A stretch of DNA of 31,320 nucleotides, from positions 1 through 31,320 of the IMG/VR virus record IMGVR_UViG_3300042691_034420. One strand, given 5' to 3'. The stretch comes from a virus. How positions within the stretch are numbered: position 1 is the first letter of the stretch; every line of letters starts with the position of its first letter. The translations under genes and the position numbers were made by a program. Shown here one piece after another: positions 1-31,320 of the stretch. The notes beneath the pieces are model-generated. The model was not told where the DNA came from and did not search any database. It worked only from the letters and a program-made list of their open reading frames with translations.

Positions 1-91
1 ACTGTGCTGCTACCAGCTCTGGATAGCGAGCGCCGTATTTACGGGCTGTCTGGAAGCATTCGTCCCAGAAAGCCCGATTTGAAGGCCACAC
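1..91 (-). CDS. Probable cell-wall hydrolase (glucosaminidase-like), N-terminal fragment
   Basis: The gene reads leftward off the window edge, so only about 30 codons are visible. From a GTG at 91 the frame gives VWPSNRAFWDECF followed by QTARKYGARYPELVAAQ. Aromatic and 'YPELVAAQ' residues in this arrangement resemble the start of phage endo-beta-N-acetylglucosaminidase/lysozyme domains, where this segment precedes the catalytic glutamate. The GTG was chosen because an AAGGGC sequence lies about 11 nt upstream and no ATG is available. It starts 5 nt after the stop of a small membrane protein gene, which fits a lysis cassette. The family call is by resemblance only, because the catalytic part lies outside the window. 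Confidence 0.5.
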   Translation of the reverse strand, partial: MWPSNRAFWDECFQTARKYGARYPELVAAQ

Positions 92-95
92 GGCT

Positions 96-239
96 TCAGC
101 CCTTAACGCGGAAGACTGCCTTAAGGCCAGTCAGTAGAAGCTGGATGATATTGTTCTCCTTGTAGGGAGTGCGTTCGATGATTTGGTCAACAGCAGCAAC
201 AATGATGCCACCAATCACGAACCATTCAATGCCGCTCAT
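96..239 (-). CDS. Small membrane protein, 47 aa
   Basis: The ATG at 239 opens a 47-residue frame beginning MSGIEWFVIGGIIVAAVDQI. Residues 5-17 are strongly hydrophobic, followed by a charged stretch (IERTPYKENN) and a second amphipathic segment ending FRVKG. One or two membrane segments are plausible. It sits between another small membrane protein and a probable cell-wall hydrolase on the same strand, so a holin-like or lysis-accessory role can be inferred but not shown. Similar short proteins with a 'VDQ...TP.K.N...QL' pattern occur in cyanophages, to my recollection. No Shine-Dalgarno is visible. Confidence 0.6.
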   Translation of the reverse strand: MSGIEWFVIGGIIVAAVDQIIERTPYKENNIIQLLLTGLKAVFRVKG

Positions 240-268
240 GATGAGAGATACAAGAGGATGTAAATAGC

Positions 269-478
269 CTAGCGTTCAATCTCCAGATTTCGTACTCTTG
301 CTTCCATTTCGCTCATCTTGTCTGTGAGCGTAGAAAGTTTCTCTGTGACGGTTTCAATTTGTACTGCCACTCTTGCTTGTTGAGTGCCTACGGCTATAAG
401 CATGGCGCCCGTTGAAAGCAACATGCCAGCCGTGATGGTGGCTACGAAATTTGCAAGGCCGTCCTTGAAACTGTCCAT
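269..478 (-). CDS. Small membrane/coiled-coil protein, holin-like candidate
   Basis: This is a 69-residue protein beginning MDSFKDGLANFVATITAGML. Residues 9-33 form one membrane segment (FVATITAGMLLSTGAMLIAV) and residues 35-69 are a charged heptad-like coiled coil ending RVRNLEIER. ATG 478 is preferred to the upstream TTG at 487. One N-terminal transmembrane helix plus a coiled coil is common among holin/spanin-type accessories, and the downstream neighbours are another membrane peptide and a probable hydrolase. A CTAAATA element on the same strand at 524-530 may be its late promoter. The function is inferred from position and topology only. Confidence 0.6.
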   Translation of the reverse strand: MDSFKDGLANFVATITAGMLLSTGAMLIAVGTQQARVAVQIETVTEKLSTLTDKMSEMEARVRNLEIER

Positions 479-523
479 AGCCGACAATCAATGCTCTAAT
501 TCTAGACGAAATTCATGGGGCAT

Positions 524-559
524 TATTTAGCGTTAAACTATGGGCAAGACAACTAAATA
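524..559. promoter_or_regulatory. Divergent CTAAATA elements (late-promoter-like)
   Basis: CTAAATA occurs on the minus strand at 530-524 and on the plus strand at 553-559. The two copies are back to back between the leftward lysis-like genes and the rightward HNH gene. The sequence resembles the T4-type late promoter core (TATAAATA) and its shorter cyanophage relatives. No other promoter is evident in this 85-bp gap. The plus copy lies only 5 nt before the HNH ATG, which would make a leaderless message if it is used. Confidence 0.4.
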
Positions 560-564
560 GTGCC

Positions 565-1047
565 ATGCTTAGAGCGAATGGTCCTGATGAGCTGCTTTAT
601 TCTCTCATTGAACTTCGCCCTGGTGATGCAAAACGTAGATTTCGTAAGAGTATTTTTGAAGACTATTTTTTGAGAGGACCTTTTGGTCAGTGTGCTTGTG
701 CATATTGCGGCGAATGGGGAGAAAAGCTTACGATTGACCACATTGTTCCAAAGAGCAAAGGCGGCCCGCACTTCAGTAAGTTTAATCTTGTGCCCTCTTG
801 TCGAGCCTGTAATCTGTCCAAGGGAAACGAAAATCTTTTTGAATGGTGGCGTCCTCAGCAATTCTGGACGGAAAAGCGAGAGGAGATTCTGATGGCTTGG
901 GTGTATTGCAATAGCTTTGTCAGTGCTCACACTGACCAAAAGCATCTTGAGGAATGGTGCGAGAAGAAAGGGATTGTTCTGCCCATGCACCAAAAAATTG
1001 AGCATGAAAAAGCCCCCTCATGGGGGCTCTGTTGTAGTGCTGCTTAG
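565..1047 (+). CDS. HNH endonuclease, free-standing
   Basis: The protein is 160 aa with a clear HNH core in residues about 40-95: CAYCGEWGEKLTIDHIVPKS, then NLVPSCRACNLSKGN. The CxxC pairs bind structural zinc, DHIVPKSKGG carries the H of the betabeta-alpha-metal fold, and CNLSKGN holds the last catalytic/structural positions. Such genes in phages are often mobile homing-type nucleases, and this one sits alone, convergent to the metabolic operon. Its last codons (1006-1047) read through the hairpin that terminates the opposite-strand operon, and its stop overlaps the DUF3310 gene by 4 nt. Confidence 0.88.
   Translation: MLRANGPDELLYSLIELRPGDAKRRFRKSIFEDYFLRGPFGQCACAYCGEWGEKLTIDHIVPKSKGGPHFSKFNLVPSCRACNLSKGNENLFEWWRPQQFWTEKREEILMAWVYCNSFVSAHTDQKHLEEWCEKKGIVLPMHQKIEHEKAPSWGLCCSAA
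1006..1028 (-). terminator. Rho-independent terminator of the minus-strand operon
   Basis: On the minus strand the sequence is AGCCCCC-ATGA-GGGGGCT followed by TTTTT, a textbook intrinsic terminator. It lies 16 nt past the DUF3310 stop and marks the end of the leftward operon. It is embedded in the 3' coding end of the convergent HNH gene. Confidence 0.85.
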
Positions 1048-1391
1048 TCTTCTACTGGAGCGAAAGTGATTTGCTTTCCAGGGAGGTCATAGCGAATGCC
1101 GGGCATCGGACAGAATCCTCCTTCGCATTCTTGAGAGGCATTCTCAAGAGCTTCCACAGCTTCTTGTTGTGGCTCGTTTTCTATATTGAAAATGAGAAGA
1201 TCAAGATACCAACTAGCTTTCTTCAAATCTTCCAAGCCATTTTTTTCTTCGTAGCGCCAAACATATTTCAGAATGTTCCCTTTTAGGAAACCACGAAAAT
1301 CGTCTTTATCCATTGAAGCTTCAATAGCCTCAATACATTCAATACCGCCATTTTTGGCATAATGACGGGGATGATTCACAGCGTCAGTCAT
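1044..1391 (-). CDS. DUF3310 family protein
   Basis: The 115-aa protein starts with the family signature: VNHPRHYAKNGGIECIEAIE, then FRGFLKGNILKYVWRYEEKN and GLEDLKKASWYLDLLI. These match DUF3310 (PF11753), a small phage family often found beside thymidylate synthase and nucleotide-metabolism genes and sometimes labelled nucleotide kinase-like without firm proof. The start overlaps the thyX stop by one base, indicating translational coupling. The C-terminal third (CEGGFCPMPGIRYDLPGK) is not part of the core domain and has two cysteines. Family assignment is strong, biochemical role unknown. Confidence 0.9.
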   Translation of the reverse strand: MTDAVNHPRHYAKNGGIECIEAIEASMDKDDFRGFLKGNILKYVWRYEEKNGLEDLKKASWYLDLLIFNIENEPQQEAVEALENASQECEGGFCPMPGIRYDLPGKQITFAPVED

Positions 1392-2098
1392 TAGAAAGAA
1401 GATTGGTGAAGATCAAAGGCCTCGAAAGCCTCTTTAAACAATGGGCGGGAGAGCGTGCTCAAGGCTTGAGCATAAGCTTGAATTTCCCATTGGCTACCAG
1501 TTTCGTCTCGCAAGGAAATGAAATGCAGGAGGGCTTGCAAGCTGCAGGTCCAAGTGAATGACGAGTAGGCGGACATTGGCAAGATGCCCCTAGCTTGTTC
1601 CTTCGCCACACCCAGCGTCAGCAGCGCCCTGTAAGCCTGCTTTGCCTGCTCAAGAGCCTTGGCATATTCAATCATTGCCACTTGGTTCATACTGGGCTCC
1701 AGAGGCCCACTAGACGCCTGCTTATTGCTCGGGCTTTGCTGGCGGAATTCACGAGGCATGTAGAAAGCCTCATCGTCAGCTTCGCAATAACGAAAGCTTT
1801 TCTCATTCCAGCCCAGCGTGTCATTGGCGAACGTCCCGCCAATAACATGCTTCCACCATTGCCGACAAACAAACAACGGAGCTTTCACTTGCCATTTTGT
1901 GACAACGCCACGAAATGGACTGGTGTGTTTGTGCTGCACTAGATAATTAAGAAGCTTCTGGTCCTTTTCGGACCATTCGCTGCTGCTCTGATCAAAGCTT
2001 TGCCTGGCATCACAAACGATGTCAAGAGAGCTTCCCATCCAATCAATAAGACGCACGAAGCTGATGCCATCCATCAGCGGATCAATTTTGGCCATCAT
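1391..2098 (-). CDS. thyX: Flavin-dependent thymidylate synthase ThyX
   Basis: The 235-aa protein would convert dUMP to dTMP using FAD, NADPH and methylenetetrahydrofolate. The C-terminal half is diagnostic: GVAKEQARGILPMSAYSSFT, then WTCSLQALLHFISLRDE and QWEIQAYAQAL. The N-terminal signature is unusual. The usual RHRxxSxNExSxRY is replaced by RQWWKHVIGG, about nine extra residues, then WNEKSFRY (roughly residues 78-104). Several phage ThyX proteins carry a similar expanded signature. The start is ATG 2098 (a second ATG follows at 2095), overlapping the stop of the upstream membrane protein. It belongs to the dNTP-supply part of the operon. Confidence 0.92.
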   Translation of the reverse strand: MMAKIDPLMDGISFVRLIDWMGSSLDIVCDARQSFDQSSSEWSEKDQKLLNYLVQHKHTSPFRGVVTKWQVKAPLFVCRQWWKHVIGGTFANDTLGWNEKSFRYCEADDEAFYMPREFRQQSPSNKQASSGPLEPSMNQVAMIEYAKALEQAKQAYRALLTLGVAKEQARGILPMSAYSSFTWTCSLQALLHFISLRDETGSQWEIQAYAQALSTLSRPLFKEAFEAFDLHQSSF

Positions 2099-2304
2099 TC
2101 AGCTTTATTCGTCCAGATGAGCAGGCGGAAAGTAGCAACAATTGTGAACCATTGCCAAAAGCCAAGAGTGAAGGCTGGGGCCAAAAAACCCACGCAAATG
2201 GTTACAAGCCATGTTTGCAAACACAGCGTGCCAAAGCCAATAAGCAGCAGGGCTATGGTCCTGGAAAGGTCTTTAAGCAAATCGTCAGTTGTCTTTGTAG
2301 ACAT
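2095..2304 (-). CDS. Small two-helix membrane protein, 69 aa
   Basis: The protein begins MSTKTTDDLLKDLSRTIALL and contains two hydrophobic segments, roughly residues 15-38 (TIALLLIGFGTLCLQTWLVT) and 39-62 (FLAPAFTLGFWQWFTIVATF). This suggests an integral membrane hairpin with both ends on the same side. Its stop overlaps the thyX start and its start overlaps the upstream gene by 20 nt, so it is part of the operon. I do not recognise a family or function. Confidence 0.65.
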   Translation of the reverse strand: MSTKTTDDLLKDLSRTIALLLIGFGTLCLQTWLVTICVGFLAPAFTLGFWQWFTIVATFRLLIWTNKAE

Positions 2305-2611
2305 GGTTGATCAGCGAGAGGGGCCGAAGTCGTTGCAAACTGATTGTAGGAGCAATGTTCGTAGCTGAATGCCAGCGTACTCTTGCTTTCCTGGCGCGTC
2401 CGCTTGCATCAAAGCCTTCAATGGTGCCAACAAGGGAGGAGGCCATCCACCCTGCGGCTGTACGTTGCACGTACACCACGTCTTGTCCGACCAGCCATTC
2501 ATGGTTGCGAGGCGTTCGAGGGAGCTTGTAGGGGCGGTAGCCCGTCCCGCATTTTACGGCATCCTTCCCATCGTCCACCCTGTAAACAAACCGTTTGCCA
2601 AATCGCTGCAT
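2285..2611 (-). CDS. Hypothetical basic protein, 108 aa
   Basis: Starts MQRFGKRFVYRVDDGKDAVK. The protein is basic and contains motifs such as HEWLVGQDVVYVQRTAAGW and SLVGTIEGFDASGRARKARV. That alternation of beta-strand-like segments with small polar turns would fit an SH3-like barrel. It is the first gene of the thyX end of the operon after the inserted plus-strand gene, and it overlaps the next gene by 20 nt. I do not recognise a family. Confidence 0.55.
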   Translation of the reverse strand: MQRFGKRFVYRVDDGKDAVKCGTGYRPYKLPRTPRNHEWLVGQDVVYVQRTAAGWMASSLVGTIEGFDASGRARKARVRWHSATNIAPTISLQRLRPLSLINHVYKDN

Positions 2612-2641
2612 GGCTAGGCTAAACGAAACAATGCAAGAGCA

Positions 2642-3016
2642 ATGAGCACCTTCTCGATTCCCATTGGCTTAAAATACAATGGTCAAGATTGTATTGGCAT
2701 TATGGGGCCTTTTGAACGCAGTATGGAACGAGACTTTGCTCTCGTTGCCAACAAGAAGGCGCTCAGCGAATGCACTGACATTGAGAAGCTGCGGGAAGTG
2801 GCTTGCACGATGATGGAAGGCTGGAGCAACATGCAAGAAGCCGTCACATCGCTGGTAAAGGAAAATCTAGAGCTGCGTCAAGCCATGCAAATGCAACAGG
2901 CCGATCTGGAAGCTGCTGATGAGCTACTAGGGGAGGCCGCTGATGCCGTTACGCAGTTCGCAAGGAAGCAGCAATCCGCTCAAGCCAAAAAGTTTCCTTG
3001 GCCGTTTGGGTGGTAA
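2642..3016 (+). CDS. Hypothetical coiled-coil protein inverted in the operon, 124 aa
   Basis: The N-terminal part (MSTFSIPIGLKYNGQDCIGI) looks like a small beta domain. Residues 45-105 are helical and charged (LREVACTMMEGWSNMQEAVT, then VKENLELRQAMQMQQADLEA), a likely coiled coil. It is the only plus-strand gene inside the leftward 1-7.4 kb operon. Its 3' end overlaps the nuclease-like gene on the other strand by 68 nt, tail to tail. Coding evidence is the coherent composition over 124 codons and lack of a comparable frame opposite it. Function unknown. Confidence 0.6.
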   Translation: MSTFSIPIGLKYNGQDCIGIMGPFERSMERDFALVANKKALSECTDIEKLREVACTMMEGWSNMQEAVTSLVKENLELRQAMQMQQADLEAADELLGEAADAVTQFARKQQSAQAKKFPWPFGW

Positions 3017-3311
3017 GGAGAAACACTTTCCATCCTCCCATTGTTGCCAAATTAAATTTGCGGGCATCGCGTTCGTAGCCTGAGCCAGTTACGTGCCTGC
3101 CTCTGCTGAAGGTGCCCCCTTGAATTTCAATGAGGGAGCGGGAGGGCAGATGAGCGAAGTCTGCCCTATAGCGCTTTGACCGTTTGCTTTTCGCATAGCG
3201 CTCTTGAAAATCAGCTTCCCACGTTGGTACGTCACTGAATTCTCTGATCAATGGAAGATCAGGAAAATTAGCTTGCCACAGTCCAAGAAACTGGTCTTCA
3301 AGAGCGCTCAC
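2949..3311 (-). CDS. Small PD-(D/E)XK nuclease / resolvase-like protein
   Basis: The 120-aa protein contains the pattern RADFAHLPSRSLIEIQGGT, then RHVTGSGYERDARKFNLA and GWKVFLLT. This matches a family of small phage PD-(D/E)XK nucleases: D51 is the motif II acid, E62-x-Q64 replaces the usual E-x-K, and the RH...G.GYE.D..K.N..A..GW segment follows. A role in branched-DNA resolution or DNA repair is inferred. It starts at GTG 3311, three bases before the stop of the dCTP deaminase gene, so it is co-transcribed. The E-x-Q variant leaves catalytic activity uncertain. Confidence 0.7.
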   Translation of the reverse strand: MSALEDQFLGLWQANFPDLPLIREFSDVPTWEADFQERYAKSKRSKRYRADFAHLPSRSLIEIQGGTFSRGRHVTGSGYERDARKFNLATMGGWKVFLLTTQTAKETFWLERIAASLRTA

Positions 3312-3314
3312 TAA

Positions 3315-3914
3315 TTAGACAGCAGCAAACGCTACGTTAGCGCCTTGGTTTTGATATTTGCCTTGTCCATAATCCTGATCTGCTGCACTGGAGAGGCGAG
3401 CGAACATGACTTGCACGATTCCTTCGTTGGCATAAATGCGAACGGGAAAAGCCAAGGGATTGACAATACAAATAGTGAGATGGCCAGACCAGCCAGGCTC
3501 AATTGGCGTAACGTTAATGATCGTACCTTGTCGAGCATATGTGCTCTTGCCGTCAGTCAGTCCCATTATGTTAGGCGGCATTGTCAGCAATTCCACACTC
3601 ACGCCAAGAGCGTAGGAGAACGGAGGCAGCACGAAGAACGTGGAGCCATTTTGCTCAATGGGAGCAGCCTCCACCATTAGCTCTTTGTTGAAAGCTTTCA
3701 CATCGAGGGGCTCTGGCGCAACAGCGCTTTGATTGACGGTGTTGTCAATGACCATGAAGCCCTTTGGCGAGAGCCTGAGATCGTATCCGGCATGGCTCAG
3801 TCCGTATGAGAGGGCTTTGGTGCCATTGTCAAGCTCTCTTGTTTTCTCCCCGACAAAAGGAAAAATAATATCATTTTCAGCAAGAATGCTGATTTCCTTG
3901 TCATTCAGAAGCAT
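3315..3914 (-). CDS. dcd: dCTP deaminase (Dcd/dUTPase superfamily)
   Basis: About 199 aa, from ATG 3914 (MLLNDKEISILAENDIIFPF). The trimeric dUTPase/dCTP deaminase fold is shown by SHAGYDLRLSPKG in the N-terminal half, GLTDGKSTYARQGTIIN (compare GKSSLAR), and PIEPGWSGHLTICIVN, which carries the conserved E-P-G-W. The enzyme would make dUMP from dCTP directly or through dUTP, feeding ThyX in the same operon. The frame stays open to a TTG at 3959, but that extension runs through a terminator hairpin (3921-3949), so 3914 is preferred. A dUTPase with the same fold is the alternative. Confidence 0.85.
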   Translation of the reverse strand: MLLNDKEISILAENDIIFPFVGEKTRELDNGTKALSYGLSHAGYDLRLSPKGFMVIDNTVNQSAVAPEPLDVKAFNKELMVEAAPIEQNGSTFFVLPPFSYALGVSVELLTMPPNIMGLTDGKSTYARQGTIINVTPIEPGWSGHLTICIVNPLAFPVRIYANEGIVQVMFARLSSAADQDYGQGKYQNQGANVAFAAV

Positions 3915-3920
3915 GGTTTT

Positions 3921-3949
3921 GAAGAAAAGAAAAGGGCGCATTAGCGCCC
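3921..3949 (-). terminator. Terminator upstream of dcd
   Basis: On the minus strand GGGCGC-TAAT-GCGCCC is followed by TTTTCTTTTCTTC. It separates the SSB-like gene (stop at 3972) from dcd (start 3914), so the long minus-strand operon may be partly terminated here or dcd may have its own promoter. Confidence 0.75.
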
Positions 3950-3971
3950 TCATGAACAATGGAAACGAAGT

Positions 3972-4244
3972 TCAGAACAGATCATCTGAAGAGCCAGAGC
4001 TGCTGCCAGCTTCTTCATTGCGCCAGAAGCTGCTATAAGCCTTGGGCGAGTCCTGCATTTTATTGACAGTCACTTGCCCTTTGTAATGGGGGGCAGTGTC
4101 CTTATCACGCTTGTCATTGTTCCACAGGGCCACGCGGAAGGAATAGTTTCCTTGAGCGTTGGGGCCTTGCTTCTTAGCAGCGTTCAGAATGTCGGAAGTG
4201 AGATCGACGGTGCCGCTAAACACGGGAAGATTGCCAGAAGGCAT
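3972..4244 (-). CDS. Small protein with SSB-like acidic tail, 90 aa
   Basis: The protein begins MPSGNLPVFSGTVDLTSDIL and contains NYSFRVALWNNDKRDKDTAP, a beta-rich stretch that would suit an OB fold. It ends GSSSGSSDDLF, an acidic C-terminus with a final phenylalanine similar to the protein-interaction tail of bacterial SSBs (DDDIPF). It lies directly downstream of the exonuclease and annealing-protein genes, where an SSB is often found. A single-stranded DNA-binding role is inferred from the tail and neighbours. The frame is also open upstream of the ATG without a good start. I cannot name a family. Confidence 0.6.
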   Translation of the reverse strand: MPSGNLPVFSGTVDLTSDILNAAKKQGPNAQGNYSFRVALWNNDKRDKDTAPHYKGQVTVNKMQDSPKAYSSFWRNEEAGSSSGSSDDLF

Positions 4245-4366
4245 GTGGTAGTCCTCAGAGGGAATGTAGTGGGCCTTGGCCGAACAGAGGGTGAATCTCG
4301 TTGAGCGAGAACACTGGCTGAATCGGCTCTAGGGCATTGCCAGCATAACGCCAGCATGAACAGAGG

Positions 4367-5131
4367 TCAAGCGCCCCTGTCCATAGAAATTGTTAAGGGG
4401 CGTCCGCCTGGGTAGTGCTCGAAGAAGAACTGCTGCACCTTCTGTACCATGATGCCTGCTTGCATGGCAAGCTCTCCCGCTGAAAGGCTCACAATTTGCG
4501 CCTCTTGGGAATGGCCAGTATCAGGATCATGGATGGCAATGGCACAATGCGCCTCGTTCACCTCGATGTCATACATCTGCTCAATGGCCTGTACGTAGGC
4601 ACCAAGCTGCATGCGATAATCGGCCAGTTGTGTATCAGGCTTTTCCTTGTAGCTTGTCTTCCAATCAAGCAAGGCATAAGCGCCGCTGTTCATTTTGGCA
4701 AGCATATCAAACGTGCCTGAATAGCCAATTTCTTGCGCTGGATCATACCAAGCAATGGCACTTTCCACAAGCAATGGACTATCAACGCGCTCAAGAAAGC
4801 TCATGATGCTTTCAAAATAGGGCACGTAATTTTCATGGGAATCGAGATGGCATTGAATGTCTTCTCCATTCCATAGATCTTCTAGAACACCGTGAAGCCA
4901 ATTGCCTCGATCCACAGCATTACGAGTGCGACGATTAGCTTCTTCATCGCCCACCTTCTTGCGCCAGTTCATTAGCGCTGCAATTTTGCCAGGCGGAGAA
5001 CACGCGCTCGCAATAGTTGTCACAGAGGGCAAAACATACCCTTCGGGAACATTGGGAAAATCGTTCAGCAGATAGTAACGCTTTTTCTGAATTTGGAGCC
5101 GGTTGGGCTCGTAGCGGGGAAATGCTGGCAT
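4367..5131 (-). CDS. PD-(D/E)XK exonuclease (RecB/Cas4-like)
   Basis: The protein is 254 aa from ATG 5131; a GTG at 5167 would add 12 residues. The N-terminal segment VLPSVTTIASACSPPGKIAA and RGNWLHGVLEDLWNG (the motif I H) are followed by GYSGTFDMLAKM (motif II D), ALLDWKTSYKEK (motif III D-x-K) and QLGAYVQAIEQ (motif IV Q). This is the order in RecB-type nuclease domains of phage alkaline exonucleases. With the annealing protein encoded upstream it would form an exonuclease/annealase recombination pair acting at double-strand ends. The frame +1 to its stop stays open and protein-like to 4255 (see findings). Confidence 0.88.
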   Translation of the reverse strand: MPAFPRYEPNRLQIQKKRYYLLNDFPNVPEGYVLPSVTTIASACSPPGKIAALMNWRKKVGDEEANRRTRNAVDRGNWLHGVLEDLWNGEDIQCHLDSHENYVPYFESIMSFLERVDSPLLVESAIAWYDPAQEIGYSGTFDMLAKMNSGAYALLDWKTSYKEKPDTQLADYRMQLGAYVQAIEQMYDIEVNEAHCAIAIHDPDTGHSQEAQIVSLSAGELAMQAGIMVQKVQQFFFEHYPGGRPLTISMDRGA

Positions 5132-5170
5132 TTGGAGGGAGGCTAGGCATAGATCGTAACAGGCCACTGT

Positions 5171-5521
5171 TCATTTCTCGTTCATGTCCCAGAAATAGTC
5201 GCAGCCTTCTTCGTCGCATGGAGGCGTAGCGAAATAGCTCTGCCAGCGACCAGCAGGCGCCATGTAACGCCAACAATTTTCTTTAACAGGGCATTCGTCC
5301 CCCGAGCACATTGCAATGTCAGGCATGAGAATAGTTCGAGCAGTTTGACGAAGAAATTGCTTGTCAACAAGAGGATGATTAGCAATGGCTTCAAGAACAG
5401 CAGCAATGCGACGATCGCTGCCAAGCGTGTCTTCAGGAAAGCTCCAGAATGCTTCATGACAAGCATCAATCAGAGAACAATGATTGCGCACGCTTTTCTT
5501 CCATTGTTTCGTATTCTTCAA
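5171..5521 (-). CDS. Cysteine-rich hypothetical protein, 116 aa
   Basis: The N-terminal part is helical (MKNTKQWKKSVRNHCSLIDA). The C-terminal half has a zinc-site pattern: CSGDECPVKENCWRY, then QSYFATPPCDEEGCDYFWDM. Similar 'CP....C.R ... QS(Y/F)F..PP....C.(Y/F)FW' proteins are, to my recollection, common in cyanophages, but without an assigned function. It lies between the recombination genes, overlapping the upstream gene by 56 nt and ending 4 nt before the alternative GTG start of the exonuclease. A metal-binding structural or DNA-binding role is possible. Confidence 0.75.
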   Translation of the reverse strand: MKNTKQWKKSVRNHCSLIDACHEAFWSFPEDTLGSDRRIAAVLEAIANHPLVDKQFLRQTARTILMPDIAMCSGDECPVKENCWRYMAPAGRWQSYFATPPCDEEGCDYFWDMNEK

Positions 5522-5729
5522 CCATGGTCGCCATCGCAGACATTATCGAAGTCTCAAAGAAACCGCAGGCCAAAACAAACTGCTTGAAATGCTCGACAAT
5601 TTCAGGACAGTAGATGTTATGGAACGAATAGGAAACTTTTGTTTCTCCTTCTTCGTAAAGAAAAGTGAAACGGCTCATGGGACTATCAATGAAAGGATTG
5701 CCAGAATTGACAGGGTAAGGATTAGGCAT
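5466..5729 (-). CDS. Hypothetical protein, 87 aa
   Basis: Begins MPNPYPVNSGNPFIDSPMSR and continues RFTFLYEEGETKVSYSFHNI, a beta-strand pair, then a helical part (EIVEHFKQFVLACGFFETSI) and a charged end. The composition is that of a small folded alpha/beta protein. It is the gene immediately downstream of the annealing protein in the operon, 34 nt after the end of the out-of-frame extension described there. It overlaps the cysteine-rich gene by 56 nt. I do not recognise a family. Confidence 0.7.
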   Translation of the reverse strand: MPNPYPVNSGNPFIDSPMSRFTFLYEEGETKVSYSFHNIYCPEIVEHFKQFVLACGFFETSIMSAMATMVEEYETMEEKRAQSLFSD

Positions 5730-5762
5730 GTGAAAGTAACGAGAAGAAACAGGCCAAGGGGA

Positions 5763-5881
5763 TCATTGGCCAAATAGCTTGGGAGGAAGCTCAACAACGG
5801 GAAGAAAGTCATCATCAATGCAAACAGTGCCAGCAAAGGCCCGCGCTAAGCGGGCCGCCGCTAGGTCTATTTCTTTTTTGC
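5763..5881 (-). other. Candidate -1 ribosomal frameshift region and trans-frame extension
   Basis: The annealing-protein gene ends GCA AAA AAG AAA TAG. The heptamer A AAA AAG (5879-5873) is the most efficient bacterial -1 slippery sequence and sits in the correct phase. A slip would continue through GAA ATA GAC CTA... for about 36 residues, containing GTVCIDDDFLPVVELPPKLF, to a TGA at 5765-5763. This frame has no ATG, GTG or TTG of its own. A 7-bp GC stem-loop (GGCCCGC/GCGGGCC, 5856-5838) lies 16 nt downstream of the heptamer. That spacing is longer than usual, and the hairpin could instead be a weak terminator. Confidence 0.45.
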
Positions 5882-6805
5882 TACGAAAGCCTTCATCCCC
5901 TCAATGATGGCGGTAGTGTCTTCGAGCCCGCGAACAAGATTGATTTCTTCTGTCATTTCAGCTTTGGTAATGACAATTTCTTCTTGTTTGGCCCATAGAG
6001 TCATCATTGATGCGACGACATTTCCAAAGGCTTGCCAGCTCTTCACTTCCGTGGCACGTGCTAGGCCAATGCTTTCAAGAGCAGCTTTGCCTGCCGCCAT
6101 GGAAGCCTTCTCGTCTAGATAGCCGAGGGGATTGGCTTTGCACACTGCTGTAAGAGCTGCCTTTGGATCGAAGGGCTCAGCGGCCCCTGTATCAGCGGCG
6201 GGAGCAGTCCCTTCGCTTCCAGCAGCAGCAGCGCTTGCCTTAGGGGCAGCCTTAGTGCGTGCAGGCGCCTTGGGCGTGTCCTGCTGCAGCTTTGGCGCTT
6301 CTTCCTTAGGGATGTCCTCTCCGGCATAGAGCCGAAGACCAAGGCCCGTGAACGTAGCGATGGCCTTGACGCTCGCACGTTGGATGTTGTCAGAAATGGC
6401 ACGACCATCAAGCTGTTGAATGGAATTGTGCTTACGGTCCATCACGGGGAATACCAGCGCAGGCGTGCGCTTGATTCCATCAGTGAGGTAGGGGCGAAGG
6501 ATGAAGGCACCGGGCTCGCCAAATACGGGCCAGCCAATAGTTTTCTCTTCAAAGGCCACAAACAGCGTCGGGAAATGCTCCTTCAAATAGCGAAAGGCAA
6601 ACGGCCACGACAGATAGGACAAGCCTTTGTAGTCCTTTTCAATATGGGGGCCAATGTCAGGCGTGTCGTAAGCAGCTTTGAAAGCTTCAGCGCTAATCTC
6701 CAGCGGCGTGAAGACGCCGTTATAACGGTCCATCATTGCTTGTTTTGCGGAGTCTTCCATGCTGGAAAAGTCGGAGGGGGAATAGGTGAGGATAGTGTGG
6801 TTCAT
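5867..6805 (-). CDS. Single-strand DNA annealing protein (DUF1071/Sak3-like)
   Basis: A 312-aa protein. The core matches DUF1071: GLSYLSWPFAFRYLKEHFP (about residues 61-79), ALVFPVMDRKHNSI, and IQRASVKAIATFTGLGLRLY followed by AGEDIP (about residues 142-167). This family contains phage single-strand annealing recombinases. A low-complexity Pro/Ala/Lys linker (about 170-215) leads to a helical C-terminal domain. The gene heads the recombination module, with the PD-(D/E)XK exonuclease three genes downstream. Its 3' end carries an A AAA AAG slippery heptamer that may allow an alternative, longer C-terminus. Annealing activity is inferred from the family. Confidence 0.88.
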   Translation of the reverse strand: MNHTILTYSPSDFSSMEDSAKQAMMDRYNGVFTPLEISAEAFKAAYDTPDIGPHIEKDYKGLSYLSWPFAFRYLKEHFPTLFVAFEEKTIGWPVFGEPGAFILRPYLTDGIKRTPALVFPVMDRKHNSIQQLDGRAISDNIQRASVKAIATFTGLGLRLYAGEDIPKEEAPKLQQDTPKAPARTKAAPKASAAAAGSEGTAPAADTGAAEPFDPKAALTAVCKANPLGYLDEKASMAAGKAALESIGLARATEVKSWQAFGNVVASMMTLWAKQEEIVITKAEMTEEINLVRGLEDTTAIIEGMKAFVAKKK

Positions 6806-7074
6806 GCAAGGGTGGCCGCTGCTTTATACCCAAAGGCGGGCTGATATTCGCCATACATAATGACGAACATTTTGGAAGGCACCTCGCTCTTAACGATCAA
6901 GCTGTCGCCAGGAAGTGGCCAGTCATTAATCGCCCTCACATCAGTGGGCTCTTCTAAGTATTCGGGATCGTAGTTCTCAGTGAGAACGCCTTCTTCCCAG
7001 AGAAGCTTTACTTCCGTATCGGGATGCTCAAGAAGAAACTCTTCACAAGCAAGCTTAAGCTGTGAAACCTTCAT
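6802..7074 (-). CDS. Hypothetical acidic protein, 90 aa
   Basis: From ATG 7074 the protein reads MKVSQLKLACEEFLLEHPDT, then EVKLLWEEGVLTENYDPEYL. Many phage proteins begin with MKVSxL...LxxxPxDxEV, a short helix followed by a beta strand, but they have no assigned function. A TTG at 7095 would add seven residues; the ATG was preferred. The gene overlaps its neighbours at both ends (4 nt with the annealing protein, 20 nt with the RHH gene), so it is firmly within the operon. Confidence 0.7.
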   Translation of the reverse strand: MKVSQLKLACEEFLLEHPDTEVKLLWEEGVLTENYDPEYLEEPTDVRAINDWPLPGDSLIVKSEVPSKMFVIMYGEYQPAFGYKAAATLA

Positions 7075-7297
7075 AATCCTCAATTTCGGAAACAATGGAA
7101 TGGTCTTCTACCAGGGAGAACGCGCCGTCAGAAAGTACTGCATTTCCTTCCCATGGAGAAGTGGTGCGGATGAGACGTTCGATAGTCTCGCTGAGGCTCA
7201 GCCGTGCTTCATGGGCAATGTCCTTGAGATGGGAGTAGGCAGTGTCAGTGAGGGTGAAGTGGCGACTCTTCTTCGGTTCGCCGTGATCAATGGTCAT
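7055..7297 (-). CDS. Ribbon-helix-helix (Arc/MetJ-type) protein, 80 aa
   Basis: From ATG 7297 the N-terminal half reads RHFTLTDTAYSHLKDIAHEA then RLSLSETIERLIR. This is the ribbon-helix-helix pattern: a short strand (HFTLTD), helix 1, a turn with SLSET, and helix 2 ending RLI. Such proteins bind DNA as dimers through the strand pair. The C-terminal half (AFSLVEDHSIVSEIEDYEGF) is acidic. It is near the promoter end of the operon and is a reasonable candidate autoregulator of the promoter at 7388-7415. That role is inference. Confidence 0.72.
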   Translation of the reverse strand: MTIDHGEPKKSRHFTLTDTAYSHLKDIAHEARLSLSETIERLIRTTSPWEGNAVLSDGAFSLVEDHSIVSEIEDYEGFTA

Positions 7298-7361
7298 AAA
7301 ACAAAGGGCCGAGAAGGTAGCCAATGCTGAAGCCGATGATGGCGGCCAGCCAAAGCTCCAT
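7287..7361 (-). CDS. Tiny membrane peptide, 24 aa
   Basis: ATG 7361 opens MELWLAAIIGFSIGYLLGPL followed by FYDH and a stop overlapping the RHH start. It is almost entirely one hydrophobic helix. An AAGG lies 9 nt upstream of the ATG, and the frame directly follows the predicted promoter, so it would be the first gene of the operon. The short length makes chance possible, but the overlap geometry (stop inside the next gene's first codons) matches the rest of the operon. Confidence 0.4.
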   Translation of the reverse strand: MELWLAAIIGFSIGYLLGPLFYDH

Positions 7362-7387
7362 GGTTTTGCCTTGCGAGGGACATGGCC

Positions 7388-7415
7388 AATATAGCCGTTA
7401 TGGCCAGCAGGTCAA
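7388..7415 (-). promoter_or_regulatory. Sigma70-like promoter of the leftward operon
   Basis: On the minus strand TTGACC (7415-7410), a 16-nt spacer and TATATT (7393-7388) form a near-consensus promoter. Transcription would start near 7381, about 20 nt before the first small ORF. It is the only good promoter seen for the 1.0-7.4 kb operon. Confidence 0.65.
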
Positions 7416-7504
7416 GGCTTGGGGCTGAAGAGCGCGTTAAGAATTGTGAAAGCCTTGCAGCAGCAGGATTCTGGTGCTAGAACACCCTCATCTCACATTC
7501 CCCC

Positions 7505-9559
7505 ATGACCTTCTCCATCCTCGATCACCTCGAACAACTGGAGCCAAGCAACGAGCCAGGCAAGTATCAATGCCCTGCATGCGGCGGGAATGATTTCACT
7601 GTCAACAAGAACAATGGGGGATACAACTGCTGGCATGACACCAGCCCTGCTCACCGCGCTGAAATCCGCGACGCTTTAGCCCCTCTCACCAGATGGGAGA
7701 AGCCTCCTCGTGATGCTGGTAACTATTCGTTTGTCTACAAAAATAACAATGGAAAGGAAGTAGTAATAGTTCATCGTGACGACACTTCAGGCAGCAAAAA
7801 GATTTGGCAAGATTTTCCCACTATTGACAAGAATGAGAAAGGCCACAAAACACAACTAAAGGAAATCAAGGCGAATGTTCTTCCTTATCGTTACGACGAT
7901 GCAATAGCAAAAAGCGAAGAAACTGGCCTTCCCATCTTTATTGTTGAAGGTGAATTGACGTGCGAAGCAGTGTGGATGCTCGACATTCCCTGCATTACCT
8001 TCCTTGGCGGCAGTAAGCAATATCGCACCAATGGCGACTATTCAAGCCTCTTCCGCAACAAAAAGCTTGTTCTGTGTCCTGATCGCGACGAGCAGGGCGT
8101 TGCCTTTATGGCAGAAATTGCCAGTGATAATCCTGGGGCAAGTTGGCTTTATGCAGATCCTCGCTCGTGGGAATGGGACAATCTCCCTTCTGGAAATGGC
8201 TACGACTTAGGCGATTACATTGAAGAGGGCGCTTCTAAAGACGACCTTCTTTCCTCCATTGTTTCTAAAAGCCGCCATCAGGGGCAAGACGGCAAGCCTG
8301 CCTACGAAGAAATTATTTCCACCATTGAAAACTTCGTTGGCCTCTATGCCAATGATTCACGCATTGCTTACGAAACTGGCAATTGGCTAGAGCAACGTGG
8401 CGTGAAGATGAGCCAGCCAAATGTTGAGAAAATCATTGCGGAAGCAAAAGAACGCATCTATGGAAGGGAAGAGCTTGAAAGTATTGATGCACTTTCTATT
8501 GCCAATGCTGACAAAGCTCGCGAATGGCTCATTGCTGGCATCATCCCCTTGGGAAGCGTTACGTTGCTTGCTGCTGGAGGCGGCACTGGCAAATCAACAG
8601 TGGCATATAACTGGGCGCTTCACATTGGTCTTGGTACTAAATGGAGCGGGCGCCGTTGCATGAAAGGCCGCACTCTCATTTGTCAAAGTGATGAGCCTCT
8701 CATTGATACCAGCGAAAAGCTTTCAGTGATTGGCTACCAAGACACTGCCCTTGCTCCTCGCACCATTGAATTTTGGGAAACTTGGCGCTTTGCCCACATG
8801 AGGCAGCTTGAAGAATATGTGAGGAAAGAGCGCCCGCTGTTCGTGGTGATTGACAGCTTGACGGCTTGCCTTGCTGGTATGGACGTGGATATGGTAAAGA
8901 GCAATGCTGGTGACGTTATTTACGGCCTGCGTGATCTTGCCAACACCTATCGCTGCTCCATTCTTATCCTCCACCACCTCAACAAAAGCGGCGGCCTTCG
9001 CGACTCAACAAGCTTTGTAGACAACGTTAGTGAAGTGGTGAAGCTCACACGTTCTGAAAGCTTTGACCCGAATGAATTTACGCTGGAGTGGATGAAGAGC
9101 AGGAGCGGCCTGACAGGCAAGCACGTGCTCAAACGCGACAATCTCACGTATGGATGGCATTATGCAGGGCCAGTTGGTGGCTCTCTTGAAGAGCTTAATC
9201 AAGTGGTGAACGTCGTGGAGATGCGCAAGACTGAACGCTTCACTAAGCAGCAAGTGGCAATGCTTTCTGGCAGTTTTGACACTGGCTCCACGGGCAAGAT
9301 GTTGGAAGTGGCCAGGCGGCAAGGCTTGATTAGCAGCAGCTTTATTGTTGGTCCCAATGGAGAGCGGGATCGTCTCTACCATTCGTGGGATTATGTGGAG
9401 CCTGACTTGGATTTTCAGGAAGAACCAGTTTTCACGGAAGTTGAAAAAGAAAAAGACGATGAAATTTTCGCTCCCATTCCCGTAGCGGCTGAGGACTTTG
9501 TGCCGTGTCAAGCCAATGAAAGTCTTCCCGCAAGGGAAGACGAGGACGATTGGTTCTAA
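7505..9559 (+). CDS. Primase-helicase (zinc finger + TOPRIM + RecA-like ATPase)
   Basis: A 684-aa protein. Residues 23-44 form a zinc-binding site (C23, C26, C42, H44 in QCPACGG...YNCWH). A TOPRIM domain follows, with IFIVEGE near residue 144 and LCPDRDEQG near 191. A RecA-type ATPase has Walker A AAGGGTGKST near 355-365 and Walker B FVVIDSLTAC near 445, with LILHHLNKSG as the sensor/H motif. This is the architecture of fused phage primase-helicases such as T7 gp4, although the ATPase is closer to the RepA/KaiC-like type. It should act at the replication fork. It lies divergent from the recombination operon and has no clear Shine-Dalgarno. Confidence 0.88.
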   Translation: MTFSILDHLEQLEPSNEPGKYQCPACGGNDFTVNKNNGGYNCWHDTSPAHRAEIRDALAPLTRWEKPPRDAGNYSFVYKNNNGKEVVIVHRDDTSGSKKIWQDFPTIDKNEKGHKTQLKEIKANVLPYRYDDAIAKSEETGLPIFIVEGELTCEAVWMLDIPCITFLGGSKQYRTNGDYSSLFRNKKLVLCPDRDEQGVAFMAEIASDNPGASWLYADPRSWEWDNLPSGNGYDLGDYIEEGASKDDLLSSIVSKSRHQGQDGKPAYEEIISTIENFVGLYANDSRIAYETGNWLEQRGVKMSQPNVEKIIAEAKERIYGREELESIDALSIANADKAREWLIAGIIPLGSVTLLAAGGGTGKSTVAYNWALHIGLGTKWSGRRCMKGRTLICQSDEPLIDTSEKLSVIGYQDTALAPRTIEFWETWRFAHMRQLEEYVRKERPLFVVIDSLTACLAGMDVDMVKSNAGDVIYGLRDLANTYRCSILILHHLNKSGGLRDSTSFVDNVSEVVKLTRSESFDPNEFTLEWMKSRSGLTGKHVLKRDNLTYGWHYAGPVGGSLEELNQVVNVVEMRKTERFTKQQVAMLSGSFDTGSTGKMLEVARRQGLISSSFIVGPNGERDRLYHSWDYVEPDLDFQEEPVFTEVEKEKDDEIFAPIPVAAEDFVPCQANESLPAREDEDDWF

Positions 9560-9575
9560 CTGTCTCGCAATAGGA

Positions 9576-9599
9576 GGGAGGCTCTATTGCTAGCCTCCC
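9576..9599 (+). terminator. Hairpin after primase-helicase gene
   Basis: GGGAGGCT and AGCCTCCC form an 8-bp stem with an 8-nt loop, 17 nt after the stop codon. No T-run follows, so it may protect the message or be a weak terminator. Confidence 0.4.
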
Positions 9600-9657
9600 C
9601 GCTGCCTACCGTAGCGAGCAGCTTTTTCTAGTATAAACAGAAAGCGCTCATGAAATT

Positions 9658-9771
9658 ATGAAGCTAATTTTTGATAACAGCGAAAGTGCTGCTCCTCTTC
9701 CCATCGTTGAAGAAGCTCCTGAAATCTTTGAAGATGATCTGGAAGAAGACTACGAAGACGAAGAGGAATGA
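9658..9771 (+). CDS. Very acidic small protein, 37 aa
   Basis: ATG 9658 opens MKLIFDNSESAAPLPIVEEA, then PEIFEDDLEEDYEDEEE. More than a third of residues are Asp or Glu, concentrated in the C-terminal half, with only one basic residue. A strong terminator follows 4 nt after the stop. Proteins like this can mimic DNA or bind basic partners, but no family is recognised. Coding evidence is the uninterrupted acidic bias and the tight link with the terminator. Confidence 0.55.
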   Translation: MKLIFDNSESAAPLPIVEEAPEIFEDDLEEDYEDEEE

Positions 9772-9775
9772 GAAA

Positions 9776-9800
9776 GGGGCCTGATGGCCCCCCTTTTTTT
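9776..9800 (+). terminator. Strong rho-independent terminator
   Basis: GGGGCC-TGAT-GGCCCC followed by CC and TTTTTTT. It closes the primase-helicase/acidic-peptide unit. Confidence 0.88.
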
Positions 9801-10144
9801 GCGCGTGCCACTTTTCCCATTGGTCCTCTTGTGGAAATTTGGCGGGGGTGCGTATACTGGTTCCGGAATGTCCCGCGAGTATCCAGACATGCTCAGCAGG
9901 GCATGAGGGGGCTACCAAGCCTAAGCTGCCTGGCCAACGAGGGCAAGCGTAACCCCCCAGGGCGGAGCGCTCAATCATCAGGCCAAGATTCCCTAAAAAG
10001 AACATGCCCGACGAAGCCTCAAACCTCCGCAATGCCGCTCAAGACATAGTGGAGCCCCCAAGGCGGAACGTTCTAGACAAAAGGCATAAACAACCTTCAA
10101 TCGTCTAAAACGCTCTTAACATTGCAAAGGAATCTACCAGCGCA
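9801..10144 (+). ncRNA. Gene-free region with promoter and candidate structured RNA
   Basis: No convincing ORF is seen here. A promoter-like pair TTGTGG (9829-9834), 18 nt, TATACT (9853-9858) lies at the left. Downstream are a CATGC/GCATG hairpin (9888-9905), a GGGGG/CCCCC pairing (9907-9911 with 9952-9957), and an alternative longer-range pairing of GGGGGCT (9907-9913) with AGCCCCC (10053-10059) that would close about 140 nt. An untranslated regulatory RNA of about 200 nt is plausible, but no known family is recognised and the 3' end is unclear. Confidence 0.35.
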
Positions 10145-10381
10145 ATGCTTCTTTCGCCTCAACCAGTAGACAAGCTTCCCCTCCTAGAGCACAATGGGGC
10201 AGAAATTTTGCCTATTGTCCATCATGGTTTTTCAAAGCCAAGCAAAGGGCCGCAACCAGCGGCCCGAACAATTTATGGAGCAAGGGATGAAAATGGCGAG
10301 CGCCATTGGCGCTCTAGCTTGCATGAAATCAAGCAATTGATTGATAATGGCTTCGCCACTCAGGAGCAGGCTAATGCGTGA
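10145..10381 (+). CDS. Hypothetical protein, 78 aa
   Basis: Begins MLLSPQPVDKLPLLEHNGAE and has a C-terminal half (TIYGARDENGERHWRSSLHE) ending in a short helix IKQLIDNGFATQEQANA. It follows the structured noncoding stretch and its stop overlaps the next gene by 8 nt. I do not recognise a family. The composition is consistent over its length and no competing frame is better. Confidence 0.6.
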   Translation: MLLSPQPVDKLPLLEHNGAEILPIVHHGFSKPSKGPQPAARTIYGARDENGERHWRSSLHEIKQLIDNGFATQEQANA

Positions 10382-10589
10382 ATTTTGCACCAATCCAAAA
10401 GATTGTATGGCTCTCGCTTATGAGCGCGAAGCTGAGCATGAAATGGACGCTCGCGGACTAGATGCTGCCTATGCAGAAATCGTCGATAGCTTCCATAAAG
10501 AAATGGAAGAATTTGTCCGAAAGTATTGCCCTAAAAGGCTTAACGATTTTGATGATTTGCTAGAAAAAGCCTTCTGGCAGTATCATTGA
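10374..10589 (+). CDS. Hypothetical helical protein, 71 aa
   Basis: ATG 10374 lies inside the last codons of the preceding gene. The protein (MREFCTNPKDCMALAYEREA, then HEMDARGLDAAYAEIVDSFH and a C-terminal KRLNDFDDLLEKAFWQYH) is mostly helical and acidic. The frame continues upstream to 10341, but those codons belong to the previous gene. A terminator follows 12 nt after the stop. Function unknown. Confidence 0.6.
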   Translation: MREFCTNPKDCMALAYEREAEHEMDARGLDAAYAEIVDSFHKEMEEFVRKYCPKRLNDFDDLLEKAFWQYH

Positions 10590-10601
10590 TTGTGGAGAAA
10601 C

Positions 10602-10623
10602 GGGGCGCTTTGTGCGCCCCTTT
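10602..10623 (+). terminator. Rho-independent terminator
   Basis: GGGGCGC-TTTGT-GCGCCCC then TTT. It separates the 71-aa gene from the next small gene. Confidence 0.75.
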
Positions 10624-10631
10624 GCTTAACT

Positions 10632-10802
10632 ATGGAAATCATCGTGCCATTGTCTGACTCTGAGTGGGAAGAGCTTTGCATGCTCAAGAAAGCAATTGAT
10701 GATGGTCCAGCCACTGTCGTGGCTTCTCGGATGGAACGCTTCACTGAATTGTTTGTTCGTACTCTCCATGGAAAAGGGGATACAATGCGAGGAGCAAAAT
10801 AA
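10632..10802 (+). CDS. Hypothetical protein, 56 aa
   Basis: ATG 10632 (MEIIVPLSDSEWEELCMLKK, then AIDDGPATVVASRMERFTEL) starts 8 nt after the terminator T-run. An upstream in-frame ATG at 10590 would translate through the terminator and is rejected. The protein looks like a beta strand followed by two helices and ends with a short basic tail. It ends 6 nt before the small-terminase-like gene, so the two are likely co-transcribed. Family unknown. Confidence 0.6.
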   Translation: MEIIVPLSDSEWEELCMLKKAIDDGPATVVASRMERFTELFVRTLHGKGDTMRGAK

Positions 10803-10808
10803 TAAACA

Positions 10809-11558
10809 ATGCCTCGTCCAGAAATTGAATTTGTCACGCCTGAGGAAGAAGAAGCTTATGCACGAAAAGCTTTAACTAAAGCTGGGATTAGCGAAGCGCA
10901 ATACGATGCCATTCGTGAATTCAGGGTGGATCAAAAAGCTGGCCAAGTTTATACCAAAGAGATGCTTGGCATGAGGCGATGGATGGTGCAAGAATTGTTG
11001 GCGGCAAAGATGAGCAATCGTCAGATTGCGAATGTACTAAAACTAAGCAAAGAAACAGTCAATGGAGACAGGCATTTCAACAGAGACCTATACACGCAAG
11101 AAATTCTCAAGAATCAAGACACCCATCGTGCGCGTTTGTTGAAAGAGCAAATGGACCTCAAGGAACTTGCATTGGCAAGCTTTGAAACCAGCAAGCGCAA
11201 GAAGACAGTAACCATCATGGATGGTGGAGACGATGGCGGAAAGGAAATGGTAAAGATAGAAGAAAGTGCTGGTGATGCTTCGTTCCTTAACGTGGCCAAA
11301 AACTCCTTGGTCGAGCAAGCAAAGCTCTTGGGCCTGAACGAAATCAAGCCAGTAGAAAACCAAGATACCTCCTACAGAACCTTCCTAAAAGACTTGTCTT
11401 CCACCATTGAAAAAGAAAAGGAAGCCAAGGCCACGGAAGAACGGCGCAACAATTCTCTTCCTGCGTCTGCTGAGACTATTAGCTTTGATGCCGAGCCAGA
11501 AAGTGAGCCCCTTCCTGAAACCATGCCTTTACAAACAATTAACGCGGACGATTATTGA
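10809..11558 (+). CDS. Putative terminase small subunit (HTH protein)
   Basis: A 249-aa protein. Residues about 60-85 form a helix-turn-helix (LLAAKMSNRQIANVLKLSKE then TVNGD). A long helical section follows (HRARLLKEQMDLKELALASF), then residues about 158-180 (FLNVAKNSLVEQAKLLGLNE). The arrangement of an N-terminal HTH, a helical middle and 'FL......I.EQAKLLGL' recurs in phage small-terminase-type proteins that recognise packaging DNA. The last 70 residues are acidic and probably disordered. A large terminase lies elsewhere in the window on the other strand (30824-31318). A generic HTH regulator is the alternative. Confidence 0.55.
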   Translation: MPRPEIEFVTPEEEEAYARKALTKAGISEAQYDAIREFRVDQKAGQVYTKEMLGMRRWMVQELLAAKMSNRQIANVLKLSKETVNGDRHFNRDLYTQEILKNQDTHRARLLKEQMDLKELALASFETSKRKKTVTIMDGGDDGGKEMVKIEESAGDASFLNVAKNSLVEQAKLLGLNEIKPVENQDTSYRTFLKDLSSTIEKEKEAKATEERRNNSLPASAETISFDAEPESEPLPETMPLQTINADDY

Positions 11559-11560
11559 CA

Positions 11561-11580
11561 ATGGCCCCATGAGGGGCCAT
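11561..11580 (+). terminator. Hairpin terminator
   Basis: ATGGCCCC-ATGA-GGGGCCAT is a perfect 8-bp stem, followed by TATTA. It lies 2 nt after the preceding stop codon. The T-run is poor, so termination may be partial. Confidence 0.6.
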
Positions 11581-11604
11581 TATTAGCAAAATGCTTCCCT
11601 TGCA

Positions 11605-12030
11605 TTGAACCAGTTTGATTCCGTTGACCAGTTCCTGCGCCAGGCCGTAGCCGCCAAGGACGGCAAGCGTCAAGCCATTGCCTCTTCAATTTCCCCTAGC
11701 CTCCAAGACCATGGCACCGTAGGCATTCCTCCCAAGCTGGCCGCCACCATTGAAGCCATGCTCCAGAAGCATGGCGACGAAACCTACAGGCAGATTGCTC
11801 TGTTCTGTCTGGGCAAATGGTTTGAGCTGCACATTGGCATGTTTGAAGAGCTAATTGGCGAAGAGCCCAGCATGGCCTGTAGCTGCCTGATGGACGCCAC
11901 TCGCGTTGCTGATGCCCTCCATCTACTTTCAGAAATTAATAGCATTGGAGGCGACGGCGGATGGAAGCCCATGCTTGAAAAAACGCTTAGTCAACACATC
12001 CTTGAAGAGCTTGAGGAGGAAAGTTGGTAA
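11605..12030 (+). CDS. Hypothetical protein, 141 aa
   Basis: The start is a TTG at 11605 (TTG AAC CAG TTT); no in-frame ATG exists before residue 50. The conserved-looking core is ETYRQIALFCLGKWFELHIG and EEPSMACSCLMDATRVADAL, rich in helices with two close cysteines. It is the first gene of a tight cluster: the next gene starts at the last base of its stop codon. I do not recognise a family. An acidic LEELEEESW tail ends the protein. Confidence 0.65.
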   Translation: MNQFDSVDQFLRQAVAAKDGKRQAIASSISPSLQDHGTVGIPPKLAATIEAMLQKHGDETYRQIALFCLGKWFELHIGMFEELIGEEPSMACSCLMDATRVADALHLLSEINSIGGDGGWKPMLEKTLSQHILEELEEESW

Positions 12031-12200
12031 TGGCTGCTACTTGCCGTACCTTTTGTATAACAATGTCAGACGGGAAGAAAATTGCCCTTGGGGCAATTTC
12101 AGCAAAGCAAGCAGAGCATTTCATTCTTGCAATGCGCCCCGATGTAAAGATTGCTCTCGTCGAAGAAATTCCTCCGCTTCCTGAGGATCCACAATTATGA
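12030..12200 (+). CDS. Hypothetical protein, 56 aa
   Basis: ATG 12030 overlaps the stop of the previous gene (TAATG), and its own stop overlaps the next start (ATGA). The protein reads MAATCRTFCITMSDGKKIAL, then GAISAKQAEHFILAMRPDVK. It appears to be a beta hairpin plus a helix, ending in a proline-rich tail (EEIPPLPEDPQL). The overlaps at both ends are good evidence for coding. Function unknown. Confidence 0.6.
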   Translation: MAATCRTFCITMSDGKKIALGAISAKQAEHFILAMRPDVKIALVEEIPPLPEDPQL

Positions 12201-12367
12201 CATTCTCTTTCCATTGCACTGACGCCACTGGCCATCTCCGCCTAGGGCAATTTTGTTTTCAATGGAGGAATAGCTTTCTTCTTGGCACTATGTACGATGG
12301 TTTTGGCGAATGCCGCCTTGCCATTGGCTCTCGTTCCTTTCGCTTCGGACAATTCCGTTTCGCCTAA
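12197..12367 (+). CDS. Hypothetical beta-rich protein, 56 aa
   Basis: The ATGA overlap at 12197 links this to the previous gene. The sequence (MTFSFHCTDATGHLRLGQFC, then CRLAIGSRSFRFGQFRFA) alternates hydrophobic and polar residues with two similar strands, HLRLGQFCF and RFGQFRF. This suggests a small beta sheet. It ends 2 nt before the next ATG. Function unknown. Confidence 0.55.
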   Translation: MTFSFHCTDATGHLRLGQFCFQWRNSFLLGTMYDGFGECRLAIGSRSFRFGQFRFA

Positions 12368-12369
12368 CC

Positions 12370-12792
12370 ATGGATTATCAGCTCTCCTTGGTTGAAGAGC
12401 ATTCCTTGCCGCGCATGGTTCACATTTGCATTCCTCCTCAACTCCGAGAAGAAGCACAAGCCTTGGCCATGGAAAACCCTCCCATTCATCCAGCATGGCG
12501 AAAGGCTCAACAACGTGGCAGGCATTTTGTTATTGCCACGAACGAACTAGATGACATTACGGAGCTGGCTGATTTCGCTCGCACCAACATTGAAGAGCCC
12601 GAGGGGCCAATGAGTAAGCCAAAGCGCCAGGCCTATCAAATTCTGCTGGACAGGGCTTACAGGCACGCCGAGCTAATGCCAGTGGGCACTTGCCATGCCA
12701 TTGCCATCAAGTGGAGGGACAAGCCCTTGCCTATCACTAAGAATCTGAGCATTGCCACGCAGGCCTTGCGCAAGCCAGCACGAGCTTTGTAA
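12370..12792 (+). CDS. Hypothetical protein, 140 aa
   Basis: The frame is open from 12310, but ATG 12370 (MDYQLSLVEEHSLPRMVHIC) starts 2 nt after the previous stop and is the natural choice. A recognisable stretch is RHFVIATNELDDITELADFA followed by RTNIEEPEGPMSKPKRQAYQ, and then a basic C-terminus. I recall similar small proteins in cyanophages without assigned function. A strong terminator follows at 12805-12828, closing this four-gene unit. Confidence 0.65.
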   Translation: MDYQLSLVEEHSLPRMVHICIPPQLREEAQALAMENPPIHPAWRKAQQRGRHFVIATNELDDITELADFARTNIEEPEGPMSKPKRQAYQILLDRAYRHAELMPVGTCHAIAIKWRDKPLPITKNLSIATQALRKPARAL

Positions 12793-12804
12793 CGATTTAT
12801 GAAC

Positions 12805-12828
12805 GGCCCCCTTGATGGGGGCCTTTTT
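12805..12828 (+). terminator. Strong rho-independent terminator
   Basis: GGCCCCC-TTGAT-GGGGGCC followed by TTTTT. It separates the 11.6-12.8 kb cluster from the next gene. Confidence 0.88.
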
Positions 12829-12839
12829 GATGGCATACT

Positions 12840-13217
12840 ATGGCCATGCGACGGCGAACGTCGCTAGCTCTCCGCTTTTCCATCGTGACTGTCTCGTTCA
12901 ATCACCTGCTGCCTAACCATCCCGTTTCTGCCTTTAAGAATGGTGATCTGGCCATGAGCTTCGGCCAGCCAATGGTGACACGCAGTTTCTCCATGGAAGA
13001 TCTGCAGGAATATATTTGCACCATTGAAAAGGCTATTGATGAAGAACCGAATGTGGTGCAGCAACTTGCCCTAAATCGCATTCGTTGTGCTTTTGTAGTG
13101 AGCCTTGACATGCTCAAGGAGAATCATGAAGAACTTTGTAAAGAAGCTCCCACTGGCTCTGATTTTGAAGAATATCTGATGAACTACAACAATGCCGTCA
13201 AGGGAGGCAAACTGTGA
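12840..13217 (+). CDS. Hypothetical protein, up to 125 aa
   Basis: The first ATG (12840) follows the terminator closely, giving an N-terminus MAMRRRTSLALRFSIVTVSF that could be basic and hydrophobic. An internal ATG at 12954 (MSFGQPMVTRSFSMEDLQEY) gives an 87-aa soluble protein and may be the true start. The helical part (EYICTIEKAIDEEPNVVQQL) is shared by both versions. Its stop overlaps the GTG of the next gene. Function unknown; the start is uncertain. Confidence 0.55.
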   Translation: MAMRRRTSLALRFSIVTVSFNHLLPNHPVSAFKNGDLAMSFGQPMVTRSFSMEDLQEYICTIEKAIDEEPNVVQQLALNRIRCAFVVSLDMLKENHEELCKEAPTGSDFEEYLMNYNNAVKGGKL

Positions 13218-13390
13218 GCACGCCCAAAGATAGGCTTACAGACGCTATTTTTGAATACTTTGATGATGACAATGGCGACCAGCTCATTAAAGATCTCGCG
13301 GAATTGTTGGCGCAAGATCGGGATCATCATCTTAGGAAATTTCGCGCTGTCTCTCATGCCTACGAACAGCTCTTTGGCCAAAGCTTCTGA
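13214..13390 (+). CDS. Hypothetical acidic protein, 58 aa
   Basis: GTG 13214 overlaps the previous stop (GTGA). The product (VSTPKDRLTDAIFEYFDDDN, then GDQLIKDLAELLAQDRDHHL) is a compact helical acidic protein ending AYEQLFGQSF. The next gene starts within its last 35 nt. Coding evidence is the overlap on both sides and the typical composition. Function unknown. Confidence 0.6.
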   Translation: MSTPKDRLTDAIFEYFDDDNGDQLIKDLAELLAQDRDHHLRKFRAVSHAYEQLFGQSF

Positions 13391-13523
13391 GCTTGATTGG
13401 GACCACGACAAGCGAAGCGTAATGCAACTTGCCACTGCCAAGCTTGAGCGTAGGCTTCAATACTGGCGAGAGAAAGAGCAAGAGGAAATCCTCAGGCGCT
13501 ATCGTCTCGTCACTTCCATTTAA
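13356..13523 (+). CDS. Hypothetical helical protein, 55 aa
   Basis: ATG 13356 gives MPTNSSLAKASELDWDHDKR, then a long charged helix (QLATAKLERRLQYWREKEQE). An upstream in-frame ATG at 13251 would overlap almost the whole preceding gene and is rejected. The frame overlaps the 58-aa gene by 35 nt, so one of the two could be spurious, but both read as natural proteins. Function unknown. Confidence 0.5.
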   Translation: MPTNSSLAKASELDWDHDKRSVMQLATAKLERRLQYWREKEQEEILRRYRLVTSI

Positions 13524-13564
13524 TTATCAGGATTTCCAATAAACGCCATTTATCAGGAATCCTG

Positions 13565-13732
13565 CTAAAGCCCCTTAAGGGGCTTTTTCTTTGCCCACGT
13601 AGTATCACCAGGCAATGGTTCAGTGGCATATTCAAACGTGTCGTAATCTGGTTCATTACGAGGATCATAAATTTCCCCGCTTGCCATCCATCGCTTAAGT
13701 CTTTCTCTTTCCTGCTCCACAGAAAGCTTCAT
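13565..13732 (-). CDS. Small charged protein, 55 aa, with strong Shine-Dalgarno
   Basis: On the minus strand AGGAG lies 7 nt before ATG 13732, one of the very few clear ribosome-binding sites in the window. The protein reads MKLSVEQERERLKRWMASGE, then IYDPRNEPDYDTFEYATEPL and a C-terminal KKKPLKGL. The last codons coincide with a hairpin AGCCCC/GGGGCT (13569-13582), which on the plus strand is followed by TTTTTC and terminates the convergent plus-strand genes. Transcription would have to come past or restart after the terminator at 13769-13787. Function unknown. Confidence 0.6.
   Translation of the reverse strand: MKLSVEQERERLKRWMASGEIYDPRNEPDYDTFEYATEPLPGDTTWAKKKPLKGL
13568..13587 (+). terminator. 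Terminator of the 12.8-13.5 kb plus-strand genes
   Basis: AAGCCCC-TTAA-GGGGCTT followed by TTTC on the plus strand. It is 45 nt after the stop at 13523 and overlaps the 3' coding end of the minus-strand 55-aa gene. Confidence 0.75.
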
Positions 13733-13764
13733 GACAATCTCCTAGCCCTTTAAGCATAGGCAAA

Positions 13765-13974
13765 AGAAAAAGGGCCGTTAGGCCCTTCTTCTTTACATCC
13801 TCCGATACCCCAGTTTCCCATCAGTTGCGTAGGGAGATGATGCGCCTCGCAGGAGACCATGCAAAAACTCCTTGGCTAAGCCATACGGCTTTGCCCGCAT
13901 CATCAGAGGCGTCCACCCTCACGGCTCGCCCGAAGACGAGAGCAGCAATTAAGCCGCTAGGACCGAATGCCTAG
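13765..13974 (-). ncRNA. Candidate structured small RNA, about 200 nt
   Basis: No convincing protein frame covers this stretch. Read on the minus strand it begins with hairpin CTAGG/CCTAG (13974-13957). Next come CGGCT/AGCCG with an inner CTCG/CGAG hairpin, then a branched element in which CGCATCATC pairs with GATGATGCG (plus strand 13832-13910). Inside that element are hairpins AAGCC/GGCTT and AGGAG/CTCCT. The stretch ends in terminator AAGGGCC-TAAC-GGCCCTT followed by TTTCTTTT (13787-13761). An extended -10 (TGTTATGAT) ends at 13977, just before the first hairpin. Promoter, nested stems and terminator together support a small RNA. I recognise no known family. Confidence 0.55.
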
Positions 13975-13989
13975 AAATCATAACACGCC
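13974..13989 (-). promoter_or_regulatory. Extended -10 promoter of the candidate RNA
   Basis: The minus strand reads GGCGTGTTATGATTTC, containing TGTTATGAT (TGn plus TATGAT). No good -35 is present (TTGCTG at 19 nt is weak), which is usual for extended -10 promoters. Fifteen of sixteen bases recur at 30505-30520 in front of another structured region. Confidence 0.5.
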
Positions 13990-14083
13990 ACGTCCGTTCG
14001 GCAGCAACGAGCCGTTTCATGGCACAATGGGCATTGCCTTGTCGGAGACGGCATGGCCCTCGCTAGTTCTTTTGTACTAATTG

Positions 14084-14434
14084 ATGAAACGTCTTCTATT
14101 CTCTCTCCTGCTGCTCTGCCCTCTCCAAGCGCAAGCAGCAACGCTCCAATGTGGTATTGCCTCGCACTATGGCATTGGCGACGGCTACCACGGTCAACGA
14201 GCAGCAAATGGCTCTCGCTTTGATGCCTACGCCCTTACTGCTGCCCACCCATGGCTTCCATTTGGCACGCAATTACGTGTGAAGAATCGTAACAATGGAA
14301 AGTCAGTGACAGTGACAATCACGGACAGAGGCCCATACTACGGAGGCCGCATTTTGGACCTGTCCTACGGCAGCTTCTCTCGCATTGCTTCCCCTTCTCA
14401 GGGCGAAGCGTCCATCTGCATTTCAAAGCTATGA
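14084..14434 (+). CDS. RlpA-like double-psi beta-barrel secreted protein
   Basis: 116 aa from ATG 14084. A signal peptide is clear (MKRLLFSLLLLCPLQAQA). The mature part has the RlpA pattern ASHYGIGDGYHGQRAANGSR, then ALTAAHPWLPFGTQLRVKN, VTVTITDRGPYYGGRILDLS. This is a double-psi beta-barrel (DPBB_1). In bacteria RlpA cleaves glycan strands lacking stem peptides; phage copies may help lysis or cell-wall remodelling. The D in TITDRGP and the H in TAAH, expected active-site positions, are both present. The SPOR domain of bacterial RlpA is absent. The next gene starts at the overlapping ATGA. Confidence 0.82.
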   Translation: MKRLLFSLLLLCPLQAQAATLQCGIASHYGIGDGYHGQRAANGSRFDAYALTAAHPWLPFGTQLRVKNRNNGKSVTVTITDRGPYYGGRILDLSYGSFSRIASPSQGEASICISKL

Positions 14435-14628
14435 AAGACACCGCTTCATTCCTGCTCGTGAGCCTCATCTTTGGCCTAGGTGCCTTTGCCATTGCAGCTT
14501 CCCCTAACGTGCTGCCCAACAAGGAAGGCCTGGAGAAGTGCATGCTCCTGCATCCTGAGCGCTACTGCCGCATTGCCAATGGCTTCCCCGTGCCAAAGCT
14601 TGACAGCCCCGCCCAGTTGAGCCTATAG
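14431..14628 (+). CDS. Small secreted or membrane-anchored protein, 65 aa
   Basis: The start overlaps the RlpA-like gene (ATGA at 14431). The N-terminus MKDTASFLLVSLIFGLGAFA is a signal peptide or membrane anchor, with an IAAS that could be a cleavage site. The remainder (SPNVLPNKEGLEKCMLLHPE, then RYCRIANGFPVP) has two cysteines that could form a disulfide outside the cytoplasm. Co-translation with an envelope protein suggests a partner role, but the function is unknown. Confidence 0.62.
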   Translation: MKDTASFLLVSLIFGLGAFAIAASPNVLPNKEGLEKCMLLHPERYCRIANGFPVPKLDSPAQLSL

Positions 14629-14647
14629 TTCCTTCGGAATGTTTGCA

Positions 14648-14676
14648 GAGCCTCCCACGCGGGGGCTCGCCTTTCT
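14648..14676 (+). terminator. Rho-independent terminator
   Basis: GAGCCTCCC-ACGC-GGGGGCTC, then GCCTTTCTT. It closes the envelope gene pair. The stem contains one bulge or mismatch. Confidence 0.6.
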
Positions 14677-14711
14677 TCCGCTTCCATACTCCCCCTGGCG
14701 ACAGGCTCCTC

Positions 14712-14990
14712 ATGGACAAAACCTCCCGCATTAAGCAGTTCATCTTCAATGCTGGCCACAGCATTGTTTCAGTGGAATTCGTTAAGGCAGACGGTTCCCT
14801 GCGCAAGCTTCAGTTCAATCCTTGGGACACCAAGGAAATCAAGGGCACTGGCACGGCAATCAAAAAGCCAAGCATTGTTCGTTGTCGTGATTTCTCCATT
14901 GCTCGCAAAGAAGGACAAGGTGCTTGGCGTTCGTTTGATTGCGAGCGCGTGACAAGCATTAAAGCTAACGGTCAAACCCTCGTCTTCTGA
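14712..14990 (+). CDS. WYL_2-like / Sm-like SH3 barrel protein, 92 aa
   Basis: ATG 14712 (MDKTSRIKQFIFNAGHSIVS) is preferred because the open frame before it runs through the terminator. The sequence VEFVKADGSLRKLQFNPWDT, IVRCRDFSIARK, WRSFDCERVTSIKANG has the pattern of short phage and bacterial proteins with 'F.K.DGs.R......V.d.......WR.f....v..i', seen in the Sm-like/SH3 fold family WYL_2. The assignment is tentative. The function is unknown; nucleic-acid binding is possible. It ends 3 nt before the next ATG. Confidence 0.6.
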   Translation: MDKTSRIKQFIFNAGHSIVSVEFVKADGSLRKLQFNPWDTKEIKGTGTAIKKPSIVRCRDFSIARKEGQGAWRSFDCERVTSIKANGQTLVF

Positions 14991-14993
14991 ACC

Positions 14994-15200
14994 ATGCCTC
15001 TCACAAAAACGCAACAAGCCATTGCCAAAATGGTTTCTGACAATGCCAAGCATAAATGGCAAGACTACAGCTCTAATGATCGTTCTTCTGCTCGCTCTTT
15101 TATTCTTTCCCGCGTTAATAAGCCCGCTTATAAAAGCAAGAAAGACTTGCTAATCACGCTTGCAGATGCTTTGCAAGATGATATTTGGAAAGTGCTTTAA
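14994..15200 (+). CDS. Hypothetical protein, 68 aa, upstream of HicA-like gene
   Basis: MPLTKTQQAIAKMVSDNAKH, then RSFILSRVNKPAYKSKKDLL and ITLADALQDDIWKVL. It is basic and helical. Its stop overlaps the start of the HicA-like gene (TAATG), so the two are coupled. If the next gene is a toxin, this could be an antitoxin, but no HicB-type or known DNA-binding motif is visible. I do not recognise a family. Confidence 0.55.
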   Translation: MPLTKTQQAIAKMVSDNAKHKWQDYSSNDRSSARSFILSRVNKPAYKSKKDLLITLADALQDDIWKVL

Positions 15201-15388
15201 TGGCTCTCAAGGACAATAGACGAGAATTGTTTGCGCTTGTTAAAAAGCATGGCTTTGTTTTACATAGACAAACAAAGCATTATGTTTTTAGGCATTCTTC
15301 TGGCAAAATGCTTGTCTGCAGCAAAAGCACGACAGACAGACACAGCTTGAAGAATGTGGAGCGCGACATCAAACGGCTTTTGTCCTAG
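15200..15388 (+). CDS. HicA-like (dsRBD-fold) small protein, 62 aa
   Basis: The ATG at 15200 gives MALKDNRRELFALVKKHGFV, then LHRQTKHYVFRHSSGKMLVC. The pattern 'L.K.GF.L.RQ..H.VF.H..G' is that of HicA mRNA interferases, where the histidine after GS/TK is catalytic. The C-terminus RHSLKNVERDIKRLLS matches the terminal helix. HicA toxins cleave mRNA, normally with HicB as antitoxin, and no HicB-like protein is recognised beside it. The stop overlaps the stem of a strong terminator. Confidence 0.55.
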   Translation: MALKDNRRELFALVKKHGFVLHRQTKHYVFRHSSGKMLVCSKSTTDRHSLKNVERDIKRLLS

Positions 15389-15408
15389 CCCCGCCAGGGG
15401 CTTTTTTT
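15387..15408 (+). terminator. Strong rho-independent terminator
   Basis: AGCCCC-GCCA-GGGGCT followed by six further T. It starts at the last bases of the HicA-like gene and precedes the HNH/helicase cassette. Confidence 0.88.
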
Positions 15409-15419
15409 ATTGCTATGGT

Positions 15420-15701
15420 ATGAAAGTCGGTTTTGCCGATCCCGTCTGGGAAACGCGTTTTAGCGCGTGTCGTTTGACCATGAGTCGTCTGTTCTCTAAA
15501 AGGCAACGCTTGCAGATTCTTGTGAGAGATCACTGGACCTGCTGCTATTGCGGCGAAAAGCTGCAGCCAGGGCTTCTCACTCAAATTGACCACGTAGTTC
15601 CATTCAGTCAAGGTGGCGCCACCACTCTTGATAATGGCGTTGCGTGTTGCAGACGGTGCAATCTCCTTAAATCTGCATCGTTTGATCATGAACTTACGTA
15701 A
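15420..15701 (+). CDS. HNH endonuclease, first gene of helicase cassette
   Basis: From ATG 15420 the protein is 93 aa (MKVGFADPVWETRFSACRLT); ATG 15480 (MSRLFSKRQRLQILVRDHWT) gives 73 aa and is also possible. The HNH core is complete: CCYCGEKLQPGLLTQIDHVV, then PFSQGGATTLDNGVACCRRC and N. It resembles small HNH nucleases of the McrA/5-methylcytosine-endonuclease type. Unlike the HNH gene at 565, it overlaps the following helicase gene by 11 nt, which implies co-translation and perhaps a shared function rather than simple homing. Confidence 0.85.
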   Translation: MKVGFADPVWETRFSACRLTMSRLFSKRQRLQILVRDHWTCCYCGEKLQPGLLTQIDHVVPFSQGGATTLDNGVACCRRCNLLKSASFDHELT

Positions 15702-17610
15702 ATGGCAACAGCAAGCTATCAACGCTTGCCTGCCTCAGTTCGCAAAAGGGCGCAAACTTTTTGTGATTGAGGCCTGTACTGGCTCAGGAAAATCTCTTTG
15801 TAGTGCAACTGCCGCGCTTAAGCTTCTTGAATACAACAAGGTAGACCTCGTTGTTGTACTCACGCCAAATTGCGGCACTCGCCTGGGATGGAAGAAAACC
15901 TTTGACAGCCTTCGCGTTAACGGTCATCGTGTAAATGTGACTGATGACACTAATTTTCCAGTGGACACTAATGTATGGGTGTCTACCTACGCGGGCTATG
16001 GGAAAGTCGAGGAGGCCCTGTATAGTCGTCCCGTTTCCGGCATTGTTGCCATTATTGACGAATTCCACCATCCTGCAGATACTGCCGAATGGGGCAAGGC
16101 CGTAGATAACCTTGTCGGACTGTGCGATCATGCCATCTTTCTAAGTGGCACGCCATGGAAAAGGGAGGGCAGGATAGCTGTCTTGTGTGACCAAAAAAAT
16201 ATTCACGGGGAGAACTATTACCACGAACAAGGCCGCATTCGTGCGGATTTTGTTTATAATTATGCCGACGATCTTCGCGAGCCCAAGACTCGTGGAACTG
16301 TTCCGGTAAAGTTTAAGTTTTGGGATTCATTTTGGCGCAGTGACGATGGCAAGGCTTCTGAGCTTTACAAGGATCTTCCAAGGTTTCCCACTGATGAATG
16401 GGAGACTATTGAGGAATGGGAGGAATGGGCGAAGAAATGCGACAAGCCACTTGGCCGCCATTTGCATTTCAACATTGACAACGAATCTCCCGGCAAGAAC
16501 GAGACTATTCGTCGCATTATTGATGAGTCACTAACGCTTCTTTCTAAAACGCGCAAAGATATTCAGCTATCTTGTGGTCAACAAAATGCAAGTGTAATGC
16601 TCTGCGTGGCAAAGGGCATGAAAGATGCCCGCAAAATCGCTGAATATATACAAGAAATTAGGCCAAGCTATCGCGTGTCTGTTGTCGTTAGCGATGACAA
16701 CAATGGAGCGAAAAAGCTTGAAAAAATTGCTAAGCAATGCAAGGAAAATGCGGCAGATAAGCCAGACGTGATTGTTTCAGTTGGAATGATTTCGGAAGGT
16801 GTTGATATTCCACAGATTAAGGTTGTTGCTTATCTGAGCGCAATTATTACTGTTTTATATTTTATCCAAGTGATTGGCCGTGCGATTCGTCGTATTCCCA
16901 TCGGAAAAGGAGAATACGCAGATCAAATCCCCTCAAACACTGTTGCCTACGTGGTTGCACCAGCCCATCCAAAGCTTCGCTACATTGCTCGCAACATTGA
17001 AAAGCAAGTGGAAGACGCATGTGGCGACTTGCCAGAGCGTTCAACTGTTGATAGCTTGTCCAAGGAACCATTGGATAAAAAACGGGCCGCTGGAACTGTC
17101 ACATCTGGCGAGAATAGTGTTGGCGTATTTCGTGGCAGCGAAGATTTTTCGCAATGGCATGAAATTGTTGAGGCGATGAAGGCTCATGAAAATGCGGCTA
17201 ATTGTTACATTGATTCGCACTGGTCTGAGCATATATTGGGTTTATTTCTTCGCGGAGAGCAGGAAGCAACTGATCACGCTATTTCTGAAATCAACGCAAG
17301 GTGCCGGTGCTTGGGAGTTTCCGCCGAAGAGCTAATTACCAAGCTTGAAGACGAAATTGATCCTCCATTGTCCTACGAAGAAGAACAAAAACGTTTAAGT
17401 GAAAAGGCTATTTACTGGACGAACATTATTCGTTTCAAGGGTGAATATCGTCAAATCGAAGATAATGACATTGCCTTCAGGAAGGTGCGAGGTGAAATCA
17501 ATCGCCTTGCTGGATTGAAAGCCGCTGGCGTGACGTTTTCCAAGGCATCTATTGAGCAGCGTCGCAAATGGGTGAAGATGGCCGAAGAAGTGGCGGGGAG
17601 GATGGCATGA
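15691..17610 (+). CDS. Superfamily 2 DEAD/DEAH-like helicase
   Basis: About 639 aa from ATG 15691 (MNLRKWQQQAINACLPQFAK). Motifs in order: Q-like RKWQQQAI, Walker A EACTGSGKS (about residue 29), VVLTPNCGTR (Ia), Walker B IIDEFHH (about 127), SGTPW (III), VSVGMISEGVDIP (V) and QVIGRAIRR (VI). This is a full SF2 ATPase resembling type III restriction/RadD-like helicases. The C-terminal 180 residues are helical and unassigned. It overlaps both the HNH gene and the next gene, forming a three-gene unit. It could act in recombination, replication restart or defence; no methylase or specificity subunit is present. Confidence 0.88.
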   Translation, partial: NLRKWQQQAINACLPQFAKGRKLFVIEACTGSGKSLCSATAALKLLEYNKVDLVVVLTPNCGTRLGWKKTFDSLRVNGHRVNVTDDTNFPVDTNVWVSTYAGYGKVEEALYSRPVSGIVAIIDEFHHPADTAEWGKAVDNLVGLCDHAIFLSGTPWKREGRIAVLCDQKNIHGENYYHEQGRIRADFVYNYADDLREPKTRGTVPVKFKFWDSFWRSDDGKASELYKDLPRFPTDEWETIEEWEEWAKKCDKPLGRHLHFNIDNESPGKNETIRRIIDESLTLLSKTRKDIQLSCGQQNASVMLCVAKGMKDARKIAEYIQEIRPSYRVSVVVSDDNNGAKKLEKIAKQCKENAADKPDVIVSVGMISEGVDIPQIKVVAYLSAIITVLYFIQVIGRAIRRIPIGKGEYADQIPSNTVAYVVAPAHPKLRYIARNIEKQVEDACGDLPERSTVDSLSKEPLDKKRAAGTVTSGENSVGVFRGSEDFSQWHEIVEAMKAHENAANCYIDSHWSEHILGLFLRGEQEATDHAISEINARCRCLGVSAEELITKLEDEIDPPLSYEEEQKRLSEKAIYWTNIIRFKGEYRQIEDNDIAFRKVRGEINRLAGLKAAGVTFSKASIEQRRKWVKMAEEVAGRMA

Positions 17611-18248
17611 GCTTTACTGTTTTCTCTGCTCGCTCCATAGCCAACGATCTTGAAAGCGCCGTAGGGGAGGAAGGTTTCTATTTTTACATGAGGGAAATCA
17701 TTGATGGTAAATTGTACGAAAAGTACAAAGATGCAGTTAATGGAGAGGAGCGCAATTTTGAAGGCTTGTTGCAATTTATGCAGCACAAAGATGGCCTTGC
17801 GATCAAGGACTTATCGCTGTTCAAAAAGTGTCTTTCAGTGGTCGCATCGTCAAAACATAAAATGCAAGACGAGGCAAATTGGTTGCTAATTGAAATCAAC
17901 AAGAAGCAGGAGGCTCGGGCTCTTGGGGAAAACCAATACACCGATGAATCCCTGAAAACCCAGTCCACCACTCAAGGGCCTTACAATGTAAGGGCCACTT
18001 CTTATGGGAATGACTCCGACTACCTCCTCCGTCGCATTGCCAGGGACCGTCCCGACCTCCTCACTGACATCGGCAAGAACAAGCGTTTCAAAAGCGCTCG
18101 TGCCGCTGCCATTGAAGCTGGCATCATCAAAGACATTCCCTCCATCCAGCTCAAAGATCCAGGCCCCACGGCTCAAAAGCTTCTCGCCAAGAAAGGCCAA
18201 GCCTGGTGTCTCCAGCTAATGGAAGAACTGTCAGAGTTGGTTTTGTAA
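17607..18248 (+). CDS. Helicase-coupled hypothetical protein, 213 aa
   Basis: The start overlaps the helicase stop (ATGA, 17607). The N-terminal half is helical (MSFTVFSARSIANDLESAVG, then FEGLLQFMQHKDGLAIKDLS). The C-terminal part DYLLRRIARDRPDLLTDIGK then RFKSARAAAIEAGIIK resembles a recurring motif in cyanobacterial and plasmid proteins, 'L.R.RDHP.l........S..AAA.EAG', associated with HTH/partition-type DNA-binding proteins. A DNA-binding partner of the helicase/HNH proteins is a reasonable inference. A terminator follows 12 nt after the stop. Confidence 0.65.
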   Translation: MSFTVFSARSIANDLESAVGEEGFYFYMREIIDGKLYEKYKDAVNGEERNFEGLLQFMQHKDGLAIKDLSLFKKCLSVVASSKHKMQDEANWLLIEINKKQEARALGENQYTDESLKTQSTTQGPYNVRATSYGNDSDYLLRRIARDRPDLLTDIGKNKRFKSARAAAIEAGIIKDIPSIQLKDPGPTAQKLLAKKGQAWCLQLMEELSELVL

Positions 18249-18260
18249 CGGTTTGTGACA

Positions 18261-18282
18261 GGCCCGGAAACGGGGCTTTTTT
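18261..18282 (+). terminator. Rho-independent terminator
   Basis: GGCCCG-GAAA-CGGGGC followed by TTTTTT; a GNRA-type loop with one bulged base. It ends the HNH-helicase cassette and is followed at once by a CTGTATTGTTC element. Confidence 0.8.
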
Positions 18283-18283
18283 C

Positions 18284-18295
18284 CTGTATTGTTCC
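18284..18295 (+). promoter_or_regulatory. CTGTATTGTTC element, copy 1
   Basis: CTGTATTGTTCC directly after a terminator and 28 nt before the next start codon region. The same string, or TCTATTGTTCC, recurs at 18880-18891, 19348-19360 and 20655-20666, each time between a hairpin and the next gene. TATTGT could be a -10 box. Promoter function is inferred. Confidence 0.45.
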
Positions 18296-18323
18296 TAAGC
18301 GTTCGGCAGCGATGCCTCCTCTC

Positions 18324-18584
18324 ATGACCACCATCCCCACCATCCACCTTAACGGCACTGGCTTCACCACACTGCGTGATGAATACGCTGCTGCTTACGA
18401 TGCCATTGACAAGGCTATTGATGCCCTAGTAAAAGCCGAGCTAAATGGTCGGGATTTCTATCCGCAAGGCCCTGACGCTTTCTACAAAGCTCGTGATGAG
18501 CGCCAAGCAGCTCTTGACAAGCTGCGCGAAGCCCATCAATACGCTGGTGAAATGCTCGCTGGCATTTGTGACCAGCAGCGATGA
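18324..18584 (+). CDS. Conserved hypothetical protein, 86 aa
   Basis: ATG 18324 gives MTTIPTIHLNGTGFTTLRDE, then YAAAYDAIDKAIDALVKAEL and RDFYPQGPDAFYKARDERQA. A protein type with 'TIHLNGT......Y..AY.A......L.....N.RD(Y/F)YPQG..A...A..E...' is familiar from many phages and bacteria but has no known function. An alternative ATG lies at 18312. It forms its own transcription unit between the CTGTATTGTTC element and the terminator at 18612. Confidence 0.78.
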   Translation: MTTIPTIHLNGTGFTTLRDEYAAAYDAIDKAIDALVKAELNGRDFYPQGPDAFYKARDERQAALDKLREAHQYAGEMLAGICDQQR

Positions 18585-18611
18585 TCTAGGCAATTTGCTC
18601 CTTTCTAGACT

Positions 18612-18633
18612 AGGGGCCATTAGGCCCCTTTTT
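18612..18633 (+). terminator. Rho-independent terminator
   Basis: AGGGGCC-ATTA-GGCCCCT followed by TTTT. It lies only 2 nt before the next ATG. Confidence 0.85.
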
Positions 18634-18634
18634 C

Positions 18635-18835
18635 ATGCCTTTCCCCATTGGAACCCTCGTTGATCTTTATGATTCAGGCTTTCAACAATGGAGAGGCGAA
18701 TATACAGTGGTGAAGATAACGGAAACTGGCTTGCATAAAATCAAAAACACCAAAACCAATAGCCAGCAATTTGTAAAGGAAACCGCCCTGCGCATTGGCA
18801 GGCTTGGGCCATTCTCAATAAAGAGCCTCTATTGA
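18635..18835 (+). CDS. Small SH3-like protein, 66 aa
   Basis: MPFPIGTLVDLYDSGFQQWR, then GEYTVVKITETGLHKIKNTK. The order of short strands with charged turns (TLVDLYD, YTVVKI, LHKIKN) suggests an SH3-like barrel. The start is 2 nt after a terminator, with no Shine-Dalgarno, so translation may be leaderless or depend on readthrough. Function unknown. Confidence 0.6.
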   Translation: MPFPIGTLVDLYDSGFQQWRGEYTVVKITETGLHKIKNTKTNSQQFVKETALRIGRLGPFSIKSLY

Positions 18836-18879
18836 GAATATTACGGAATGCAACAGGCCTCAAAGCAGGCCCCACGATG

Positions 18880-18891
18880 CTGTATTGTTCT
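18880..18891 (+). promoter_or_regulatory. CTGTATTGTTC element, copy 2
   Basis: CTGTATTGTTCT, 40 nt before ATG 18931. It follows a GGCCT-CAAAGC-AGGCC hairpin (18857-18872) that acts as the preceding terminator candidate. Confidence 0.45.
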
Positions 18892-18930
18892 CTGCATGGG
18901 CGGCGACGCCCCCTCGTCAAGGAACCAACC

Positions 18931-19311
18931 ATGGCAATCATCAACCATTCCGTCGAGCAGCTCACCGGCCCTGGCTACTGGACTAAGTTCGAGGGCCTTG
19001 AGCGAATCAAGGTGACCATCACCGTGCCGAACTGGCACCAACCTTTCCCCACCCAACAAAGAGCTGGCGCCGCCAATCCTCGCGAGCTTGAACTGATTGG
19101 CCTGCTCCACGTTTGCCAGAGTTGGTATATCAATGGTCCCGTGATGGATCAATGGACTATTAGCACGCTCTCTGGCCCCATCAAGGTGCCTGCTGGCACC
19201 CGCATTGTTTCTGAGCCTGTGCCTGAGAAATGGGCAGCATGGGAGCAGGAAGCCAGCGAAGGCACCAAGCAATGGTGGGCCTATTCCAACGGTCGCACGG
19301 CCTTCTGTTAA
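18931..19311 (+). CDS. Hypothetical protein, 126 aa
   Basis: ATG 18931 gives MAIINHSVEQLTGPGYWTKF; the upstream open frame crosses the promoter-like element and is rejected. Sequence features are TITVPNWHQPFPTQQRAGAA, LHVCQSWYINGPVMDQWTIS and a tryptophan-rich end (KWAAWEQEASEGTKQWWAYS). It is beta-rich in the middle and may be a structural or binding protein. No family is recognised. A GAAA-loop hairpin terminator follows at 19325. Confidence 0.6.
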   Translation: MAIINHSVEQLTGPGYWTKFEGLERIKVTITVPNWHQPFPTQQRAGAANPRELELIGLLHVCQSWYINGPVMDQWTISTLSGPIKVPAGTRIVSEPVPEKWAAWEQEASEGTKQWWAYSNGRTAFC

Positions 19312-19324
19312 GCATTGTTGCAAA

Positions 19325-19340
19325 GGGGCGGAAACGCCCC
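19325..19340 (+). terminator. GNRA-loop hairpin terminator
   Basis: GGGGCG-GAAA-CGCCCC, followed by GCTTCTCTTC. There is no clean T-run. Copy 3 of the CTGTATTGTTC-type element (TTCTATTGTTCCT, 19348-19360) follows. Confidence 0.55.
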
Positions 19341-19377
19341 GCTTCTCTTCTATTGTTCCTTTGTTCGCAACCAAACC

Positions 19378-19617
19378 ATGCACCGCACCATCGAAGGCCA
19401 CAGAGAAGATCCGTATTTGGCCAAGCTTGAAGCTGATCGTCAAGCCCAGCACAGCGGCTACGGCGTGCAATCTTATCTCTGCGCTGATGGCTCTCGCAAG
19501 TGGGAAGCCTATGGCTGGGAGCGCATCACAGAATTTCAAATTCACACCACTTCCTACGGTCTATTTGACCACAAATGGGAAGCTGAACAATTCTTCAACA
19601 ATTGCATTAACGGCTGA
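19378..19617 (+). CDS. Hypothetical protein, 79 aa
   Basis: MHRTIEGHREDPYLAKLEAD, then SYLCADGSRKWEAYGWERIT and YGLFDHKWEAEQFFNNCING. ATG 19378 is chosen because the frame before it covers the hairpin and promoter-like element. The protein is aromatic-rich and probably alpha+beta. It ends 2 nt before the next ATG. Function unknown. Confidence 0.6.
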   Translation: MHRTIEGHREDPYLAKLEADRQAQHSGYGVQSYLCADGSRKWEAYGWERITEFQIHTTSYGLFDHKWEAEQFFNNCING

Positions 19618-19619
19618 TC

Positions 19620-19949
19620 ATGAACCCTTCCATCAAACAAGCCTGGATTGAAGCTCTTCGCTCTGGTGATTACCAGCAAGGCAGAGAAAGCCTTTGCAGC
19701 AATGGTAAATTCTGTTGCCTTGGTGTGCTGACTGACCTCTATATCAAGGAGACCAACCAGCAATGGCACCATGATGTTGGTGGTTGCTACAGCTTTGAAA
19801 CCGAAGGAGGCATTCTTCCTCTGTCAGTGCAACAATGGGCGGGCCTTGATGTGCCCAACCCCTACCTTGCTGGCTACTACGTGAGCAGTTGGAACGATGA
19901 AGGAGCAAGCTTTGAAGAACTAGTCAGTCTTATTGAAGAGCATCTTTGA
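19620..19949 (+). CDS. Conserved phage hypothetical protein, 109 aa
   Basis: MNPSIKQAWIEALRSGDYQQ then GKFCCLGVLTDLYIKE. The pattern 'W..ALRSG.Y.QG...L.....FCCLGVL.DLY' is widespread in phage and prophage proteins of unknown function. The C-terminal part (LPLSVQQWAGLDVPNPYLAG) contains the other usual feature, a 'L...QWAGL....P' segment. Two adjacent cysteines (FCC) are conserved in that group. It lies in a chain of small genes with 2-nt spacing on both sides. Confidence 0.8.
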   Translation: MNPSIKQAWIEALRSGDYQQGRESLCSNGKFCCLGVLTDLYIKETNQQWHHDVGGCYSFETEGGILPLSVQQWAGLDVPNPYLAGYYVSSWNDEGASFEELVSLIEEHL

Positions 19950-19951
19950 TC

Positions 19952-20173
19952 ATGGCCTTTCCCGTTAGTTTTGTCTCAGAAGATGAATATGGCGTGCCCT
20001 ATGCTGCACGCACTTTCTCTTCCATTGAAGAACTCTATGACGAAATTAGAGCACTAGAAGAATTGCTTGATGAAAGCTCTGTTAGCAGGGGCTACATCAT
20101 TCAAGCTGCTTTGGATCAGCTCAAGCAACTCGCTCATGATATTGAGCTTGAAGACGAGCAACTACCAGAATGA
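19952..20173 (+). CDS. Hypothetical acidic protein, 73 aa
   Basis: From ATG 19952: MAFPVSFVSEDEYGVPYAAR, then TFSSIEELYDEIRALEELLD and a helical acidic tail. A short beta hairpin followed by helices resembles other small proteins in this window (for example at 24879). The stop overlaps the next start (ATGA). Function unknown. Confidence 0.6.
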   Translation: MAFPVSFVSEDEYGVPYAARTFSSIEELYDEIRALEELLDESSVSRGYIIQAALDQLKQLAHDIELEDEQLPE

Positions 20174-20319
20174 TTCCCTTTACCATTGTTGCCCACAAAC
20201 AAGGGCAACGCCGCACGCTTCAACTACTAGCCAGAGACCAAGCTACAGCCATCCTTTCTGCTCAAGAGCTTCTCCCTGGCTGGTCCCTTTCCGTTCCTTC
20301 GCTTTCCCCACAGTGGTAA
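20170..20319 (+). CDS. Hypothetical protein, 49 aa
   Basis: The ATGA overlap at 20170 links it to the previous gene. It reads MIPFTIVAHKQGQRRTLQLL, then ARDQATAILSAQELLPGWSL and ends SPQW. The N-terminal strand-turn-strand and helix could make a small domain. The following gene's GTG start lies within its last codons. Function unknown. Confidence 0.5.
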   Translation: MIPFTIVAHKQGQRRTLQLLARDQATAILSAQELLPGWSLSVPSLSPQW

Positions 20320-20612
20320 CCATCAAAACGTATCAAGACAACGGCCCGTATTTCTCCTGTACCAAGGGCTCCTACCAGGCCGCTTCGCTCCAGCAGCTCA
20401 TCTTTCACGTCAGGCAAGCAATGGAGGACAGAGAGCATGTCATTGGCATCTACGGGCCTGATGGGGACTGCAAAGGCATTTGGCAGCTTGACATTGAAGG
20501 GCACGTGGACAGCGCAGGCGACAGCATCGTGGACCATGAAGGCTACGAGCTGCTGCGCCCTGACACTAGGGAGCAATGGATGTGGGGCAGGCTTCAGGAG
20601 CAACTAGTCTGA
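20313..20612 (+). CDS. Hypothetical protein, 99 aa (GTG start)
   Basis: The frame is open from 20067, but the upstream part overlaps two other genes. GTG 20313 (VVTIKTYQDNGPYFSCTKGS) fits the overlapping-stop pattern of this cluster. The body (LQQLIFHVRQAMEDREHVIG, then IYGPDGDCKGIWQLDIEGHV) is alpha/beta. A terminator follows 19 nt after the stop. Function unknown. Confidence 0.55.
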   Translation: MVTIKTYQDNGPYFSCTKGSYQAASLQQLIFHVRQAMEDREHVIGIYGPDGDCKGIWQLDIEGHVDSAGDSIVDHEGYELLRPDTREQWMWGRLQEQLV

Positions 20613-20631
20613 TTGTTTCGTTTTGTGAACT

Positions 20632-20653
20632 AGGGGCCTTCAGGCCCCTTTCT
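20632..20653 (+). terminator. Rho-independent terminator
   Basis: AGGGGCC-TTCA-GGCCCCT followed by TTCT. The CTGTATTGTTCT element (20655-20666) begins 2 nt later. Confidence 0.75.
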
Positions 20654-20654
20654 G

Positions 20655-20666
20655 CTGTATTGTTCT
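20655..20666 (+). promoter_or_regulatory. CTGTATTGTTC element, copy 4
   Basis: CTGTATTGTTCT, immediately after a terminator and 41 nt before ATG 20707. Same position relative to a terminator as copies 1-3. Confidence 0.45.
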
Positions 20667-20706
20667 CTTGTTGGGCGAGATCCCGACAGTCCTCTGCTTC
20701 CCCACC

Positions 20707-20961
20707 ATGGAATTCCTTGTTAACGCTGGCGGCCTCCTCATCAAGCACGATGAAGAGCAGCTAATTTCTCTCATCGCTCAGTTCATCAATGAAGGTAAGC
20801 CTGGTTGCGGCTTCTTTATTAAAGACGTGGGCTGCATTGCTAAGCACGAAGATGGCCAAATGATGATGGGCCGCACCATTGAAACTGTCAGCCGTTTGTT
20901 CAATAAGACCAGCGACGACATTATGCACATTGTCAAGCGCTGGGCCTCTGAGGCTGCTTGA
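20707..20961 (+). CDS. Hypothetical protein, 84 aa
   Basis: ATG 20707 gives MEFLVNAGGLLIKHDEEQLI, then SLIAQFINEGKPGCGFFIKD and RTIETVSRLFNKTSDDIMHI. Helical with a short beta hairpin around CGFFIKDVGC. It forms its own transcription unit between the promoter-like element and the terminator at 20970. Function unknown. Confidence 0.6.
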   Translation: MEFLVNAGGLLIKHDEEQLISLIAQFINEGKPGCGFFIKDVGCIAKHEDGQMMMGRTIETVSRLFNKTSDDIMHIVKRWASEAA

Positions 20962-20969
20962 ACTAGCAA

Positions 20970-20988
20970 GGGGCGCCCAAAGCGCCCC
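20970..20988 (+). terminator. Hairpin terminator
   Basis: GGGGCGC-CCAAA-GCGCCCC, then ATTCTCTCC. The stem is strong but the T-run is weak. Confidence 0.65.
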
Positions 20989-21008
20989 ATTCTCTCCTTA
21001 TTAAAACC

Positions 21009-21197
21009 ATGCAAGACGCTATCAGCATTCTCGCAATCAGCAAGAAAGGCAAAAGCCGTATTGGTACGAAGCTCACAATGGGAATTGTTGAGCAGAATCA
21101 CCACGACAAACTATTCGTAGTGTTTCCTGCTTTGAATCAATGCAGATGGATCAAAAAGGACAACGATCCTGATTTTCGCATTATTGAGGAGGGTTGA
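21009..21197 (+). CDS. Hypothetical protein, 62 aa
   Basis: MQDAISILAISKKGKSRIGT, then KLTMGIVEQNHHDKLFVVFP. It is beta-rich and basic, with a C-terminus RWIKKDNDPDFRIIEEG. It ends 2 nt before the next ATG. No family is recognised. Confidence 0.58.
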   Translation: MQDAISILAISKKGKSRIGTKLTMGIVEQNHHDKLFVVFPALNQCRWIKKDNDPDFRIIEEG

Positions 21198-21199
21198 AC

Positions 21200-21610
21200 A
21201 TGGGAGCCAATTATTTCCTTCATTCTCAGCAATGTCCTCATTGTGGCATTGCGCTAGAAGATAAAATGCACCTTGGTAAAAGCTCTGCTGGCTGGTGCTT
21301 TAGCTTGCATGTTTATCCAGAATTAGCGCTAAATGATTGGGAAGATATGTGGCAATATATTTGCTTTTGCGTGGAAGAAGATGGCCATCAATTGGAAAAT
21401 GAATATGGCGAGATTATCTCCCTAGAACAATTCTTTTCCATTGTTTGGGACCGCCATCGCGAAACTCATCATTGGCCGTCTTGGCTTCAGGAAAATCATG
21501 CTCTTCCTGGACCATTTGGCCTTGCTCGTCATATTGTTGATGGGCAACATTGCATAGGCAATGCAGGCTTAAATGCCCCTATTGATTATTTCATTGGAGA
21601 ATTCTCATGA
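21200..21610 (+). CDS. Conserved hypothetical zinc-ribbon-like protein, 136 aa
   Basis: MGANYFLHSQQCPHCGIALE, then HLGKSSAGWCFSLHVYPELA. A 'YY(L/F)H...C..CGR.D...HIGKSSAGW.F' motif is familiar from phage proteins of unknown function. One CPHC pair and a later cysteine might bind metal. The C-terminal half (EQFFSIVWDRHRETHHWPSW) is His/Trp-rich. The next gene starts at the overlapping ATGA. Confidence 0.75.
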   Translation: MGANYFLHSQQCPHCGIALEDKMHLGKSSAGWCFSLHVYPELALNDWEDMWQYICFCVEEDGHQLENEYGEIISLEQFFSIVWDRHRETHHWPSWLQENHALPGPFGLARHIVDGQHCIGNAGLNAPIDYFIGEFS

Positions 21611-21867
21611 GCAGGCAACTCACTCTCATTGGTCGTCTTGGCCCCATTCACTATCAAGAGCCTCCTGGCGGCTCCGCTCACGCCTCCTTTGACATTGTTA
21701 TTGACAGAGGCTCTAAAACTACTCCCGTGCCTTGTGAAGCATGGGGCATCCTTGCAGAACAAGCTTTTTCAATGGACGAAGGGAGTTTAATTGGCTTGAT
21801 TGGCTCTCTCACCATTGATCGAACAGTGCGCATTGAAACGCTTGAACACTTAGGCAGGCCCCTCTGA
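21607..21867 (+). CDS. SSB-like OB-fold protein, 86 aa
   Basis: MSRQLTLIGRLGPIHYQEPP, then GGSAHASFDIVIDRGSKTTP, PCEAWGILAEQAFSMDEGSL and LIGLIGSLTIDRTV. The order matches a shortened bacterial SSB: 'l.GRl', 'A.F.l...', 'p...WG.lAE', 'kGsl..v.G.l'. The acidic C-terminal tail of SSB is missing. It probably binds single-stranded DNA or is a degenerate OB protein. Coupled by ATGA to the gene before and by TGATG to the gene after. Confidence 0.65.
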   Translation: MSRQLTLIGRLGPIHYQEPPGGSAHASFDIVIDRGSKTTPVPCEAWGILAEQAFSMDEGSLIGLIGSLTIDRTVRIETLEHLGRPL

Positions 21868-22022
21868 TGATCCTCATTGATTTCTTCACTGAAGACTGCT
21901 GCAAGGGCACTGAGCTGGTTGAAGGCTGGTATTGGTATGAAGACGATGGAGAAGGAGTGGGAGGACCGTATGAAAGCGAAGAAGCGGCTGTGAAGGCTGC
22001 TTTTGATGGGCATGGCTGGTGA
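21867..22022 (+). CDS. Hypothetical acidic protein, 51 aa
   Basis: MILIDFFTEDCCKGTELVEG, then WYWYEDDGEGVGGPYESEEA and AVKAAFDGHGW. The 'G..W.......GPY.S.EEA..AA' ending resembles small phage proteins of unknown role. It starts at the last base of the SSB-like stop codon, so it is translationally coupled. It is the last gene before the homing nuclease. Confidence 0.6.
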   Translation: MILIDFFTEDCCKGTELVEGWYWYEDDGEGVGGPYESEEAAVKAAFDGHGW

Positions 22023-22026
22023 GAGC

Positions 22027-22033
22027 CTAAATA
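22027..22033 (+). promoter_or_regulatory. CTAAATA element before homing nuclease
   Basis: CTAAATA, 9 nt before ATG 22043 and 75 nt before the alternative ATG 22109. The same heptamer precedes the other HNH gene at 565. Confidence 0.35.
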
Positions 22034-22042
22034 ATTGTTAGC

Positions 22043-22693
22043 ATGCGAAACGACGCGAGATGCCAGTCTCGTGACGTTTCTAACCACTACCAAAAAGAGG
22101 GTTTGGCCATGGCTACAGGCAATCATAGCGGCGTGCCAGAAGGGTTCAAGGAAATCCCTGGCTACGCAGGTAAGTATTTCATCAATGAACAGGGTGATGT
22201 GTGGAGCATTGCAAAGAGCAGGCTAATGAGCCCACAAACCGACGCATCCAATCCTTATCCTTGGGTGCTATTGACAAGACCTGACAAGAAAAGACGGCCA
22301 ACTACTGTTTATTTTTTAATGCGTCTTACGTGGATGCCGCCTGCTCCAGGTGAAGTTGGGATAGGAGCCAATAAGTGGTGTGTCAATCATAAAGACGGAA
22401 ATAAGCTCAACAGCTCACTAGACAATTTGGAATGGATGACAAATTCGCAAAACGCTAAACACGCGTGGGAGAATGGCATGCAGGCGCAGGGCACTGACAA
22501 GAAAAATGCTATTTTTACATCGAATGAAGTGACTCTAATTCGCTTACGTGTTAAATACGGCGAGAGCGCTTATTCAATAGCCAAAGAATACAATTGCGCC
22601 CATGGCACTATTAAGAAGATGTGTCGATTTGAAAGCTGGAGGCATCAGGATCGCAATCTGCGAGGACGAGTCAGGCCTAAGACGTCGCTGTAA
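22043..22693 (+). CDS. NUMOD4-HNH homing endonuclease
   Basis: 216 aa from ATG 22043, or 194 aa from ATG 22109 (MATGNHSGVPEGFKEIPGYA). NUMOD4 motif: FKEIPGYAGKYFINEQGDVW. HNH_3 motif: VNHKDGNKLNSSLDNLEWMT followed by NSQNAKHAW. The C-terminal part (YGESAYSIAKEYNCAHGTIK) is a DNA-binding helix-turn-helix-like repeat typical of these enzymes. Free-standing homing nucleases of this kind cut homologous phage DNA and promote spread of their own gene. It sits directly at the left edge of a repeat-rich block (22695 onward), which may be related to its insertion. Confidence 0.9.
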   Translation: MRNDARCQSRDVSNHYQKEGLAMATGNHSGVPEGFKEIPGYAGKYFINEQGDVWSIAKSRLMSPQTDASNPYPWVLLTRPDKKRRPTTVYFLMRLTWMPPAPGEVGIGANKWCVNHKDGNKLNSSLDNLEWMTNSQNAKHAWENGMQAQGTDKKNAIFTSNEVTLIRLRVKYGESAYSIAKEYNCAHGTIKKMCRFESWRHQDRNLRGRVRPKTSL

Positions 22694-22694
22694 A

Positions 22695-22871
22695 GAACCG
22701 GCTGGAAAACATATTATTTAAGGCACGGCTGGTTTTTGGCTTGTTTGAGAACCAGCCAGAAAATGGATTGTTTCAGAAAAAAATTAGAACCGGCTGGAAA
22801 ACGGATTGTTGAGAGAAAATTTGGAACCGGCTGGAAAACGGATTGTTTGAGAACCGGCTGGTTTTCGGCTT
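22695..22871 (+). repeat. Tandem repeat family A (GAACCGGCTGGAAAACGGA)
   Basis: Five copies, some diverged, of a unit resembling GAACCGGCTGGAAAACGG plus ATTGTTT, at about 22695, 22749, 22787, 22824 and 22851. Copy 2 reads GAACCAGCCAGAAAA. Copy 5 ends in GGTTTTCGG, and GGCTGGTT (22728-22735) can pair with AACCAGCC (22750-22757). The array begins 2 nt after the homing-nuclease stop codon. Confidence 0.85.
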
Positions 22872-22897
22872 CTTTCATACCATTTCATAACGCTGCC

Positions 22898-22957
22898 GTT
22901 TTATGCGTCAAGCCGCATTATGGGGTTATGCGCCTGGAGGCATTATGGGGTTATGCG
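22898..22957 (+). repeat. Tandem repeat family B (GCATTATGGGGTTATGCG)
   Basis: Two perfect 18-bp copies at 22915-22932 and 22940-22957, period 25 bp, with a partial copy (TTTTATGCGTC) at about 22900. Each copy can fold through GCAT/ATGC ends. Confidence 0.85.
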
Positions 22958-22990
22958 TCCCGAAGCATAGCCGAATTCTCTACTCTTACT

Positions 22991-23143
22991 GTGGCGGCCC
23001 TAGGTGATGCCTACCCTTCCGCCTTAGGTGATGCCTACTTGTGCGGGCCTTAGGTGATGCCTACTTGTGGTCGCCAGTTCTTTACCCTTACCCTGCCGCG
23101 CCAGTTCTTTACCCTTGCCCGTGGCGGCCTTAAGTGATGCTCA
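22991..23143 (+). repeat. Repeat families C (TAGGTGATGCCTA) and D (GCCAGTTCTTTACCCTT)
   Basis: Family C: an inverted-repeat 13-mer TAGG-TGATG-CCTA at 23001, 23025 and 23051, with a diverged copy at 23131, each preceded by a GC-rich GCGGCC-type sequence. Family D: GCCAGTTCTTTACCCTT at 23073-23089 and 23100-23116, period 27 bp, inserted between C copies 3 and 4. No protein frame in this block looks real. Confidence 0.85.
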
Positions 23144-23539
23144 CCGTGACCGATAGTTTGCAACTCTATCGGCGGCGGATTGCGCAGCAGTAGCCTACCC
23201 TCACTGTTTGGCGCTGTTTGTCGCTTACTGCGCGGCACTAAATATAAACATTTCAAATTGTAACGCTGCCCGCGATTCTCACCCGTCCCATGGTATGGGC
23301 GCTGATTGTTGCGGATTGTTGCAACGGTTGACCTATGGGCGGCTGCCATGGTACGCGCGTGCGCGTTCATCTCTTTAGTTCGGATGTTGCGAGCATCGCG
23401 CGGCCTGGTACCATGCCGCAACGCTTAACACCAGTGGACGGTTTGCCAAACCGCACACTATGCAAGGCCGTTGAAATTTGGCAGGATGCATGCATCGGGC
23501 GGGAGCGATTCCACCGACCCTCTCCAAACATTCCGCAGC
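23144..23539. other. Noncoding stretch before the gp88 island
   Basis: No convincing gene is visible in these roughly 400 bp. It is GC-rich with short echoes such as GATTGTTGC twice (23303, 23314), a CCCATGGTATGGG inverted repeat (23287-23299) and CCATGGTAC at 23347. A CTAAATA heptamer occurs at 23238-23244. With the repeats to its left it forms about 850 bp without genes, unusual in this compact genome. Confidence 0.6.
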
Positions 23540-23704
23540 ATGCAAACTCTCTCTCTCACCGCCAAACTCTCGGCACTGTTCGGCGGTTCACTGTTCGCCC
23601 TGTTTGTGGCTGGCCTTGCCGTGGAGGATCAGCGGCATTTCGTAGCCTGCCGTACCAGCGGCGCGAGTGTTGACGCCTGCCTACTGCAAATCAGCGGCCG
23701 CTGA
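23540..23704 (+). CDS. Small membrane or secreted protein, 54 aa
   Basis: MQTLSLTAKLSALFGGSLFA then LFVAGLAVEDQRHFVACRTS. Residues 8-27 form a membrane segment or signal anchor, followed by a soluble part with two cysteines (ACRTSGASVDACLLQ). ATG 23540 is preferred because CAAACATTCC lies 5 nt upstream, as it does before the other genes of this island. Function unknown. Confidence 0.6.
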   Translation: MQTLSLTAKLSALFGGSLFALFVAGLAVEDQRHFVACRTSGASVDACLLQISGR

Positions 23705-23743
23705 TTCTCTCAAACATTCTGCAAACATTCCCTTTCTAAGATC

Positions 23744-24622
23744 ATGTCTGCCGTTCTGAATTCTCGCGCCAAACTGCCCACTGATTTGGCTTCCATGGGC
23801 AAACAGTATAGAATCTCCTGCCGCGATTTGCTTAGCACTAATCCCAAGACTGAGAAGAGTAAAGTTCAAACCTACATTCTGCACCTTGCCCCTGATAATA
23901 CTTCCGGCGTTAATGTTTGTCCCGGCGCTGGAAATTGTCGCAAAATCTGCCTACATTTTGCCGGGAATCCCGTCTACATGACAAACAAACAGGCCGCCAG
24001 AATTCGCAGGACCTTAGCATTCGCAGCAGACAAACAGCGATTCGCGCGGTTGATCGTTTGTGCAATCCTAGGCAAGCTTGCTAAACATCCCGGCGAACCC
24101 ATTGCAATCAGACTAAACGGCACAAGTGATATAGCCTGGGAGAATGTAGACTTTACCATCACGCCAGAGTTTGCAACATTCTGCCGCGTTAAGTTTGGCC
24201 AGGATTTGCCCATTGGCAAGCGTAACATCTTTGAAGCTTTTAACTACATTGCAAACAATGGTGGCCCGTTAGTTGTATTTTATGATTACACTAAAATCAA
24301 ACGTAACTGGGCAGAATGTCAGCGCCTTGGATATCATCTTACATTCAGTTTTGACGGCCACGACAACAAACAAAATCTAAAAATCGCCGCGTCCGCGTTA
24401 TCTGCTGGCGTGAACGTTGCAGCAGCATTCAACATCAAAAAAGGGCAAGCATTGCCTAAGTTTGCCTATCTTGCAAACCGTAAGCTTAACGTGGTTGATG
24501 GAGACTTAACGGATTATCGGCCAGCAGATCCCCAAGGTTACAACATTGTGGGCCTACGCTTCAAACTACCTCACGGCATCAAATACTCTGACGCTGACAA
24601 GCAAGCATTCTGTATCGCTTAA
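23744..24622 (+). CDS. Gene product 88 (gp88) family protein
   Basis: 292 aa. The signature NVCPGAGNCRKICLHFAGNP then NKQAARIRRTLAFAADKQRF matches a protein family first named from mycobacteriophage gp88 (a Cys cluster C-x5-C-x3-C followed by an R-rich helix). The rest includes IAIRLNGTSDIAWENVDFTI and VFYDYTKIKRNW, and ends with GLRFKLPHGIKYSDADK. The biochemical role is unknown; a three-cysteine cluster suggests metal or Fe-S binding. It is the largest gene of an island whose upstream signal differs from the rest of the window, hinting at separate ancestry. Confidence 0.8.
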   Translation: MSAVLNSRAKLPTDLASMGKQYRISCRDLLSTNPKTEKSKVQTYILHLAPDNTSGVNVCPGAGNCRKICLHFAGNPVYMTNKQAARIRRTLAFAADKQRFARLIVCAILGKLAKHPGEPIAIRLNGTSDIAWENVDFTITPEFATFCRVKFGQDLPIGKRNIFEAFNYIANNGGPLVVFYDYTKIKRNWAECQRLGYHLTFSFDGHDNKQNLKIAASALSAGVNVAAAFNIKKGQALPKFAYLANRKLNVVDGDLTDYRPADPQGYNIVGLRFKLPHGIKYSDADKQAFCIA

Positions 24623-24628
24623 CTTAGT

Positions 24629-24646
24629 GGGCCGCAATCGCGGCCC
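24629..24646 (+). terminator. Hairpin after gp88-like gene
   Basis: GGGCCGC-AATC-GCGGCCC, 7 bp, 6 nt after the stop. The T-run is weak (CCATTGTT). Confidence 0.55.
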
Positions 24647-24679
24647 CATTGTTCAAACATTCCCTCGCAAATTCTCACA

Positions 24680-24844
24680 ATGTCAGACTTCCATAGCGTC
24701 ACACTTAAGACCATTGTTGAAATTAACGGCAAACAATACACCATAGAATCTTGTGACTTTAGCGAATCAGTGACAGAGGCTATTTGTGACGGTGTTTGTG
24801 ACACTACTGCACAAGACATCATAGACTTTGTCACTCAGTGCTGA
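24680..24844 (+). CDS. Hypothetical acidic protein, 54 aa
   Basis: MSDFHSVTLKTIVEINGKQY, then TIESCDFSESVTEAICDGVC and a helical end. Four cysteines (SCDF, AICDGVC, TQC) are many for 54 residues and could bind metal. It is preceded by TTCAAACATTCCCTCGC. Function unknown. Confidence 0.62.
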   Translation: MSDFHSVTLKTIVEINGKQYTIESCDFSESVTEAICDGVCDTTAQDIIDFVTQC

Positions 24845-24878
24845 TCAATTCTTCAAACATTCCCTCGCTATCCCTCCA

Positions 24879-25073
24879 ATGTTCTACATCACAGAATCAG
24901 ACTTTGGCCACACTTTCTACGCTGAAACATTCGCCAGTTTTGATGATGCCTGCCACGCGCTAAACATGCTTGAACTATCGCAGGAGGATGCCTACAGTTT
25001 CGAGCGCGAATGTTCCATCGCTGAACTTAAACAGCAGCTAGTAGATTTTATGGAAGAGAATCAAGAATCCTGA
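24879..25073 (+). CDS. Hypothetical acidic protein, 64 aa
   Basis: MFYITESDFGHTFYAETFAS, then FDDACHALNMLELSQEDAYS. A beta hairpin with two acidic helices; the layout is similar to the 73-aa protein encoded at 19952. ATG 24879 lies 15 nt after the CAAACATTCC motif. The stop is next to the AAGGGCCC repeat block. Confidence 0.62.
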   Translation: MFYITESDFGHTFYAETFASFDDACHALNMLELSQEDAYSFERECSIAELKQQLVDFMEENQES

Positions 25074-25160
25074 AAGGGCCCCACAAGGGCCCACAAGGGC
25101 CCAACAATCAAACCAGCATCAAGGGCCCATAAGGGCCCTTTTCAATGCCTACAGGGCCCG
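25074..25160 (+). repeat. AAGGGCCC repeat cluster
   Basis: AAGGGCCC occurs at 25074, 25085, 25095, 25121 and 25131, with AGGGCCC at 25153. The core GGGCCC is palindromic, so any two copies can pair. The pair at 25121-25138 (AAGGGCCC-AT-AAGGGCCCTT) followed by TTC can work as a terminator for the gp88 island. Confidence 0.8.
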
Positions 25161-25411
25161 TAGGGTGACGGTAGGACGTGAGCCCATAGGATCGGTGGAG
25201 ACTAGGGGATAGGGAGACTGAGAGATTATCTCTCCATTTACAGTAGATTTTAATCCCGATATCGCAGGTCGGGATTTAATTTGCTTCTGTAAAGTATTGT
25301 GAAACGGTATCAACGGCTACAGACGTGGGGAGCAGTAGCAGGGCAGAAATTGGCTGGGGGGCTGCGGTATATCCCCCGAAAAGTGGGGCCATTTTTCATC
25401 TGGAAAATTGC
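25161..25411. other. Noncoding stretch with long inverted repeat
   Basis: No gene is seen. The centre holds an imperfect inverted repeat at 25239-25291: TACAG...AATCCCGA (left arm) and TCGGGATT...CTGTA (right arm), with a 9-nt centre. A smaller GAGA-TCTC hairpin precedes it (25220-25233), and GGGGG/CCCCC (25355-25376) follows. The arms could form an RNA hairpin, an operator or an origin element. Confidence 0.6.
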
Positions 25412-25771
25412 CTAAGTATTTATACCTAGCAAATAATCAAGAGCTGCTTTTACCATGGCGGGGGAATCATCGAAATGTCCTAGACCAAGATTACAGGAGG
25501 AGCAAATGTAGCCTCTGAATGCGTCTGTATTGTGGCAATGATCTAACACCCAGCGTTCAGTATGTTTTTGACAAATTGGGCAAGGCCCTGGAGGAGGAGC
25601 AGGGAATTGTCGTTTTAGGCGAGAGCGAAGAGATTGGTGCTGGTTAATGCAAGTGCGACAGCGGGAGTCGAGGCGGTCGCGATTACGGGGCTGAGAAGGG
25701 AAGGCAACGAAAGGCTTTGCTTCATTGCAGAGCTGGCAGAGCTTTGTTGGCTGCAGAGAATAAGCGCTCAT
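25412..25771 (-). CDS. Recombination endonuclease VII-like protein
   Basis: 119 aa. N-terminal CQLCNEAKPFVAF and SRCRTCINQHQSL form a zinc-binding pair. The C-terminal half CPICQKHTERWVLDHCHNTD then AFRGYICSSCNLGLGHFDDS is the endonuclease VII (T4 gp49-type, PF02945) motif: DH-x-H, RG..C..CN..LG. Such nucleases cut branched DNA or act as mobile HNH-type nucleases in phages. It is alone on the minus strand between two noncoding blocks, more in keeping with a mobile nuclease than with an operon gene. The T4 protein is 157 aa, so this is a short version. Confidence 0.85.
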   Translation of the reverse strand: MSAYSLQPTKLCQLCNEAKPFVAFPSQPRNRDRLDSRCRTCINQHQSLRSRLKRQFPAPPPGPCPICQKHTERWVLDHCHNTDAFRGYICSSCNLGLGHFDDSPAMVKAALDYLLGINT

Positions 25772-25906
25772 GCCAAGCGTTGCGTTGTAGCAAAGCTAAC
25801 AAGCAAAAAGCTAGTTGCCACACGCTGAATCAAGCCCTCGCAGAGGGCGCAGATGAAGCGTTCTAGACAATGGTTAAGTTAGTGATCCTCCCCAAGGAGG
25901 AGAACG

Positions 25907-25996
25907 ATGAACAAAGAACAAGACGAAACAATTTGCATCACTTTCCTTTCCATCGCTCTTTTCTTGAGAAAGGAGGCCTTAGGGCCTCCGTGCTAG
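25907..25996 (+). CDS. Small peptide with strong, hairpin-masked Shine-Dalgarno, 29 aa
   Basis: AAGGAGGAG precedes ATG 25907 at good spacing. The frame reads MNKEQDETICITFLSIALFL then RKEALGPPC. The ribosome-binding site lies in a perfect hairpin TCCTCC-CCAA-GGAGGA (25888-25903), so initiation may be repressed or controlled. The last codons include a GGAGGCC/GGCCTCC hairpin (25976-25989). A hydrophobic centre (ITFLSIALF) suggests membrane association. It could be a leader peptide; the short length leaves doubt. Confidence 0.45.
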   Translation: MNKEQDETICITFLSIALFLRKEALGPPC

Positions 25997-26454
25997 ACCT
26001 TCTTGACATGGAAAAAGCTTTTTAGCCCTCTCCTGGCAGCGACGCGCACGAAGGGAAGCCCTTTACTTAGGAACAGGACCAGCCTTTTGTTTTTCGCTGC
26101 TCGGAGGGAAAGCTCGCCTTTGGGGCTCGCGGTCATGATCGAGCAGCTTGCTTAGCCTTTTGTCAGTAGACGCTCCGTCCTTGGGGGCTACGCTTGCTTG
26201 AAGCTCTCGTCTGAGGAGCGTCGTCTTGCTGCGGAGCATTCCAAGCAGTTGTCAGCGGCTCCGCTAAGGCTATCGTATCTCGCACTGTGGCTTAAATGTG
26301 GCGTTTTCAGTATCGCTGTGATACATTTCTCTAAATTTCTTCCGTTTTTCTTAAGATTTCAATGGGGAGAGGAGATGCGGCGGAAGAATGTATTAAAAAC
26401 GACTTGCACAGTTCTTGATAACGACTAGCGTGAGATGATCTTCGCAAAGCTTCT
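25997..26454 (+). ncRNA. Gene-free region with three stable hairpins, candidate structured RNA
   Basis: No convincing ORF is seen in these 458 bp. Three perfect long-range stems follow one another: GCTGCTCG/CGAGCAGC (26096-26103 with 26140-26147), GACGCTCC/GGAGCGTC (26169-26176 with 26215-26222) and GCGGAGC/GCTCCGC (26231-26237 with 26258-26264). An AAGGG/CCCTT hairpin precedes them. AGCCTTTTGT is repeated at 26081 and 26154. The right third (26280-26454) is AT-rich and holds GTATC/GATAC (26310-26324). Strand and ends of any RNA are uncertain. Confidence 0.4.
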
Positions 26455-26646
26455 ATGTGGGGCCTTCCTGATCGCCAGCCATTTAATATTGGCCCGTATA
26501 AATTGTGGCCATGTTTTAGCAAGCCAGAATTTCAATGGTTTGCAGCAGTAGATGGGCGTCCGTATTATTTCCGCACGACAAACGAGGCTCGCCTGTTCGT
26601 GAATGATTTGCTCTCCATGGAAGACTCAGACGGCCTTTGCGATTAA
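26455..26646 (+). CDS. Hypothetical protein, 63 aa
   Basis: MWGLPDRQPFNIGPYKLWPC, then FSKPEFQWFAAVDGRPYYFR and TTNEARLFVNDLLSMEDSDG. A beta hairpin plus a helix, with many aromatics; the 'F.A.VDGRPYYF.T..EA..F..DL' part looks like a small folded domain. It is the first gene after the structured region and is followed by a terminator before nrdA. Function unknown. Confidence 0.6.
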   Translation: MWGLPDRQPFNIGPYKLWPCFSKPEFQWFAAVDGRPYYFRTTNEARLFVNDLLSMEDSDGLCD

Positions 26647-26704
26647 AGGCTTTCTTCCTCTTTCCCGAAGGCTTCCTGCGCTAGCCTGCCTCTGTTGATT
26701 CCCA

Positions 26705-26724
26705 GGGGACCATGGTCCCCTTTT
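26705..26724 (+). terminator. Palindromic terminator before nrdA
   Basis: GGGGACCATGGTCCCC, a perfect 16-bp palindrome, followed by TTTT. It separates the 63-aa gene from nrdA and excludes the ATG at 26712 as the nrdA start. Confidence 0.8.
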
Positions 26725-26732
26725 GTTGTCTT

Positions 26733-28178
26733 ATGAAGCTGAAGGAAAAGGCAAAATGTGAGCCGATTGCTCGGACAGGACGAGTGCAAGACTGGCTAGA
26801 CAGCCCCGATGGTCGCTTGCCGGTGAGCTGTACTGTCTTCAACGTAGAAGATTCAATGGAGGGCGAAGATGGCATTGAAGCGTCTTGGCGGTTTGTTAGC
26901 CACGGCTTGCGCAATGGTGCGGGCGTCGCTGTTCATTTGTCTTCTTTGCGTGAAAGGGGGGCTGAAAATGGCAAAGGCCTCGTGGCAAGTGGACCAGTAA
27001 GTTTTGGCAAGATTTATTCCACGCTTAATGAAATCTTGCGTAGGGGAGGTTTGTATAAAAATGGCGCCGTAGTTCTTCATCTTGACTATTCTTCCCCTGA
27101 TGCCATTGAATTTGTTAGTGCATCACGCAGTGAGCTTCCTTGGGTGAAGCGTTGTTTGAATGTTGATGAAAATTTCCTTTCTGCATCGTCTCCTGAACTG
27201 ATCAATGCCTGTCTTCGTGCCGTCTCTTCTGGCGATCTCTGGCTCAACAAAATCCGCTACGACAGTCGTGGAAAGCGCATCCGGGCTAATGTTTGCCTGG
27301 AAGTTTATCTTCCGCATCGTGGTACTTGCCTTCTTCAGCACGTTAATTTGGGCGCATGCACGCTTGATAACATTCAAGGAGCATTTGTCGAGGGCATGAT
27401 GCAGCTTTGTGAGCTGCATCCTCGCACTGGCGTTGGCGACACTGGCGAATATCTGCCGCCCGTCATTGACAAACAAATTGGTCTGGGCGTATTGGGCCTA
27501 GCTAATTTCCTTGCTATTCAAGGGATTAGCTACGAAGATTTTGGCAATGCCTTGGAAGCGTTCCTTGCGGAAGATGCTCGTGGCTGGAATGATTTCTGGA
27601 AGAACACTGTTTCTGGAGAAGCAGTATGGCAAATTGACCAGGGCATCCAGAAGGCTGCGGAAATTGCGCGTGAGCATGGCATGGAACGTGCGTTTTGCAT
27701 TGCTCCCACTGCATCGTGCTCCTATCGCTATTTGGACACGCGGGGCTTCACCACCACGCCCGAAATTGCTCCCCCCATTGCTCGAACTGTAGATCGTGAC
27801 TCGGGCACGTTCGGCGTTGAGAGCTTTGATTATGGGGAAGTGGAAACTGCTGCGGAAGTGGGCTGGGATGCTTTTTATAAAGCCGCCAATGGGCTAGTGC
27901 AGTTGTATCAACGCACTGGTCTTTTCCATGGTTATTCGTTTAATTCTTGGTCAGATGTGGTGAGTTATGACGAAGCCTTCCTGAAGGATTGGCTAGACTC
28001 TCCTCAGACAAGCCTCTATTACAGTTTGCAAGTCCTGCCTGATACTCAGCGCAAGGACGACGCATATGCTGCGTTGGACGACGACTTTAAGAGCATGTTT
28101 GGTCTCAATGAAGAGACTGAGCAGGATTCTGCGTCTTGTTCGCTGGAGGCTGGATTCTGCGCTGCTTGCTCAGAATGA
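26733..28178 (+). CDS. nrdA: Ribonucleotide reductase class I large subunit, short form
   Basis: 481 aa. It would reduce ribonucleotides to deoxyribonucleotides with NrdB. Landmarks: PVSCTVFNVEDSMEG (first active-site cysteine), SHGLRNGAGVAVHLSSLR, ANVCLEVYLP near residue 187 (catalytic N-x-C-x-E), LGVLGLANFL, FCIAPTASCSYRY (phosphate-binding loop) and a C-terminal redox pair FCAACSE. Bacterial NrdA is about 760 aa; this protein lacks the N-terminal ATP-cone and part of the N-terminal domain, so allosteric control is probably reduced. ATG 26733 follows the terminator. A hairpin terminator separates it from nrdB. Confidence 0.9.
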   Translation: MKLKEKAKCEPIARTGRVQDWLDSPDGRLPVSCTVFNVEDSMEGEDGIEASWRFVSHGLRNGAGVAVHLSSLRERGAENGKGLVASGPVSFGKIYSTLNEILRRGGLYKNGAVVLHLDYSSPDAIEFVSASRSELPWVKRCLNVDENFLSASSPELINACLRAVSSGDLWLNKIRYDSRGKRIRANVCLEVYLPHRGTCLLQHVNLGACTLDNIQGAFVEGMMQLCELHPRTGVGDTGEYLPPVIDKQIGLGVLGLANFLAIQGISYEDFGNALEAFLAEDARGWNDFWKNTVSGEAVWQIDQGIQKAAEIAREHGMERAFCIAPTASCSYRYLDTRGFTTTPEIAPPIARTVDRDSGTFGVESFDYGEVETAAEVGWDAFYKAANGLVQLYQRTGLFHGYSFNSWSDVVSYDEAFLKDWLDSPQTSLYYSLQVLPDTQRKDDAYAALDDDFKSMFGLNEETEQDSASCSLEAGFCAACSE

Positions 28179-28188
28179 CAAAAAAGAA

Positions 28189-28208
28189 GGGGCCGGAAGG
28201 CCCCTTTT
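28189..28208 (+). terminator. Terminator between nrdA and nrdB
   Basis: GGGGCC-GGAA-GGCCCC followed by TTTT, 10 nt after the nrdA stop. It may reduce nrdB expression relative to nrdA unless nrdB has its own promoter. Confidence 0.82.
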
Positions 28209-28240
28209 CTCCTCAACACCCACTGAACGATACTACGACC

Positions 28241-28975
28241 ATGACGACAAAGAGCCCCTATCTGTCGATGATTGCTAAAAAACGGCCTTGGCAGGCCGTT
28301 GCCGTGGACAAGGGCGTTGTGCAGGAAGGCAGTGAAGCCACTTTGGGCAAGCTACTGGCATTGCGCCACTTGGAGCTTCCTGTGAAGGATTTCTTGGAGC
28401 AGGGGCTAGAGCGTGATTTACCTTCCACTCCCGGTGTTGTAGAGGCTCTGCGGCACAATCAGGAAGATGAGCAACGTCACGACCAAGCTCTTAACTACAT
28501 CGTTGCCGCCCATGGTGCTGATGAAAAGGCAGAAAAGGAAGTAGAAGGTATTTTGAAGGCATGGCAAGAGCATCCTGCCCATCCCATTTTGAAAGCTGCC
28601 ATTCTTGAGCGCAGTATTTTCTTTGTTGTGCTGCCGTTCTTCCGTTTCAATGGAGACATGGGCATTCGTACTGTGGCTGCTGACATTAGCCGCGATGAAA
28701 TCACTCATGTGGGCGTTCATAGTCTTGTGGCTAAGGAACTCAATGAGAATGCTGGTCAGAGCCTGAACAAGCTGCGTCGTGCCACTGCATTGTGGGCATT
28801 TGATGCGCTGGGTATGAGCGAGAACAAATGGCTGAATAAGGATTTCTGGCTCAAGCAGAGTGATAGCTTGTTTGAAAAAGGCAAGGCAGATGGTCTTGCG
28901 GAAACGCAACGGAGCCGGATGCCTGCGTTCTTTGAGGCGGCCAACACTAATCTGCCTTCCTACGGCAGGGCCTAG
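28241..28975 (+). CDS. nrdB: Ribonucleotide reductase small subunit-like di-iron protein
   Basis: 244 aa from ATG 28241 (MTTKSPYLSMIAKKRPWQAV). Ferritin-like metal ligands are visible: E77-D-E-x-R-H80 style EDEQRHDQ (E77 and H80), E123 in AILERSIFF, and E153/H156 in RDEITHVGVH. This is the E-xxH...E...E-xxH pattern of RNR beta subunits. The protein is much shorter than standard NrdB (about 375 aa), and the radical tyrosine cannot be fixed by eye. Its position directly after nrdA supports the NrdB role; another ferritin-like protein is the alternative. Confidence 0.8.
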   Translation: MTTKSPYLSMIAKKRPWQAVAVDKGVVQEGSEATLGKLLALRHLELPVKDFLEQGLERDLPSTPGVVEALRHNQEDEQRHDQALNYIVAAHGADEKAEKEVEGILKAWQEHPAHPILKAAILERSIFFVVLPFFRFNGDMGIRTVAADISRDEITHVGVHSLVAKELNENAGQSLNKLRRATALWAFDALGMSENKWLNKDFWLKQSDSLFEKGKADGLAETQRSRMPAFFEAANTNLPSYGRA

Positions 28976-29146
28976 TGTTATATTGACCGAGTTCCCGCTC
29001 TGCGTTAGCATCGGGCAGACAGAGCCTAAGCCTCTGAAGCGATTAGATCTTGTTAATCGCTTCACGCTTAGGCCATCTGGGAGGCTAAGACAGCGCCAGG
29101 CAAATAGCTTGGAAGAACCAGGTGCAATTCCCGGTCCTCTCATTTT
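28976..29146 (+). ncRNA. Candidate structured RNA downstream of nrdB
   Basis: An extended -10-like TGTTATATT (28976-28984) starts right after the nrdB stop. Downstream are GCTCTG/CAGAGC (28997-29002 with 29020-29025), then a long hairpin CCTAAGC + GAAGCGATTA paired with TAATCGCTTC + GCTTAGG (29025-29072). A further element contains GGAA and GGTGCAATTCC (29111-29131), which matches the GGUGnAAnUCC core of cobalamin riboswitches, and the stretch ends in TTTTT (29143-29147). The rest of the cobalamin consensus (CCGCAAC, B12 box) is not seen, so a riboswitch is not claimed. Confidence 0.45.
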
Positions 29147-29157
29147 TCCATCGAACC

Positions 29158-29715
29158 ATGATCAACTGCTGGCTCACGTCAGATAATCACTTCTGCCATG
29201 AGAAAATGTATAGTTTTCTGCGGCCAGATGGAGAGAAGGTGCGCCCTTTTGCAAATGCAGAAGAGGGCGATGCTTTTATGGTGGAACAATGGAACAAACG
29301 AGTGAAGCCCAAGGATCGCATTTACGTATTGGGCGACGTAGCAATCAAGCGTTCAGGGCTGAAAATTCTTGAGCGGCTCAATGGAAGAAAAGTATTAGTA
29401 CGCGGTAATCACGATATTTTTAAGCTGCAAGACTATGCGCAATATTTTGATGATATTCGCGGGTGCTTTTATCATCACGAATTCATGATGAGCCACATCC
29501 CATTGCACCCTGAATTATTTGAGCAACGATTTAAGGGAAATATTCACGGTCATTTACATAGTCATAACGTAAGGCTTCCTGATGGAAGTCTGGATAGGCG
29601 CTATCTTAATTGTTGTGTAGAACAACACAACTTCGCGCCCATTCATTGGGACGAGGCGATGCTTTATTTCTCCTCCAATGACAGAGCGCCGGACCTTCAA
29701 CACGCCCCTGCGTGA
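29158..29715 (+). CDS. Calcineurin-like metallophosphoesterase, 185 aa
   Basis: ATG 29158 (MINCWLTSDNHFCHEKMYSF). All metallophosphoesterase motifs are present: D9-x-H11 in TSDNH, GDVA, VRGNHDIF, SHIPLHP and NIHGHLHSH. Binuclear metal centre enzymes of this size include phage phosphatases and nucleases acting on RNA or cyclic/terminal phosphates; the substrate cannot be told from sequence. The frame before the ATG crosses the T-rich end of the structured region. The next gene starts 38 nt before its stop. Confidence 0.88.
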   Translation: MINCWLTSDNHFCHEKMYSFLRPDGEKVRPFANAEEGDAFMVEQWNKRVKPKDRIYVLGDVAIKRSGLKILERLNGRKVLVRGNHDIFKLQDYAQYFDDIRGCFYHHEFMMSHIPLHPELFEQRFKGNIHGHLHSHNVRLPDGSLDRRYLNCCVEQHNFAPIHWDEAMLYFSSNDRAPDLQHAPA

Positions 29716-29878
29716 GCCGCTCAATCCCATTATCTACCAATCGTTGCGAGCCATTGATTGGCACAATGCGCAATATTTTCTCACCATGGACCAGTGGCAT
29801 CTAGAAAAAGCTGCCATCATTAGACAGTATGTGACAGAGCTGAAGGCTTGGATTTATGAGCAGGAGGAAATGGTTTAG
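29678..29878 (+). CDS. Hypothetical protein, 66 aa
   Basis: MTERRTFNTPLREPLNPIIY, then QSLRAIDWHNAQYFLTMDQW and LEKAAIIRQYVTELKAWIYE. Mostly helical. It overlaps the phosphoesterase gene by 38 nt and the next gene by 23 nt. The frame reads naturally over its non-overlapping part. Function unknown. Confidence 0.58.
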   Translation: MTERRTFNTPLREPLNPIIYQSLRAIDWHNAQYFLTMDQWHLEKAAIIRQYVTELKAWIYEQEEMV

Positions 29879-30062
29879 GCTTTGGGCAAAAGCCCTTGGC
29901 GAAAAGGCGAGCAAGCATGATCACGAAGCAGACAGAGTGGCTTTGATTCGCACGCTGATCTTCGCTTCCTATCTCATTACCAATTGCTTCATCATTGCCA
30001 ATGCCGTTGTCCATTGGCCAAAAGAAAAGCCCGCCGTAGCGGGCTCTTGTATTCAGCAATAA
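29856..30062 (+). CDS. Small membrane protein, 68 aa
   Basis: MSRRKWFRLWAKALGEKASK, a very basic N-terminus, then IRTLIFASYLITNCFIIANA as one membrane segment. The inside-positive rule puts the basic end in the cytoplasm. The last codons (KPAVAGSCIQQ) pass through the hairpin that terminates the opposite-strand operon. Function unknown. Confidence 0.58.
   Translation: MSRRKWFRLWAKALGEKASKHDHEADRVALIRTLIFASYLITNCFIIANAVVHWPKEKPAVAGSCIQQ
30020..30045 (-). terminator. Terminator of the TerL-side minus-strand operon
   Basis: On the minus strand AGCCCGC-TACG-GCGGGCT is followed by TTTCTTTTGG. It lies 20 nt past the stop of the 39-aa gene (30065). Like the terminator at 1006-1028 it is embedded in the 3' end of a convergent plus-strand gene. 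Confidence 0.82.
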
Positions 30063-30064
30063 GC

Positions 30065-30184
30065 TCAAAACCAATGAGGCTTGGGCACGTAAGCAACGCC
30101 GCGATAGACGAGCGAAGCCATTTGTGCTTCACGCAGACGAGCTGCTTTCTCAAGCTGCTGCTTGATGAGGGCGAGTGGGTTCAT
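30065..30184 (-). CDS. Small conserved protein, 39 aa
   Basis: ATG 30184 gives MNPLALIKQQLEKAARLREA, then QMASLVYRGVAYVPKPHWF. An N-terminal helix with a basic patch and a YRGVxY motif recalls tiny cyanophage/lambdoid proteins that end in 'YRGV.Y.P..H'. The opposite strand has no convincing gene. It is the last gene before the terminator. Function unknown. Confidence 0.6.
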   Translation of the reverse strand: MNPLALIKQQLEKAARLREAQMASLVYRGVAYVPKPHWF

Positions 30185-30269
30185 GATGGTTCCCGATGAT
30201 GCTGGTCCCGTTCCGTACCAGCCAGTCATGCGCCCCTTGCGGGGTGAACGTATCATCAGTGTAGCAAAG

Positions 30270-30342
30270 TGCCCGAAGCAGGATTCGAACCTGCGCTGGA
30301 GCGATTTTAAGTCGCTTGTCTCTTCCGCTGGACTATTCGGGC
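30270..30342 (-). tRNA. tRNA-Leu (UAA anticodon), short variable loop
   Basis: Read on the minus strand: acceptor GCCCGAA/TTCGGGC (7 bp), TA at positions 8-9, a 3-bp D stem GTC/GAC with GG in the D loop, anticodon stem AGCGA/TCGCT with loop CTTAAAA (anticodon UAA), a 5-nt variable loop CCAGC, T arm GCAGG-TTCGAAT-CCTGC, and discriminator A (30270). CCA is not encoded. The anticodon reads UUA leucine codons. Bacterial tRNA-Leu normally has a long variable arm, so this is an atypical class I form. Confidence 0.9.
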
Positions 30343-30396
30343 TTCATGAGCAAAAGGGGCGTCGGGCGGGGCTTCAATCCGCCATATACGACATTT

Positions 30397-30503
30397 CAAA
30401 ACGGGTTGGCCCGTTTCCCCTTTTCCCCTGATACAGAACAATGGCGCCTGAAACCATTGTTCCTTGTTGATCCAACGCTGGCCAGCGTGCTTCGCGAAAG
30501 CCT
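30397..30503 (-). ncRNA. Candidate small RNA between tRNA and 87-aa gene
   Basis: No gene covers this interval. On the minus strand an extended -10 (TGTTATGAT, 30516-30508) is followed by GCTTTCGCGAAGC (30501-30489), a perfect 14-bp palindrome ACGCTGGCCAGCGT (30488-30475), ACAATGG/CCATTGT (30460-30438) and AAACGGG-CCAA-CCCGTTT (30416-30399) with a short T-run. The promoter copy shares 15 of 16 bases with the one before the 13.8-kb RNA candidate. It could be an independent RNA or the leader of the tRNA transcript. Confidence 0.45.
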
Positions 30504-30504
30504 T

Positions 30505-30520
30505 GAAATCATAACATGCC
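30505..30520 (-). promoter_or_regulatory. Extended -10 promoter, second copy
   Basis: The minus strand reads GGCATGTTATGATTTC. It differs at one base from the sequence at 13989-13974. It lies 5 nt past the stop of the 87-aa gene and before a set of hairpins and the tRNA. Confidence 0.5.
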
Positions 30521-30525
30521 TAGGT

Positions 30526-30789
30526 TTAGGCGTCATATTCTCTTAAGGATTGTTCTTCGGGAAAGCTGCGATCTCGGCAATAGTCATCTTCCTCTCCCCC
30601 ATCGCTTTCCAGGGAAGCAAGCTCAGCTTGTCTTAGCTGCTTTGCGTGAGCCTTGAGTTTGGGCAGAAGCGTGGGAATATAGAGATGCTCGGCGGCAAGA
30701 AGCTGAAGGCAAGTTTGCTTGCTAGTGGTGCCATTCATTAATAGTGCAACAAGAAACTGAGTCTCTTGCATAGTTAAATTACAGCTCAT
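30526..30789 (-). CDS. Hypothetical protein downstream of TerL, 87 aa
   Basis: MSCNLTMQETQFLVALLMNG, then TTSKQTCLQLLAAEHLYIPT and an acidic C-terminus (SDGGEEDDYCRDRSFPEEQS). Helical throughout its first 60 residues. It starts 34 nt after the TerL stop on the same strand and is probably in the same transcript. Function unknown. Confidence 0.65.
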   Translation of the reverse strand: MSCNLTMQETQFLVALLMNGTTSKQTCLQLLAAEHLYIPTLLPKLKAHAKQLRQAELASLESDGGEEDDYCRDRSFPEEQSLREYDA

Positions 30790-30823
30790 CGCGTTATGAG
30801 AGAACTATTGTTTGAAAATCATA

Positions 30824-31318
30824 CTAGGAGATCAGGCTTTCAATCCAACCAATGTCGTCGTCTTTACTGGCGGCAAGAATTGCACCTGCCATTGCAAATG
30901 CCAAGTCGTCAATTCCTGATGCCTTGCCACCAGTTACACTCCATTGTCCGCTGGGTTTATAAATGACAGTGAGATTTTTGAGCTGCATGATTGCTTTCTC
31001 GTGGCGATAGACATTGATCTGCCCTGCATTAAACAACTCTCGCATCTTGCTGAATGCTTTCATTTTGGAGCTGACGGTCCAAGTGAGTTCCGTGATGGGA
31101 AGGTCGCTGGCAAGGCTTTGAATGGTACCAGCGCTGTTAAACTGGTCCATCACAATGGTGTCGAAAACGTATAGACGATGTTGCTCCTTAATCCAATCTT
31201 CCACTGCATTAATATTCACCTCCATGCGTCCATTGATTTCAAAATCAGCGACGAAGGAGTGGAATTTGTCTACGACTAACGTGCCGTTCTCATAGTGAAC
31301 AATACAAGCAGTGTAGTC
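30824..31318 (-). CDS. terL: Terminase large subunit TerL, C-terminal nuclease part (5' end outside window)
   Basis: At least 164 codons are visible and the frame continues beyond the right edge; an internal ATG at 31225 is not the real start. The nuclease domain is clear: DYTACIVHYENGTLVVDKFH (motif I region), VMDQFNSAGTIQSL (motif II DQF...), MKAFSKMRELFNAGQINVYR, and SGIDDLAFAMAGAILA with the paired aspartates of motif III. TerL cuts concatemeric phage DNA and, through its N-terminal ATPase outside the window, drives packaging. The candidate small subunit is far away and on the opposite strand. Confidence 0.9.
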   Translation of the reverse strand, partial: DYTACIVHYENGTLVVDKFHSFVADFEINGRMEVNINAVEDWIKEQHRLYVFDTIVMDQFNSAGTIQSLASDLPITELTWTVSSKMKAFSKMRELFNAGQINVYRHEKAIMQLKNLTVIYKPSGQWSVTGGKASGIDDLAFAMAGAILAASKDDDIGWIESLIS

Positions 31319-31320
31319 GT

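Follow-up and report, generated by a model that had tools for sequence, protein, structure and literature searches.

The mRNA of an SSAP_Sak/DUF1071 annealase from a cyanophage-like virus most likely contains a signal for programmed -1 ribosomal frameshifting, by which a minority long form of the protein with a tail for a partner would be made; we put the probability of this reading at about 0.9. Frameshifting itself appears nearly certain from the comparative sequence data. The signal, its phase, the RNA structure behind it and the coding constraint on the -1 frame all emerge from the comparison of homologous genes, which points to slippage during translation as the probable event.

The annealase gene and its product

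The window, that is the whole stretch of DNA analysed here, corresponds to an IMG/VR virus record and is 31,320 bases long. On its minus strand, positions 5867..6805 code for the annealase of 312 aa, the frame of which is called the 0-frame in the following. The protein matches the SSAP_Sak profile PF06378 (E 4.6e-19, 68.9 bits at a cut-off of 22.3) and, over nearly its full length (residues 16–311), phrog_8492, 'Sak-like ssDNA annealing protein' (E 8.9e-47). Furthermore, its sequence matches the solved DUF1071 protein 8qe9 (E 1.6e-5), an entry made up of 34 chains of one relative. By these matches the gene product is assigned to the SSAP_Sak/DUF1071 annealases, with annealing and the formation of rings or filaments as putative activities. 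The nearest isolate is the Synechococcus phage S-CBS4 (61% identity), and we infer the window's own host from this relationship.

The annealase consists of a core (about residues 51–177), an Ala/Pro-rich linker and a helical C-terminal domain (about 211–312). In the AlphaFold model the C-terminal domain, residues 211–312, is all helical with a pLDDT of 85–91, and its last helix (297–311) stops at the Lys-Lys of the slip site. Since the overall pLDDT is 58 and structure comparison of the model gave no match at E <= 0.001, only this confident C-terminal domain was used.

Conservation of the slippery heptamer

Read on the minus strand, the 3' end of the annealase gene is GTA GCA AAA AAG AAA TAG. 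Direct reading thus places the heptamer A AAA AAG (5879-5873) in the phase required for -1 slippage, exactly as a previous sequence-only reading had stated. The same reading had cautioned that Lys-Lys codons create this heptamer by chance, an objection that does not survive the comparison with relatives. These were collected by seven viral-contig scans and one genome-contig scan, reaching to about 44–53% identity, and after the removal of identical DNA 143 distinct extension sequences remained. All 143, without exception, hold a slippery heptamer of the form X XXY YYZ in the -1 phase, located 0 or 3 nt ahead of the 0-frame stop, and keep the -1 frame open behind it. In the control, which comprised four other gene types from the same loci, a heptamer was present within the last two codons in only 1 out of 384 gene ends. 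Within the SSAP genes, Lys-Lys doublets at other places are never written as A AAA AAG (0 of 47), whereas the terminal doublet of the A-type always is (84 of 84). At synonymous sites the annealase genes have diverged, and conserved residues show a mean of about 20 third-base changes over the tree.

Two types of heptamer occur among the 143 sequences, A AAA AAG in 101 and G GGA AAG in 42. The latter is found instead of A AAA AAG, with unchanged phase, in a distant subclade which turned up in a search begun from the extension alone. Therefore, it is the slippery function that appears to be conserved and not the letters. Together with CCCAAAG, both heptamers are the most efficient ones in E. coli when combined with stimulators (PMC4066793). 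An upstream Shine-Dalgarno stimulator is not conserved and is absent in 82 of the 143 sequences.

The only relatives without the trait are three Sak proteins from Clostridia MAGs (L181–L183), which have neither heptamer nor extension; they share ~31% identity, and the sampling jumps to this value from the range of about 44–53%. Thus, the trait seems to be confined to this branch of annealases. Two GTDB MAG contigs labelled Rhodobiaceae and Verrucomicrobia (L179 and L180) also hold this cyanophage-type annealase. These are probably viral contigs that were binned with bacteria, and their labels were not taken as hosts.

Runs of A can slip RNA polymerase as well. A second product that arises by transcriptional slippage at the A run, a process treated for bacteria in PMC1088944, is nevertheless extremely unlikely here. 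The main form of the site stops at six A and then always has a G, even though with the synonymous codon AAA the run would be longer and more prone to slip. There is no run above three in the G GGA AAG form, which argues against slippage of the polymerase, and the codon phase is always that of tandem tRNA slippage. Tandem slippage of the ribosome fits all observations.

A covarying hairpin downstream of the heptamer

The heptamer is followed by a candidate stimulatory hairpin (5830..5864, minus strand), folded by RNAfold as one hairpin of 14 bp in total. A lower stem of 7 bp (5864-5858 with 5836-5830, CUAGCRG/UUGCUGG) and an apical stem of 7 bp (5856-5850 with 5844-5838, GGCCCGC/GCGGGCC) are separated by a 1x1 mismatch and closed by the 5-nt loop UUAGC. 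The GC-rich 7-bp hairpin recognized before corresponds to the apical stem and stands as such; its size had been underestimated, as the lower stem is added past the one mismatch. Pairing consequently begins 8 nt after the heptamer (spacer 5872-5865) and not after the 16 nt given previously, which removes the worry about a long spacer. In the relatives the spacer is 8 nt, or 5 nt where the stop directly adjoins the heptamer. The structure thus lies at the distance of about 5–9 nt that goes with programmed -1 frameshifting.

The window hairpin has a folding energy of -29.3 kcal/mol compared to -17.8 for shuffles (z -3.9), and z is below -2 for about 87% of the 143 sequences. Among 54 aligned sequences, 95.9% of the cells in the hairpin columns are paired, compared to 38–51% in slid controls. 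In this set both sides have changed in 7 of the 14 pairs, and 49 compensatory cells were observed versus 10.5 in shuffles; pairs of the apical stem switch from C-G to G-C, U-A or A-U among the relatives. The RNAalifold consensus retains the apical stem only, so the evidence for the lower stem comes from single-sequence folds and pair counts. Conservation of the hairpin, which was to be looked for in homologous phages, was thus found in the form of covariation; around one sequence in ten (L247, L169, L066, the group L254–L269, and L288) has a weak hairpin or none. The extension is intact in all of these. Therefore, it appears to be conserved as a protein, and RNA structure alone is insufficient as an explanation.

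Coding constraint on the extension

The -1 frame extension (5763..5873, minus strand) has 36 codons plus TGA. In the window it reads EIDLAAARLARAFAGTVCIDDDFLPVVELPPKLFGQ*, running to 5763, and holds no ATG, GTG or TTG, in full agreement with the about 36 open codons without a start codon that were noticed initially. The predicted frameshift product is of 311 + 36 = 347 aa. In close and distant homologues alike the frame is conserved and free of stops, with the consensus [IV]DLAAARLARAFAGTxCxDxDxxP. Numbered from the heptamer, Asp5, Ala7, Ala9, Phe15, Gly17 and Pro27 are invariant or nearly so, with codons that vary synonymously; in the wider sequence set a few of these six residues vary.

A bias towards synonymous change had been named as one of the marks by which a translated extension should be recognizable in an alignment of homologues. 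Indeed, third positions change most: parsimony assigns 130/73/259 changes to positions 1/2/3 of the -1-frame codons in the extension core, the pattern being of the same kind as in the annealase's own frame (617/422/1749). The chi-square p of about 2e-26 for this codon-position bias is indicative only, because the test treats changes as independent and the region is also under the constraint of the hairpin.

Of 112 sequences, 84 are free of ATG, GTG and TTG in the open part of the -1 frame as far as the core, which makes independent initiation unlikely. This bears on the possibility that the extension is a separate small gene with its own, non-standard start, or is translated by ribosomes that re-initiate behind the annealase stop. 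In most sequences the codon that overlaps this stop is ATA or GTA, the arrangement of stop and start resembles coupling, and a standard start does occur within the first six codons in 10–11 of the 112. A separate gene would, however, give no reason why the slippery heptamer is invariant in its phase or why it was exchanged for another slippery heptamer, and we consider this explanation very improbable.

Taken alone, the extension is predicted to be helical over residues 2–14. It gave no match to phage records by tblastn, only short matches to designed proteins in the PDB and nothing significant in Pfam and PHROGs, and no in-frame fusion of it to an annealase or to another protein was found among the confirmed extension loci. 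As far as these collections are concerned, it represents a new peptide family. The extension predicted for S-CBS4 is VDLAAALLARAFAGTVCADADDNPLTESPWTT, from which the tryptic peptides VDLAAALLAR and AFAGTVCADADDNPLTESPWTT would be expected. The S-CBS4 record annotates the short annealase form only, an example of the incomplete annotation that would apply to the annealases of this widespread virus group.

Overlapping and neighbouring genes

The gap behind the annealase gene had been described as otherwise empty. This has to be corrected, as a conserved ORF for a small single-TM protein of 45–46 aa (5675..5815, minus strand; ATG at 5815 or 5812; ..PLLSFLPSYLANDPLGLFLLVTFTCLILTLSILAILSLIVP) overlaps the 3' half of the extension as well as the start region of the next gene. 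Its product holds the motif LANDPLGLFLL. The ORF is a re-opening of the 0 frame past the annealase stop, with its ATG inside Asp codons of the extension, and both frame and ATG are conserved in most close relatives. In the close clade, this overlap accounts for part of the conservation of LPPxLFGE. In S-CBS4, L053 and L071 the membrane-protein ORF is absent; there the extension has another end (PWTT) but retains its first 25 residues. The extension core is therefore independent of this ORF. That one of the two C-termini is acidic, as proposed from the sequence, holds only loosely: acidic residues are present, but they belong to the variable tail, and their codons coincide in part with another ORF's start codon.

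These overlaps are also what might be expected if frameshifting were real and mainly carried ribosomes to the next gene by translational coupling, the tail being a by-product. In many loci, and often in the G GGA AAG group, the extension ends on a stop that shares bases with the next ORF's ATG (ATGA), and the extension of the close clade runs over the start of the membrane-protein ORF. However, even in loci that lack the downstream ORF or have another one in its place (S-CBS4, L251–L253), the first 20 residues of the extension stay conserved while their codons vary synonymously, and we judge coupling as the main purpose to be unlikely.

Further downstream on the minus strand, the window holds a gene for a PD-(D/E)XK exonuclease (4367..5167; PF12705, phrog_298), the likely recombination partner, and one for a small SSB-like protein of 90 aa with the C-terminal tip SSDDLF (3972..4244), a candidate partner. 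The latter has no Pfam or PHROG match, and its assignment as SSB-like is based only on the acidic tip and the position between exonuclease and dCTP deaminase. As in exonuclease-annealase two-component recombinases, the exonuclease gene is found alongside the annealase, downstream of it, in 107 out of 107 loci with at least 2 kb of downstream sequence. A homologue of the SSB-like gene occurs in 106 of these and other neighbour genes in 44–57. Exonuclease and SSB-like genes are a conserved module anyway and hence do not single out the extension.

Among other features of the window, there is a single tRNA, tRNA-Leu with anticodon UAA (30269-30342, minus strand). At 22695-23145 several unrelated short tandem repeats are clustered within 450 nt, with units of about 37, 25 and 25–26 nt in 3–4 imperfect copies each.

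Proposed mechanism and role of the tail

Most ribosomes would stop right after the Lys-Lys and release the 312-aa annealase. A fraction would be held up by the hairpin 8 nt further on while their tRNAs occupy A AAA AAG or G GGA AAG; these would shift back by one base in tandem, and translation of another 36 codons would yield the 347-aa form. In the model the extension would begin exactly at the end of the last helix of the C-terminal domain and would contribute one more helix (consensus DLAAARLARAFAG) together with a short hydrophobic stretch and a tail that is acidic. Annealase rings or filaments would then contain a minority of long subunits, the tail of which may contact a partner, be it the exonuclease, the SSB-like protein or a host replication protein, and slippage would set the ratio of plain to partner-binding subunits. 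Binding of a partner is the role that we favour for the tail, in view of the contacts made by the C-terminal domain of lambda Red-beta and of the constant presence of the exonuclease and SSB-like genes in the loci analysed. It is plausible that the two C-termini of the annealase have different partners.

Alternatively, the extension may alter the annealase itself, for instance by capping rings or filaments or by tuning the release of DNA, without a phage partner. This is possible, though we are inclined to doubt it: the extension prolongs the final helix of the C-terminal domain, and its Ala-rich, amphipathic character would suit packing between subunits, but the variable tail with its acidic residues is more reminiscent of an exposed ligand.

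Following the favoured reading of a partner-binding tail further, we tentatively suggest that throughout a large family of cyanophage-like viruses frameshifting might fix the share of annealase subunits that carry a so far unrecognised partner-binding domain, in which case the composition of rings or filaments would be set at translation. If true, this would be one of the means by which an annealase of many subunits could cooperate with an exonuclease of three.

Comparison with known systems

In the literature searched, which was largely open-access, no description of frameshifting in an annealase was found. Nor did it turn up under recombination or annealing terms in two broad treatments, PMC10885494 and the initial part of PMC5009743. 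Thus, the mechanism is known, and its use in an annealase is new as far as literature was found. Among phages, the frameshifts that are well known belong to tail assembly genes, whereas the conserved one described here is found in a recombination annealase.

The annealase case resembles the -1 frameshift of E. coli dnaX (tau/gamma) in the heptamer A AAA AAG, in the downstream hairpin at a short spacer and in the two products made of an oligomer-forming protein of replication or recombination (PMC7282821, PMC5600365). It differs in that the frameshift product of dnaX is the shorter form and that of the annealase the longer one, and in that dnaX has a stimulating upstream Shine-Dalgarno element, none being conserved in the annealase genes.

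The phage tail assembly chaperones (lambda gpG/gpGT) likewise involve a phage gene, a -1 slip near the 0-frame stop and a longer minor form. Lambda gpG/gpGT uses G GGA AAG. The tail assembly chaperone of AH2 uses AAAAAAG (PMC3483164), and the heptamers of these two are the same two types as in the annealase family. In contrast to the chaperones, the annealase gene is an early recombination gene, and its extension of ~35 residues has no similarity that we could find to gpT. Insertion sequences of the IS3 family (IS911 and others) likewise pair heptamers of the type X XXA AAG with a structure on the 3' side (PMC4066793), but there the fusion joins two large transposase ORFs.

With regard to the protein, the closest likeness is to lambda Red-beta, in which a small helical C-terminal domain also follows the annealase core and mediates protein contacts; residues 178–261 of Red-beta bind lambda Exo and possibly SSB (PMC9512822). 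Structure comparison gave no significant fold match, and homology of the two C-terminal domains is thus only a possibility. In that system it is an open question by what arrangement the dodecameric annealase and the trimeric exonuclease join in a 1:1 complex (PMC9512822), and a tail present on only some of the subunits would offer a natural handle on this stoichiometry. Whereas Red-beta has one C-terminus, the annealase domain described here would exist with or without an additional tail.
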